Made by a program: the position numbers and the translations under genes
Notes under the pieces: generated by a model
Database searches by the model: none
What the model was told of the DNA's origin: nothing
What the model saw: the letters and a program-made list of their open reading frames with translations, nothing else
Part shown: one piece after another, positions 1-64,000 of the stretch
Numbering within the stretch: the stretch's first letter is position 1
Layout of the letters: every line of letters starts with the position of its first letter
NCBI GenBank assembly: GCA_030603385.1
Contig: JAUVXW010000001.1
Coordinates: 186,001 to 250,000, forward strand
DNA length: 64,000 bases
Reading direction: 5' to 3'
Source: Promethearchaeota archaeon
Lineage (GTDB): Archaea > Asgardarchaeota > Lokiarchaeia > Sigyniarchaeales > SOKP01

Positions 1-814
1 CTATATAAAGTTGTTCGTACTCATCTTTCCAATATCCTAATTCTTTTATTCGACGAGGACTTGTTATTAATTCAAATTTATTTCCTCGAATTCTTTGATT
101 GATCTTATTTGTATCATCATTTATAAAGATAAATTGGAATACCCCAAATGAAAATTTCTCTAAATCCCTTCCCTTTTCATTCATTGCTTTAACGATTTGT
201 TGTTTTTTAGTTTTATAGGTCTTGGAATCAATTCCTACAGGCATCCATCCATCTGCAATTTCCCCTGTCAGCTTTAAGGTTTTAGGACTATTAGCACCAA
301 TCCAGATTGGGATATCTGATACAGGTTTAGGAAGTAAAACCGCATTTTTCGCAGTATAGTATTGTCCTTCGAATGAAATATCCCTACCTTTATCCCAAAA
401 TAATTTCATAAAATTAATAGATTCCCTCATTTTGCCAAGCGCATGGTCGATTGGAATGCCATATGCCTTTAAATTCATCGCTTCTCCTGCTCCAATCCCT
501 AAAATAAGATTCCCTTCTGTAAGGTGGTTAATGGAGGTACACAACTGTGCTAGAACCGCGGGATGTATTCTATGAGGATCTGTAACAGCCGTTCCAAAAG
601 ATTTTCCTTTTACCAATTCTGCCATTGCACCAAACAATACCCAAGGGCTTAAGTAATCGTCAACTAAAGTACCACCCATACCCGATAGATGATCAGGAAG
701 CCACAGAGAATCCCAATTTTCCTTACTCGCTGCTATAACTTTTTTTCGAAAGAAGTCATAAGAATGAAGATAATATATTTGATGACCAAATTTTATTTCA
801 CTCAAATTTATCAC
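1..814 (-). CDS. LLM-class (luciferase-like, F420-dependent type) oxidoreductase, C-terminus off the window edge
   Basis: Reverse-strand translation reads LSEIKFGHQIYYLHSYDFFRKKVIAASKENWDSLWLPDHLSGMGGTLVDDYLSPWVLFGAMAELVKGKSFGTAVTDPHRIHPAVLAQLCTSINHLTEGNLILGIGAGEAMNLKAYGIPIDHA, typical of LLM proteins. Start is GTG at 814 or TTG at 805. Confidence 0.85.
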   Translation of the reverse strand, partial: MINLSEIKFGHQIYYLHSYDFFRKKVIAASKENWDSLWLPDHLSGMGGTLVDDYLSPWVLFGAMAELVKGKSFGTAVTDPHRIHPAVLAQLCTSINHLTEGNLILGIGAGEAMNLKAYGIPIDHALGKMRESINFMKLFWDKGRDISFEGQYYTAKNAVLLPKPVSDIPIWIGANSPKTLKLTGEIADGWMPVGIDSKTYKTKKQQIVKAMNEKGRDLEKFSFGVFQFIFINDDTNKINQRIRGNKFELITSPRRIKELGYWKDEYEQLYI

Positions 815-913
815 TCAAAAACTATTTAGATATTGTTAACAAATAGTATATAGTTTTAAAAATTCTTTCTTTCTTAAATTATTATATAGCAAATTAATAC
901 CAACACAAGAAAC

Positions 914-2191
914 ATGACGACATTTTGGGCTCCTGTATTACACATTTACCAACCACCTAACCAAGATCTTAAAGTTTTAAAATCAATAGACAAAGAATGC
1001 TATAAACCTTTATTTAGCTTAATGGAAGAATTTGATGATGTTAAATTTTGTTTAAATATCAGTGGTATTCTTATTGAGTTATTATATGAATTCGACTTAT
1101 CAGATACAATGGATTTATTAAAAAACTTAGTATCTGAAAGTAAAATTGAAATTGTCGGGACTGCTAAATATCATCCCATCCTCCCCTTAATCCAAAAAAA
1201 AGAAGCCCAATATCAAATTCAGATGAACGAAGAAATAAATAGGAGAGAATTTGGTCGATGGCAAAGAAAAGGTTTTTTTCCACCCGAACTGGCAATATCT
1301 GGAAGCGTTGCTAAATATATTCGTCAGTTAGGATACAAATGGGTTTTAATGAGTGGTATAGCTTGCTCTGAGGATTGGCCATACGATAAAATTTATACTT
1401 CTCATGATGGACTCCAATTATTTTTCAGGGATGATATTCTTAGTAACAAGATTTCCTTTAAAAATATATCAGCAAAAGAATTTATAAAAACAATTAAGGA
1501 GATTTTCCAGCCAAATGCAGACCCTAAGCAAAAATCTTTCACAGAGATTGATCGATATATTATTACTGCTATGGATGGCGAGACATTTGGCCATCATATT
1601 AAAAATTACGAAAAAACTTTTCTAAAAAAGGTATTAGATCTTATTAATGAGGAAGAAAGAATTAGAACTGTATTTGTTTCAGAATTGGATCGATTTTTTC
1701 CACTTAGTAATAAAAAAATCATCCCACGTGAATCGAGCTGGAGTACAACCTATGAAGATATTCAAGCAGGCATTCCTTATCCATTATGGAAACATCCAGA
1801 AAACAATATCCATAAGAATTATTGGAAACTAGTGAATAGTCTCAACAATTTAATGAATTTAGCTGACAATATAGATTTAACAACGGACAGGGAGATTGAG
1901 AATTACTATAACACCGCCAGATATTTCTATAATCGCGGAATCTATTCGTGTCCTACATGGTGGTCCAATCCTCAAAATGGAACTTGGAGCCCAAATCTTA
2001 TTTATAAAGGGATAGAATTACTCATGAGAGCTGCTCTGAATGCTCAAATGGCATTAGTTTACTCTGAAAAGTCTGATCAGAGTGATGTGTACTATGATTC
2101 CATCTCACTATATCACAGTTTACTTTTAATGGAATTATCTAATATTACAAAAAAGACCATGAAGAAGTATAATGAAAGTAGAAATACGTAA
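914..2191 (+). CDS. Glycoside hydrolase family 57-like protein
   Basis: 425 aa; starts FWAPVLHIYQPPNQ; later GFFPPELAIS and TAMDGETFGHH motifs. Confidence 0.85.
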   Translation: MTTFWAPVLHIYQPPNQDLKVLKSIDKECYKPLFSLMEEFDDVKFCLNISGILIELLYEFDLSDTMDLLKNLVSESKIEIVGTAKYHPILPLIQKKEAQYQIQMNEEINRREFGRWQRKGFFPPELAISGSVAKYIRQLGYKWVLMSGIACSEDWPYDKIYTSHDGLQLFFRDDILSNKISFKNISAKEFIKTIKEIFQPNADPKQKSFTEIDRYIITAMDGETFGHHIKNYEKTFLKKVLDLINEEERIRTVFVSELDRFFPLSNKKIIPRESSWSTTYEDIQAGIPYPLWKHPENNIHKNYWKLVNSLNNLMNLADNIDLTTDREIENYYNTARYFYNRGIYSCPTWWSNPQNGTWSPNLIYKGIELLMRAALNAQMALVYSEKSDQSDVYYDSISLYHSLLLMELSNITKKTMKKYNESRNT

Positions 2192-2193
2192 TT

Positions 2194-2580
2194 CTATATA
2201 TTAGTTGAAATCAATTCATTTAGAATTTCATTCCACTTATCTAAATGACGTACATACCAAGCTACTGAATCAGATTCTCCGCTCTCATTTTTAAATATTA
2301 TTTTTAAAAGAGGCCTAAATGCAGATCTATGCATATGAGATTTTGGATTTCTAATCTCAATGATAGACTTAACTGGAATTAATAACTCTTTTTTGGGTTT
2401 CCACATTCCAAAGTATAATTCTTTTTCTGTAAGTAATAAGACCCCATTCCCGCGAACTTTCCATGTCCCTAACGACTCTTGCCCAAAAAAATTGCTTGCG
2501 TCGTCAGCAATTAATACATTCTCATCCTTAAATTTCTCATGGATTTCATTTATTCTTTGTTTAAAATTTTTTTTTAACAT
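2194..2580 (-). CDS. Hypothetical protein, possibly PH/GRAM-like
   Basis: 128 aa ORF; GVLLLTEKELYFGMWKPKKELLIPVKSI pattern. Confidence 0.55.
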   Translation of the reverse strand: MLKKNFKQRINEIHEKFKDENVLIADDASNFFGQESLGTWKVRGNGVLLLTEKELYFGMWKPKKELLIPVKSIIEIRNPKSHMHRSAFRPLLKIIFKNESGESDSVAWYVRHLDKWNEILNELISTNI

Positions 2581-2908
2581 ATTATTATCAAGTTATAATT
2601 CTATATATTTTACATCAGTTATATTAATCATTCTGCCATGATCGAGGTCGAAATTGTGAAACTGGAAAAAAATCAGTTTATAAATTCATACGTGACATCG
2701 GAACACTGTCAGGTTTTTCGAAATGAAAAGCTCTTCTTACCTTCTCCGTACTGCTCATAAAATCTCAATTGAATCTAATTATTAATTAATGATAAAAATA
2801 TAAACATAAATTATTTAATACCTAGTTTATATATTAAACCAAATATAAATTTAAAAAGAATTTAGCTTGAAACCAGAGTTTTCTAAATTTTAAAGTAATT
2901 GGTAAATA

Positions 2909-3985
2909 ATGTCTAAAGATAACGAAAAAAAAATTAAATACTGCGTTTATTGTGGTGTTGATGTCGAAAAAAATAAAACTTATTGCCCAAATTGCGGTAA
3001 GCTAATTATAAAACTTAACTCAAGTGAAACACCAGCAGAACCACGTCCTATTCATAAACCAGTTTCCATGCAAAGGGTTGAAATTTCACGTAAATGTCCT
3101 GGTTGTGGTTCAATTGTTACCTCAACAATTTTAGAACAATGTCCGATATGCAATGCTACTTTAGAAAAAATTCCTGAGGTAAAAAAAATTGCTATCCAAA
3201 AAAAGCCAGGATTGATATTTACAGACAAAAAATTAGAACCCGAACAAAAATTTATATTGAAAAAGGATAAATGGAATTTAAAAGAAGGTTTAAATATCTT
3301 TGGAACTTGTATATACGTTTACATAATAGCCTTTTTTCTTATATATTTCTTATTAGTTTTTCAAGGGGAAGGTGATTCTATTGAACAAAATATTCAAATG
3401 CTTATAATAAGCCAAATTCCTGAAATGTTAATTGCTATTTATCCTATATATTACATACTCTCAAAAAATCATAACTATTCAAAATTAGGCTTTTTTAAAG
3501 ATTCTAAAAAAGTTCTAATAGGCATTTTTATAGGTGTAATAGGAGCAATTAGTTTAATATTACTCAACCTTTTTTACAATTCTTTAATCAGCTATTTAGC
3601 CGAGATAGGCTTGGACATTTTTGATATGGAAACTGAGATCATCATACAAAATCAAATTATTAGAGATGCAGATTTTATATATGTTTTCTTGCTTATAGTA
3701 TTAATTGCTATTGGAGCGGCATCATTAGAAATTGTATATAGAGGCGTTTTGCATAACACTTTAAAACAGAAATTTCGTAATGACGTTTATACAATTCTTT
3801 CGGTTGCATTGATCTATTCAATTTTTATTATATTTATATATCCTAATCCCGCCTACTTCTTATTGAATTTCTTGGGATTTGTAGTATTAGGAATTCTTTG
3901 GGAATTATCCGATGGGAACATTTATAGTACTCTCATTGCAAGTGTTTTTTATAACATTCTCTTAATTGTCTTAATCTATTTTTAG
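2909..3985 (+). CDS. Double zinc-ribbon protein fused to CPBP (CAAX protease-like) membrane domain
   Basis: CVYCGVDVEKNKTYCPNCG and CPGCGSIV..CPICNA, then multi-TM region with LEIVYRGVLHN. Confidence 0.7.
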   Translation: MSKDNEKKIKYCVYCGVDVEKNKTYCPNCGKLIIKLNSSETPAEPRPIHKPVSMQRVEISRKCPGCGSIVTSTILEQCPICNATLEKIPEVKKIAIQKKPGLIFTDKKLEPEQKFILKKDKWNLKEGLNIFGTCIYVYIIAFFLIYFLLVFQGEGDSIEQNIQMLIISQIPEMLIAIYPIYYILSKNHNYSKLGFFKDSKKVLIGIFIGVIGAISLILLNLFYNSLISYLAEIGLDIFDMETEIIIQNQIIRDADFIYVFLLIVLIAIGAASLEIVYRGVLHNTLKQKFRNDVYTILSVALIYSIFIIFIYPNPAYFLLNFLGFVVLGILWELSDGNIYSTLIASVFYNILLIVLIYF

Positions 3986-4103
3986 TTTTAACCTTTCATT
4001 ACTCCCTCAATATAAAATTTTAATAATAAGGAAAATCAATAATCTCTATAATTATTTCAATTATTTTTACACGATAAAATATTAGTAGATAGGAGTAAAA
4101 AGA

Positions 4104-4814
4104 TTGAGTAAGACGTTTTACAGAAATAAGGGTTCTAAGGACAATATAGTTATATCCCTTGCGGGGGTTCATGGAGTAGGTAAAACAACAGTCTTCAATC
4201 TTCTTAAAAAAATATTCAAAGATAATAATAAATTTAAATTTTTTCCTGAAAGATATGTAAAAAAACCGCCATTTCCGTTTGGTTCTTCAGATAAGCAGAT
4301 TGGTTTTAGAAGTGAACTTCATTTTCTTCAACAACTCATTAGAAGAAATCAAAATATTTTGAATTTTGATAATAATTACAACGGCAGAATAATAATATTA
4401 GATAGAACTCCTTTATGTGTATTAATATATTCTAAGAGTTTAAATCTTAAAGAGAAAGATTTTACTCTTATTCTAGATACTTATAATTCCATTAAGTGGA
4501 AAGAAAATTATATAATTTATTTGACTGCGAAACCTGATGTAATTTTAAAAAGGATAGTACAGAGAGGCTCACTTGATAAAATAAGAAGAGAGTGGAATGA
4601 GGATGATAACAACTATTTACTAAAAATTCTTGCTTATTATAAACAATTCTTATCTAATAAAACCAATGTGTTTCCTATTAACACAAATGATCTATCTCCA
4701 AAAGAAGTAGTCGATAAGATTAAGATAATAATTACTGACTTATCTGATTATTCTTTTGAGAAGATTGAACAATCTTCCACTACTCAAATGAATTTAGATA
4801 AGTTTTCAAAATAG
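4104..4814 (+). CDS. Thymidylate kinase / deoxynucleoside kinase-like P-loop protein
   Basis: GVHGVGKTTVFNLL P-loop; IILDRTPL; YLTAKPDVILKRIVQRG. Start is TTG. Confidence 0.75.
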   Translation: MSKTFYRNKGSKDNIVISLAGVHGVGKTTVFNLLKKIFKDNNKFKFFPERYVKKPPFPFGSSDKQIGFRSELHFLQQLIRRNQNILNFDNNYNGRIIILDRTPLCVLIYSKSLNLKEKDFTLILDTYNSIKWKENYIIYLTAKPDVILKRIVQRGSLDKIRREWNEDDNNYLLKILAYYKQFLSNKTNVFPINTNDLSPKEVVDKIKIIITDLSDYSFEKIEQSSTTQMNLDKFSK

Positions 4815-4906
4815 AATAATGAAAAAATATATTAAAATAGTCTTTCTATTTATACTTAAATCTCAAAATCTTATTCAATTCAAATTATCTTATAAAGGAA
4901 TAATAA

Positions 4907-5914
4907 ATGTCATCGATTGCTAAAGATATCCAAGAAAAAATGATGTATCTTTTAAAAGATGAAGAGAGTAAAACTGAATTAGAAAATTTGGCAGTCCTTG
5001 ATAGAGTAGGGATGAAAGTAGCAACCGCGTCTTCTTCAGAAGTTGATGCGGATGCAACATCGGCCTCAAGTACTGCTTTAATTGATTTAGGTTTAAGATT
5101 AAATCAAGCAACTGACCATGGGGCTTTAACTGAAATAATTTTACATAATTCCTCGGGATATAGCATATTAATGGCAATAAATGATGAATATATCGTATTT
5201 GGGGGGTTAAGAGCTGTCGTCCGGATAGGATTTTATCTAGGTTATTTGAGAGAATTAGCAAGAAAGCTGAATAAATTAATTTCTGGCGATGAAGAAACTG
5301 AAATGATGCTTTCTTTAGAAGCTTCAGAATTGGAGAAAATCAAGCAACAACAAATGGAGGAAAAGGTTTCAACCATTAAAAAGCCTTCAGTCGAACAAGA
5401 TAAAGCTGCTTTAGATGATTTATTAGGATTTTTGGATGATTGGGAAAAAGAAGGCGAAGAATTCGAGGATCTTGAAGCAGAAATTGATAATAATGTTGTC
5501 TCAATCCCAAAATCCATTGACCTTGGTATTGATCATGAAGTGAAAGAAATAGGGGAAACTATCACCCCTCAATTTGAAGAAACATCTATCTCTAAAACTC
5601 ATCCACAATTTAAAGTTTATGACGATGAAGTTCCTCCAATTGCTCTGGATGACTACACACCAATGGAAATTGAAGAGGATTTAGTTTCTGAGGAACCATC
5701 ACCTATAGAAGAAGCAACGACTTATGAGGAATCTCCTCCGGTAGAAGAATTGCCATCATCAGGTGAACTACCTTCTTTAGAAGAATTAGCACCTCCTGAT
5801 TTTGATATTGAATCTTCTGCTTCTGAATATGATACTGAATTTGTATTAGAGGAAGAATCAGAAACGTTAGGATCGGTGCTACGCGATCTCGGTTGGGACC
5901 AAGAAGAAGATTAA
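4907..5914 (+). CDS. Roadblock/LC7-domain-like protein with long acidic C-terminal tail
   Basis: N-terminal about 120 aa fits the roadblock fold (LAVLDRVGMKVATAS.., ILHNSSGYSILMAINDEYIVFGGL); tail is rich in E/D/P/S. Confidence 0.7.
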   Translation: MSSIAKDIQEKMMYLLKDEESKTELENLAVLDRVGMKVATASSSEVDADATSASSTALIDLGLRLNQATDHGALTEIILHNSSGYSILMAINDEYIVFGGLRAVVRIGFYLGYLRELARKLNKLISGDEETEMMLSLEASELEKIKQQQMEEKVSTIKKPSVEQDKAALDDLLGFLDDWEKEGEEFEDLEAEIDNNVVSIPKSIDLGIDHEVKEIGETITPQFEETSISKTHPQFKVYDDEVPPIALDDYTPMEIEEDLVSEEPSPIEEATTYEESPPVEELPSSGELPSLEELAPPDFDIESSASEYDTEFVLEEESETLGSVLRDLGWDQEED

Positions 5915-5938
5915 ACCCTATTTCGAAATTTTAATAAT

Positions 5939-6172
5939 TTAGTATCTTCTATCTTTCGAAACTATTTTTACATTTAAGGCTTCTGGTCCTTTTCCCTCTT
6001 TTGAATCCTAGATTTCGAATTCCACCTTATCTCCTATATCCAACTTGCGGAATCCCGACATATCTATATTAGAGAAGTGGACGAATATATTTTCTTGACC
6101 ATCAACATTAATGAATCCATATCCTTTTTTTGCATTAAACTATTTAATAAAACCTTTTAATCTATCAGACAT
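5939..6172 (-). pseudogene. Cold-shock (CspA-like) protein gene with two in-frame TAG codons
   Basis: Reverse-strand frame reads [75 protein letters not shown]. TAGs at 6142-6140 and 6010-6008; frame otherwise intact. Confidence 0.85.
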
Positions 6173-6342
6173 TTGCGTTTCTCCAATTTTAGTTATAGCA
6201 AATTAATTAAAATAACAAAAAAGCTTCTCATCTATAACGTAAAATAAAATTATATAGGAAAAGAAATTTTACTTTTAAATTTTTTTTAAATAAACTCTCA
6301 TATCTTAGATAAAATCAATAAATAATAATTTACTAGATTTAA

Positions 6343-7707
6343 GTGAATATGATTTTTGACAAAGTTCTACAAATTTATCAGGAATATTATATATGCGTCC
6401 ATTGTCTTGGTAGAATGTTTTCTCTTTTAGCATCACAAACAACAAACCAAAAAAGAGGAGACTCTTTATTACTTTCATTAACTATGGAAAATCATAGAAA
6501 GTATTTATCGAATAATAATCAGGAACAAAAAAAGGCAATATTTTATTTAAAATTATTAGCCGAAAAAGCTAAATATTTACCTGCTCAGACTGTATTAAAA
6601 AATGAGGGAATCGAATATACACTAAAGAATACAAACCGATCTTGTCATCTTTGCAATAACATTTTTTCAGAAATTGAGAAGTATGCTAAAAAAGGTATAG
6701 AAGTTCTTGAAGGAATTGAATTTAATAACTTCTTAGTTGGATCAACTCCAGACTCTCAAATAATAAATAAGGAGGATAGATTTAAAGCTGAATTTAACAT
6801 TTTAGAAGCAGAATCTTTTAAAAGTCATTTCAATCGTGTAGTCGGCAAAATTCTGATGGAAAAACTTAAGAAACCTCCTGAATTCAATAATCCAGATGTT
6901 TTATTAGTATATTTTATAGGTTATGAATTATTTAGTATCAAATTAAACCTGAAATCTCTTTTTATTTTTGGAAGATATAATAAATTAATGAGGGGAATCC
7001 CCCAAACTCACTGGTTTTGTAGAAATTGCATGGGAAAAGGATGTAAAATATGTAATTTTACTGGAAAACAATATTTAATAAGTGTAGAAGAATTGATAAG
7101 CCCAGAATTCATTAATGAATCAGAAGCTAAAGATTCTAAGTTTCATGGTGCTGGAAGAGAAGATATAGATGTGAGGATGCTAGGTTTAGGAAGACCATTC
7201 ATTCTCGAATTAAGAGATCCCAAAACTCGCAAATTAGATCTATCTAAAATAGAGAAAATTGTAAATCGAAAGAAGAAGAAGAAGGTTAGAATTCAAAAAT
7301 TAAGATATAGCAGTAAAAGAGAAGTGATCAGACTTAAAACAGAAGCAAAAGATACTAAAAAAGTTTATAAATCTTTAGTAGGATCTGACAATAAGATATC
7401 TAAAGAAGAATTTGAAGAAAAATTAAATAAATTGAAAAATACATTTGAAAATCAAGAAATCCATCAACGAACACCCAACAGGGTTTCCCATCGGCGTGCT
7501 GATAAAATTAGAAAGAAATATGTCTATAAAATAGAAGGGAAATATGTAAAATCTAATTTATTTGAATTTACAATCAAAACACAAGGGGGAACTTATATAA
7601 AGGAACTTATTAACGGCGACGATGGGAGAACATCTCCTTCTTTTTCAGAAATCTTTAAAACACCACTAACATGCAAAGAGTTAGATGTACTAGAAATCTT
7701 AATCTAA
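6343..7707 (+). CDS. pus10: tRNA pseudouridine(54/55) synthase Pus10
   Basis: CVHCLGRMFSLL, FCRNCMGKGCKICNFTGKQ, FHGAGREDIDVRMLGLGRPFILEL, GGTYIKELINGDDGRTSPS. Confidence 0.93.
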   Translation: MNMIFDKVLQIYQEYYICVHCLGRMFSLLASQTTNQKRGDSLLLSLTMENHRKYLSNNNQEQKKAIFYLKLLAEKAKYLPAQTVLKNEGIEYTLKNTNRSCHLCNNIFSEIEKYAKKGIEVLEGIEFNNFLVGSTPDSQIINKEDRFKAEFNILEAESFKSHFNRVVGKILMEKLKKPPEFNNPDVLLVYFIGYELFSIKLNLKSLFIFGRYNKLMRGIPQTHWFCRNCMGKGCKICNFTGKQYLISVEELISPEFINESEAKDSKFHGAGREDIDVRMLGLGRPFILELRDPKTRKLDLSKIEKIVNRKKKKKVRIQKLRYSSKREVIRLKTEAKDTKKVYKSLVGSDNKISKEEFEEKLNKLKNTFENQEIHQRTPNRVSHRRADKIRKKYVYKIEGKYVKSNLFEFTIKTQGGTYIKELINGDDGRTSPSFSEIFKTPLTCKELDVLEILI

Positions 7708-7936
7708 GATTGATACTAAATAAAACATTTATATAAAATCAAAAAATAAATAAACAATTATTTCATAATTGTTTGGTGCTTTTAACTCGTTCTATAGTAG
7801 ATCTATAAGGTATGAAATTATGGCTTCTAAGAATATTAAGTTTAATAAAAAAGTAAATAAATCATGTAATATGTTATAATTTAATTAGAGCCTGTATAAC
7901 AACTCCTTTGGGCTTTATTAAGAACAGGAAAAAATC

Positions 7937-8242
7937 ATGACTTCTCACAAGGGCTATAGGAAAAAAACTCGCCAAAAGCACAGAAAAAACGTTCGTAAAC
8001 GAGGACTTGGAAGTATTGAAAAATATTTAATAGATTATGAAGTAAATGATAAAGTTGATATAATTACTGACTCCTCTCAACATAAGGAAGGGATGCCTCA
8101 CTTTCGTTATCACGGACGTACTGGCACGATCGTTGGCCAACGAGGGCGCTGTTATATAGTGGAAGTAAAATTAGGGAACTCAACAAAAACTCTAATTATT
8201 GGTACAGAACACCTAAGATTAAATCCTGTTTCTATAAAATAA
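7937..8242 (+). CDS. rpl21e: 50S ribosomal protein L21e
   Basis: KGYRKKTRQKHRKNVRKRG..; MPHFRYHGRTGTIVGQRGRCYIVEVKLGN. Confidence 0.95.
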   Translation: MTSHKGYRKKTRQKHRKNVRKRGLGSIEKYLIDYEVNDKVDIITDSSQHKEGMPHFRYHGRTGTIVGQRGRCYIVEVKLGNSTKTLIIGTEHLRLNPVSIK

Positions 8243-8261
8243 AATATATATCAATATTGGT

Positions 8262-8633
8262 ATGGCAATGTCTGGACGAAAAATAGACGAAAAACCGGTT
8301 TCCATCCCGGAAGTAAAAGAAATGATGGAATATGTAAAGGAACAAATGGAAGAAGTTGATTCTGAAGAAGGGATGTCTCATTTTCAAGAAATTACTTATA
8401 ATTATGTTAATAAATTTGCCAAAATAGATGTCACAAAGGCAAAAAAAATAAAAAAGTTTCTTATGGATAAGTATGATTTTGAAGAAATTTATACGATTAA
8501 TATTATTAACATCTTTCCAAAATCAGTTCCGGAGCTTAGGGTTATACTTGAAAAATCTTTTACAGGAAAAACATTAAATGACGAACAGTTAGAAGTTGTT
8601 TTAGAGGAGCTAGAAGAAATCGAATCATCTTAA
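8262..8633 (+). CDS. rpoF: DNA-directed RNA polymerase subunit F (Rpb4-like)
   Basis: Size, motif and position between L21e and DUF655; PKSVPELRVILEKSFTGKTLNDEQLEVVLEELEE. Confidence 0.85.
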   Translation: MAMSGRKIDEKPVSIPEVKEMMEYVKEQMEEVDSEEGMSHFQEITYNYVNKFAKIDVTKAKKIKKFLMDKYDFEEIYTINIINIFPKSVPELRVILEKSFTGKTLNDEQLEVVLEELEEIESS

Positions 8634-8756
8634 TTTAGATCGAAGAATTTATAAATCTATATTGTTTTAAATTTTAATGTACTACCCCAATTCATTAAGT
8701 AGTTTATAAAAATTAAAATTTTAAAATGGCTAACGGAAAAGTAAAAATTAAAATTA

Positions 8757-9407
8757 TTGGTAATGATGGAAAGAAGAGATCGATACAGAGGTCCTCCTCG
8801 CAGAAGAGGTTATCAAAGTGGTCCCAGAAAGAAAAAACAGTTTATAAAAAAATTTCGGGAAATTGTAATCTTAGATCTTCTTTTGCATGGTCATCCCGAG
8901 GAAGATAGACCAAGCTGGGCAAAAAAACCGATAGCCCAAGTTCTTACTTTTCCAGATTTTGTTCTTTATGAAGTTAAAATAAATAAAAACTCTGATATTA
9001 AAGTTCAAGAACAAAAAACCTATGAGGGATTTTTAAACGAAGATAAATTAAGAGAAGTCTTAAAGAAAATCGATTTTAATGATTTAACTAGCACATCAAA
9101 AGCGTTAATTCTGCCCATTCTTGAAAAGGAGGTTTTAAAATATGAGGAAGAATTTATCAATTTCTTTAATAACTCTACTTCGATTACACCTAGAATGCAC
9201 GCTTTAAAATTACTACCAGGGATAGGTCAAAAACATATGTGGGAAATCCTTGAAGCAAGAGAAAGACAAAAATTCGTAACATTTCAAGATATTTCTGACA
9301 GAACGAGTATATCAAATCCAGCCAAACTAATTTCTCAAAGAATTATAAAAGAACTCCAACGAGATGTAAAGTACTACCTTTTTAGTAAAACTCAAAAATA
9401 TGAATAA
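8757..9407 (+). CDS. DUF655 family protein (helix-hairpin-helix/OB type)
   Basis: ILDLLLHGHPEEDRPSWAKKPIAQVLTFPDFVLYEV; LKLLPGIGQKHMWEILEARE; between rpoF and ksgA. Real start probably ATG at 8763/8766. Confidence 0.9.
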   Translation: MVMMERRDRYRGPPRRRGYQSGPRKKKQFIKKFREIVILDLLLHGHPEEDRPSWAKKPIAQVLTFPDFVLYEVKINKNSDIKVQEQKTYEGFLNEDKLREVLKKIDFNDLTSTSKALILPILEKEVLKYEEEFINFFNNSTSITPRMHALKLLPGIGQKHMWEILEARERQKFVTFQDISDRTSISNPAKLISQRIIKELQRDVKYYLFSKTQKYE

Positions 9408-9412
9408 ATAAT

Positions 9413-10255
9413 ATGAATTTTAAAGATGTACAACTAATCCTTAATCAATTGGATTTCAAGCCTAAAAAACATTTAGGTCAAAATTTTTTAACCAACACAA
9501 ATATATTAGAAAAAATAATAAATTTGTCTGAGATTTCAAGAGAGGATATTATATTAGAAGTTGGACCTGGTATAGGTGCATTAACAGAATCATTAATAGA
9601 AAAAGCAAAGAAAGTATATGGAGTTGAAATTGACCCGATTCTTAGCAAATATCTTTCAGAAAAATTCTCAATATATAACAATATTGAAATAATTAATGAT
9701 GACATCTTAAAAGTTGATATACCATCACACAATAAGGCTATATCAAATGTTCCATATAAGATAACTGGGCCTATCTTAGGAAAAGTGTTTTTCAAAAAAA
9801 ATCCTCCTCAAGGGATATTGACTATTGAAAAAAGTATTGCAGACCGAGTTTTTTTATCTGAAAATTATAAGAGATTTTCTAGAATTAGCATAGGTTTAAA
9901 TTCTTTTATGGAACCAGTTGTAAAATATTCAATTCCGCGAAATAGCTTCTATCCTATTCCAAAAATTGATCTTACTCTTATTAAAATTGTTCCCAAAGAA
10001 AGTCTAAATCCTATTTTATTGAAGGAAGAATCAGTTCAATTATTTTTAAAATTTATTGCTGGAATCATGCCATACAAAAATAAAAACATCGTTAATGCCC
10101 TCTACTTTTTTTTTAAAGCTAATAATGACCCTTACCATACAAAAGTGAAAATTTTAGAAATTTTACACGAAAATAACTATGAAAATAAAAAATTATTTAA
10201 CTTTAAAATTGAAGAATTTATTGAACTAAGCAAAATTTTTTTATTCCTAAATTAA
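9413..10255 (+). CDS. ksgA: 16S rRNA adenine dimethyltransferase KsgA/Dim1
   Basis: KKHLGQNFLTN; ILEVGPGIGALTESL; ISNVPYKITGPIL. Confidence 0.95.
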   Translation: MNFKDVQLILNQLDFKPKKHLGQNFLTNTNILEKIINLSEISREDIILEVGPGIGALTESLIEKAKKVYGVEIDPILSKYLSEKFSIYNNIEIINDDILKVDIPSHNKAISNVPYKITGPILGKVFFKKNPPQGILTIEKSIADRVFLSENYKRFSRISIGLNSFMEPVVKYSIPRNSFYPIPKIDLTLIKIVPKESLNPILLKEESVQLFLKFIAGIMPYKNKNIVNALYFFFKANNDPYHTKVKILEILHENNYENKKLFNFKIEEFIELSKIFLFLN

Positions 10256-10268
10256 AACTACTGAGGAT

Positions 10269-10964
10269 TTGATAACAATTAAATTTGTACCCGATCCTTT
10301 AATCGAATGTGATTTGAAGAATGTTTATTATCCCTCTGATGATTCATATTTATTAATTGATTATTTTAGGAAAAAAATAAATGATGATCTATTTGATGGA
10401 ATTAAGTTAGAAGAAATTGAAAATGTATTAGATATGGGTACTGGTACAGGTATCATCGCAATTTTTTTTCAAATACTTAAATCTCTCTACCCAAAATTCA
10501 ATCCTAAAATATATGCCTCTGATATTTTAGAAGATTCAATAATTTGTGCTAAAAGAAATGAAATTCTTAATAAAAGCAAAAATAAAATTACATACTTTCA
10601 ATCTGATTTATTTAAATCTTTTCCAGAATCTTTAAGATCTAAATTTAATATTATAGTTTTTAATCCCCCCTATTTACCCTCCTCCCCATTAATAAAGGAA
10701 AATATAAATAAAAAAGGTATTGATCATAGTTGGGAGGGAGGTTATAAAGGGATTGAAATACTAATTGTTTTCCTTAAAGAACTAAAGAGATTTCTAAATT
10801 ATGAGAACGCTCATTTTGTCTATTACATAAGTTCTAGTAGGTCAGATATAGATGAGTTAGAAAAAAGAATAATTAACGTTGGATATAAGAATGAAAAACT
10901 AGAAAAAATACATATTTTCTTCGAAGATATTATTTTAAACCGATTGCAATATATTAAAGACTAA
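10269..10964 (+). CDS. HemK/Mtq2-like class I SAM methyltransferase
   Basis: YYPSDDSYLLIDYF; VLDMGTGTGIIAIFF; IVFNPPYLP (NPPY). Confidence 0.88.
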   Translation: MITIKFVPDPLIECDLKNVYYPSDDSYLLIDYFRKKINDDLFDGIKLEEIENVLDMGTGTGIIAIFFQILKSLYPKFNPKIYASDILEDSIICAKRNEILNKSKNKITYFQSDLFKSFPESLRSKFNIIVFNPPYLPSSPLIKENINKKGIDHSWEGGYKGIEILIVFLKELKRFLNYENAHFVYYISSSRSDIDELEKRIINVGYKNEKLEKIHIFFEDIILNRLQYIKD

Positions 10965-12241
10965 AAAGGTCTTCTATTTCTTCTTTTTTCTAATAGTGAA
11001 ATCCCCTCCATATGCAAAATTCTTATCAGATTATTCAACAAAAGATCAACCTCATTTGGCTTAAACACAGAACGTTTATGTGCCTCAATTTGAGGAATAG
11101 GTAATCCATAGTGTTCATTTAAACTTGATATAGGTAGTAAAATTGAAGAAATTAAATCTGCTTTTTTAGAAGCTTCTTCAATAGAATCTTTTTCATCCAT
11201 AAAAAATTCGATTCTACAAGGTGTATCATATATAGTTGTTTTAAGATAAAATGCATAAAATGAAAGTGGAAAATAATACGGAATTTCCTTTTTTATCCCG
11301 GTGTCTCTTATTTTATCGATCTCTCGTTTACAATTAAAAATACAGCTCCTTTCAGACTTTTTCAGTATTCTATTAAATAAATCGATGTCTGAGAAATATC
11401 TAATAACTTCTCTATAATTTAATTTAATAAAATCGCTCAACTTTGAATAACTTGGCTTTAATAACTGAATTGAGTCACATAAAAGATTTGATAATGCAGA
11501 TGTTCTTGTATCCTTAATTGAGCCAATTAGGATAATACCCTTTTCTTTGCAATTTGAATATAATTTGTGATATTCTTTTAATAAAATATCATATTTTATC
11601 GATATCTCAGGATCTTTAGAAAATAATAAATTTATGGGCATAATAACTATGGATCCATCAATTATTATGAGATCAATATCATTAGATTTTTTTATCATCT
11701 CATTAAGTAAATTGATTTCTAAGTATCTCATGTCCATTGAAACTTTAGCATCAACAGTACTCTCATCTCGATTAAAAAAATCCCCCTGAACAAAATAATT
11801 ATTAAACCCACTCAAATCTGGGAAATATTCAATATTTGCAACATGGTTTTCTTTAAAATAGTATTTTACAGCGATTCCTTTTAAAAATGAGAAATCCGCA
11901 TTCATGAATTTCTTTGTCACTGAGCTTCCATCAACGCTTACGATGTTTAAACCTCTTAAATTCGAAGATAATAATGATTTCTTTAGAAATTTTTCTTTAA
12001 TATAAAATCTTGGAGATTTTATAAAATCTGAAAAATCTAACTCGTCTAGATTTTTCAAGATAATCTTAGAAAATGTTTTCTTTAATTTTTCAAGCTCAAG
12101 ATATTCTTTAGCAATAATTTTTAAATCTTTTAATAAAATTTGTTCTTTTGTCAAGCCCATATTACTTCTTAATGCACTTTTACTATTAGGAAGTGTTAAT
12201 TTATCATTATTAAGATTAATGGGATTTTCTCTTATTGTCAT
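10961..12241 (-). CDS. NurA-domain nuclease-like protein
   Basis: VSVDGSSVTKKF; DLIIIDGSIV; PIPQIEAHKRSVF. Confidence 0.75.
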   Translation of the reverse strand: MTIRENPINLNNDKLTLPNSKSALRSNMGLTKEQILLKDLKIIAKEYLELEKLKKTFSKIILKNLDELDFSDFIKSPRFYIKEKFLKKSLLSSNLRGLNIVSVDGSSVTKKFMNADFSFLKGIAVKYYFKENHVANIEYFPDLSGFNNYFVQGDFFNRDESTVDAKVSMDMRYLEINLLNEMIKKSNDIDLIIIDGSIVIMPINLLFSKDPEISIKYDILLKEYHKLYSNCKEKGIILIGSIKDTRTSALSNLLCDSIQLLKPSYSKLSDFIKLNYREVIRYFSDIDLFNRILKKSERSCIFNCKREIDKIRDTGIKKEIPYYFPLSFYAFYLKTTIYDTPCRIEFFMDEKDSIEEASKKADLISSILLPISSLNEHYGLPIPQIEAHKRSVFKPNEVDLLLNNLIRILHMEGISLLEKRRNRRPF

Positions 12242-12335
12242 TACAAGAACTAAAAAATAGGGATAATAATAATAATAATGAGATATTTAATTTTTTGATT
12301 TTTTAAGGTTAAATGAAAAGCAAATTTATAATAAA

Positions 12336-12977
12336 ATGACAATACAATTAGGAGAAAACCCTTGGATTTTAATAGGGTTAATATTACTGGAGATACTCCT
12401 CGTTATTATACCTGCTTATATTTCTAGTAAAATTGAGAAAAAAACCTTTAAAAAATTATTGTTTGAAATGGGGTTTCAGAAGAATGATGATATTTTGATT
12501 AAAGTTATCGCTGGATTAAGTATTGGCGTCATATTTTTCTCATTTGGAGATTTCATTCTCATCTTTTTTCGACATATAATAATAGAAAATTTGTTTGGCA
12601 CTAGATTTATTGAAGTAGGACAAGAAGGAGTAATTAGTACTCTCCCCATCATGCCCAATATGATCCAAATAATCATTCTTGTGATACTACAAATAGTTAT
12701 AATTGGTCCTTGTGAGGAAGCCTTTTTTAGAGGATTTATCATAAAAAAAATTAATATAAAAATAAAATTAGCATATTCTGTTATAATTTCATCGATCTTT
12801 TTTGCACTCTATCACGTTCCCCCTTTTATAGTCCCTTTAACTACAACTATAACCTATTTTGGCTATTATTTTGCATTTGGCGTTTTATTAGCTTTGATTT
12901 TCATATTTTTTGAATATTCATTAATCCCTTGCTCAATATCCCATTCTTGTCTTAATATCCTTTTATTATTGGTATGA
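12336..12977 (+). CDS. CPBP family intramembrane metalloprotease
   Basis: GPCEEAFFRGFII; YHVPPF; HSCLNIL in a multi-TM protein. Confidence 0.85.
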   Translation: MTIQLGENPWILIGLILLEILLVIIPAYISSKIEKKTFKKLLFEMGFQKNDDILIKVIAGLSIGVIFFSFGDFILIFFRHIIIENLFGTRFIEVGQEGVISTLPIMPNMIQIIILVILQIVIIGPCEEAFFRGFIIKKINIKIKLAYSVIISSIFFALYHVPPFIVPLTTTITYFGYYFAFGVLLALIFIFFEYSLIPCSISHSCLNILLLLV

Positions 12978-13119
12978 TTTTTGCATAGGATGAAATATTA
13001 AATTTAAATTAAACAAAAATTAATTAATATTAGGTATATTATTTCATAAGGTTTTATTTGAGCTTTTAAAATAGTATTACTCTTAAAAGCTAAGAAAAAT
13101 TCCTGAAGCAAATCGATCG

Positions 13120-13647
13120 TTGAGGAGAATGACAGAGTACGATTATACGTTCAAATTAATGATGTTGGGTGATGCTTCAGTAGGAAAAACATCACTCACT
13201 CTTAGATATATCTCAGGATACTTCAGGCAAGACTTAAAACTGACACTAGGGGTTGATTTCTATTCTAAAACAACACTCTTTAACGATAAGAAAGTTAAAT
13301 TACAAATCTGGGACTTTGGTGGTGAAGAACGATTCAGATTTCTACTTTCTCAATATAGTAAAGGAGCAAATGGTGCATTCTTTCTTTATGATATAACAAA
13401 TCCAATGAGCCTAGAACATTTACCCGAATGGACACAAATAGTTCGAGAGAATGCGGGAGACATCCCAATATTGTTAATTGGTTCAAAAAAAGATTTAGAT
13501 GAATTTCGAGCAGTTCCGCAAGAAGATGGAATATTAGCAGCTAAAAAATACAATCTTACTTCTTTCATTGAATTATCTTCGAAAACAGGAGAAAATGTTG
13601 AGAAAGCATTTGATGTATTGACTGAGTTTCTTTTTGAAGATTATTAA
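13120..13647 (+). CDS. Rab/Ras-like small GTPase
   Basis: GDASVGKTSLTLRY (G1), WDFGGEERF (G3), GSKKDLDE (G4), SSKTGENVE (G5). Confidence 0.95.
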   Translation: MRRMTEYDYTFKLMMLGDASVGKTSLTLRYISGYFRQDLKLTLGVDFYSKTTLFNDKKVKLQIWDFGGEERFRFLLSQYSKGANGAFFLYDITNPMSLEHLPEWTQIVRENAGDIPILLIGSKKDLDEFRAVPQEDGILAAKKYNLTSFIELSSKTGENVEKAFDVLTEFLFEDY

Positions 13648-13755
13648 TATCAAAGAAGTGAAAATCTATCTTTTAAGTTTCTTGTTTTAAGTTTGAAATG
13701 CTACTTACAGATTATAATAATATAATTTAAATCTAATAAGATTAAATTGATCATT

Positions 13756-14268
13756 ATGAATGAAGAAGAACCGCCTAGACCTAAAGGAATAGATGCAAAC
13801 ACTAAAGCACCTCAAATAGATACTGTAGATATTTATGAAAACCAAATTAATTTAAGTGAACTTCTCAAGGATTATGAGGGGGTATTAATAGATTTTTTTC
13901 GAGGGAACTGGTGAAGTCATTGTAAAACCCATTTAAAATTATTAACAGAAAATTTATCTGAATTCAAAAAGCGTAACATAAAAATTATCTCAATTGCAAG
14001 TGATAGTGTAAGGCTTCTGAGAACTTTTAAAGAAGAAAATAATTTTGAAGTCGATATGGTCTCTGATCGTGGCGCAAAAATAGCTAAAGAATATGATGTT
14101 TACTGGTTTGCCCCTGGAGGAGGAAAAGAATACAAAATAAAACAAGCAGTTCCAAGCAAATTTTTAATCGATAAAGATGGTATTATTGTATGGAAATATA
14201 TCGGTAAAGATAAAACAGATAGACCTTCCATTGAAATGATGACATCAATTATTGATGAATATTTATAA
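13756..14268 (+). CDS. Peroxiredoxin/thioredoxin-fold (AhpC/TSA-like) selenoprotein; UGA (Sec) at 13912-13914
   Basis: Manual frame: MNEEEPPRPKGIDANTKAPQIDTVDIYENQINLSELLKDYEGVLIDFFRGNW-U-SHCKTHLKLLTENLSEFKKRNIKIISIASDSVRLLRTFKEENNFEVDMVSDRGAKIAKEYDVYWFAPGGGKEYKIKQAVPSKFLIDKDGIIVWKYIGKDKTDRPSIEMMTSIIDEYL. The supplied ORF 14056-14268 is only its 3' end, in the same frame. The UGA sits at the peroxidatic Cys of an RGxWCxxC motif. Confidence 0.88.
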
Positions 14269-14289
14269 AATCCTAATTAAGAATGATTC

Positions 14290-14350
14290 GTGCGTGAAAA
14301 AATGAGACGCCCGAGGACGACCTTGCAAGGGGCGGGATTTAATCTTTTTT
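14290..14350 (+). promoter_or_regulatory. Candidate SECIS-like element in the 3'UTR of the selenoprotein gene
   Basis: Locally GC-rich hairpin in AT-rich intergenic DNA: ATGA (14302-14305), CGCCC (14308-14312) pairing with GGGCG (14330-14334), then GGAT (14335-14338 region) and a T-rich strand opposite an A-rich one. Order AUGA-helix-apical loop-helix-GGAU. Confidence 0.6.
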
Positions 14351-14429
14351 ATTTTTTTTAATAATTTTCTTAGAAAATTTTTTATTTGTCATTTATTATG
14401 TATTGCTCAAAACTTAGTTTACAAAATCT

Positions 14430-16088
14430 GTGAAAATTATGTTTAATCGAGCATTTAAAAACTTCTTGACTAAGAAACCTTCAAAAGTGGATTTATATCC
14501 ATATTTATATTCAATTTCTTTTGGAGAATTAGGAAAACCTAAAGAAGAGATTAGAACTGAACCAATTAAATGTAGTAATTGTGGTGCGATCTTCACTGAT
14601 ACTGACTTAATTCAAGTAGATTCACAAAAGGGTTCTTATTATGTATGCGAATTCTGTGGGACAATTAATACAATAGACAAATCTAAGATTGAGAAAAAGC
14701 TCCCAAATGACATAGATATTATTTTAATAGAAGCGTTAAAAAAAGGACCAAAAAAAGAAGAAAAGATAACAAAAATGGATAAAACTGAGGGAGATCTTTA
14801 TATTTCTGTAATCGATATCTCTGGTAGTATGAGTGGTGCTAAAATTGAAGCTGTTAAGAAATCATTAATTCAAACTTTAAAAGATTTCAAGATTAATTCT
14901 CCTTCCACTAAATACTTATTAATCGCATTTGAGAGCTCAGTTTACTATTATTTAAAACATGATAAAAATCCTCTTAACTTTAGTGGAGATTTACTCTTTT
15001 CTTTAGAAAGAATAAAAGATCAGTTGATTAAATCAATAAAAAAGGAAAAGTTTTTAGGTTCCATAGGAGAATTCGCTGATGGTTGGATAAGAAAAGTTGA
15101 AGATCTTAGATCGATGGATATGACCGCCTTGGGGCCCGCACTATATTTTGCAATTAATTCTTTTGAATTATTCAAACATACAGGAAGAATTACATTACTA
15201 ACTGATGGATTGGCAAATCAAGGGATAGGTAATTTATCTGGTACCAGTCCTGGTGCTGAAAAATTTTATGAAAATATGGCAGAATTATGTAATCAACACA
15301 AAATTATTGTTGATGTTGTAGGAGTATCAACTTCTGGAGATAATAATGAAATGGGGTTACAAACCTTAGGAAAACTCACAGATAAGACTGGTGGAACATT
15401 ATATTTAATATCAAGTGAAGAGATGGAAGAGATCTTCTCCGAACTTAGGCAAATGAGGTATATAGGAAAAGATGTAAAGGTTAAAGTTATTGTTCCCCCA
15501 AGCATTATTATCAAGAATATTACGGGAGCATACAGTTCTAAAAGTGCTATTAAAGGTTCTGAAATAAACTTAGGGGCAATTACAGAGGATAGAGAATTAT
15601 TCTTAGAACTAGAATCCGCTAAAGAACTAGTTGAAAAAGAAGAAGTTCCTATACAACTTCAAGTAGAATACATTGATAACGATGGTCGCAAAAGAATGAG
15701 AGTTATTAATGATCGGGTAAAGGTGACTAAAGATGAAAATAAATTTAAATCTCAATATAACCAGAAATTTAACGTTATGATGAATATTCAAACTGCCGGA
15801 CGGAGTTATTACGCAGGAAAAGCTAAAGAATCAAAAGCACGATTGAGAAGTTTAAGAGATGAAATGTTGGGTGAAATGAAACATTTAAAATCAGTTAATA
15901 TGACTTTCGCGGAAAAAGATTTTACTGAGGGATTAGCTTTTCTAGACGACGAATTAGAAGAAATTGAAATGGAAGAAGTAAAGGGAACTCAAGCACCCAC
16001 ACTGAGTTTTTTGGCTGTAAAAGGTCAAAAACGAGCAAGAATGTCATCAGGTGCCCTAAAAAAGCGGATGGAAAAAAAGAAAAAATAA
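14430..16088 (+). CDS. Sec23/Sec24-like protein: zinc finger + VWA (trunk-like) + beta-sandwich-like region
   Basis: PIKCSNCGAIF...YYVCEFCGTIN zinc finger preceding a VWA domain (LYISVIDISGSMSG, DMTALGPALYFA, ITLLTDGLANQG), then KVIVPPSIIIKNITGAYSS...INLGAITEDRELFLEL. Confidence 0.65.
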   Translation: MKIMFNRAFKNFLTKKPSKVDLYPYLYSISFGELGKPKEEIRTEPIKCSNCGAIFTDTDLIQVDSQKGSYYVCEFCGTINTIDKSKIEKKLPNDIDIILIEALKKGPKKEEKITKMDKTEGDLYISVIDISGSMSGAKIEAVKKSLIQTLKDFKINSPSTKYLLIAFESSVYYYLKHDKNPLNFSGDLLFSLERIKDQLIKSIKKEKFLGSIGEFADGWIRKVEDLRSMDMTALGPALYFAINSFELFKHTGRITLLTDGLANQGIGNLSGTSPGAEKFYENMAELCNQHKIIVDVVGVSTSGDNNEMGLQTLGKLTDKTGGTLYLISSEEMEEIFSELRQMRYIGKDVKVKVIVPPSIIIKNITGAYSSKSAIKGSEINLGAITEDRELFLELESAKELVEKEEVPIQLQVEYIDNDGRKRMRVINDRVKVTKDENKFKSQYNQKFNVMMNIQTAGRSYYAGKAKESKARLRSLRDEMLGEMKHLKSVNMTFAEKDFTEGLAFLDDELEEIEMEEVKGTQAPTLSFLAVKGQKRARMSSGALKKRMEKKKK

Positions 16089-16112
16089 AAGTAGAAGTGA
16101 TTTCTCAAGCAC

Positions 16113-17141
16113 TTACTCAGAAATTTCAAGTATAGCTCTTCCTACGAATTCTCCTCTCTCCAATTCCTCAAAAACTTCATTTATCTCTGAGAGCTTCGCG
16201 GTTCTGCCTACATGAGTTTTTACTTTACCCTCTGCTGCTAACTGAACTAGTTCTCTCATTTCCTCAACAGTACCAACTAGGGACCCAATTATATGAAGTC
16301 CTTTTAATATAAAGCCAAATGGATCGACTGATATTGACCCTTCACTGAAAGCAGGTAATCCTACTGCGATTAGGACCCCCCCACGCTTGAGCAACTTCAA
16401 ACCGAGTTCAAAACCAGCTACTTTTGATGAGAATACTATGCTTGCGTTCACACCCTTGTATTTCTTGGAGATTGTCTCTATCGCTTCACTAACATCTATA
16501 GCATCATCTGCACCCATTTTTCTGATGAAATCTAATTTCTTAGGGCCTATATCGACTCCAATGACTTTATATCCAAAGGCTTTGGCTATCTGTACACCAT
16601 AATGGCCAAGTCCTCCTGCAGCTCCAATAATAGCTATCGATTTACCCATTTGAATTCCGAAGATAGTAAGTTTTTTGATTGCACTATATGCCGTTAAACC
16701 AGCACACGCTAATGGTACTTCTGTATTATCGATTTCATCAGGTAGTTTTACTAAAGCTTTCGCCCAGACAGATATATATTCACCATAAGCACCTATCAAT
16801 TGCCTTTGCTGTGAACAGAGCATAGGTTTACCAGCAAGACAATGTTCACAAGCACCACACCAGTATGCACCTGCAGTACCACCTAGACCTAATATCACTC
16901 TGTCTCCTTTCTTTACAAATCTCTCAGCACCAGGTCCTAGATCTTCTACTATTCCTATCGCTTCATGTCCCAGTGGAAATGGTGGTTTAACTACTGGCCA
17001 ATCACCATTAGAGAGATGTAAATCTGAATGACAAACACCCGCCGTAGAAATTTTAACTAAAGCCTCTTCGTGTCCTGGAGAAGGTTTAGGTATATCTTTA
17101 ATACTTATACTACCAATTTTTTCAACTATAGCTGCTCGCAT
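16113..17141 (-). CDS. Zinc-dependent medium-chain alcohol dehydrogenase
   Basis: GVCHSDLHLSNGDWP; GHEAIGIVEDLGPG; four-Cys structural Zn loop CGACEHCLAGKPMLC; GAAGGLGHYGVQIAK. Confidence 0.95.
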   Translation of the reverse strand: MRAAIVEKIGSISIKDIPKPSPGHEEALVKISTAGVCHSDLHLSNGDWPVVKPPFPLGHEAIGIVEDLGPGAERFVKKGDRVILGLGGTAGAYWCGACEHCLAGKPMLCSQQRQLIGAYGEYISVWAKALVKLPDEIDNTEVPLACAGLTAYSAIKKLTIFGIQMGKSIAIIGAAGGLGHYGVQIAKAFGYKVIGVDIGPKKLDFIRKMGADDAIDVSEAIETISKKYKGVNASIVFSSKVAGFELGLKLLKRGGVLIAVGLPAFSEGSISVDPFGFILKGLHIIGSLVGTVEEMRELVQLAAEGKVKTHVGRTAKLSEINEVFEELERGEFVGRAILEISE

Positions 17142-17287
17142 TATAATTTTTCCTTTCTCTTCTTTTTAAAAACTATAAAATATCGAATTTTTCTGTATAT
17201 TATATCTGAATATTTAATCTTTTCTTAAGTTGGTTATTTTCAAAAGTAAAAAAAAATTTTTAAATCCATATAGTACTAATTCTAATA

Positions 17288-18124
17288 CTATTGATTCTTT
17301 TCAAATATTCCTTGAATCACCTCAATTCGTCCTTCCTTGAGGTTACGGACAATATTCCTCCATTTTGTAGAAGGATCCGCGACTATGAGACCAAGACTAA
17401 TTGGTTGAGGATTTTTAGATCGAGGTTTGCTTCTCGCACGCTCGATTCCTTCAAGTATTTCTTTTGTTTCATCCTTCCATGAAAGTTCTTTAAATCCGCT
17501 ATTACTGATAAGTTGACGAAGTTCGCTAGCTGTGAAGAGAAAATTGATATCAGGATTATTTGCCCATATCACAGGGAAGTGTATAGGTGTAATCGAACCA
17601 GCGCAGATTGTGTTAAGTGCTAAACGACCCTTTGGATAGAGAACACGCTTAGATTGAGAGAGAACTCGTTCCTTGTTCTCGATGTTCATTAAGACATGTT
17701 GCATAAACACAATATCGAAGATCTCATTATCAAAAGGCATATTTAGCGCATTTCCCTGCCGAATTTCTATTTTATTACTTAATCCTACCCTATCGTTAAT
17801 AATTTCTGTGGCATTGCAATATTCTTCACAGAGTTCGAGTCCTATAATATGACATCCAAACTCAGAAGCTAATGTCCGAGCAGGACCCCCAATACCGCAC
17901 CCAATATCAAGTACTCTCATACTTTCATTAAGGCCAACGGCTCTAGCAAGTTCTATGGTTGCCGATCTTCCACGCAGATGAAGCTCCTCAATTGGAGCAA
18001 GAATATCTTGAATTAATCTTGCAGTATCTAAACCTTCACCTTCTAATATCGCGAGAATTTTCTTACCGAGATCTGACTGTCCGTATTGGGCATTTATAGC
18101 TTTTTCGTAGTTCAAACTAAACAA
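17288..18124 (-). CDS. Class I SAM-dependent methyltransferase (UbiE/sterol-methyltransferase-like)
   Basis: VLDIGCGIGGPARTLASEFGCHIIGLEL; NALNMPFDNEIFDIVFMQHVLMNI. Confidence 0.9.
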   Translation of the reverse strand: MFSLNYEKAINAQYGQSDLGKKILAILEGEGLDTARLIQDILAPIEELHLRGRSATIELARAVGLNESMRVLDIGCGIGGPARTLASEFGCHIIGLELCEEYCNATEIINDRVGLSNKIEIRQGNALNMPFDNEIFDIVFMQHVLMNIENKERVLSQSKRVLYPKGRLALNTICAGSITPIHFPVIWANNPDINFLFTASELRQLISNSGFKELSWKDETKEILEGIERARSKPRSKNPQPISLGLIVADPSTKWRNIVRNLKEGRIEVIQGIFEKNQ

Positions 18125-18137
18125 ATCCTTCTTGTTT

Positions 18138-18335
18138 GAATACTACAATATCATATCTTTAAAAAAAGTTATGTAATTAAAAAAAATAAATATATGAAAT
18201 AATGTTTCACTTATTTTTTTCTTTTGATTAAGAAAAGGCTTATTCCCATAACACCGGTAGATCTCCTCATCAAGAATAAAGATGGTAAAGAAAAGGTTTT
18301 AGAAAACTACAATACCATATTTTTAAAAAAAGTTA
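18138..18335. repeat. Imperfect direct repeat pair, about 34 bp each (18138-18172 and 18302-18335)
   Basis: gaatactacaatatcatatctttaaaaaaagttat vs gaaaactacaataccatatttttaaaaaaagttat. Confidence 0.7.
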
Positions 18336-18383
18336 TTAAAAAAAAATAGATAAAAAATTTGTATGTTAGCAACATAAAATTGG

Positions 18384-18590
18384 CTATATTAAACTAATAG
18401 CAATTTTCATGTCAGCTGCTGTTACTTTCTTTCTGCCAGAGTGTTTTGCAATGTCAAGCGCGCAACCAGTTAGACCTTTAGCATATTCTTCTAAATAATC
18501 CATTAATTTATCAACTGCAGCTCGACTTACGATTTCTGCTCCGGCTTTTTTCATTAGAGCCCTTAATGGACTCCATGCAAATGCTGCCAT
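18384..18590 (-). CDS. Archaeal histone
   Basis: 68 aa histone fold: PLRALMKKAGAEIVSRAAVDKLMDYLEEYAKGLTGCALDIAKHSGRKKVTAADMKIAI. Confidence 0.95.
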   Translation of the reverse strand: MAAFAWSPLRALMKKAGAEIVSRAAVDKLMDYLEEYAKGLTGCALDIAKHSGRKKVTAADMKIAISLI

Positions 18591-19157
18591 TTTTTTATTC
18601 CTCCACTAATTTTTAATTTAAGTTTGTTTTATTTAAAATTAAATACTTTGATAAAATTGATGTATTTATAATTCTAAATTGTTTTTTCTTGTATATAAAT
18701 GTGTTGGTTGTTTTTTTATAACCGAGCAATTTGATCAACTAGATTTAATCGACAAAAAAAAGTGGGATAGAAAAAAAACTTTTTTTTTATTAGTAAATTC
18801 CAATAATATGATCTGATCAAAATCTGAGATCATTTGGGGCACTTTATGATCTTGAACCAGTAATTTCATTATGAAATGGTCAAAATCTATAACCAAACCT
18901 CATTAGATCTTTTATGAAATAAATCTTCGAGCAAGCTAACAGCCTAAATATTCGTATAAAAATATAGTGAAGCGGAAAATCTCTCCATTACTTTTGAAAA
19001 TAAGGATAGAGATTTGTTAAACAATAGTAGAATTGCATTACGGGCGATTATAAAAGATGAAAAAGTCTATAATCTACTTTATCCAATATTGGCTCAAAAG
19101 GTCTCGAAGAGATATTAAATATAAATAAGTAAAAATATTATTAGATTAGAATAATAA

Positions 19158-19173
19158 TGTATACTAGTATACA
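19158..19173. promoter_or_regulatory. Perfect 16-bp palindrome TGTATACTAGTATACA upstream of a VapBC-like pair (candidate operator)
   Basis: Read directly; ends about 15 bp before the antitoxin start. Confidence 0.65.
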
Positions 19174-19187
19174 AAGATACAAAAAAG

Positions 19188-19472
19188 GTGATTTTCATAA
19201 GCACCATACGGATTGATAAAAAACATTTAAAATTGTTGGATAAATTGATTTCTCATTTAATATTACGAGGAAATAAAATAAGCAAGAAGGATTTTGTAGC
19301 AAAGCTGATAGAGGATGCAATGATAGCTGAAGGTCTTGAAGAAAATGAATCTTCAGATTCAATAATGGATGATCACGCATGGAAGGGATTGGAAGATGTT
19401 TTTGAGTTAGGTATTGAAGATTTATCGGAAAAAGTCGATGAATTCTTATATCAGTTAAATGAGGAAGAATAA
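19188..19472 (+). CDS. Putative antitoxin of a VapBC-type module
   Basis: 94 aa acidic protein with a ribbon-helix-helix-like N-terminus; overlaps the PIN ORF. Confidence 0.65.
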   Translation: MIFISTIRIDKKHLKLLDKLISHLILRGNKISKKDFVAKLIEDAMIAEGLEENESSDSIMDDHAWKGLEDVFELGIEDLSEKVDEFLYQLNEEE

Positions 19473-19473
19473 A

Positions 19474-19884
19474 ATGGCTGTTTTTTTAGATACAGGATTT
19501 TTATTAGCAGTTAAGAACAAAGATGATAAAAATTTCCAAATTGCACAATCTTGGATGAGGAGGTTTCTAAAAAATGAATTCGGGGAGATATTTACATCAA
19601 CATTAGTGTTTAATGAATTGGTGACCTTAGCATTGGTAAGAATAAAACGTCCTGATTTTGCGATAAATCTAGGAAATTATATTTTGAAGAGTAGAAAGAT
19701 AAAGATTATTAGTCTTACGGATGACGATTTTAAGAATTCTTGGGAGATCTTTCAAAAATATAAGGAAAAAAGATTATCTTTTACTGATAGCTCCATTTTA
19801 ATTCAGTGCAAACGTTTAAACTGCAATTTTTTAGCTACCTTTGATAAACATTTTAAAGGTTTAATACCCTCAAATTTAAATTGA
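19474..19884 (+). CDS. PIN-domain ribonuclease toxin (VapC-like)
   Basis: AVFLDTGFLLAV..D; TLVFNELVTLAL; LSFTDSSILIQCKR; LATFDKHF. Likely ATG at 19474 inside ORF 19459-19884. Confidence 0.88.
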   Translation: MAVFLDTGFLLAVKNKDDKNFQIAQSWMRRFLKNEFGEIFTSTLVFNELVTLALVRIKRPDFAINLGNYILKSRKIKIISLTDDDFKNSWEIFQKYKEKRLSFTDSSILIQCKRLNCNFLATFDKHFKGLIPSNLN

Positions 19885-19915
19885 TCTCGCTATTATTAGT
19901 AGTAGTACTTGTTTA

Positions 19916-19937
19916 GGGGGGGCAACACGGGGGAGGG
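19916..19937 (+). other. G-quadruplex-like G-tract cluster
   Basis: GGGGGGGcaacacGGGGGaGGG in the convergent intergenic region of an AT-rich genome; can supply four GGG runs. Confidence 0.5.
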
Positions 19938-19972
19938 AGATTAAATTTATAGATACGTATTACTAAAAAATA

Positions 19973-20740
19973 TCATTTTAGTTTTCTTGCTTTAATAATG
20001 AATCTATGATCATTCGAGTCTAATTCTAAATATCCCCTTTCATCGATATGCGAGTGAATTTCCAGTAATTTATTATAATATTTCTCTATAGAAAAACCAG
20101 GTAGTTCCCAAGGAACAGCTTTAAGGTGATAAACTATAGCTCCAACATCAAAAATTCTTGTTGATGTGATATTTTCTTTTCTTTCTAATATCTCAAAACC
20201 AGTCGTTTCTAATTTGTTTACTGCATAATCTAGATTCCATTCTATTTCAATTTCTAGTTCTTCCCTTCCAGTTAAAAGAAGCCTGAGTTTTGAGTCGTTT
20301 TTATCTCCAACTTGTTGAGTAATGAAAATTCCGTTAGATTTGAGAACTCTATATATTTCTATTTGGGAGTAAAATTCATGGCGATTAATGATTAAATCAA
20401 ATTCTTCATCCTTGAAGGGAAGGTGCTCATCATCTTTGCAATAAAATACCTTCGCACCTAAAGGTTCTAATTTTTTTTTAGCAATAGACACGTTAGGTTC
20501 ATATTTTTCAGTAGCACAAGTATGTTTTGGTAAAGGTACAAGGGATGATAAAAATTCACCTCCTCCTGTTCCCATGTCTAGAAGAGATTCAGACTTCCTT
20601 ATAAGAGGTAAAAGCATACTTGTATAACTCCAAGTTAAAGGAGCATTTACGATCCTATCACTAATATACGAAAAATCCCACCCTGAGAAAGGATGATCAG
20701 CTTCTGAAATAAGAAAATTAAATAGTTCATTACTTCTCAT
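19973..20740 (-). CDS. SAM-dependent methyltransferase
   Basis: LLDMGTGGGEFLSSL; DEHLPFKDEEFDLIINRHEFY. Confidence 0.88.
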   Translation of the reverse strand: MRSNELFNFLISEADHPFSGWDFSYISDRIVNAPLTWSYTSMLLPLIRKSESLLDMGTGGGEFLSSLVPLPKHTCATEKYEPNVSIAKKKLEPLGAKVFYCKDDEHLPFKDEEFDLIINRHEFYSQIEIYRVLKSNGIFITQQVGDKNDSKLRLLLTGREELEIEIEWNLDYAVNKLETTGFEILERKENITSTRIFDVGAIVYHLKAVPWELPGFSIEKYYNKLLEIHSHIDERGYLELDSNDHRFIIKARKLK

Positions 20741-20874
20741 AAAAAATCACACAAAATTTAATTATAGCAAATTCAAGCTTCTAATTATTTCAAAATTCTT
20801 TCTTTAAACAATATTATCTGTATTAATAATTTTTAAAAAGGATTTATGTTAAAATGTAATATATTTAGAAATAA

Positions 20875-22068
20875 TTGAATTTAAAAATGAATTATGATGT
20901 AGTAGTTTCGGGAGCAGGTCCGGCAGGTTCTAAGTGTGCTGAAGTTATAGCAAAAGCGGGTTATAAAGTTGCTTTAATTGAAAAAGATATAAATTATCGA
21001 AAGCCATGTGGTGGGGGGCTCCCTAGAGCTAGCATATATAAATATTACCCGCAATTGAGGAAATTAGATTTGGTTAAAAAAAATGCAATTTTAATGTTTT
21101 CTGCCGATCATCATAAACTCGAACACTCTTATAAAGATTCTGAAGATAACCCAATTGTAATAGATAGGTTGGAGTTTGATAATTTAGTGAGAAATGTAGC
21201 AGTTGAGGCTGGAGCGGAACTCTTTGATAAGAATATATCATACGACTTCATATATAAAGATCAAAAAAGAGTTGGAATTAGAACAAAAACGCCCTTAGGT
21301 GTAAAGGAATATTTAGCTAATATAATTATTATTGCAGATGGAATGAGCTCTAAACTAGCTAACAAATCGGGATTAAGGGGGAAATGGAAACCTCTAGAAA
21401 TAGGCATAGGTAAAGTCGAGATTTTAGAGGGTCACAATAATTTAAATGAGAGGTGTACATATTTCTTTTTTAAAGAATATGGGTATAACTGGATCTTCCC
21501 AATAGATAAACAGAAATTCAATATTGGGTTAATTACGTATTACGAGAGTAATTTAAAATATAACTTAAATAATCTGTTTAAGGAATTCCTCCATGAGGTG
21601 CGTAATAAAAACCTGCTGTTAGAAAAAGATTATAAAGTAATATGGTCAGCATCATTTCCTGAGCCAGCAACGGGAGTTTTGGAAAAAAGTCTTTATGGTG
21701 ATAATATAATTCTTATAGGTGACGCAGCGGGATTTGTTGCTCCTATCAGCGGAGAAGGTATTCATGGTGCCATTGTCTCTGGTCAAGTAGCTGGAGAAAC
21801 TTCTATAGGTGCTATAGAAAAAGAAGATTTTACAGTGAATTCTCTTAAGGAGTTTAAAAAACATCCAAAAATTAGAAAGATTATTAGAATGTTTAAATTC
21901 CAACATAAATTTGTAAATTTCATTTACGAAAACGAGGGTGAAAACATTAATAAAGCCTTTAAGATGGCAGAAGAGAGTAGTGAATTTAAACAAATAATTA
22001 TAAATACCTTTATTTTCGGTCAAACACCCCCTAAAGATTTTATTTCGCAAATAAAAGGTATGAATTAA
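20875..22068 (+). CDS. Geranylgeranyl reductase family FAD-dependent oxidoreductase (paralogue 1)
   Basis: VVVSGAGPAGSKCAEVIAKAG; YRKPCGGGLP; GDAAGFVAPISGEGIHGAI. Confidence 0.92.
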   Translation: MNLKMNYDVVVSGAGPAGSKCAEVIAKAGYKVALIEKDINYRKPCGGGLPRASIYKYYPQLRKLDLVKKNAILMFSADHHKLEHSYKDSEDNPIVIDRLEFDNLVRNVAVEAGAELFDKNISYDFIYKDQKRVGIRTKTPLGVKEYLANIIIIADGMSSKLANKSGLRGKWKPLEIGIGKVEILEGHNNLNERCTYFFFKEYGYNWIFPIDKQKFNIGLITYYESNLKYNLNNLFKEFLHEVRNKNLLLEKDYKVIWSASFPEPATGVLEKSLYGDNIILIGDAAGFVAPISGEGIHGAIVSGQVAGETSIGAIEKEDFTVNSLKEFKKHPKIRKIIRMFKFQHKFVNFIYENEGENINKAFKMAEESSEFKQIIINTFIFGQTPPKDFISQIKGMN

Positions 22069-22117
22069 ATATTTTATAAAAGAAGAACTCAATATCATTA
22101 AAACAGGTGTTATTAGC

Positions 22118-23302
22118 ATGTATGATGTAATAGTTTCAGGAGCTGGTCCAGCAGGATCCAGATGTGCAGAAATTTTAGCTCGGAATGGTTTTAATGTTGC
22201 ATTAATAGAAAGGGATACTAATTGGAGAAAGCCATGTGGGGGTGGCTTAAGTGCACGAATCATGAATAAATATTATCCACAACTAAGAAAGTTAAATCCT
22301 GTATTAAAAAAGGGCGGATTTATGTTTTCTGCTGATTTTCATAAAATAGAATATAATTGGGAAGGTTTTGGGGGAGATTCAGTCGTAATGGATCGATTAG
22401 AATTAGATAATTTGATTAGAGATATTGCAGTTGAAGCTGGAGCAGAACTTTTTGATAAAAATATTTCATTTGACTTTATCATTAAAAATCAGAAAAAAAT
22501 TGGAATTAAAACGAAAACTACATCTGGAACTAAAGAGTATTTAGGAAAAATAATAGTAATAGCTGATGGAATGAGTTCTAAATTAGCAGTAAAATCCGGT
22601 TTGAGAGAGCGTTGGAAAATTGAAAATATTGGATTGGCAAAATGCTCGATCATTGAAGGTAAAACAGATTTTGATGAGACGAAATCCTATATTTATTTTA
22701 GACCTTATAAAGGATATGGATGGGTTTTTCCTATAGATGATAAACGAATTAATATTGGTTGTGGTACATTTGAAGAAGATAATCTTAATTATAATTTAAA
22801 TCAGATTTATGATGATTTTATAAATAATCCTAATATTAAACAGTATTTTTCTGGATCTAATTATAAAAATAAATGGACAGGAGCGTTTCCACTTCCCGCG
22901 AAAGGGATATTAGAAAAGAGTTTATATGGAGATAATATCATGATCGTTGGTGATGCTGCTGGATTTGTGTCCCCAATTAGTGGGGAAGGTATTCATCCAA
23001 GCATAGTGTCTGGACAGGTCGCTGCTGAAACGGCAATTAAAGCGATTGATGAGGATGATATTTCTAAGAAATCTTTAAAGTCTTACAAACAACATCCCAA
23101 TATTAAGAAGATAATTAGGAATTTCAAATTAAAACGTTCAATGGTGGAATTTTTTTATGAAAATGAAGGAAAAAATCTTGATATAATGTTTAAATTAGCG
23201 GAAGCTGATGAAGATTTTAAAACTCAGGTTATAAATATGTTCTTTTCTAACGCTGCTCCTTCAAATGAATTTTTTACAAAAGTTAGAGCTTCAAGTATGT
23301 GA
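22118..23302 (+). CDS. Geranylgeranyl reductase family FAD-dependent oxidoreductase (paralogue 2)
   Basis: VIVSGAGPAGSRCAEILARNG; WRKPCGGGLS; GDAAGFVSPISGEGIHPSI; tandem with the previous gene. Confidence 0.92.
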   Translation: MYDVIVSGAGPAGSRCAEILARNGFNVALIERDTNWRKPCGGGLSARIMNKYYPQLRKLNPVLKKGGFMFSADFHKIEYNWEGFGGDSVVMDRLELDNLIRDIAVEAGAELFDKNISFDFIIKNQKKIGIKTKTTSGTKEYLGKIIVIADGMSSKLAVKSGLRERWKIENIGLAKCSIIEGKTDFDETKSYIYFRPYKGYGWVFPIDDKRINIGCGTFEEDNLNYNLNQIYDDFINNPNIKQYFSGSNYKNKWTGAFPLPAKGILEKSLYGDNIMIVGDAAGFVSPISGEGIHPSIVSGQVAAETAIKAIDEDDISKKSLKSYKQHPNIKKIIRNFKLKRSMVEFFYENEGKNLDIMFKLAEADEDFKTQVINMFFSNAAPSNEFFTKVRASSM

Positions 23303-23414
23303 TTCACAAAATTAAATTTATAGAATTTTTTTATAAATTTTTCGCTCTCCAAGGTTTTAAAAGAGTGGGATTGGGTTTTTTTATTTAAAAACAACTCTAA
23401 AAATTGTGTATCAA

Positions 23415-23582
23415 ATGGGAACTGAAATAGAATTTATTCCTCGAATTGAATTATTGACCTGTCCATTTATCGAAAAATGTGAACTTCCAAAATTACGATT
23501 TTTATGTAAAATTCCTGAATGCAAGAATTGCATCGAATATAGGGATTGGTTAAAAAAACTAAAGTCCAGAATTCTTTATTAG
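23415..23582 (+). CDS. Small Cys-rich protein, 55 aa
   Basis: Not in the supplied track: MGTEIEFIPRIELLTCPFIEKCELPKLRFLCKIPECKNCIEYRDWLKKLKSRILY. Confidence 0.5.
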   Translation: MGTEIEFIPRIELLTCPFIEKCELPKLRFLCKIPECKNCIEYRDWLKKLKSRILY

Positions 23583-23712
23583 ATTAAATTTAGATTTAAA
23601 ACAAAACCACTCACTTCTAAGTTCGGTATAGATAGATAAAATAATTATATAATCTATTATACTTAATCTTAGTTTAATGGAGATTAAATATTTGTAAGGA
23701 GAACTTTAAAAC

Positions 23713-24765
23713 ATGGGTGAAATCAATCCTAAAATTTTAGTAGTTTCTGATATTCATTTAGGTTCCTTGGATAGCGAAAAAGATTTATTTATTCAATTTT
23801 TAAGAAAAATTGTTAATGGAGAGTTTGAAACTGAATTAAAAGCCCTTATAATATTAGGAGATTTTATTGATTTATGTACAGATATTCCTAAAACTCTTTT
23901 AAAAAGGGAGCAAATCCAAGAAATATTCACTCTTTTACTAGAAATCAAAAGGAATATAAATCTCGTTTTTGTACTTGGAAATCATGAAATCCCTGTTACG
24001 GGAGATTACGATGAGAAATTTAAACGTCGAAAAGAAAAATTTTTGAGAAGGTTTAAGAGTAGCAAATTCGGTGAGTTGTTTGATAATGAGATTTACTATC
24101 AATATTTATTATTAAAAAAGTTAAACAACGAGGACATGCTTTTGTTATATGATACACGAGATCAAATTGAGGATAATCCTGTTAACAAGATAAGAATTGA
24201 TGGACTTGAATTAGAGGAGGATTATAGATGTTTTATGACGCATGGTTATCAATTCGATGGTGATGTATATCGCTTTTTTGTAGGACAGATATGGAAATCT
24301 TTAATCTCTAACAATAAATTTGAAATAAAAGAGACTTATGATTATTTTTGGAACGCAGTAATTAAAAATGGCAGAAAAATTAAACCTATTACATTTAGAA
24401 AGATGAAAGAAGAATTGGCTAACTTGAAAAATGAGTCAATAGAATCACAACATACCCTTTTCTCAGGATTAAATATTTTAGAATTTAATCTAATTAAAGC
24501 AAACATGCGTGTATTGAAAAAATGGGAACACGCTAGTAAACCTGATTACTATTTTGATGAGATAAAAAGGTTCTTAGAGGATGACGAATATGATTTATCA
24601 AAAATAAATCATTTAATATACGGACATTCGCACCATAAGGGAATGTATAAAGGAACGGTAAATGGCCATTCAATAGAAATTATTAACGATGGCTCATGGC
24701 AACATATGCATCCTTCCTATGTAGAAATTCTTAATCGGGGTAAAATCAATTTAAAATCTCTATAA
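23713..24765 (+). CDS. Calcineurin-like metallophosphoesterase
   Basis: VVSDIHLGS; LGDFIDL; VLGNHE; YGHSHHKG. Confidence 0.93.
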   Translation: MGEINPKILVVSDIHLGSLDSEKDLFIQFLRKIVNGEFETELKALIILGDFIDLCTDIPKTLLKREQIQEIFTLLLEIKRNINLVFVLGNHEIPVTGDYDEKFKRRKEKFLRRFKSSKFGELFDNEIYYQYLLLKKLNNEDMLLLYDTRDQIEDNPVNKIRIDGLELEEDYRCFMTHGYQFDGDVYRFFVGQIWKSLISNNKFEIKETYDYFWNAVIKNGRKIKPITFRKMKEELANLKNESIESQHTLFSGLNILEFNLIKANMRVLKKWEHASKPDYYFDEIKRFLEDDEYDLSKINHLIYGHSHHKGMYKGTVNGHSIEIINDGSWQHMHPSYVEILNRGKINLKSL

Positions 24766-24922
24766 GCTTAACCTTTTTTAAAGATTATGTAAAATTAACA
24801 ACAATTGTTAGTTTTAGAGATCAGTTGTACATTTAAATAATGTTCACAATTTATAAATCTCAACTTTTATTTTAAATTATTAATCTTAAAATATTTAATT
24901 CATTAGAGTTTAGATTTTATTA

Positions 24923-25531
24923 ATGACAACACAAGATACTCCAATCTTTAAGGTAAATGATGGTAATAAGCCGATCTATATTTTAAAGATCGTAATTTTA
25001 GGCCAGGAGCGTGTAGGAAAGACATGTATAGCCAAACGCTTATGTTTTAATACTTTCGAAGTTGAAACAAAGGAAACGTTGGGAATCGAGTTCTATACCT
25101 ATGACCTTCCCATTACAGTAAGCGGAGATGAAACTTTTGTTAGAATTAGCATATGGGATTTTGGTGGCCGGGAGCAGTTTAAAAAATTATTTCCATATTA
25201 CATTAATGGTGCCAATGGTATATTTATGGTATTCAGTTTAGTGGATCTTCAAACCTTACTAAGATTAGATTGGTGGTATGAAAGATTAGGTGAATATAAT
25301 CATGCGGAAACTCCAAGAATGTTTGTTGGCGCCAAAAATGATATTATTGGAAATGTTGACGATAAGACGCGAGTAGATAAATTAGTAGTAGATAGATTTA
25401 TGAAACGGCACGCTGAAAGTGATTTTTACAAATGCTCTTCGAAGGAAAATTTTAATATTAAGAAAATTTTTAAAGAGCTAGTTATTAAGATTTTAGAGAA
25501 GAATAAATTAGATTACGAACGAATTGGTTAA
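24923..25531 (+). CDS. Ras/Rab-superfamily small GTPase
   Basis: GQERVGKTCIAKRL, WDFGGREQFKKLF, GAKNDI, SSKENFNIKKIF. Confidence 0.93.
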   Translation: MTTQDTPIFKVNDGNKPIYILKIVILGQERVGKTCIAKRLCFNTFEVETKETLGIEFYTYDLPITVSGDETFVRISIWDFGGREQFKKLFPYYINGANGIFMVFSLVDLQTLLRLDWWYERLGEYNHAETPRMFVGAKNDIIGNVDDKTRVDKLVVDRFMKRHAESDFYKCSSKENFNIKKIFKELVIKILEKNKLDYERIG

Positions 25532-25667
25532 AGTAAAGTAATCTTTTTTCCTACTAAAACCACAAATGAACTTTTTCTAAGGGAACGTATAATAGTTGAT
25601 ATATTTCAAGAAGAAATACTACCAACTAAAGAGGAACTTTCTGAATTAATGAGTAGAACATTCATAA

Positions 25668-26645
25668 TTAAATAAGGATTACAATTACACCAAAAATAGT
25701 CAGAATTACACCAATAAAGCCAAATTTAGAAATTTTTTCCTTGTTTACAAAATAAGTTAATGGAAGGGAAAATAGAGGGCTTGCACTTGCGATTAATGCT
25801 ACAACATCAGCTCCTGCTACATGTACGGATTCAGTATATAGATGTGCTCCAAGTGAAGTTCCTATAATTGAAGCACTTATTAATAAAACCCATGTACGGA
25901 GAGATTTCTTTTTATTAGCGAAATTATTGTTTTCTTTATTTAAGTAATTCTCCCTCCACACCATTGAGCTCAAGATCAATAAAGCAAATGGGAACCGGAT
26001 TACATTTCCTATAATAGAACTAAGTTCTTCTACTTGGATAATCTTATCTATTCTGACAATAGCAACTTCAATCATAACAGCCCCAATAGCCCAACCTAGA
26101 GATGCAGCAAAACAAAAAATAATTGCTTTAACTATATCTTTTCTAAATATTTCTTGAAATCTGATTTTAATTGTTTGTTTTGCGATAGAGTTTTTATTAT
26201 CGTTTGAATTCTCAGAGTTTATTTTGGCTTTACCAATTATAATGATTCCAACACCAATTAGGAGGAGTGAGAAAATTAAATTAAGTTTAAATGGTCTATT
26301 GAGAAAAATTAGAGATAGTATGAATGTAAATAGTGGAAAAGTCATCGAAATAGCAAGTGCAATAGTTGTTCCTAGTTTTTTTTGAGCAGTAAAATAAGCT
26401 GTATCCCCTATCACTTGACCAAAAACGAAACTAAAAATTAACAACACCCATAATTCCAAGGGGATTATAAAAATAAGGTTTAACTGATTTAAAAAGAAAA
26501 CTATAAGGATGAAGGTTAATGTACCTACAGCTGTTCGAAAAAAATTGATAAAAGTTGGGCTAGCTTCATGCTCTGTTTTGCGAAAAATAACATTAGACGC
26601 AACAAATGTTAACACAGCTAAAATTGCGATGATTTCTCCTGGCAT
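25668..26645 (-). CDS. EamA/DMT-type transporter
   Basis: About 10 TM segments; duplicated EamA-like halves; final ALIASASPLFSLPLTYFVNKEKISKFGFIGVILTIFGVIVILI. Confidence 0.85.
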   Translation of the reverse strand: MPGEIIAILAVLTFVASNVIFRKTEHEASPTFINFFRTAVGTLTFILIVFFLNQLNLIFIIPLELWVLLIFSFVFGQVIGDTAYFTAQKKLGTTIALAISMTFPLFTFILSLIFLNRPFKLNLIFSLLLIGVGIIIIGKAKINSENSNDNKNSIAKQTIKIRFQEIFRKDIVKAIIFCFAASLGWAIGAVMIEVAIVRIDKIIQVEELSSIIGNVIRFPFALLILSSMVWRENYLNKENNNFANKKKSLRTWVLLISASIIGTSLGAHLYTESVHVAGADVVALIASASPLFSLPLTYFVNKEKISKFGFIGVILTIFGVIVILI

Positions 26646-26711
26646 TGTACACGTAAATTAAAGAACACATAAATTGTTTTCCATTAAAATGACATTATAA
26701 ATGGATAAATA

Positions 26712-28184
26712 CTAATTATTTTCTTTACTAAGTTGTGATATTTTTTTTCCAAATTCAAATAATTTTAAGAAGGATTTAGCCGCTGCTTCAAGAGAGGGAT
26801 AAACAAGGAAATTATCCTTAAGAAGCATATCAACAAAAATTTTGCCAGATTCACTAGGATACTGATGTAAAATGATCATCATAGTTTTATTTTGTTTTTC
26901 TACATAATCTCTTATTTCTAATAAGTTATTATAATACCCTTTAAAGCGTCTACCTTCTATATCTTTCCAAGCATCTGTTTCTAATATTATCAAACTTATG
27001 TTTTCATCAATTGCAGCCTTGGTCACATCTACAAGTTCTTTTTGATATGTTACAAATGGTAAATCTAAAGGATTTGACAAACTACCTATTCGTATTGGAT
27101 AGATATTAGTGAGTTTTTCCAAAGTTTCACCTTTAAAGTGAGGGACTTCAAACCCCATTTCTATTAAGGTATCCGTTGCTAAGATTCCAAACCCACCAGA
27201 CCATAATATAATTAAGACCCTTTTATTGCTTGGATATTCAATCTCCCTTTCAAGCTTCTTGAATCGTTTAAAATAAGAAGAAAATAAATAAGTATCATCA
27301 ATTAATTCATCCAGAGAGGAAGAAGCCTCAATAATAGGCGTTTGCTTAAACACAGCATTCCATATATTCTTCTTAGTTGCCATAGATCCTGTATGTGATA
27401 ATACTGCAGTTTGGCCTCTTTCAGTTTTTCCTCCTCTCATAAATAAAACTGGTTTTTTCATACCTTTTAAAACTTTAAATAAATTTTTTCCTTCATCCTT
27501 ATGAATTGGGGAAATTCCTTCAAAGTATACGCAAATTACATCCGTATCCTTATCATCATTCAAATATTGTAAAACCTCAGAAATTTGAATATCAACACAA
27601 TTACCAATACTTACTCCAATTGAAAATCGAAGGTGATATCTCCTAGATCCAAATTTAATCATTTTTGAATGTAAATCTCCCGATTGAAAAATCAGACCAA
27701 TATTTCCATGTTCTTCTGGAAATGAAGAATAGTAAGCTGTTTTTCCTTGTGGACTATAAATTCCCATGCAATTTGGACCGATACTTCTTGTATTTTTGTA
27801 ATCATCTAATATTTCTTTTATTTTGTATTCAATTTCAGTACCAGTTTTATCAAATTCACCTGTTCCTGCAGTAAATATATGAATAAAATTCACTTTCTTT
27901 TTTGAAAGAACCTCTTGTAAAGCTTGAACAAGAAGGTCTCTTCTAATAGATAATATCAAAAGATCAATTTTATCTACGGGAATTTCATCAATGGATTTAT
28001 AGCACTTAAGCCCTAAGAAACTTTCCTCTTTGGGAGAAACTAAATATAAATTTTCTAGATTAAATCCCTGTCTTCTAAATCCTTTTACAAAGAAATCGAC
28101 AGTTCTACTAACTCTATATATGACAACATTTTTTGGTTTAAACAGCAATTCTAAAGATTGGTTATTATCATCTGACTCCAACAT
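26712..28184 (-). CDS. CoA-binding / ADP-forming acyl-CoA synthetase alpha-like protein
   Basis: GPNCMGIYSP; FQSGDLHSKMIKF; AVLSHTGSMATKK; SLSNPLDLP. Confidence 0.8.
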   Translation of the reverse strand: MLESDDNNQSLELLFKPKNVVIYRVSRTVDFFVKGFRRQGFNLENLYLVSPKEESFLGLKCYKSIDEIPVDKIDLLILSIRRDLLVQALQEVLSKKKVNFIHIFTAGTGEFDKTGTEIEYKIKEILDDYKNTRSIGPNCMGIYSPQGKTAYYSSFPEEHGNIGLIFQSGDLHSKMIKFGSRRYHLRFSIGVSIGNCVDIQISEVLQYLNDDKDTDVICVYFEGISPIHKDEGKNLFKVLKGMKKPVLFMRGGKTERGQTAVLSHTGSMATKKNIWNAVFKQTPIIEASSSLDELIDDTYLFSSYFKRFKKLEREIEYPSNKRVLIILWSGGFGILATDTLIEMGFEVPHFKGETLEKLTNIYPIRIGSLSNPLDLPFVTYQKELVDVTKAAIDENISLIILETDAWKDIEGRRFKGYYNNLLEIRDYVEKQNKTMMIILHQYPSESGKIFVDMLLKDNFLVYPSLEAAAKSFLKLFEFGKKISQLSKENN

Positions 28185-28773
28185 TTTCCTCAGATTTTAG
28201 TATTAATTTTGTATTACAATTATAACAATATATAGGAGTTGAATTAAATTCTGTTCCACAATTAGGACACTTTGATCTTATATTGCTTATGATAACGTTT
28301 AAATCCTCTATTTGTTCCTCAATTTTAACTTTTGTAATCTTTTTTAATGTCAAAGATATTCCTATGGAAACTATGACAATTAATAATATTAGTAAGATCG
28401 AATGTAGAATATGAAAAGAAAATTTGGAATCAAAATAATCTCTTGAATAACGGTAAAGAAAAATATACACAAAAAAATTTGGAAAGAAGAAAGTCATTAT
28501 ATTCATTGAATAAGCTTTTTTAAATTCATTATATAAGAAAATAGGAATGATTGACACCAAGATCCAAATAAAGTACATAAATAACAAACCAGATAAATCA
28601 TTAAATAAAACATAATTCGCTATGAATTGGGTAATCCTTTTCTGAGCACTTGAAGCATCAATATCAAAAATTATATTAAACTGATAGCCAAAATAAAATA
28701 TAAATAAACTCAGAATAAGAATCTGAATAATAAAGAGAATAATTTTACTCCGAAAAAAATCGATTATCTTCAT
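28168..28773 (-). CDS. Membrane protein with C-terminal zinc ribbon
   Basis: Several TM segments then CPNCGTEFNSTPIYCYNCNTKL. Confidence 0.7.
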   Translation of the reverse strand: MKIIDFFRSKIILFIIQILILSLFIFYFGYQFNIIFDIDASSAQKRITQFIANYVLFNDLSGLLFMYFIWILVSIIPIFLYNEFKKAYSMNIMTFFFPNFFVYIFLYRYSRDYFDSKFSFHILHSILLILLIVIVSIGISLTLKKITKVKIEEQIEDLNVIISNIRSKCPNCGTEFNSTPIYCYNCNTKLILKSEENVGVR

Positions 28774-28940
28774 TATTAATTATTTAAATTATAACCAAAA
28801 ATTAAACTCTTTTAAACTTCAATTGAAATTCTCGCTGAAAATGATAAAATTTTTATTTTTAAATAAAACCACTTAGTATTTTCTTCTAATAGGTTCAACT
28901 CATATTTATTAAAAAACTCTGAAGGTGATTTCTTTATCTA

Positions 28941-29963
28941 TTATAACGTGTGATTATTTCTTTTCTTTTTTAATGTTCTATACACAGTACCTATTATTAA
29001 AATAAATAATGAACTAACTAGGAGTCCAATGTCATATCCTGGAATCTTTACGCTACTCGTATTTCGCTCTGGACATTCTATTAATGGATAATTATCTTGA
29101 TTTCCTGCAGAGCCAGAAATATTATAGGGAATATCCCCAATACCATCATCATCCACATCATTGTAAGGATAATCATCCCAATAATTTCCTATAATTCCAT
29201 TATCCCAATAATTGTTAATACCATCATCTAATGCATTAGAAGTATTATTAAGACAATTTAAGTATACCTGATTATTCGAAGTATTAGAATATAAAGCGAT
29301 CCCATAATTTCCATTATCCTTGATAATATTCTCCGAAATGACATTATTCTCACAACCAGGATGCAAACATATTCCAACATCTAGGTTACCTGACACAATA
29401 TTGTGTGAAATTGTATTATTACGAGTGTGACCACCCGAAGCATCTAATATTATTCCAAAAACTAATCCGTTTGAAGCATTATTATTTGAAATTATATTGT
29501 AGCTTGAATTTCCCATATATATTAATGCTCCTGTATTTACTGCCATACTATTCTCCGTTATTTTACCATTAGAAACATTCCCTAGTACAATTCCTGGATA
29601 TCCAGATGATATGAAATGGCAATCTTTTATTATAAAATACTTCATAGAATTGCTAATAATTAAGGGGATGGTAGGAATGCTGGGAATATTGAAGATATGA
29701 TTCTTTATAATAAATGGATTACTTGATGTTCCAGATCCAGTACAATAACCTTGATCTTTTGCCCAGCTCCAATTTGTAAGGCTCCCAGGAAGGTCGTTTA
29801 TCCATATTGGAGTATCATATATTGTAGAAATTTGTGGAATATCTTTTCTAGAAATTTCCTCAGATTTATGATGTATAATGTATGGAATGCTGAAATAGAG
29901 AGGAGGTATAAACAAAGTCACTATTAGTGAATAAACTAAGAATCTTTTTGCATTTATTTTCAT
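28941..29963 (-). CDS. Secreted right-handed beta-helix (NosD/PbH1-like) protein with C-terminal membrane anchor
   Basis: N-terminal hydrophobic segment; NxIS/NxxxxN repeats; NYWDDYPYNDVDDDGIGDIPYNI; C-terminal IPGYDIGLLVSSLFILIIGTVYRTLKKKR. Confidence 0.85.
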   Translation of the reverse strand: MKINAKRFLVYSLIVTLFIPPLYFSIPYIIHHKSEEISRKDIPQISTIYDTPIWINDLPGSLTNWSWAKDQGYCTGSGTSSNPFIIKNHIFNIPSIPTIPLIISNSMKYFIIKDCHFISSGYPGIVLGNVSNGKITENSMAVNTGALIYMGNSSYNIISNNNASNGLVFGIILDASGGHTRNNTISHNIVSGNLDVGICLHPGCENNVISENIIKDNGNYGIALYSNTSNNQVYLNCLNNTSNALDDGINNYWDNGIIGNYWDDYPYNDVDDDGIGDIPYNISGSAGNQDNYPLIECPERNTSSVKIPGYDIGLLVSSLFILIIGTVYRTLKKKRNNHTL

Positions 29964-30134
29964 TAATCTAAACCGATTTAAGTCTTAAATTTTATTTGGA
30001 TTATAGTTTAATCAAATGATTTTATTTATTAATATTCCTATTATTAACTTTTTTTGAAATTCTATTTCAATAACTGGTCAGTCTTTTAATAAACTCCTTT
30101 TTTAACGATTTTGAATTCAATTTTTCTATTAACA

Positions 30135-30200
30135 TAGATGCAATCCTAAGGTTCTTCTTTTCCAAAAAACTGTTAATTAGGATTGTTAGAGTTGCATCTA
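30135..30200. repeat. 15-bp inverted repeat (with a 9-nt bulge) directly upstream of a truncated GTPase ORF
   Basis: TAGATGCAATCCTAA (30135-30149) vs TTAGGA-ttgttagag-TTGCATCTA (30177-30200). Confidence 0.7.
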
Positions 30201-30216
30201 AATTAGTTTTTTATTA

Positions 30217-30507
30217 ATGTATGATATTACAAATGCTCAAACGTTAAAGCGATTATCTGAGTGGGTTCAACTAGCGAAGAACTATAAAGAGGATGTCCCA
30301 ATTTTATTAGTGGGAAATAAAATTGATTTGGAACAGAAAAGAGAAGTCTCTAAAGAGCAAATTGAAAGATTTAAAGTAAATAACAAAATATCAGAATCGA
30401 TGGAGATCTCTCTAGAAACGGGAGAAAATGTGGAAGAGATGTTTTTGAGACTTACAAAAATGCTTCTAAACAAATTAGATGGGAAAAAAAGGAAAAAAAG
30501 GAAATAA
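30217..30507 (+). pseudogene. C-terminal half of a Rab-like small GTPase (no P-loop or switch regions)
   Basis: MYDITNAQTLKRLSEWVQLAKNYKEDVPILLVGNKIDLEQ...SLETGENVEEMF keeps G4/G5 only; in-frame TAA at 30199 upstream. Confidence 0.75.
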
Positions 30508-30824
30508 TAGAATTCCTTTAGCAATATTAAAATGAGGATATATATTGGATGTTTCAAGGATAATACAAGGAAATCTTGTTTTATAAGAATAGAAACTCAA
30601 AAATATATAAGATACATTAACTTTTACGATAAAACCAAATTATGGGATATAAAAAAATACAGAGATGGTAAGGAAACTATAGAGAAAAAAGGAACCAAAT
30701 GGATAAATATAAGGAAGGTAAATATAAGGAGTTGAATAAATAAATGAGTGAATTAAGAGAGAAAGTTTTAAGACAAAATGCAATTATAAAACCTTTTTAA
30801 GAAAAGAGCAGGAAGTGAGTAAAA

Positions 30825-31433
30825 TTGGATGATAAAATCAAGAAATTATTGAATTCTGTGAGAGAACTTGGAGATAAGTTAAGAAATGAATCTTTAAAAA
30901 AAAGAGAGAGATTGAAACTCGAAAGGGAATGGAAATTAAAAGATCAGGAGTTAATGAATTATACGAGAAAACTTGAAATGAAAATGAGGGAATCAGAAAT
31001 GGATAGGAGAACTGAAGAGATAAAGAGACTTAGGGAAGAATATAAAAAAATAATGAAAATATCATATAATTCACATCCTAATATAGATCACAGTTGGAAT
31101 CCTTTAAGAATACAACGTACAATTGAAGAAGTATATAAGAAAGCTCAAGAAAAAGAGTTGGATAAAAACAACTTAATGAAAGAGAGTCCTATGATAAAAG
31201 TAAAAGATGAAAAATTTAAAAGATGGCTATTGCGTTATCGATTTAAGGAATTAGCAAAAATAACTCCTGATCCGAAGGCAGTTAGAACTATGCTTTTGGC
31301 TTTTAAAGATTGGGATGAAGGGAAAATTGATATGGAGATGTTAAAAAAAATTTTTGACGAATGTAAAAATCCAAAATTTAATCCTGATGAATTTTTGAAA
31401 AAATATCCTATATTTAAACCAAAAAAGAAATAG
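30825..31433 (+). CDS. Charged coiled-coil hypothetical protein
   Basis: 202 aa K/E/R-rich ORF in series with the following ORFs. Confidence 0.6.
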   Translation: MDDKIKKLLNSVRELGDKLRNESLKKRERLKLEREWKLKDQELMNYTRKLEMKMRESEMDRRTEEIKRLREEYKKIMKISYNSHPNIDHSWNPLRIQRTIEEVYKKAQEKELDKNNLMKESPMIKVKDEKFKRWLLRYRFKELAKITPDPKAVRTMLLAFKDWDEGKIDMEMLKKIFDECKNPKFNPDEFLKKYPIFKPKKK

Positions 31434-31777
31434 TGAGTTCAGAATCGCAAAAGCAAAGCCATTCAACTGAAGAAGCTGATAATAAAAGCGAAAGTGAAAC
31501 GGTTTCAAAGAATACGTTAGATTTAAGAGAAAAATACAGGCAAAAAACAGGGAAGAGACCGATTTACAATAAAAAGGAGACTAAAGGTTTTCTCTCGTGG
31601 TTAGAAAGACAAAAGAAATTAGCCCTAAAAATGAAACAAGAAAAGAAGGAAGAACAAATCGGGGAAACAAAGGAAGCGTGGCAAATCCTCTTAGAAAAAT
31701 GGGTATGGGAAGCTAACGGATCTAAAATCTCAAAAGAAGTTAATGAAGAGCTTATAGATATTATTAGGAAATATTAA
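31433..31777 (+). CDS. Small protein with a TGKxxI..KETKxFxxW motif
   Basis: REKYRQKTGKRPIYNKKETKGFLSWLERQKK; resembles the RpoA' C-terminus in this window. GTG start. Confidence 0.6.
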   Translation: MSSESQKQSHSTEEADNKSESETVSKNTLDLREKYRQKTGKRPIYNKKETKGFLSWLERQKKLALKMKQEKKEEQIGETKEAWQILLEKWVWEANGSKISKEVNEELIDIIRKY

Positions 31778-31801
31778 AAGTTTAGAAATATATATCTGAA
31801 A

Positions 31802-33685
31802 TTGATTAATTTACTCGAAAAAAGAAATCTAACTAAAGAAGAAGATGAAGCTATTGAAAAATTGTTTAAAAAACTTGAACAAGTAAGTCGAATTCAAGCG
31901 AATATGTTTACAAATCTCAGAGCCTTTCGATCATTATATAATCAATATCATATATGGGACATGAATCGAATTTTAAAAGAGCGTGAATAATTCATAAAAC
32001 ACCTTAATCAGAAGTTACAGAATCTTAAAATTGATGAAGCGACCCCGCAAGTTGTTAAAAAATATTGGAAGGAGATTTTAAAAGAAAATTTACATAAAAT
32101 AACAACTTTAAGTTTGAATCAAAAATCACAAATTGTTAAGATCATCCAAAAAGATACATTAAATGAAGAAGACAAGAGAGAATTCGTCTCAGTTCTAAAA
32201 AAACTTCCAATAGAGGATTTGATTTCGTTATTAGGAAAGGATTTTGAAAAACACTCAAAAAATTATGTAAAATGGGATTGGGACTTCTATGAATATATTA
32301 AAAAAGATATGCTTACTTCTTACATAAAGAAAAATGAATCAATTTTGTTTTTAGAAAAAAATGTTTCTGTAGAAACACAGAATGACAAACGCACGGATTA
32401 TTCTACCCTTCAATTTATTGATAATCTTATTAGGGAAATCACAAATATTGCTCCTTCAGACTTAGTCAGGATTAGTGGTAAGAGTGCTGGTAAGATTTCG
32501 TTAACTTGGGTCAGTAAAAATATATTTAAGAGACCTGGTGGCTATTTATCAAAAGTTCGCCAGTGGATTTTAAATCCTAACAATGATAATTATAATCCAG
32601 AATTTAAATTCGCTTTATCTGATTTAGATACTGTGATGGAAAGCTTAAAGTATTATGCTAGAGAGTGGCGAGAATCTATTAAGGAGTGTTGTGTAATTTT
32701 TGATTTATATTCTCTTTTAAATAACTTAAAACAAGTTCCTAATCAACAATTTCATATTTATAACCCAAATCTCAACTTTAGGTTCTTTAGTAATATTAAC
32801 GATAGAGTCAATAGTAAAAAAACCAACTATTGGCTTGGGTTTTTATGTGCAGATGGCTATACCCAAAAGGGATATTCATTAGGTATAACTTTATCACGTA
32901 AAGATCGAGATCAATTAATTAGATTTTGTCAGGATATAGGTTTAAATCCTTCACAAAAGGTAAAGAATTTTGAGAGGGAACTCAATGGAAAAATATACGA
33001 ACAATCAAGAGTGACATTTGGTTGCAAGCCTATGATTATTAATCTCTTAGAATTAAATTATAAGGAAGTTCCAGAGTTTATTAAAATTTCTAGGGACGCT
33101 TCAAATGATTCAGATGCATTAGCTTGGTTATTTGGATTATATGACGGTGATGGTCAACAAGGAAAGACTTCAATTTACTCTACTAAACGTCAACTTTTAG
33201 AACAAATCAGAACTAGTTTTAACGTTCCTAATGAAGTGTATAAAGCTAAAGATCCAAGAATAGAGTTAGATGTCTACGGATATCCTAAACTTGACTCACA
33301 TGGTGACCCTGTATTAACTAAGACTCTTTATGTTTTACGCTTGGGTCCAAGTTTATTTAATAAAATTATGGATAATTATAGAGATAGTATGCCAAGAAAG
33401 AGGAAATACTTTGATGAAAGAATAGATGCTGCAATAAAATTAAAAAGATTATTCAGTAATAAAAGAGAACTTCTTCAAGGCTTAGTGGACCAGCTTCCAA
33501 CCACTCAAATCTTGTTAATATTACAAAAAACCATTGGTGTATCTCGAAACGCGTTATATAATTTGATAGTTGAATGGAATATTGTTCTTCCTCCTGTTGG
33601 ATATTGGAATACTAAAGAGGGGAAGAGTAAAAAACAGTTCCCTCAGTGGTTTATTGATACCGTGGGTTATATTGGTGAAATATAG
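31802..33685 (+). pseudogene. LAGLIDADG homing-endonuclease-like gene with an in-frame TAA (31988-31990)
   Basis: ORFs 31802-31990 and 32114-33685 share one frame, and the intervening codons are open apart from that TAA. Two LAGLIDADG-like motifs: YWLGFLCADG and AWLFGLYDGDG. Confidence 0.7.
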
Positions 33686-33885
33686 CTAAAATTATAAATT
33701 TGAAAATCACAAATTTTTTATCTTTTGGTGTATTTTTTTTCTTACAGTGAAAAGCTTGTCACCTTTTTTCTTTAAAAATTGTCTTATTAAAATTATAAGA
33801 GGATGTTTTCTTCCATGAAGGATCCTTTTGTTCTTAAAAAAAATAACGCTTATAGAGGTATTTTAAATATGGAGGTATGTAGTTC

Positions 33886-36873
33886 ATGAGCTATACGTTC
33901 TCACGCACTAAAATGATAGAAAAAATCAAGTTTGGTTTGCTTAGTCCAGATGAAATTCGTAAGATGTCTGCTGCCCGAATTATTACGGCTGACACTTATG
34001 ATGAGGACGGACTCTGAATTTTATTTCGGAATTCAGACGTAATTCCCATCCCATCTGGCTTAATGGACCAACGGCTCGGAACGATTGAGCCTGGTCAAAG
34101 ATGTCAGACATGTGGTAATTTAGTTTCAAATTGTATGGGTCATTTTGGCCATATAGAATTAGCACGTCCCGTTATTCATGTAGGATACTCAAAGAAAGTT
34201 TTAAAAGTGTTACGCAGTATCTGTCCGGATTGCTCTCGTTTAATGCTAACTGAAGAGGAAAAAGAGGAATTCAGACAAGAGCAAATAAAACATAGAAAGA
34301 TTTTTTTCGAGGGGGATGAAGAAGCTTCGAAACTCGTATTTAAACGTGCCAGAAAAGCTAAAAATTGTCCTTATTGCGGTACTAAGAAGAAAAAAATTAT
34401 TATTGAGAAACCTACCACATTTTATGAAGAAGAAGAAGGAAAAGGTTCCCGCAGAATAACACCTATAGAGATTCTAGAACGTCTTAAGAAGATGAGTGAT
34501 GTTGATCTTAGAATCTTAGGTATTTCCCCTGAAAATGCTAGACTTGAGTGGGTAATTTTTACCGTGCTCCCTATCCCCCCTGTATGTGCAAGACCATCAA
34601 TTACTTTAGATAGTGGTATCCGTTCTGAAGATGATCTAACACATAAATTAGTAGATGTTATACGAATTAATCAAAGATTAAGAGAAAATATTGATGCAGG
34701 AGCACCTCATTTAATTGTAGAAGATCTTTGGGAATTATTACAATATCATATTACCACATATTTTGATAATCAAGTTTCTGGGATACCACCTGCAAGACAT
34801 CGTTCTGGAAGAGCCCTTAGAACCCTAACTCAAAGATTAAAAGGTAAAGAGGGTAGATTTAGAAGTAATTTAAGTGGCAAAAGAGTGGATTTTTCTGCGA
34901 GAAGTGTAATTTCGCCTAATCCATATATAAGTATAAATGAAGTAGGTGTACCTATAGAGATAGCGAAAATTTTAACTATCCCCACTAATGTTAATGATTG
35001 GAATATTGAAGAAATGAAACAAATGGTCCTAAATGGACCTGTTCATCATCCTGGAGCTAATTACATCATACGGAGTGATCGTAGAAGAATTGACCTACGT
35101 TATGTTAAAAATAGAAAAATTATTGCAGATATGTTAGCACCAGGATTCACTGTTGAGCGTCATTTGGATGATGGAGACTTAGTATTATTTAATCGTCAAC
35201 CATCGCTCCATAGAATGTCGATAATGGCACATGAAGTAAAAATCATGGAAGGGCGAACTTTTAGATTAAATTTAACTGTATGCCCTCCTTATAACGCTGA
35301 TTTCGATGGAGATGAAATGAATTTACATGTACCTCAAAGTGAAGAGGCTCGAACAGAAGCAGAATTGCTTCTTAAAGTACAAAACCACATATTGTCACCC
35401 CGTTTTGGAGGTCCAATTTTAGGAGGAATTCAAGATTTTATTTCAAGTGTTTTTCAATTTACGAGTAAAAACTCTCTATACAATAAAAAAGAGGCATTAA
35501 ACTTATTTTATATTGGAGGGATATTTGAAGATAAACCTGATTTTAGTTTAGAACAATTAACTCCTATAACAACTGATCCAGAACCTTTATATTCTGGTAA
35601 AGATATATTCAGTAGCTTATTTCCTGATGATTTAAACTTAAAAGTTAAATCAAAATTTTGTAAAAAATGTGACGTATGTGAAGAAGAAAACTGCGCTTAT
35701 GATGCTTATGTTGTAATTAAAAATGGAAGGCTAATAACTGGAACAATAGATGAAAATTCCTTCGGTGCTATGCAACCAAATAGTATCTTGGCGCGAATTA
35801 TTAAGGATCATGGAAATGCGCGTGGTAGACAGTTTTTAGATAGCGCTACTAAACTGTTGCTGGGCGTTATTCGGAAAAATGGTATGACAATGGGATTGGA
35901 TGAGGTTTATGTACATGGTCATGCATATGATGTAATTGAAAAAATATTAAAGGACGGAAATGAAGAGTCTAACAAACTAATAAAAGCCTTTCGTGAAAAT
36001 GATACTACTATTCTTAAAAGAGCACCTGGCCGTTCTATGAGAGAAACTTTGGAATTGAGAATACGCGGGGCATTGGCAGAGGCCCAAAAAGAAGCAATAG
36101 AATCAGCAGCTGATTTCATAGGAGATGAAGCACACTCAGTTATTATGACTAAATCTGGAGCAAGAGGAAATTTATTAAACTTAGGAATGATGTCTGCTGT
36201 TGTGGGACAACAAGCTATAAGAGGTGAAAGAATTAACAGAGGTTATGTAGGGAGTAGGAGAACATTACCTCATTTTAAAGTTGACGACCTTTCACCAAAA
36301 TCTAGAGGTTTTGTATCTTCATCTTATCGAAATGGGTTAAAACCTGTAGAATTCTTCTTTCATGCAATGGGTGGGAGAGAAGGACTCGTTGATACAGCAG
36401 TAAGAACATCTCAGAGTGGATATATGCAGAGAAGATTAGTAAATGCATTACAAGATATGGTTGTAGAAAATGACGGAACTGTTAGAAATTCTGACAAGAA
36501 CATAATTCAGTTTAAATTTGGCGACGATGGTATAGATGCAATGCATACTGATCATGGTTCAGCAGTAAATTTGGATGTGTTATTATTAAAAGCAAAAGCT
36601 CTTGATGTAGGAGAGATTCGTGAAGAAATTAAGCAAGAATCTATCTCTCGAAAAGCTACTTCTAAAGCAAAAAAAGCTATTGATGTGAAACCTAAGGAAA
36701 AGGCTCCTCCAAAAGAAAAGCCCAAAAAAGAAATAAAACCTAAAAAAAAAGAAAAGGTTCATGATGAAGATACATCGATAAAGCAATTTGAAGACGAAAC
36801 TGGAAAGAAGGCTATTTGGAGAGGGAAAGAAACAAAAGCTTATATAGATTGGAAGCAAGAAAAATTAGGATAA
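33886..36873 (+). CDS. rpoA1: DNA-directed RNA polymerase subunit A', interrupted by a 30-nt in-frame insertion containing TGA
   Basis: SD-like GGAGGT upstream; 33886 frame reads [43 protein letters not shown]-[[12 protein letters not shown]][25 protein letters not shown]... The supplied ORF at 34063 lacks the conserved N-terminus. [10 protein letters not shown] catalytic motif present. Confidence 0.93.
34013..34037 (+). other. Perfect 8-bp hairpin inside rpoA1 with the TGA in its 5' arm
   Basis: TCTGAATT-ttatttcgg-AATTCAGA. Confidence 0.8.
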
Positions 36874-36925
36874 GATAGAAATCAGAACATTTTGTAGTGT
36901 AAAATAAAATTTGTAAGGTTTATAG

Positions 36926-38125
<1,200 letters not shown>

Positions 38126-38216
38126 AACTCTTTTTGAAAGAATAAAATACACCAAAAAAAACTTAAACATTAAATTATTATTATTACTAATTATATAGAC
38201 ACGATTTGAAAATATC

Positions 38217-38588
38217 ATGGCAAAGAAGAAAATTGAAGGCATTACGGAAAAGGTTGATTTATCGCGCAAGAAAAAGAAGGAATTTGATGTTGATACAAAT
38301 ATTAGAGTAGCATATAAAACTGGTAAATTTGTCTATGGGAGAAATAGTGTATTAAAACATCTTAGAGAAAGTCTCTTCAAACTATTAATTATCGCAAATA
38401 ATTGCCCCGCAGAATTTGAAAGTCAATTAAACTATTACATTTCCCTTATGAAGGATAAAATATATATTCATAAGTATAAAGGATCTTCTTGGGATCTCGG
38501 TTTAGCTTGTGCGAAACCTTACATGATCTCTGTTATTGGAGTTGTTCATGAAGGAGATTCAGATCTCTTAACTTTAAAGACTATATGA
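38217..38588 (+). CDS. rpl30e: Ribosomal protein L30e
   Basis: L7Ae/L30e-like core (LLIIANNCPAEF..YYISLMKDKIYIHKYKGSSWDLGLACAKPYMISVIGV) after rpoA2. Confidence 0.9.
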   Translation: MAKKKIEGITEKVDLSRKKKKEFDVDTNIRVAYKTGKFVYGRNSVLKHLRESLFKLLIIANNCPAEFESQLNYYISLMKDKIYIHKYKGSSWDLGLACAKPYMISVIGVVHEGDSDLLTLKTI

Positions 38589-38615
38589 AAATAATTACAA
38601 TTATGGATTTTATTT

Positions 38616-39092
38616 ATGCTAAAAAAAAATATTAAGATTGATAGAGAAGCAATGGAACTTATCTCGTTGTTTAATAATATCTCAGGAGCAATTATAAAGG
38701 ATTGTCTAGTATTTAGAAATCTGGAAAATAATTCTGAAGTTATTATCTTTCTTGTAAAGGAAGAAGATGTAGGAAAGGCTATTGGAAAAGCAGGTGAACA
38801 TGTTAAAGATTTAAAATCAAAACTTAATAAAAAAATTGATGTAATTGCGTTTTCAGAAGATCTTAATAAATTTATTCAAAATATTTTACAAACTACCAAA
38901 AATTCTATCGTGGTTCAAAATATTGAAATAAAAGATAGCAGAAACTTAAAGAAAACAGTTATTATAACTGTACGACCTCAAGATCGTGGAAAAGCAATTG
39001 GTAAAGAAGGATCCATGATAAGAAAAATCAAAGAACTAGTTCTAAGGTATTTTGACGTTGATAACGTAATTATTAATACGAAAAATATCTGA
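38616..39092 (+). CDS. nusA: Archaeal NusA-like KH protein
   Basis: Two KH-like motifs, VGKAIGKAGEHVKDLK and RGKAIGKEGSMIRKIK. Confidence 0.92.
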   Translation: MLKKNIKIDREAMELISLFNNISGAIIKDCLVFRNLENNSEVIIFLVKEEDVGKAIGKAGEHVKDLKSKLNKKIDVIAFSEDLNKFIQNILQTTKNSIVVQNIEIKDSRNLKKTVIITVRPQDRGKAIGKEGSMIRKIKELVLRYFDVDNVIINTKNI

Positions 39093-39102
39093 TTCTTATT
39101 GC

Positions 39103-39363
39103 TTAAAAATTATACTTCAAGAAATCCCTTCTGAGAAAGCAAAAATCTCATTATGATCTGGAAGTGATCATCTAGTGTTTCAGGCTTCTATAAAAAAAGC
39201 AGAGAAGAAAGGTTTTCAAGTAACCTGCTTTCTATCAAATAAGGATTCAAAATATATACATTCTAAAAAGGATATACCTGAATTATGTTCTGTTGAAAAT
39301 CTAAATGGATGCATAGAAATTTGTTATAATGCAATAAAAAGCCTTGATCTGAGAATTGAATAA
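39103..39363 (+). pseudogene. Possible relic of a V/A-type ATP synthase subunit E-like C-terminus with in-frame TGA (39154-39156)
   Basis: LKIILQEIPSEKAKISL*SGSDHLVFQASIKKAEKKGFQVTCFLSNKDSKYIHSKKDIPELCSVENLNGCIEICYNAIKSLDLRIE; no clear start codon. Confidence 0.3.
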
Positions 39364-39476
39364 ATTATTTTTCTTTTCTTATAGATGAATTAAAATCAAA
39401 ATTAGCAGGGAATTAATTCATATACATAAATTTTAAGTTCTAGGATATATTTTTTCTCAATATACATATTTTAGAT

Positions 39477-39917
39477 TTGGTGAAGAAATTGCCAAAAGGA
39501 CTATATGCTGCGAGAAAGCTTCAAGCGAATAGGAAAAAGTTTAGATGGTCAAAGAAAAAATATAAAAGGAGAAAACTTAAGCTAAAACAGAAATCCGACC
39601 CATTGGAAGGGAGTTGTCAAGCCCTCGGGATAGTACTTCAAAAAGTTGGCCGAGAGAGTAAACAACCTAATTCAGCTATTAGAAAATGCGTGAGGATTCA
39701 ACTGAAGAAAAATGGAAAAAGTGTGACAGCCTTCCTTCCGGGAGATGGGGCGCTTAATTTCATTGAAGAACACGACCGAGTCATAGTTGAAGGAATTGGT
39801 GGAGCCAAAGGAAGAAGTATAGGCGATCTTCCTGGAGTACGTTACAGGGTAGTTAAAGTAAATGGTGTAAGTTTAGAAGCTCTTTTAGCTGGAAAGAAAG
39901 AAAAACCTTTACGTTAA
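39477..39917 (+). CDS. rps12: 30S ribosomal protein S12
   Basis: [37 protein letters not shown]. Confidence 0.97.
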
Positions 39918-39939
39918 TGAGATAATGGGATAAGGAAAT

Positions 39940-40557
39940 ATGAGCAAAACGAAAAATGAAATTAAGTTTTTTAATAAATGGTCTTTTGATAACGTCACTG
40001 TCAGAGATCGGACACTCGAGAATTATATCAACTTAAAACCGATAATAATTCCTCATTCTGCTGGAAGACATGAACATAGAAGGTTTTGGAAATCTACCAA
40101 AGTATCAATACTTGAACGATTTGTAAATAGATTACTTTCTCCCGGATTTATTGGAAGTAGAATTAGGGGACGTAAAAGTTCATTTAATTCTGGCAAGAAA
40201 GGAAAATTATTGACAAGTATAAAAAATGCATTTGTTTTAATTGAGTTAACTACAGAGCAAAACCCGATTCAAGTTTTCATAGATGCGATAATGAATACAA
40301 CACCTAGAGAAGAGACTACTCGTATCGCGATGGGGGGCATCAGTTATGCGTCAGCAGTAGATATCGCGCCGCAACGCAGAGTTGACTTGGCTTTAAAGTA
40401 TCTATCTCAAGCTATTGCTGCAAGGTCGCATTCTAATGAGAAACAGTTTGAAGAGAACTTAGCACAAGAGTTGATATTAGCAGCAAATAATAGTCAAGAA
40501 TCTAGGGCTGTAAAGCGAAAAGACGAAATAGAAAGAATCGCAGTTTCAGCTAGATAA
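39940..40557 (+). CDS. rps7: 30S ribosomal protein S7
   Basis: NTTPREETTRIAMGGISYASAVDIAPQRRVDLAL. Confidence 0.97.
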   Translation: MSKTKNEIKFFNKWSFDNVTVRDRTLENYINLKPIIIPHSAGRHEHRRFWKSTKVSILERFVNRLLSPGFIGSRIRGRKSSFNSGKKGKLLTSIKNAFVLIELTTEQNPIQVFIDAIMNTTPREETTRIAMGGISYASAVDIAPQRRVDLALKYLSQAIAARSHSNEKQFEENLAQELILAANNSQESRAVKRKDEIERIAVSAR

Positions 40558-40814
40558 AGATCCTCATAATAAAAAATCAGCAGATTAACTAGTTTAAGAA
40601 GATTCTGAGGATACTAAGGTTCAAACTATACTCTAGCTCATATAAATAATTAATCTTATTCTTCAGTATTAAAAAAGGATTTAAATTATTTAGATTAGGT
40701 TTAAAATTTCTTTTACTTAAAAGATATACCAATTTCTTTTTTATATTAGTAATAAATTATAGTTATTAAGGGATATTTTAAATCATTAATATGAAGAGGT
40801 GATGATACATTAAG

Positions 40815-40964
40815 GTGTTAAAGAAAAGGCAATGGTTAACAATAAATGAAAAAATGGCAGATATGAGCCCAAAAGAATACTATGAAGAAATTTTTAAAGA
40901 AATTATACAGAAAATTAATGAAAATGAAAATAGGACTAAAAAATATATTAGTATAAAAAAATAA
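40815..40964 (+). CDS. Possible small ORF, 49 aa (GTG start)
   Basis: MLKKRQWLTINEKMADMSPKEYYEEIFKEIIQKINENENRTKKYISIKK; RBS-like gaggtgatg upstream. Confidence 0.3.
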   Translation: MLKKRQWLTINEKMADMSPKEYYEEIFKEIIQKINENENRTKKYISIKK

Positions 40965-40986
40965 GGAAATTAAGAATAATTTATTT

Positions 40987-42453
40987 TTACAAACAATAAT
41001 CTATAATAGTGTCCATAGTTGCAAAAGCAAGGTAAGCTCCAATGGGAATCAATGGAATCCAAAACTCGTTACGATCAAAGATCTCTACTTGAAGAATTAA
41101 CATTACAAAACTCAGCAGTAAAAATAGTGTCCATATCCCTAAAGTTCTTGTTTTAATTGGTCTTTTAATAAAGTAATTAGTACCTAAAGCAATAATGGCG
41201 TAATTTAGAATGATTATAAGAGGTATTGGAATCCAGAAACCTTGAGCCCAAAAAATAAACAAAAGTATTGACGTAAAAACTATGAAAAAGTTGATGTAAA
41301 AGAGTGTACGTCTTACTAAATCTTTGTTTTGATCTATTTTATACCAAAGTATCCCGAATGAAATAAAAAAGACCCAAACAGTGATTAGTTCTAATATTTC
41401 TTCAAGCCCAAAACCGGTCTCAATAGCATAATGAGTACCCCCATAAGCAAAAATCATTCCATACCCTAAAATTTGCGTAAGTAGAATATGATATGTTGAA
41501 TTCCCAATCAATGTAACTGCTCGCGAAATTCGCCCATCTGATTTTTTGGGTAAGAATCTCATTGCAAGTAAAAATAGAAAGGCAGAGTATGGAATAATTA
41601 AGAAATGATAATCTCCTCTTAAAAGTGGAACGTCATCAATCATAATCCTAAAGCCAAAAAATTGATGTGCACCAATAAACGCTAAACTAATAGGGTATAT
41701 AATCCACATAAAGAAATTTCTATTATGTTCTAGTTTATATCCAAATGAGAACCACATACCTAAACCAATAGCAGAAAGATAAAATAAAGTACAGGTCATG
41801 AACATATTTAGAATATGTACTTCTTCCCATGAGGTAATTTCTCCAATTAAGAAAAATACAGTTAATTGCATTGCAATCTCAACAACAAAACAAAGAAATA
41901 ATGATAAAATTGGCTTTTTTGTAAATGCTTTATAGAGTAAAGGTAAGATTAAGATAGACTGGAAAAGTATTGGAAGAAACCAATTTCCAGGGCCCCAAAA
42001 AGGTAAAAAACCTATAAATAAGTTTATAAATCCATGACTTGGATAATATTGTCTATGATACATCGCTGAGATATTAAAACCATACATAAATAAACCTATA
42101 AAAGTTGAAACCGCGTATAAGATAAGAAATGGGACAATGTACCGCAAAATTTTGCTTTTAAAATAATTCCAAGAATATAAATCTCTTAGTTTCAGTGTCT
42201 CTCTTCTCTGAAATGATTTACCTGCATTAAATCCCAATATTACTAAAAATACAGGAATTGAGATTCTTTCCCATAGGGTTACACCGATATCGCTTTTTAT
42301 ACTCCAAGATACAATATGATCGAAAATTACTAGAAAAATCATAGCTGCTTTCAAGACGTCCACTTGAAAGAATCGCGATTCATCAGATATCTCTTTATCT
42401 GTCTTAATTAATGCTAATTCACTAATTTGTTTTTGATCTGTCATATAACTCAA
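40987..42453 (-). CDS. Acyltransferase-3 family integral membrane protein
   Basis: FFQVDVLKAAMIFLVIFDHIVSWS start plus about 10 TM segments; GPGNWFLPILFQSILILPLLY. Confidence 0.8.
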   Translation of the reverse strand: MSYMTDQKQISELALIKTDKEISDESRFFQVDVLKAAMIFLVIFDHIVSWSIKSDIGVTLWERISIPVFLVILGFNAGKSFQRRETLKLRDLYSWNYFKSKILRYIVPFLILYAVSTFIGLFMYGFNISAMYHRQYYPSHGFINLFIGFLPFWGPGNWFLPILFQSILILPLLYKAFTKKPILSLFLCFVVEIAMQLTVFFLIGEITSWEEVHILNMFMTCTLFYLSAIGLGMWFSFGYKLEHNRNFFMWIIYPISLAFIGAHQFFGFRIMIDDVPLLRGDYHFLIIPYSAFLFLLAMRFLPKKSDGRISRAVTLIGNSTYHILLTQILGYGMIFAYGGTHYAIETGFGLEEILELITVWVFFISFGILWYKIDQNKDLVRRTLFYINFFIVFTSILLFIFWAQGFWIPIPLIIILNYAIIALGTNYFIKRPIKTRTLGIWTLFLLLSFVMLILQVEIFDRNEFWIPLIPIGAYLAFATMDTIIDYCL

Positions 42454-42735
42454 TAAATTTGTGTAATTATAAGAATATCATAATCATATTTTATTCAGAA
42501 AGAAATATAAAAAATAAGGAGTCCAATTATTATTGTCAGAATGAAGTAAATAAAATAGGAATGAGGAACCTTTGATCCTATTCTACAAAACTTGTGACTC
42601 TACTTATTAGTTCTCGCAAAATAAACCAAGATATCACCTGTATATTACCTAAATTAATTCTAAGATTAAAAAAATCCTAAATTTTTATATAATAGATAAT
42701 CATATTATTTAGTTAAGCAGATTTAAAGAATATGT

Positions 42736-44751
42736 ATGGTTTCGATAAGTAAAGTGGATTCCGACAAAAATAATAATTTTTTAGAGAGGCAACTAAAGAC
42801 ATTAGGTAAAAAGATAAGAATAGATATTTTGAAAAAACTAAAAGTTGCTCATAACCATTTTTCCTTTTCGAAACTCCAAAAAGAAGTCCTGGAACATAAT
42901 TTTTCTTCTGTAAATTTCTCTTTTCATTTAAATGCATTAAAAAAATGTGAACTTATTGATTCATCAGAAGAAGGATATTATATAACGAAATTAGGGAAAC
43001 AAATTTTAAATAATATATTATCAATAGAACAGATCCTCACAGATAGATCCAAAACAAGAATGATTAGGACATCTAAATATTCTAAAGAATTATTTGATTC
43101 AAACAAAATAGAAGAATATCTTGTTGTTGAAGGTGAATTAGATGTTTTTTTAGCTAGACAAATTGCTCGAGAAGTTGAAGAGCGTTTAGCTAAAACAAAT
43201 ATTGAATATTTAACTGCTCCATTAATGCGAGAGTATATAAACGCTATTTTATTAGAAAATGGTTTAGAAGAGGTAAGACATAAGCTTACTAGATTAGGAA
43301 CTCCCCCTTATGAAGTATTTAAATTATTCAATTCAAAAGAAAAAGAAATGACACCAGAAAAATTTATAAAAAGACTAGGTTCTGATGTTTCTGAACAATT
43401 TCTACTTTTAAATCTCCTTCCCAAAAATCTCGCAGATTTATATTTAACAGGAGAAATAGCTCTCCTACATTTAAATTATTGGAGTTTAAGGCCTCTAAGT
43501 ATTTATTTAAACACTGATTCTGTTATTAAGTATATTTTAAAGAATAAATCAAATGTATCAAATAATTTTGAAAAAACCGAAGATTCCATAAAAATAATTT
43601 TAGGTTTCTGTGATTTTCTAAATAAATTTAAACGATTTTACTCTGAAGATTTATTGTTAGGAGATTTTAATAACCATTTTCTCACAAATTTAAATTTACC
43701 AGCAAATAAGTCTTATATCATCGATTTATTAACCTCCCAAATGCTCAGTTTTAATGAAAGCTTTAATGATGGTCAATCACATTTATCCTTAGGATTTAAT
43801 AACACACAGTCTCCAACTAATGCTAGTATTTTAACGGACCAACCAGTAACACAAATCTTATATTCTTTTATTGAGAAGTCAGTAAAGAACAATGGGCCAT
43901 TATTGTTGTTTGGATACTCAGATTTTGTTGCTCAAAATTCAACAAGGGATATTCTTAATGATCTTTTTTCTCATTCCCTAAAAAATAATGTAATTCTCCA
44001 AGATAATGGTTTTTTAAATTTGCAAAATTCTACAATAATAAAAATTTTAGATCCAAAACAAAACAAAATCATTTTAGATAAGATTTTAATTAATTTGCAT
44101 ATGATTTCAGTAGAAGCAAAGCAAAATGATGACACATTTATTGAATTGTTACAGGACAAAATGGAATCGATTTTTAAATTATTCAATTTTAAGAAAAACC
44201 TTGTAAACAAAAAATTAAGTACGGTTAATGATTGGATTAAAATAATCCCGCAGGTATTTGGTGAAAAAGAAGATTGCATAATAAAGGATTCAATAAAGTC
44301 AATAAGTTTTTTTGGATTAAATAAAGCAATTCTAAATCATTGTGGTATAGAACTTGATAGAACGGAAACTAGTACTTCATTTGCATTAAATATCTTATCT
44401 TTTATGAAAAAACTTATTGAAGAAAAGAATGAATTAGAAAATGAATACTATACTTTGACGCAACCCCATAATGATAAATATTTACAAGATTGCTGGAATA
44501 ATGGAATCTCACATAGTGGACACAACATTTACTATTATTCATCTAAAATTATTAGAGAGAACTCTACTTTATCTTTAGTTAAAAAAATTTCCCTATTTAA
44601 AAAATTTGAAAATATATTAAATGGGGGGTCAATATTTGATCAATCTATTAATGCAAATGATATCTCCCTTAACAATTATCTAAAAATGTTAATTGATTCA
44701 AAAATTAATGCTTTTTCTTTAAGTAATTTTGAAAATTATGTAAGAAATTAA
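42736..44751 (+). CDS. Winged-HTH + ATP-cone + degenerate anaerobic ribonucleotide reductase (NrdD)-like protein
   Basis: wHTH: LGKKIRIDILKKLKVAHNHFSFSKLQKEV..FHLNALKKCELIDSSEEGYYITKLGKQIL. ATP-cone: SKELFDSNKIEEYLVVEGELDVFLARQIAREVEERLAKTNIEYLTAPLMREYINAILLENGLEEVRHKLTRLGTPPYEV. NrdD-like: LYLTGEIALLHLNYWSLRPLSIYLN, GHNIYYYSSKIIRENSTLSLVKKISLFKKFENILNGGSIFD. Ends before any glycyl-radical or Cys4 zinc motif. Confidence 0.75.
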   Translation: MVSISKVDSDKNNNFLERQLKTLGKKIRIDILKKLKVAHNHFSFSKLQKEVLEHNFSSVNFSFHLNALKKCELIDSSEEGYYITKLGKQILNNILSIEQILTDRSKTRMIRTSKYSKELFDSNKIEEYLVVEGELDVFLARQIAREVEERLAKTNIEYLTAPLMREYINAILLENGLEEVRHKLTRLGTPPYEVFKLFNSKEKEMTPEKFIKRLGSDVSEQFLLLNLLPKNLADLYLTGEIALLHLNYWSLRPLSIYLNTDSVIKYILKNKSNVSNNFEKTEDSIKIILGFCDFLNKFKRFYSEDLLLGDFNNHFLTNLNLPANKSYIIDLLTSQMLSFNESFNDGQSHLSLGFNNTQSPTNASILTDQPVTQILYSFIEKSVKNNGPLLLFGYSDFVAQNSTRDILNDLFSHSLKNNVILQDNGFLNLQNSTIIKILDPKQNKIILDKILINLHMISVEAKQNDDTFIELLQDKMESIFKLFNFKKNLVNKKLSTVNDWIKIIPQVFGEKEDCIIKDSIKSISFFGLNKAILNHCGIELDRTETSTSFALNILSFMKKLIEEKNELENEYYTLTQPHNDKYLQDCWNNGISHSGHNIYYYSSKIIRENSTLSLVKKISLFKKFENILNGGSIFDQSINANDISLNNYLKMLIDSKINAFSLSNFENYVRN

Positions 44752-44778
44752 AAATTAGAAGTGATATCTTCGGTTCCT

Positions 44779-45696
44779 TTATTCTATCATTAATTCTGCT
44801 AAAAGGGCTTTTCTCATCGGAATACCATAAGAAGCTTGTTTAAAATAAATTGCCTTTTCAGAATTATCAACACCAGGAGAAATTTCTGTTATTCGAGGTA
44901 AAGGATGTAATAAACGAAATTCATCCTTTGTGTTTTCAAGATCATTTTCTCTAAAAGTGTAAAAATCTTTCACTTTTTCATATTCTTCTAAATCAATAAA
45001 CCTTTCTTTCTGAACTCGGGTCATATAAAGTACATCTAATATGTTTAAAATCTTTCTGTAATCCGTTATTTCCTTATATTTCATATGTCGTTGTTGTAAG
45101 AAATCTTTATCTCGATTTCTCATTTTCAATTCGACAGGACTTATGAAATAAATATTAACATCAAAATTAGATAAAAGAATTGAGAGTGAATGGACTGTTC
45201 TGCCATACTTAAGGTCTCCCATTAATCCTATATTCAAGCCATTCAATGTGCCGAATTCTTCAGTTATGGTTAAGAGATCTAATAATGCTTGAGTGGGATG
45301 TTCTCCACTTCCAGAACCCGCATTAATGACTGGGACCTGTGCGAATTTTGAAGCCATTCTCGCAGCACCTTCAAGCGAGTGCCTCATCACAATACAATCA
45401 CAATAATTTTCTACTGTCCTAATTGTATCCGCAATACTCTCGCCTTTTTTAATGGAGGAAACATCTCCAGAATGAAACCCAATTACATTCCCTCCTAATC
45501 TATACATGGCAGATTCAAAACTAAGTCGAGTACGAGTAGAAGGTTCGAAAAACAAGGTTGCAAGAATTTTACCCCTCAGAAGATTTGAGTTTCTTTCACT
45601 TATCATTTCTTTGCCTTTATTCAAGAAATACGCAATATCTTCTCTATCAAATTGCTTTGCACTTATTATTCCTTCGGCAAATTTCTCATGAAGCAT
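44779..45696 (-). CDS. pyrB: Aspartate carbamoyltransferase catalytic subunit
   Basis: FFEPSTRTRLSFESAMYRLGG; HPTQALLDLLTI; MTRVQKERF; HPLPRITEI. Confidence 0.97.
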   Translation of the reverse strand: MLHEKFAEGIISAKQFDREDIAYFLNKGKEMISERNSNLLRGKILATLFFEPSTRTRLSFESAMYRLGGNVIGFHSGDVSSIKKGESIADTIRTVENYCDCIVMRHSLEGAARMASKFAQVPVINAGSGSGEHPTQALLDLLTITEEFGTLNGLNIGLMGDLKYGRTVHSLSILLSNFDVNIYFISPVELKMRNRDKDFLQQRHMKYKEITDYRKILNILDVLYMTRVQKERFIDLEEYEKVKDFYTFRENDLENTKDEFRLLHPLPRITEISPGVDNSEKAIYFKQASYGIPMRKALLAELMIE

Positions 45697-45856
45697 TTAA
45701 ATTCTCATTTATAATGTTTTTATTAACATTATGAAAGTAAGATTTAAATTTTTTATTATTAAACTATGGTTTTTCAAAAGAAATAGGCTAAACTAATAAA
45801 ATTTAAAATTTATAAATAATTAAATTAGTTAATTAGATAAAATTAATATTTTAAAT

Positions 45857-46138
45857 ATGAAGTACCCTAAAACCACAAGGAAATATTGCCCCAGTTGTCG
45901 TTCACATCAGATACATAATGTTTCATTGTACAAAAAGGGCAAAGAACGTGCTCTTAATCATGGAAGACGTCGATTAGAGAGGAAGAAAAGAGGTTATGGA
46001 AGTTTTCCAAAAGAGATTTTTAAAAAAAACGCAAAAACTAATAAAAGAAGCACTCCTGTTTTAGAATGTACTAAGTGCAATAAGAAGCAATACGCCAAAT
46101 CCTATCGTGTTAAAAGACTTGAATTACAAGAAGTATAA
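45857..46138 (+). CDS. rpl44e: 50S ribosomal protein L44e
   Basis: KYPKTTRKYCPSCRSHQIHNVSLYKKGKERALNHGRRR. Confidence 0.96.
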   Translation: MKYPKTTRKYCPSCRSHQIHNVSLYKKGKERALNHGRRRLERKKRGYGSFPKEIFKKNAKTNKRSTPVLECTKCNKKQYAKSYRVKRLELQEV

Positions 46139-46159
46139 CCAATAAGGAGGTAAAAATTA

Positions 46160-46366
46160 ATGGCAAACAATAAAAAATCAAAAATTCTAATACCGCAACC
46201 AAAAAGTAGGTTTTTACGTGTGAAATGTTTAAATTGCGGAAACCAGCAAATTATTTTTGGATGTTCGGCAACTGATGTGGAATGTTTAGTGTGTGGAAAA
46301 ACTTTACTCCAATCCACGGGTGGTAAAGCTCGAATTCTTACTAAAATTTTAGAAGTTCTTTCTTAA
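46160..46366 (+). CDS. rps27e: 30S ribosomal protein S27e
   Basis: [36 protein letters not shown]. Confidence 0.96.
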
Positions 46367-46485
46367 TTACAAATTTTTGCGTTCTATTCCTTCTTGATTT
46401 AATAAGTTCGTGAAACCGAACTTTCACGATTAAACTTCAATATCGTAGTAATATAATTATTTAGTTTTCCAGATAAAAAATTTTA

Positions 46486-46818
46486 TTACTCTTCACGCCA
46501 CGTGTGTTTACACTTTACACATCTAAAAAAATGAGTACTTGGCTCATCAGAGCTTCTAATTTGTATATGCCAAGTTTCAGCCTCCTTATGTTGACATTTG
46601 GGGCAAATTTTTTTAACTATAGGATGAATAGAAATTTTATCTTCTTTGTTAACTATTATCAGATTTTTTTCTAAAGCTTCTTTCTTCTTCTGAACACTTT
46701 CAAAATCTATTGCAGTGTCTAGATTTTCTTGATAACCACACTTACATGCAAGATATCCGTTTCCATCTTCCGTTTTTTTGCGTAAAAGATTTGAACACTC
46801 TGGACAGAATTGTACCAT
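46486..46818 (-). CDS. tfs: Transcription factor S (TFIIS/RpoM-like)
   Basis: FCPECSNLL; KICPKCQHKEAETWHIQIRSSDEPSTHFFRCVKCKHTWRE. Confidence 0.95.
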   Translation of the reverse strand: MVQFCPECSNLLRKKTEDGNGYLACKCGYQENLDTAIDFESVQKKKEALEKNLIIVNKEDKISIHPIVKKICPKCQHKEAETWHIQIRSSDEPSTHFFRCVKCKHTWREE

Positions 46819-46843
46819 TTGTTATATCCTATAGTTTTTCTTA

Positions 46844-47161
46844 TTATTCATATTCCTTTTTTAATTCATAAAGCTTTAGATAGTATTTAAAATTTAATTT
46901 ATTCATGTCTTGGATGATTTCTGCCACAATTGTTTTTCCTCCATCCATACTAATGACAAGTTCACCAATGACATTAATTAAATCATTTTTCTTATTTCTA
47001 AAATCAAGATTTTTAATATCAACATTAATTTGTCCGGTTTTATCATCTAAAATGAGGTGTTCTTTTTCAATAAGATCTTTTATATAACCAGTTACTTGAA
47101 TTCTAACATCATTATTTTTGATATCTTTTATCGTTCTTTGTTTCGCAGATTGTGATGACAT
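46844..47161 (-). CDS. OB-fold protein (RPA32/Stn1-like ssDNA-binding candidate)
   Basis: RTIKDIKNNDVRIQVTGYIKDLIEKEHLILDDKTGQINVDI pattern; beside TFS and PCNA. Confidence 0.6.
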   Translation of the reverse strand: MSSQSAKQRTIKDIKNNDVRIQVTGYIKDLIEKEHLILDDKTGQINVDIKNLDFRNKKNDLINVIGELVISMDGGKTIVAEIIQDMNKLNFKYYLKLYELKKEYE

Positions 47162-47339
47162 TTTTTCTTTAAAAAACTCAAAATTTAATACTACTATACA
47201 TTGAAAATTTAGGATAAGTATAAATAATTAATTTAATACATAGAATTGATTTTATTAAAAGACTAATATTAAACATTATTAATAATGCTAATAAAACATT
47301 ATTATCTTAATTATAATTGAATAAAGGTACTGAAAGAAT

Positions 47340-48143
47340 ATGAGCTTTACGTTAAAATTGGAAAATAGTCGGATATTGAAAGGGATTGTTGAAACTCTTG
47401 CCAGTATTATAGATGAAACTGAGTTTCGAGTCACTCCTAAAGAGTTTACAATTTCAGCGATGGATCCTAGTAGAATCTGTTTATTAAAATTATCGTTAAA
47501 AAAGGATGATTTTGATGATTATCAATGTAGTAAAGAATCAAAAGTTGGTTTAAATTTGGATGATCTGGATAAGATCTTGAAGAGGAGTGCTGCTAATGAT
47601 TCGGTTGAGATTGACTTTAACGAAACTGACCAAAAAATAAAAATAAAAATGCAAAGGGAAGGAGTATCACGAACAAGAACATTTAGTCTAGCTTTATTAG
47701 ATATTGATATCGAAGAAATTCCAATGGATAATTTACTAAAGATAGAATATCCATCGAGTTGGGTATTAGACCCAGATTTTTTAGTAGAGGCAATAAAGGA
47801 TGCTGAAATTTATTCCGAAATTCTTAATATAAACGCCAATGAAGGACAGGGACTCATTTTTAGCTCATCAGGGCAAATTGGTGAAATGGAATACGATCTC
47901 AATGAAGATGATTTAATCGAGAGTGAACTCCAAGGTTCAAGCAGCGGGGCTTATTCCTTAACATTTCTTAAAGCTATTTTAAAAATTGCTTCAATTACAG
48001 AGAAATTGGAAATATCTTTAAAGACTGATCATCCCTTGAAAATGAATTTTGATCTTCTTGAAGGTGGAAAACTAAGCTACTTCCTTGCACCAAGAGTAGA
48101 AGAAGAAGAATTTGATGAAAACGAGGATATGGACGAATTTTAA
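47340..48143 (+). CDS. pcn: PCNA sliding clamp
   Basis: FTISAMDPSRICLLKLSL; KMNFDLLEGGKLSYFLAPRVE. Confidence 0.96.
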   Translation: MSFTLKLENSRILKGIVETLASIIDETEFRVTPKEFTISAMDPSRICLLKLSLKKDDFDDYQCSKESKVGLNLDDLDKILKRSAANDSVEIDFNETDQKIKIKMQREGVSRTRTFSLALLDIDIEEIPMDNLLKIEYPSSWVLDPDFLVEAIKDAEIYSEILNINANEGQGLIFSSSGQIGEMEYDLNEDDLIESELQGSSSGAYSLTFLKAILKIASITEKLEISLKTDHPLKMNFDLLEGGKLSYFLAPRVEEEEFDENEDMDEF

Positions 48144-48265
48144 TCAGCTCCTTTTTTATTAAAATTATTATAAAACCAATTAACTCGTAATAATTAAAAC
48201 AAAATATCAATCATTTTCAAATAGATTAATTTATTTCCTTTTTAAAAAGTGAGGTAACAGGAGCT

Positions 48266-49459
48266 TTGAGCATTCCAACTGAATTAATAAATCGTTATCC
48301 ATGGCTCCCATCGTTAAAAAAACATTATTCTGAAATTGCTTCAAGATCTCCATCTATGTTCATTTCCGAAGTATTTTCAAAAGACTTTGGGAGTGATTTA
48401 AAAGAAAGACTTTTAGATTTATTTGAAGCAGCTTTCGATAATTTGGAAGAAATTTCTGATTACAAAAGTGATAGGTTAAATGTATATGTATATTTATTAT
48501 TAAATATCTTTCTCTATGCTTTAGATAATCAAATGATTACTAATCGATTAGCCAATCTCTATTCTAAAATAACCTATAACGAGTTAATCAAAGAAAATAA
48601 TGATGCTAATCTCTATAACATATGCCAAGATCTAGGGTTAAAAATAAGGTATTATGAACCACCAATTAATTATGGCGTGAATATTGTAAAAGATCATCAT
48701 CAAAAACTTGAGACTAATTTCACAATTCATTTTATTGATTATTTAAGTCTTGCATCAAACTTAAGAGATGAATACAGAAAATTAGCACATAATTCTCTTT
48801 TAGAGGGTTATGTATTCATTCAAAACAAAAGACTAATTCGTCTAATTCAAGAATATGTAAGAAATAAACTTCTTATTAAAGAAGCTGAGGATAAAGAATC
48901 ATTAAAAGCATTTTTAAAAGAAGTTTCAGATATTAAAGATTTCAAAGAGATACTTGAAAAAGTTTTAAATACGTGGACAGAACGAAAAGAAGAGTTTGAA
49001 TACACATTTAAAATTAATTTTGAAAGTGAAACAGAATTATTAACATTATTTCCTCCATGTGTAAATGAAATACTGAAGAAAACACAAGAAGGCCAAAATC
49101 TAATTCATAACGAAAGGCTTTTTATTGTTTGGTTTTTACTTGCTCTTGAATATCCCGTGGAGAAGGTTGTGGATTTATTTTCAACATTACCTGATTTTAA
49201 CAGAGAGAAAACTACCTACCAAGTCAATTATGCAAAAAAGAAAAATTATATTCCATATAAATGCTTAACATTAAAGTCTCTAAATTTATGCTTAGCCGTA
49301 AAATATAAGGATGAGCTATGTTTAACTGGTTATGGTTCAGTTGAACCTAGTGAAAGAAAAAAAATAGCTCATCCCTTATTTTATACTCGGATAAAGAAAT
49401 ATAGGGCCTCTAGAGATGAGAATTACAAAAAAAAAGAATTAGCCAAAGAAAATGAGTGA
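48266..49459 (+). CDS. priL: DNA primase large subunit PriL
   Basis: Between PCNA and PriS; FPPCVNEI and downstream Cys-containing FeS-region residues. Confidence 0.9.
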   Translation: MSIPTELINRYPWLPSLKKHYSEIASRSPSMFISEVFSKDFGSDLKERLLDLFEAAFDNLEEISDYKSDRLNVYVYLLLNIFLYALDNQMITNRLANLYSKITYNELIKENNDANLYNICQDLGLKIRYYEPPINYGVNIVKDHHQKLETNFTIHFIDYLSLASNLRDEYRKLAHNSLLEGYVFIQNKRLIRLIQEYVRNKLLIKEAEDKESLKAFLKEVSDIKDFKEILEKVLNTWTERKEEFEYTFKINFESETELLTLFPPCVNEILKKTQEGQNLIHNERLFIVWFLLALEYPVEKVVDLFSTLPDFNREKTTYQVNYAKKKNYIPYKCLTLKSLNLCLAVKYKDELCLTGYGSVEPSERKKIAHPLFYTRIKKYRASRDENYKKKELAKENE

Positions 49460-50738
49460 TATCGCATATCTAAAACGCCTATTCCGAACATATTATAAAG
49501 AGAAGAGATCAGAAATCCCCACCGTAAGTTTATTTGACAATCGAGAATTCGGTTATATTCCATGGGATAAACAAATAATAATGAAAAGACACATGAGTTT
49601 TAAAAGTCAAGATAGTATAACAAAACATTTAATTAATGAGGGGCCCAGACATGTTTATTTTAGTGGTGCTCTTTATGAACAACCAGAAATCCAAGATATG
49701 GACGGGAAAGGCTATCAGGGTTGCGATTTTATTGTTGATATTGATGTAGATCATTTTTATACTCCTTGTAAGGAAGATCATGATTTCTGGTATTGTAAGG
49801 AATGTGGAAAAAGCGGATTGGGAATGGTACATAAGTGTCCCAAATGTGGTAAATCAAAAATTAAAACATTAGCATGGATTTGTGATAAATGTTTAGATGT
49901 CGCTAAAGGAGAAATAATTAAATTGATTTATGATTTTTTAATTCCTGATTTTGGGATAAGCTTAAGCCAAATGAGGATAGCTTTTTCAGGGCATCGAGGT
50001 TATCACTTGAAAATTGAAAGTGAACAAATTAGAAATCTGTCCAGTAATGAGAGGAGGGAAATTGCAGATTATGTATCAGGAGAAAATATCTCCCTTGAAA
50101 TTTTAGGCTTACAGAAGAAGAGTGGAACTTTTTATAGTTTTTCAGGTGATACCTATGGGTGGCCAAAGAAGATTATTAGAAAAACTTATGAAATACTGAA
50201 AAAACCTAATTCAGAAATTCATGAATTGTTATCAGAAAAAGAAAAATTCGATTTTAGCGATAATTATATTAAGGGCTTTCTAAATTCTAAGCAAGATTTT
50301 ATTGATAAGATTGCTAATAATAAATACTTTATATTACCCTCAATTGAGGGTTTTGGAATGACTAATTGGAGAAAATTTTTCACAGGAATAGTTCATGAAG
50401 TTGGAGTAGAAATTGATACTCCTGTAACTATTGATATCCATAGACTGATCAGGTATCCTGGATCTTTACATGGAAAGACTGGGTTTAAAGTCCAAGAAAT
50501 ATTTCCTGATGAGCTTGATGATTTTAATCCCTTAGATGAAGTAAATGAAAAACTAGATCCAATTGTTTTTGAAAGCAAGGTGCAAACTACTCAGAAATTG
50601 GAAGTATTAGAGGCACAAGTACCAGCCACAAAAATCAAAGGGAAAACTTATGGACCTTATACTAAAGGTGAAATAATCGAAGTCCCTCATCATATTGCTA
50701 TATTCCTTTTATGCAAAGAAGTAGTAAAAACCATATAA
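49452..50738 (+). CDS. priS: DNA primase small subunit PriS with an expanded zinc-knuckle insert
   Basis: VDIDVDHFYTPC catalytic Asp pair; YCKECG..HKCPKCGKSKIK..WICDKCL; FSGHRGYHLKIE. Confidence 0.95.
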   Translation: MSDIAYLKRLFRTYYKEKRSEIPTVSLFDNREFGYIPWDKQIIMKRHMSFKSQDSITKHLINEGPRHVYFSGALYEQPEIQDMDGKGYQGCDFIVDIDVDHFYTPCKEDHDFWYCKECGKSGLGMVHKCPKCGKSKIKTLAWICDKCLDVAKGEIIKLIYDFLIPDFGISLSQMRIAFSGHRGYHLKIESEQIRNLSSNERREIADYVSGENISLEILGLQKKSGTFYSFSGDTYGWPKKIIRKTYEILKKPNSEIHELLSEKEKFDFSDNYIKGFLNSKQDFIDKIANNKYFILPSIEGFGMTNWRKFFTGIVHEVGVEIDTPVTIDIHRLIRYPGSLHGKTGFKVQEIFPDELDDFNPLDEVNEKLDPIVFESKVQTTQKLEVLEAQVPATKIKGKTYGPYTKGEIIEVPHHIAIFLLCKEVVKTI

Positions 50739-50799
50739 GTTAAAAATTTATTTACATGAACACTAGTTTAGTATATTAAAGTGAAAAGTTTCGATATTA

Positions 50800-51468
50800 A
50801 TGGATTTAAAAAAAGATTATGAGAATCTTTATCAGCATTGGCTTAATGAATTCCAACAAGTAGATTTAACTAAATTAAATCAGAAACTTTTTGATAAATA
50901 TAGTAAACTTTTAAATTCTATTGATAATCATCAAGAAAATGGAACTGATAATATTAAATTCCAAGTATTTGAATCTTATAAAAAAAATATTAACTATTTA
51001 TACGAAGATCTTTTAAGGATGAGAGAGCTTAAAATTATCAATACCGCTCTTGCTCTTAAAGAAATTAATATTGGTAATGTTATTGAAGCTGAAAAATTAC
51101 TTTACCAAAATTTAGTAAGTTCAATTAAAGGATATAAAAAAGTAAAAGCTATTTCGATTTTTGAAGGTGGAGAAGAATTAAAAACTGAAGAAATTATTGA
51201 ATCTAAAGTTGAAATTGAACCAGAAATTGGACAATCAGAATTATCCTTAAAAGAAAAAGAATCTATTATCTCTGAAATAGCCAATGAACAAAAGACAGAA
51301 CAAGTGGATTTTACTTTATTAAGATTTGTAAGGAAAACACCACCATTAGTTGGAATTGATCTTATTAATTATGGGCCATTCGAAGAGGAGGATATTGCTT
51401 ATATTCCCTCTCAAAATGCTATTATCCTTGTATTAGAAAAATTTGCAGAAAAAGTAGAAATCCCTTAA
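50800..51468 (+). CDS. GINS complex subunit (Gins51/15-like)
   Basis: Alpha-helical A domain then VRKTPPLVGIDLINYGPFEEEDIAYIPSQNAIILV; downstream of priLS. Confidence 0.85.
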   Translation: MDLKKDYENLYQHWLNEFQQVDLTKLNQKLFDKYSKLLNSIDNHQENGTDNIKFQVFESYKKNINYLYEDLLRMRELKIINTALALKEINIGNVIEAEKLLYQNLVSSIKGYKKVKAISIFEGGEELKTEEIIESKVEIEPEIGQSELSLKEKESIISEIANEQKTEQVDFTLLRFVRKTPPLVGIDLINYGPFEEEDIAYIPSQNAIILVLEKFAEKVEIP

Positions 51469-51471
51469 TAA

Positions 51472-51657
51472 TCAGTTAAATTTTTTTTCAAATTCTTCTT
51501 TAAAATAGATTAATCGATATTTACCATATTTATCCATTAAAGAAAATTTTGGAGGTCTTGGATTTACCAACTGACCCTTACAGTAACGACACTTTGAATT
51601 AGGGTTTGCTAAACCGTATCTCTTACAGCTACTACACTTCTGTAAATATTTTGTCAT
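51472..51657 (-). CDS. nop10: H/ACA RNP protein Nop10
   Basis: MTKYLQKCSSCKRYGLANPNSKCRYCKGQLVNPRPPKFSLMDKYGKYR. Confidence 0.95.
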   Translation of the reverse strand: MTKYLQKCSSCKRYGLANPNSKCRYCKGQLVNPRPPKFSLMDKYGKYRLIYFKEEFEKKFN

Positions 51658-51685
51658 AGGATAGTCAAATATATTAATTTAGGAT

Positions 51686-52507
51686 CTAGTCTCTTATGAA
51701 TTCAAATGTACCATTATACTGACCTGTTTTTTGTTCAATAATATCTAAAGCATCAGACAATATATTTTCTGCGTCTAAATAGTCTTTTGTTATAACTTCT
51801 AATCGGTAAAATGGTGCAGCTAAATAATTAATCGTAATATTACGAGTTAACTCTGAGTCAATGACTTTTAAAGCTTCAATTAATGATTCTTTAATTTGCT
51901 CTATTCCATTTTCTGAATTAAATGATAGCTTAACTTTCCCAGATATACTTACTGTTGAAATTTCTACATTCTCATCTACTATTTTTAATAATACCGTTCT
52001 AATTTCGTCAGTAACTCCTTCTAAATTGCTTAAAATCTCTTCTCCGTGTTCCTTCAGATTCTCTATAGCCTCCTGATAAGTATCAAAAAAATCTAAGACA
52101 GGAAATCCAATTAATTCATAAGCTTCATCGAGATTCATGTTAACTCCTTCAGTTTCTGTAAGGAATTGCAATAAATTCTCATATTTCACTGCATATTTCC
52201 ATTCTTTTAGCCTAATCTCTTTCTGAGCTGAATTTACTCTTCTTAATGACATATCGACGTGACCTTTTTCTGGATCAACGCGTAATACACGTAATACTAT
52301 TCTCTGGCCAATTCGAACAAAATTTCTTATATTCTTAATCCACCTAGAGCTTATCTCTGATATATGTATCATTCCTCTTGCTGTTTCCTCAGAATATAAG
52401 CCTTCATAGTCAACCAGATCAACGTAAACATATTGCTTTTGAACTTCAGTAACCTTTGCTATGACAAACTCCCCATCCTTTGGAAATTTTGCTCTACTTT
52501 TTACCAT
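51686..52507 (-). CDS. eif2a: Translation initiation factor aIF2 alpha
   Basis: S1 domain KFPKDGEFVIAKVTEVQKQYVYVDLVDYEGLYSEETARGMIHISEISSRWIKNIRNFVRIGQRIVLRVLRVDPEKGHVDMSLRRV. Confidence 0.96.
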   Translation of the reverse strand: MVKSRAKFPKDGEFVIAKVTEVQKQYVYVDLVDYEGLYSEETARGMIHISEISSRWIKNIRNFVRIGQRIVLRVLRVDPEKGHVDMSLRRVNSAQKEIRLKEWKYAVKYENLLQFLTETEGVNMNLDEAYELIGFPVLDFFDTYQEAIENLKEHGEEILSNLEGVTDEIRTVLLKIVDENVEISTVSISGKVKLSFNSENGIEQIKESLIEALKVIDSELTRNITINYLAAPFYRLEVITKDYLDAENILSDALDIIEQKTGQYNGTFEFIRD

Positions 52508-52805
52508 AATATTAAATAAATATTGTTTATTCTTTTTCTTTTTTTCAATTATTACGTTATTTAACGATCAATAGTTTTTTATTTTTATTATCTTATTCCC
52601 TTGGAGATTAGAAATAATATCAAAAAAACTTATTTGAGTTTGGTATTTGTATAAGAATTAAATTATAAGATGAAAAAGACCTTAAATTTAGTAGAATATA
52701 GAAAAAAATATAAACTCAACAACATTAAAAAATAACATCTAATGAAAATTATTTTAATTTAGAAATTTAAAATTAAAAGAAATAAATCATAATTAATAGA
52801 GGAAA

Positions 52806-54113
52806 TTGATTAAAATGGTTGATAAACCGCATTTAAATCTTGTGATCATTGGACATATCGATCATGGCAAATCTACCATGATGGGGGCGCTTCTTATCGA
52901 AACTGGAGCAGTTACTGATAGAGAGGCTCGTGAATTAGAAAAACTCGCAAAAGAATACGATAGAGATTCTTGGTCTTACGCTTTTGTTTTTGACAAGCTA
53001 AAAGAAGAACGACAGCGTGGAATCACAATTGATTTAGCTTTTAGGAAATTTGAAACCCCAAGTCGATACTTTACCATAATAGATGCTCCTGGCCACGCAG
53101 ATTTCGTCAAAAACATGATAACTGGCGCCAGTCAGGCAGATGCTGCTATACTTGTCGTCTCCGGGAAGAAAGGTGAAATGGAGGTTGGAATTGCAGCAAA
53201 TGGACAAACACGTGAACATGCATATTTAGCACAAACTTTAGGTGTAAAGCAACTTGTTGTTGCGGTAAATAAAGCTGATGTTTATGATTATAGTGAAGAT
53301 CGGTTTAATGAAGTTAAAGAATCTGTCGGTGATCTTCTAAAAAATATTGGTTTTAAACTTAAAGACGTACCTTTCGTGCCTACAAGTGGTATGGCAATGG
53401 AGAATCTTTCGAAAAAGAGCGATAAATTGTCATGGTATGATGGTCCAACCTTAATTGATGCAATTGATAACTTTACACTTCCCGAGAAACCAACTGGTAA
53501 ACCTTTAAGACTTCCGATTCAAGATTCCTATAGTATTAAGGGAACGGGTGTTGTACCTGTGGGTCGAGTAGAAACAGGTGTATTGAAGAAGGGCGATAAA
53601 ATAGTAATCATGCCAACTGGCTTCGAAGGAGAAATTAGAACTATTGAAATGCATCATGAGGAAATCTCTCAAGCTGAGCCTGGAGATAATGTTGGTATAA
53701 GCATCCGTGGAATTACCCTGCAAGATGCAGGTCGGGGAGATTGTTTAGGGCATCCTAGTGATCCTCCTACTGTAATTAACCCAAGTGGAAAATGGACGGG
53801 GCAGATAATAGTCATTTGGCACCCAACAGCCATTGCGCAGGGATACACACCTGTCGTCCATGCACACACAGCCCAAGTTGCCGCAAAGTTTGTAAGTTTA
53901 GTTAAAAAACTAGATCAGAAGACAGGGGCTGTAATAGAGGATTCCCCTAAGTTTCTTAAAAGAAATGAATCAGCTATCGTTGAGTTATCTCCAATCAAGA
54001 AAATGTGTCTCGAGAAATATAACGACTTTCCTGAAATGGGCCGATTCGCTGTACGTGATATGGGAAGAACAGCATGTGTTGGAATAGTTAAGGATATTGA
54101 CACGGGAGAATAA
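52806..54113 (+). CDS. tuf: Elongation factor 1-alpha
   Basis: IGHIDHGKSTMMGAL; DAPGHADFVKNMITGASQADAAIL; VAVNKADV. Confidence 0.97.
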   Translation: MIKMVDKPHLNLVIIGHIDHGKSTMMGALLIETGAVTDREARELEKLAKEYDRDSWSYAFVFDKLKEERQRGITIDLAFRKFETPSRYFTIIDAPGHADFVKNMITGASQADAAILVVSGKKGEMEVGIAANGQTREHAYLAQTLGVKQLVVAVNKADVYDYSEDRFNEVKESVGDLLKNIGFKLKDVPFVPTSGMAMENLSKKSDKLSWYDGPTLIDAIDNFTLPEKPTGKPLRLPIQDSYSIKGTGVVPVGRVETGVLKKGDKIVIMPTGFEGEIRTIEMHHEEISQAEPGDNVGISIRGITLQDAGRGDCLGHPSDPPTVINPSGKWTGQIIVIWHPTAIAQGYTPVVHAHTAQVAAKFVSLVKKLDQKTGAVIEDSPKFLKRNESAIVELSPIKKMCLEKYNDFPEMGRFAVRDMGRTACVGIVKDIDTGE

Positions 54114-54328
54114 AGAAATCTTTTTTTTTTGAACTTTTTTATTTTATACTTATTTTGATTTATAGGTTTTTGTAATTTTATTGTATAATTCTGAATTTTT
54201 TTTTAAGCTATTTTTGGATTCAGCTTAGCTTTATATTGGAATATTCCCATGTTATATGAATATTATTTTAATTCTTGAAGCTTTAATCACCTTTTCTTAG
54301 TAAGAAGATTCTAATAAGAGAAGGTTGA

Positions 54329-54811
54329 TTGGAAGTTCACGCGACAAAAACAAAAATATGTTTTGTAGGGCAAAGTGGAGTTGGAAAATCTTCATTGTTA
54401 TCATTACTTCAAGGAAGGAAAATCTCAAAGAAGACAAACCCAACTGTGGGATTAGAAATAGAAGATTCTGTTTTAAATGGAAGCAAAGTTAATGTCTGGG
54501 ACTTTGGGGGTCAAGAACGTTTTAGATTCATGTGGCAAGATTTTTTGAAAGGAGCGGGATTAGCAATACTAGTATGCGACTCTACTGAAGATAGTATCGA
54601 AAAGACAAAAGAAATCTATAGAAAGTTTTCACGTTATATAGGTTCAAAAATAATTGCGATAGCAAATAAACAAGATCTTCCTGATGCTTTAAGTGCTGAA
54701 CAAGTTGAAGAAAAATTAGGTATCCCCACTTATGGAATGTCTGCGATAAGAGTAGATCTACGTGGAAGAATTAAGCGTATTTTAGAATACGAAATTGATA
54801 GTAACAAATGA
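54329..54811 (+). CDS. Arf-like small GTPase
   Basis: GQSGVGKSSLLSLL, WDFGGQERFRFMW, ANKQDLPDALS. TTG start. Confidence 0.9.
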   Translation: MEVHATKTKICFVGQSGVGKSSLLSLLQGRKISKKTNPTVGLEIEDSVLNGSKVNVWDFGGQERFRFMWQDFLKGAGLAILVCDSTEDSIEKTKEIYRKFSRYIGSKIIAIANKQDLPDALSAEQVEEKLGIPTYGMSAIRVDLRGRIKRILEYEIDSNK

Positions 54812-54819
54812 TTTAATAA

Positions 54820-55380
54820 TTAGAACAATTTTCCAATTAAATGTGCCAGGCGAAGACACTCTGGTAATTTAGAATCAATTGTACTCTTTTGTATTAATAA
54901 TTCTACTTCAGAAATTTCTATACCTTTTAAATGAAAATAAAGATTTGAGATTCCCCCAGCAGTTTGAATTCTAGTTTTGTATAGATTTCCAGCACTTATT
55001 ATGTAATGGATTTTTTCTCTATAATCTTCTGGAAATTTTTTAATTAGAGCATTGATAACAGAATCGAGATTAACTTTTTGATCATTAAATGCAATTATAG
55101 GTTTTTTAAATTCATTGTAAATTTGTTCAAGGCTAATGATATTGAAACCTCCAAATGTTATTGTATGAGTAAGTACATATTGGATATGTTTCTCATTTTG
55201 CCGTACAAGTTCAATTATTTTTTCAGTTGCATTATTTCCATCAATATTAATTTCTGTTCTTATTACATTTACCAGCCTAGTACCTTGGCATACAACTCCA
55301 ATCAGTTGAGTTGTCTTAAGTCCAGATTTTAAATCAAAGGTTGAATCATCTATTCCAATAGTAATAGGATTATCTTTCAT
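54820..55380 (-). CDS. DUF99 family protein
   Basis: ITIGIDDSTFDL; FGGFNIISLEQIY; IETCLRLAH-type C-terminus (PECLRLAHLIGKL). Confidence 0.85.
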   Translation of the reverse strand: MKDNPITIGIDDSTFDLKSGLKTTQLIGVVCQGTRLVNVIRTEINIDGNNATEKIIELVRQNEKHIQYVLTHTITFGGFNIISLEQIYNEFKKPIIAFNDQKVNLDSVINALIKKFPEDYREKIHYIISAGNLYKTRIQTAGGISNLYFHLKGIEISEVELLIQKSTIDSKLPECLRLAHLIGKLF

Positions 55381-55384
55381 TGCA

Positions 55385-55837
55385 TTATTTCTTAGGTAGA
55401 AGTTCCTTAATATAATTGAAAAGATTAGTAAAAGCTTCTATAGCACTCTTTATCTCTTCATTTCTAATATTTAAATCTCCCCTTAAATTCTCTGATAAAT
55501 AGTTAATTATTTCATATAAAGAAACTTTTTTGCTGAGCCAGACATAGGCGACTAAGGCTTCAGCTGTATCAGCAAGATCATGTGCATCAGCTCGAGTTTT
55601 TGCGAAGTTCTTCATGTTGGCATTTTTCAACGCGTTAGCTAAAATTTTTTTACTAACTTTTACTCCAGTTCTTAAAATTTTGTTATTTGGGCTGTTTTTA
55701 GTTAAATATATCGATTTTGCCATGGAATAAGTGAGATTTACAATTCCATCTCCTATTTTTGCTAACCCTTTATCTGTCCCTATCGCTTTTTGGGATTTAT
55801 TCAGGTCTAGATCTCTAATTAAAAACTCATAATCCAT
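55385..55837 (-). CDS. Archaeal ribonuclease III-like family protein
   Basis: KGLAKIGDGIVNLTYSMAKSIYL; RADAHDLADTAEALVAYVWL. Confidence 0.7.
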   Translation of the reverse strand: MDYEFLIRDLDLNKSQKAIGTDKGLAKIGDGIVNLTYSMAKSIYLTKNSPNNKILRTGVKVSKKILANALKNANMKNFAKTRADAHDLADTAEALVAYVWLSKKVSLYEIINYLSENLRGDLNIRNEEIKSAIEAFTNLFNYIKELLPKK

Positions 55838-55895
55838 TAAGGTAAGTTGAATTATGGCTTCTTATAAAGTTTGCATATAAAGATTATAAAAATAG

Positions 55896-56393
55896 TTAAG
55901 TAAGTTTTTGGAATAGTTTTTGGACCTCGATAACTTCTTCCCTTAGAGATTCAATTGCTTCAAACAAGATATCTTTGATTTTACCCTTATCAAGGCGAAT
56001 AAAGATTTGGGCTGGTACTATACCTGTTACTTTGTACGCTGCAGCGTTTACACCCTCGGTTTTTAATAAATGTTTCACGAGAATATTACAGAAATCATGT
56101 GATTGGCCTTCAATAATTAATTCGTAATCATTCTCACCAACTGTTTTAGTTAAGTTTAATTTGAGGTGCTTATAATCTGGAAATCTAGCTTCCTCTTCTA
56201 TTTCAAATTCTTCTTCTTCTTCATCAATATCAGCGTCATCTGCTGATGAAGGAACAACTTCTTTTTCTTTTTTCTCACTTAATTTAGGGTATTCACTAAT
56301 ATCATCATCAATTAGCTCATCTTCTAAATCATCTAATTCATCTTCTTCTTCTGATTTAACTGCTTTTTTCTTAGCCATTACAAAAAACACCAA
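55896..56393 (-). CDS. rpoL: DNA-directed RNA polymerase subunit L with acidic N-terminal extension
   Basis: NDYELIIEGQSHDFCNILVKHLLKTEGVNAAAYKV core after a long E/D-rich N-terminus. Confidence 0.88.
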   Translation of the reverse strand: MVFFVMAKKKAVKSEEEDELDDLEDELIDDDISEYPKLSEKKEKEVVPSSADDADIDEEEEEFEIEEEARFPDYKHLKLNLTKTVGENDYELIIEGQSHDFCNILVKHLLKTEGVNAAAYKVTGIVPAQIFIRLDKGKIKDILFEAIESLREEVIEVQKLFQKLT

Positions 56394-56467
56394 ATAATTA
56401 GGAATTTATAATATAAAATATTTAAAATAAAATAAAATTTTTATGGTTTTGTAAGAAAAGTCAATTC

Positions 56468-56686
56468 TTATAGATATTGATTTGCAAGGTTTTTTAATCT
56501 TTCAGTTGCTAGATTTTGAAGATCTCGTGAACCAAATAAAGTAATCTTTATGTTTTTTCCCTCAACTCTCGCATTTAAATTGAGATAATTTATCTTTTTT
56601 TGCACATTTTCAAGGAATTCAATAACATTGTCTAAAGAACCACTATTATTATAGAAATGAATGACTTTTTTACCTACTTTTTTCAA
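56468..56686 (-). CDS. Conserved-looking small protein between csl4 and rpoL
   Basis: 72 aa ORF in a co-directional gene string. Confidence 0.55.
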   Translation of the reverse strand: MKKVGKKVIHFYNNSGSLDNVIEFLENVQKKINYLNLNARVEGKNIKITLFGSRDLQNLATERLKNLANQYL

Positions 56687-56751
56687 ATCTAAACACTTTA
56701 CAATATATATAATGGTTGCTATAAAATAATTTTAAGTTAAGTTAAAAAAAA

Positions 56752-57363
56752 TTAAAATCTTAAAGGTTCAGAAACATTCCTATAGTCATTTGCCATTTTT
56801 CTCGTCTCGGTGTTCCCACATCTTTCACATCTTAACTTATTATAACCAATTTTATCCAGAGGTGTTCCACAAATAACACAATCTGCATAAATTACACCAA
56901 GATCATTCCTGCTTGTACTTAAATTAAATTCGTTATAATTTAAGCTGATTACACGAGCTCTTATAATATCAGTAATTTGAAATGCATCTTGTATTTTTTC
57001 AATAAATCTATCTGAGATTTGAGAGACATGAATGTTACCAAAATAGCTTGAATTAAAATGAATTTTCTGATTTATCGTGTAAAAATTTGTACCAACTGAA
57101 TACTGCCGTAAAAATAAAATAGGACCAATAACGATATCTCCAATTTTTACAGTTTTTCGGTCTTTTTCTTGATGAGTTTTTATTTCAATTTTTCTTTTTT
57201 CATTGTCAATATCAATAAATCCTGATTTAGTCGCATAAATTTGTCCATCTTTAACAAAGGTTGATTGCTTATCAGGCAGAAACTCCTCAACGACTCCAAG
57301 ATACTGACCTGTGAGAACCAGATCGTCATTTTTTAAAGATTTTTTATCCAAAAGTATCAACAC
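56752..57363 (-). CDS. csl4: Exosome complex RNA-binding protein Csl4
   Basis: S1 region (VKIGDIVIGPILFLRQ..HVSQIS) plus C-terminal zinc ribbon CGTPLDKIGYNKLRCERCGNTETRK. Confidence 0.92.
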   Translation of the reverse strand: MLILLDKKSLKNDDLVLTGQYLGVVEEFLPDKQSTFVKDGQIYATKSGFIDIDNEKRKIEIKTHQEKDRKTVKIGDIVIGPILFLRQYSVGTNFYTINQKIHFNSSYFGNIHVSQISDRFIEKIQDAFQITDIIRARVISLNYNEFNLSTSRNDLGVIYADCVICGTPLDKIGYNKLRCERCGNTETRKMANDYRNVSEPLRF

Positions 57364-57465
57364 TAATCTTTTAATTTCCCAATTTCTTTCTTTATTAAGA
57401 AAATATTATTAAATAAAATAAATAAATTTAATGTATTAGTCATAAAAGAGTAAATATTTTTACGG

Positions 57466-58116
57466 ATGAAAATCAACAAAAAAGAATTAATCTCTATCAT
57501 CCAAAACACTGAAACATTTACTAAACCTAAAATTGAATTGGAACAATATTGCATTGATGCAATTAGTGCTGTTGATATTATATTATTCGCCGGTTTAGAA
57601 TATAATGATATTAATAATAAATTTATTGTTGATCTTGGCTCAGGAACAGGAAGATTATCTATAGCAAGTGCTTACTTAAAAGCGAATTCAGTTTTAAGTG
57701 TTGATATAGATTTTAACGCTTTAAATGTTTTAAAAAAGAATATACATGCCCTGAGATTAGAAAATATCATATTTCCTTTATGTACTGATGTAGGTAATCT
57801 TGAATTTTCAAAGAAGCACTTCTTCAATAATTTAAAAATCACTACTATAATGAATCCTCCTTTTGGAGTTAAAAAAAGAGCTGCTGATCGTATTTTTTTA
57901 GAAAAAGCTTTCTCTTTTTCAAATGTGGTTTATTCTATTCATCTAGCTGGAGACAAGGTTTTTAGATTTATCTCTAAGTTTTGTGAGAGATTTAATTGGC
58001 ATATTGATAATTTCTTTCCTTATAATTTGAGTCTAAAAAGAACCTTTCAATTTCACACAAAAAAAACTAAATATATTAATGTCAATGTATTTAGGTTTTT
58101 AAAAAATAGAATATAA
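57466..58116 (+). CDS. METTL5-like RNA methyltransferase
   Basis: LEQYCIDAISAVDIILFA; VDLGSGTGRLSIAS; MNPPFGVKKRAADRIFLEKAF (NPPF). Confidence 0.92.
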   Translation: MKINKKELISIIQNTETFTKPKIELEQYCIDAISAVDIILFAGLEYNDINNKFIVDLGSGTGRLSIASAYLKANSVLSVDIDFNALNVLKKNIHALRLENIIFPLCTDVGNLEFSKKHFFNNLKITTIMNPPFGVKKRAADRIFLEKAFSFSNVVYSIHLAGDKVFRFISKFCERFNWHIDNFFPYNLSLKRTFQFHTKKTKYINVNVFRFLKNRI

Positions 58117-58137
58117 ATTTATTAAATAATTAAATTC

Positions 58138-59442
58138 TTATTGAAATTTCTTCCATGAGTCTAAATTTTTAGGGTAAATCGCCTTACTTTCTAGCAGTTC
58201 CTCAATTCTTAGCAATTGATTGAACTTGCATGTTCGATCTGATCTACATGTAGCTCCTGTTTTAAGCTGCCCTGTACAAAGTCCAACTGCTAAATCTGCA
58301 ATGAAGGGATCCTCAGTTTCTCCAGAACGGTGAGATACCATAACATTAAATCCATTATTGAAGGACATTTTACACGCATTTATAGCTTCTGTAAGAGAAC
58401 CGATTTGATTCACTTTCAGTAATAAAGCATTTCCCGCTTTTTCATTTATAGCTTTTTCTAAGATTTTTATATTAGTTACCGTTAAATCATCGTCTACAAC
58501 TTGCATTGTTTTATCAATTTTAGCAGTTAAATTTGTAAAACTTCTAAAATCTTTCTCGTCAAATGGATCCTCAATTGATTTAAATGGGTAATCCCGAACT
58601 AAATCGAGATAATATTGTAATAACTCTTCTTCACTTAGTTTTTTTCCATCAATGTTATAAATGCCATCTTCATAAAATTCACTCGCTGCCGCATCCATTC
58701 CTAAAACAAAATCAGTGCCCATTAAAAATCCTGCTTCTTCGATTGCTTCAATTATAATATCAACAGCTTCGGATGTTAAAGATAAGTTCGGGGCGAAACC
58801 TCCTTCATCTCCAACATTAATCGCGGAGGGGCCATACTTTTTAGCTAATAAGGTTTTTAATGTTTGGTATACTTCAGCTACATTCTGTATAGCTTCTGAG
58901 AATGATTTAGCGCCTATGGGTAGAACCATAAATTCCTGGATTGATATATTATTTCCCGCATGTTTTCCTCCATTGATAATATTACAAGATGGCAATGGTA
59001 AGAGATAATCTTGTCTTGTCTTATTGAATGCTAATTTATGAATATGAGCAAATAATGGTATTTCGGATAAATTTGCAGCTAGCTTAGCAACTGCTAATGA
59101 AACAGACAATATAGCATTAGCTCCTAAATTACTCTTATTTTCAGTTCCATCAATGATTATCATTTCTTCATCAATTTTTGACTGTTCTCGTACATCAAAA
59201 CCTAACAGTTTTTTACTTAGTATCTCATTGACATTAGATACTGCTTTTGTGACGTGTTTACCTTTAAAAGCTTTGCCACCGTCTCGTAGTTCAAGTGCTT
59301 CTAAAACACCAGTAGATGCCCCAGAAGGAACTGCTGCTCTTGCATATATTTTTCCTGCATAAACCTCTGATTCCACAGTGGGATTTCCTCGTGAATCTAA
59401 AATCCATCTTGACTTTATATTTGTTATTTTGAATTCAGTCAT
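58138..59442 (-). CDS. eno: Enolase
   Basis: SRWILDSRGNPTVESEV; AAVPSGASTG; NGGKHAGNNISIQEFM; SHRSGETEDPFIADLAVG. Confidence 0.98.
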   Translation of the reverse strand: MTEFKITNIKSRWILDSRGNPTVESEVYAGKIYARAAVPSGASTGVLEALELRDGGKAFKGKHVTKAVSNVNEILSKKLLGFDVREQSKIDEEMIIIDGTENKSNLGANAILSVSLAVAKLAANLSEIPLFAHIHKLAFNKTRQDYLLPLPSCNIINGGKHAGNNISIQEFMVLPIGAKSFSEAIQNVAEVYQTLKTLLAKKYGPSAINVGDEGGFAPNLSLTSEAVDIIIEAIEEAGFLMGTDFVLGMDAAASEFYEDGIYNIDGKKLSEEELLQYYLDLVRDYPFKSIEDPFDEKDFRSFTNLTAKIDKTMQVVDDDLTVTNIKILEKAINEKAGNALLLKVNQIGSLTEAINACKMSFNNGFNVMVSHRSGETEDPFIADLAVGLCTGQLKTGATCRSDRTCKFNQLLRIEELLESKAIYPKNLDSWKKFQ

Positions 59443-59548
59443 AAATATCCTATAAGTTTTTTTTTTTAGATATGAATATTAATAAGGAATTAAGGAAATT
59501 TAATTCTTAATATAATCTATTAAAAGTTAAATTCATCTATTAAAAAAT

Positions 59549-60520
59549 ATGTCTCTTGAGAATAGACCTTTCGTTGAAAAATATCGTCCCAGATTTTTAA
59601 GTGAGGTTGTAAATCAAGAAGGTATCATTAAACGTTTGAAACAATTTGTTAAAGATAAGTCTATGCCTCATCTCATTTTTGCTGGTCCAGCTGGTACAGG
59701 TAAAACAACTTCTGCGCTAGCAATGGTTCGAGAATTATATGGGCGAAAGATGGCAAGGAATAGGACATATTTAGAATTAAATGCCAGTGACGCAAGAGGT
59801 ATAGATGTCATAAGGACATTTATCAAGGATTTTGCCAAAGCATTACCAGCTATAGACATTCCATATAAAATATTGATCTTAGATGAAGCAGACAACATGA
59901 CATCTCCTGCTCAACAAGCTTTAAGGAGAACAATGGAAAAATATACAAAAAATTGTCGGATGATTTTAATCTGTAACTATTCAAATAAAATTATTCCGCC
60001 TATTCAATCAAGGTGTGTTGTGTTTCGATTTTCATCCTTAAGCAACACTGATATCAAAACCAGGGTGAATTATGTAGCAAAACAAGAAAAGATAATCCTA
60101 ACTCCCGGAGGTCTAAATGCGTTAGTAGATGTTTCTAGAGGTGATTGTAGAAGGGCTATAAATTACTTACAATCATGTGGCACGATCTCTAAAAAAATTG
60201 ATAATGATATTGTTTTTAGAGTTGCTGGAGAAGTCCCTCCTGGAAAGATAAAAGATATTTTAAAGGCTGCTTTAGAAAGACAATTACAATTATCAATTAA
60301 ACTATTAAATGATTTAATCAATGATTATGGGCTCTCAGGACAAAATATTATTAAAAATATTTATAGAGAAATTTATGACTTAAATATTTCTGAAGATTTG
60401 AAAATTGAACTAACTAAGCTTTTAGCTGAATTTGAATATCGCCTAAGTCAAGGTGGAACGGAAGAAATACAGTTGCAGGCATTACTCTCTAAAATCGTGA
60501 TGTTGCAGGAGGCTGAATAG
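59549..60520 (+). CDS. rfcS: Replication factor C small subunit
   Basis: FVEKYRPRFLSEVVNQE; FAGPAGTGKTT; LDEADNMTSPAQQALRRTME. Confidence 0.98.
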   Translation: MSLENRPFVEKYRPRFLSEVVNQEGIIKRLKQFVKDKSMPHLIFAGPAGTGKTTSALAMVRELYGRKMARNRTYLELNASDARGIDVIRTFIKDFAKALPAIDIPYKILILDEADNMTSPAQQALRRTMEKYTKNCRMILICNYSNKIIPPIQSRCVVFRFSSLSNTDIKTRVNYVAKQEKIILTPGGLNALVDVSRGDCRRAINYLQSCGTISKKIDNDIVFRVAGEVPPGKIKDILKAALERQLQLSIKLLNDLINDYGLSGQNIIKNIYREIYDLNISEDLKIELTKLLAEFEYRLSQGGTEEIQLQALLSKIVMLQEAE

Positions 60521-61366
60521 TTGATGCTTAAAATTAAAAGATTCTTTATTTTTTAAAAAGAAACTTTCCATTCTTCCCTTAGATCTTAGATCCTCACTTA
60601 ATTTAACTTTTTCTTCATAAATAATGTCCCATAATATTAATCCCCTTGGATCAGCTGGTTGATAAGAAAAGATTTTCAAGGGATCGAGTAATTGAATGAA
60701 ATCGTTATATAAAATCTCACCAATTCCCAACTCTAAAATTTTCTTAACCATGCGGCGAACTTGTTGCCTTAAAAACCCTTTGCTTTTAAACTGAAAAATT
60801 AAAAAATCACCCTCAATTGATAATTTTACTGATTCCATATCTCGTTTAGTATTTACTTCGTTCTTACTTCTTTTTGAGAAATTAATAAAATCATGTCGCC
60901 CTTCTAAGGCTCTACAAGCTTTATGCATGATTTCAATATTTATAGAGCTAATATTCTGAAGATGCGAAAGTGGTTTTGGCACGAGATATATATAATGGCG
61001 TAATATCGCATTATATCGAGAAGAGAAATCTAAAGGCACTTTTGTATATGCCCAGATCCCTATATCATAGGGTAAAGCTGAATTAATTTCCATTAAAACT
61101 GGTTCTTTTTCCAATATACAAGTAAAATAAGCGCCACGAGCAGATACAAGTCTATCTGTTCTGCTCGCCGCCTCAAATCCTGAAAGTTTAATGTTGTGAA
61201 TATATTTTTTTTTCATTAATGCTTTTAAAATACAATCTTCTATAGTCAGAAAATTAGATTGTCTTTGAGATCCGAAAAATTTCGATTTTCCTATATAATA
61301 TATTTTAAAAAGGTACTTGCTTTTTTCCATAGTTTTTATATCAACAATATTTAGTACTTCAATCAA
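60482..61366 (-). CDS. truA: tRNA pseudouridine synthase TruA
   Basis: AASRTDRLVSARG; EGRHDFINFSKR; FLRQQVRRMV. Confidence 0.92.
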   Translation of the reverse strand: MIEVLNIVDIKTMEKSKYLFKIYYIGKSKFFGSQRQSNFLTIEDCILKALMKKKYIHNIKLSGFEAASRTDRLVSARGAYFTCILEKEPVLMEINSALPYDIGIWAYTKVPLDFSSRYNAILRHYIYLVPKPLSHLQNISSINIEIMHKACRALEGRHDFINFSKRSKNEVNTKRDMESVKLSIEGDFLIFQFKSKGFLRQQVRRMVKKILELGIGEILYNDFIQLLDPLKIFSYQPADPRGLILWDIIYEEKVKLSEDLRSKGRMESFFLKNKESFNFKHQLFSLLQHHDFRE

Positions 61367-61531
61367 AGATGTAAAAAATCTAAAACATTTTTATTTTATT
61401 GATACGATTTTGATTTTTACAATGTGTTGGATTAAAGAAAAACATTTTAATCTGAAGGATATTTTTTATATTCAAAATTTAATTATGGTTTATAAATTAA
61501 CAATTTTTATTAAAATTTTAAATGAAATGCC

Positions 61532-64000
61532 ATGGTCAAGATCATTGCTTCACTAAGAAATTTCCGTGATCGCATCAGAACCTCAATAAGCATAAAAACG
61601 CAAAATGTCTTATTTTTCTTCGCAATTTTTATGGTTGTATTCTTAGCCATTTTATTAAGGATCAGTCCAATTATTAGAGGACCACGATTAATTAAAGCGT
61701 TTGATCCTTGGATACAATGGTATAACGCAGAATATTTATCGGAACATACTTTATACGAATATTTTTCATGGCGTGATTTTAAGAGCTGGTATCCAACTGG
61801 ATTTAACCGTGGATCTCTACGTCCAGGTTTGACCTTTACAGTTGTTATTATATATAAAATATTAACCTTTTTTGGAATTCCTATCTCACTGTATGATATA
61901 TGCTATTTTTTCCCTGCAATTATAGGCGGTCTAACGGTATTAGTCATTTATTTCTTAGGAAAAGAAATTCTTGATCGAGGGACTGGACTAATTGCTGCTT
62001 TTTTTCTAGCCTTTAATCCCGGTTATATGCAGCGTACAATGGCAGGATTCTTTGATAATGAAACAATTGGTGTTTTTGCTACTCTATTGACATTTTTATT
62101 TCTTTTAAAAGCTATAAGAACTGGAAGATTTCTATTTTCTATTCTTGCTGGTCTTTCCTTAGGGTATTTGTCTCTAAGTTGGGGTGGTTATCAATTTGTT
62201 TACTTAATTATCCCATTACTTTGTATTATATTAATCCTTACTGAAAAATACAATGAAAATATACTAATTTCTTATGCTGTTGTAGAAGGAACTGGTTTGT
62301 TAATCTTTTCTTTATATACAGGTTTTAGTTATGATTCCTTATTCTCAGATTTAGAAATAGGTGGCATTTTTCTATTTACCATAATTTTAATTATATTTCA
62401 TATAATACAAACAAAAAAAGCCGAACAACCATCTTTATATAAAAATATTATAAATTTTGTAAAGTGGGGTTTTGTACCCGCATTAGTAATTGGTGCAATG
62501 ATTATATGGATTGCTCCTGATATTCTTCCTTTTGGTTTTGGTGGGCGGTTTCAAACGATCCTTAACCCTTTATTTCGCGAGGATGTAAGTCTAATAGCTT
62601 CAGTTGCAGAACAGATGCCAAGTTCATGGAGTGTTTTCTATTATAATACATTAATTCCATTAATTTTAACACCTCTAGGTGTTTATTTCTGTTTTAAAAT
62701 TTTAAATGCTCCAGAAATTTTCCTAATTGCGTTTGTAATTCTTATGTTCTATTTTACAGGAAGTATGATTCGGATTATATTAATGTTTTCACCTGCAGTT
62801 GCTTTGATGGGGGCATATGGATTAGTAAGTATTTTAAAAATTTTTGGTAGTTTTTTAGGAGAAAGGAGAGAGGGCATTAGTAGAAAACGTAAAAGACAAT
62901 TAAAAAGCACAATAGGGAATTCTGAAATCCTTGCTATATTTATGGTTGTTGGGTTTTTAGGTGTCGCTCAAATTGTTCATTCAACAGATATTTCAATTGA
63001 CCAATTTTCTTATAGTCAAATATCACCGGCGGGTGTTATTCATGATTGGGAAGAATCTCTGATGTGGATGAGATCTAACTTAGAAGGGACTGATGTAGTT
63101 GTATCTTGGTGGGATTACGGCTACTGGCTTACCCCAATAGGCAACGTCACTACAGTTAATGATAATGCAACCATGAATTCAACTAGAATCGGTTTAACAG
63201 GTATGGCTTTAATGCAGACTGATGAAATTTACAGTGCAAAAGCATTTCGTAGCTTAGGTGCAGATTATGTCTTAGTTTATTTTGGTTTAATGATTAGTGG
63301 ACTAGGAGGAGATGAAGGAAAGTGGCCTTGGATGGTAAGAATTTGCAATGACAGATATGCAAGTTATAAAAGGTTAGGTATGGAGGAAGATAATTGGGGT
63401 GAAGATTTTGTATTTAACGAAAGTGAGTACCAAAATCCTGATACTGGAAGAATGGGTGCTAAGTGGTTTAATAGTCAGTTAGTTAAGTTGATGTTTTATG
63501 GTGTCCCAACTAATCCGGCTGATATAGAGCAAGGAGACATAAGGGCGACTTATGTTAATACAATTAACAATGAAAATAATCCTACTGATGATGGTAAATT
63601 ATGGAAAGATTATATCCCTAACAATGGATTATATGATTTTAACATATTTTATCCAATATATATCTCAGCTTTAGGTTTAGTTAAACTTTATAAAATTGAC
63701 TATACAATCTTAGAATCTAGTTTTATGATAGAAGAAGCAGAACTTTTTGAAACTGGATATGCTACATTCAACCTAAAAAATACTGGTACGAAAGATTTAA
63801 CCATAAAAAGTGTTGAAGTAAATGGAATTGAATATGATTTTGTAATGCGTGAAAGTGGTGATCCTACTATAGTCGAAAGTGGTGATTCAGAAATGGTTTG
63901 GGTAGACATTAAATCGAAGGGTACAACTTTTCAGGAAGATGATGTTGTACATATTAATGTAACTGCAGAATCTGTAGCATTACAAGGAAAAAAATATGAA
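61532..64000 (+). CDS. stt3: STT3-type dolichyl-phosphooligosaccharide-protein glycosyltransferase, C-terminus off window
   Basis: Manual frame from ATG 61532: MVKIIASLRNFRDRIRTSISIKTQNVLFFFAIF...KAFDPWIQWYNAEYL; later VVSWWDYGYWLT (WWDYG). Confidence 0.95.
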   Translation, partial: MVKIIASLRNFRDRIRTSISIKTQNVLFFFAIFMVVFLAILLRISPIIRGPRLIKAFDPWIQWYNAEYLSEHTLYEYFSWRDFKSWYPTGFNRGSLRPGLTFTVVIIYKILTFFGIPISLYDICYFFPAIIGGLTVLVIYFLGKEILDRGTGLIAAFFLAFNPGYMQRTMAGFFDNETIGVFATLLTFLFLLKAIRTGRFLFSILAGLSLGYLSLSWGGYQFVYLIIPLLCIILILTEKYNENILISYAVVEGTGLLIFSLYTGFSYDSLFSDLEIGGIFLFTIILIIFHIIQTKKAEQPSLYKNIINFVKWGFVPALVIGAMIIWIAPDILPFGFGGRFQTILNPLFREDVSLIASVAEQMPSSWSVFYYNTLIPLILTPLGVYFCFKILNAPEIFLIAFVILMFYFTGSMIRIILMFSPAVALMGAYGLVSILKIFGSFLGERREGISRKRKRQLKSTIGNSEILAIFMVVGFLGVAQIVHSTDISIDQFSYSQISPAGVIHDWEESLMWMRSNLEGTDVVVSWWDYGYWLTPIGNVTTVNDNATMNSTRIGLTGMALMQTDEIYSAKAFRSLGADYVLVYFGLMISGLGGDEGKWPWMVRICNDRYASYKRLGMEEDNWGEDFVFNESEYQNPDTGRMGAKWFNSQLVKLMFYGVPTNPADIEQGDIRATYVNTINNENNPTDDGKLWKDYIPNNGLYDFNIFYPIYISALGLVKLYKIDYTILESSFMIEEAELFETGYATFNLKNTGTKDLTIKSVEVNGIEYDFVMRESGDPTIVESGDSEMVWVDIKSKGTTFQEDDVVHINVTAESVALQGKKYE

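Follow-up and report, generated by a model that had tools for sequence, protein, structure and literature searches.

A lokiarchaeal Prx-like gene with a conserved in-frame UGA and a 3′ UTR SECIS element that carries an additional covarying helix

Does the UGA codon that interrupts an otherwise open frame in a lokiarchaeal genome end a truncated gene, or is it read as selenocysteine (Sec)? The window analyzed here, a stretch of 64,000 nucleotides, is part of contig C4 in a 3.9-Mb assembly, and its forward strand carries a 170-residue frame for a Prx-like protein with a TlpA/ResA-type active site (positions 13756–14268). The frame opens with ATG at 13756, contains a single in-frame TGA at 13912–13914, and closes with TAA at 14266–14268. 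The TGA is codon 53, in the context FFRGNW-U-SHC-KTHL, where it forms the first position of a WUxxC motif whose second redox position, Cys56, lies at 13921–13923. Standard ORF calling recovers 14056–14268 alone (70 amino acids). The initial annotation had described both the 170-codon frame broken solely by this TGA and its reduction by automatic calling to the last 70 codons, and the coordinates and translation bore this out on each point. Reassignment of the genetic code was rejected, because UGA is the ordinary stop codon for 9 of the 50 larger ORFs in the window. The flanking genes encode a Ras-family GTPase (13120–13647) and a Sec23/Sec24-like protein (14430–16088), both of eukaryotic signature type, and the neighbors also include an Rce1-like protease; the neighborhood gives no functional link.

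A homolog search across 228 genomes of the phylum (E ≤ 1e-18) yielded 60 sequences from 41 Asgard genomes. Every one contains at least one in-frame TGA, and in all 60 a TGA occupies the first position of the WCxxC motif. The initial annotation had staked its reading on Asgard relatives having Cys or Sec at this column, and the Sec codon is what they uniformly have. At the fourth motif position, the codon is TGT in 22 homologs, TGC in 18, and TGA in 20, so roughly two thirds of the proteins would be UxxC and one third UxxU. The tree places between 4 (forced by starred branches) and 6 Cys/Sec switches at this second redox site, and such exchange follows the pattern expected of a Sec site. Neighboring UxxC and UxxU genes occur in tandem in G013, G014, and G018 (L056, L063, and L061), and tandem copies of the gene are also present in G160 and G161. 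The genome itself contains a second copy, 50% identical, with a TGA at the equivalent place (L002/L089), and the closest named records that carry the gene all come from Lokiarchaeota/Lokiarchaeia metagenome-assembled genomes. When the window gene was compared with six relatives, pN/pS was 0.16–0.46 before the UGA and 0.13–0.18 after it, indicating strong purifying selection downstream of the codon. The 70-residue product of standard ORF calling would fit a pseudogene or a sequencing error, with UGA 13912 acting as a true stop and the product being a 52-residue fragment or the internal 70-residue ORF. Against this reading stand the TGA shared by 60/60 homologs, constraint past the UGA that equals or exceeds that before it, a conserved SECIS, and encoded Sec machinery. 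The conserved TGA column and the low pN/pS beyond it mean that neither chance nor sequencing error accounts for the TGA; the conserved codon and the conserved frame beyond it refute the pseudogene reading, to which we assign a negligible probability.

The initial annotation was also conditional on Sec machinery in the genome and had named tRNA-Sec, SepSecS, EFSec/SelB, and SPS; the first three were found, and SelD (SPS) was not found in this assembly. The gene for tRNA-Sec is located at C41:48216–48304 (63 bits against a cut-off of 47), and that for SecS at C41:48516–49673 (TIGR03531, 487 bits against a cut-off of 225); the SecS frame itself starts near 48321, shortly after the tRNA-Sec end at 48304. 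EFSec was identified with TIGR00475 and a PDB search as a 475-residue frame at C41:41842–43266. It scores under the NCBI family cut-off, and its best PDB match is the archaeal SelB 4ac9 (E 3.8e-87), with eEFSec and EF-Tu ranking lower; PF21208 matched neither this protein nor the controls. The three genes are clustered within 8 kb (G000:C41:41842–49691, L214), and they supply the minimum of at least three Sec-machinery genes per genome used by Huang 2024. A PSTK-like kinase candidate on C1 has an E value of 5e-43 and falls below the NCBI cut-off. SelD was sought in the 94%-complete assembly with TIGR00476 and then with the SelD of a congener, and neither search located it. The candidate L117 was rejected as a paralog that scores below the TIGR00476 cut-off and lacks a SelD-like Sec/Cys motif. 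All 10 congeners searched encode SelD with an in-frame TGA of its own, nine of them in two copies, and the absence from the present assembly is likely due to an assembly gap.

The 3′ UTRs of the homologs were searched for a helix flanked by an [A/G]UGA ... [G/A]A quartet. In 54–55 of them, the search returned one shared architecture, consisting of AUGA, a helix always nine positions long, an 11–12-nt loop that starts A-rich, and GA. On the 3′ side of the quartet, almost every homolog has a further short hairpin, helix III (AACCUUGCAAGGGUU or a variant of it). The arm 3′ of helix III pairs with nucleotides immediately 5′ of AUGA, and the resulting helix I, which encloses helices II and III, in many cases extends into the 3′ end of the ORF. 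In the window, the 5′ arm of helix I (AAUCC, 14269–14273) directly follows the stop codon. The 5′ side of the quartet, AUGA, is at 14283–14286; helix II (14287–14315) has nine positions with one U.C mismatch, its arms at 14287–14295 and 14307–14315 enclosing an 11-nt A-rich apical loop (14296–14306), and the 3′ side of the quartet, GA, is at 14316–14317. Helix III (CGACCUUGCAAGGGGCG, 14318–14334) lies directly 3′ of the quartet and is abutted by the 3′ arm of helix I (GGAUU, 14335–14339). A T-rich stretch at 14340–14360 is the probable transcription end.

Support for this structure came from homology and covariation. In alignment A1 (n = 54), 79% of cells were paired, compared with 67% after shuffling and at most 49% in slid versions, and double changes occurred at all nine pairs of helix II. 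RNAalifold on the same 54 sequences predicted helix II only, so that, in this set, the pair counts are what supports helices I and III; helix I, misaligned between subgroups, is 61% paired. The minimum free energy (MFE) structure of 14269–14349 is exactly the three-helix form (−14.3 kcal/mol). This energy is not unusual (z about 0); since shuffled sequences fold equally well, it is no evidence for the element, and the support is covariation and homology. An Rfam scan of the 3′ UTR gave chance matches only. A covariance model (R2) built exclusively from other genera, with none from the window's genus and with helices II and III as its only marked structure, found a single site in the 64-kb window, at 14267–14349 (70.9 bits, E 4e-13). 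The expectation of a eukaryote-like 3′ UTR SECIS in this lokiarchaeal Sec gene was thus supported, as was its conservation in relatives, with the core placed elsewhere than first drawn and the element having three helices. The initial annotation had proposed a hairpin in which ATGA at 14302–14305 accompanies a CGCCC/GGGCG helix. These letters can pair, and the MFE structure of 14269–14360 includes that pairing, but this ATGA sits inside the apical loop, about 20 nt 3′ of the real AUGA, and the CGCCC/GGGCG pairing (14308–14312 with 14330–14334) is in competition with both helix II and helix III. The quartet falls at 14283/14316 according to the alignment columns, the covariation, and two covariance models, making the earlier hairpin highly improbable as the SECIS.

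The frame, the conserved UGA with selection beyond it, the machinery genes, and the conserved RNA fold make the gene and its recoding near certain on sequence grounds, and from them we infer, with high confidence, that the window gene is functional and encodes a selenoprotein, its UGA being read as Sec by means of the 3′ UTR SECIS. Its transcript would span the ORF and the 3′ UTR, and at UGA 13912, EFSec would deliver Sec-tRNA-Sec to an mRNA marked by the SECIS, the mark consisting of the AUGA/GA kink-turn quartet, helix II, the A-rich loop, helix III, and the enclosing helix I. Translation would then continue to UAA 14266, immediately 5′ of helix I.

Whether helix III belongs to this mark was examined with frhD genes, which were picked throughout the phylum on the basis of protein homology and whose SECIS elements were located by the quartet and helix II alone, helix III not being used. 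When RNAalifold was run without any input structure on 14 frhD genes of other families and classes, it predicted helices II and III; in the same 14, these helices contain 93.7% and 88.8% paired cells, respectively, with compensatory changes. The 23 frhD genes from the window's own family have a shorter, weaker helix III (64.5% paired). The recurrence in frhD indicates that a conserved hairpin beside the quartet is a feature of Asgard SECIS elements beyond the window gene. The hairpin could instead be a transcription terminator that precedes a T run and lies outside the SECIS, as the T-rich stretch closely downstream in the window might suggest. However, helix III is fixed 1–2 nt from the quartet GA, the 3′ arm of helix I intervenes before any T run, and frhD genes of other classes carry the helix as well, with compensatory changes and in several cases with no T run (for example, L250 and L253). 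Archaeal terminators are, in addition, generally T-rich and require no hairpin. The terminator explanation is accordingly improbable, and we continue with helix III as part of the SECIS.

The published Asgard SECIS model consists of a core, an upper stem, and an apical loop (PMC11227280), and a review describes SECIS elements with one apical loop (PMC9499178). No mention of an extra helix was found in the main text of PMC11227280 or in PMC9499178, the two sources to which the comparison extended. Of the published type I features (a GA_[G/A]A core, an upper stem of 7–15 bp with at most two mismatches, and a loop of 8–20 nt), the window element has AUGA_GA, nine positions with one mismatch, and an 11-nt loop; it departs from the single apical loop of a two-helix element, its helix III being supported by covariation. 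By sequence, the window SECIS consists of the known eukaryote-like core and one more covarying helix. It shares with eukaryotic type I elements the AUGA/GA quartet, helix II, an A-containing apical loop, and a 3′ UTR location, but differs in the extra helix, which lies inside the 3′ side of the internal loop. In contrast to the eukaryotic system, no SBP2 is known in archaea, nor is any other SECIS-binding protein (PMC11227280). Asgard SECIS elements have been used in arguments on the origin of eukaryotic Sec. For the decoding of a 3′ UTR SECIS by archaea, which have no known SBP2, the covarying helix III offers a defined target for mutagenesis and a handle for isolating the binding factor. Its presence may also partly account for two earlier results: SECISearch3 gave no significant match in Asgard selenoprotein genes (PMC11227280), and a lokiarchaeal vhuU SECIS was non-functional in Methanococcus maripaludis (PMC11881835).

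What kind of protein the gene encodes was addressed by profile and fold comparisons. The product matches PF00578 (AhpC-TSA) with 85.7 bits against a cut-off of 26, and its AlphaFold model (pLDDT 88) has a thioredoxin/Prx fold whose best fold matches are PrxQ/Bcp. The best PDB sequence match of the profile is ResA (E 9e-21), with both redox positions aligned and Bcp close behind. The peroxiredoxin signature PxxxT/SxxC is absent from FFRGNWUSHC and from the column alignments, and the TlpA/ResA features W52-U53-xx-C56 and a Pro133 that is invariant in alignment A2 (VPSxF, as in TlpA/Trx) are present. These features favor a thiol-disulfide oxidoreductase or coupled peroxidase, which we regard as the probable identity, over a classical peroxiredoxin. 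The initial annotation had placed the UGA at the catalytic Cys of a Prx-like motif; it does replace the first Cys of a WCxxC, in an active site of TlpA/ResA type without PxxxTxxC. The protein might instead be a genuine peroxiredoxin in which Cys56 is peroxidatic and Sec53 only resolving, as the PrxQ/Bcp fold matches and the alignment of Cys56 with the peroxidatic Cys of 2cx3 would allow. The missing signature, the WCxxC with its invariant Pro133, and the ResA match all tell against this assignment, which we consider rather unlikely. The oxidoreductase reading would make the product a soluble thioredoxin-fold protein in which Sec53, at the place of the nucleophilic Cys of the ResA/TlpA CxxC, forms a redox pair with Cys56; most likely, it would act as a thiol-disulfide oxidoreductase or reductant-coupled peroxidase that protects an anaerobe. 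ResA/TlpA proteins share the WCxxC at a helix N terminus and the Pro before the facing strand, whereas the window protein has Sec for the first Cys, and neither a signal peptide nor a membrane anchor is obvious in it.

Prx-like (PrxL) selenoproteins of Asgard archaea were reportedly described by Mariotti in 2016. They have also been reported by Huang 2024 (PMC11227280), and the window protein can be assigned to this known family by family features rather than by direct identity with published PrxL sequences: an AhpC/TSA domain, a conserved redox column with in-frame UGA, an eSECIS-like 3′ UTR element, and the machinery. Window gene and published family have in common an AhpC/TSA-type fold, Sec in a redox motif, occurrence in Lokiarchaeia, and a type I eukaryote-like SECIS (AUGA_GA, A-rich loop, 3′ UTR). 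The UxxU members and tandem UxxC/UxxU pairs of the present set are not mentioned in the PMC11227280 main text, and the SECIS model given there lacks the helix III seen in the window. Bacterial Prx-like thiol:disulfide oxidoreductases with UxxC/UxxU and PF00578 are listed in PMC13188914. These and the SelL-related proteins (NF040769) likewise combine UxxC and UxxU motifs with a Prx/TlpA fold, but have their SECIS in the coding region, whereas the window gene is archaeal and has it in the 3′ UTR. The window protein matches NF040769 with 53 bits, below the cut-off of 120.

A second covariance model (R1), trained on the Prx-like 3′ UTRs and including helix III, was used to search for SECIS elements irrespective of the gene upstream. 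It gave seven matches at E < 1e-6 in the same genome and many in congeners. Sixty matches outside the Prx-like genes were examined by reading: 32 lie behind hdrA/frhD, three behind vhuU, two behind selD, two behind a HesB-like ORF, and 18 behind small membrane ORFs, and three were unassigned. As hdrA/frhD, vhuU, selD, and HesB-like proteins are known Sec families, these results suggest that R1 is specific. The 18 small membrane ORFs, with in-frame UGA and SECIS, are of three kinds. For the representatives tested, neither Pfam nor NCBIfam gave a reliable match, and pN/pS beyond the UGA is about 0.4–0.65, modest support for ORFs that are short, hydrophobic, and found through a model containing helix III. 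PMC11227280 gives seven Asgard selenoprotein families, and these three kinds are not among them, suggesting, as a lead rather than proof, three small-membrane selenoprotein families absent from published Asgard lists. A model containing helix III finds selenoprotein genes without a Cys homolog as query and so points to ones that earlier surveys could not see. A broader proposal, which we hold to be evenly balanced, is that Asgard SECIS elements constitute a separate class built as a three-helix junction, where helix III, held 1–2 nt from the kink-turn quartet, would serve as an essential surface recognized by an archaeal SECIS-binding factor, and that the SECIS-first search exposes at least three unreported small-membrane selenoprotein families in Lokiarchaeia.

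The first kind of small membrane ORF has a single TM segment and a UGA in the tail that follows it, often preceded by GG (...GG-U-[AG]C), with a SECIS behind each (L111 at G000:C20:5914, L175, L154, L157, L170, L179, L180, L189, and L198); its architecture is reminiscent of eukaryotic SelK/SelS. The second is also single-TM and mostly Asp-rich, with a Cys just ahead of the UGA (CxU, CxxU, and similar) and a SECIS (L172, L181, L196, L165, L151, and L194); L172, L181, and L196 have a conserved tail past the UGA. The third has two TM segments with [AS]-UGA at the end of TM1, Gly usually next, and is found as tandem copies, each followed by its own SECIS (L184, L173, L182, and L205); L184 (G014:C99) has three SECIS in 1.3 kb, and L173 (G012:C27) has two. 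Strong SECIS elements with a longer loop lie behind an ORF of about 300 residues that belongs to no known family (L113 at G000:C53:12131, and L209). The HesB-like ORFs (L202 in G032 and L204 in G028), from another family of the order and outside the published Asgard selenoprotein list, combine an SUCG motif with a SECIS.
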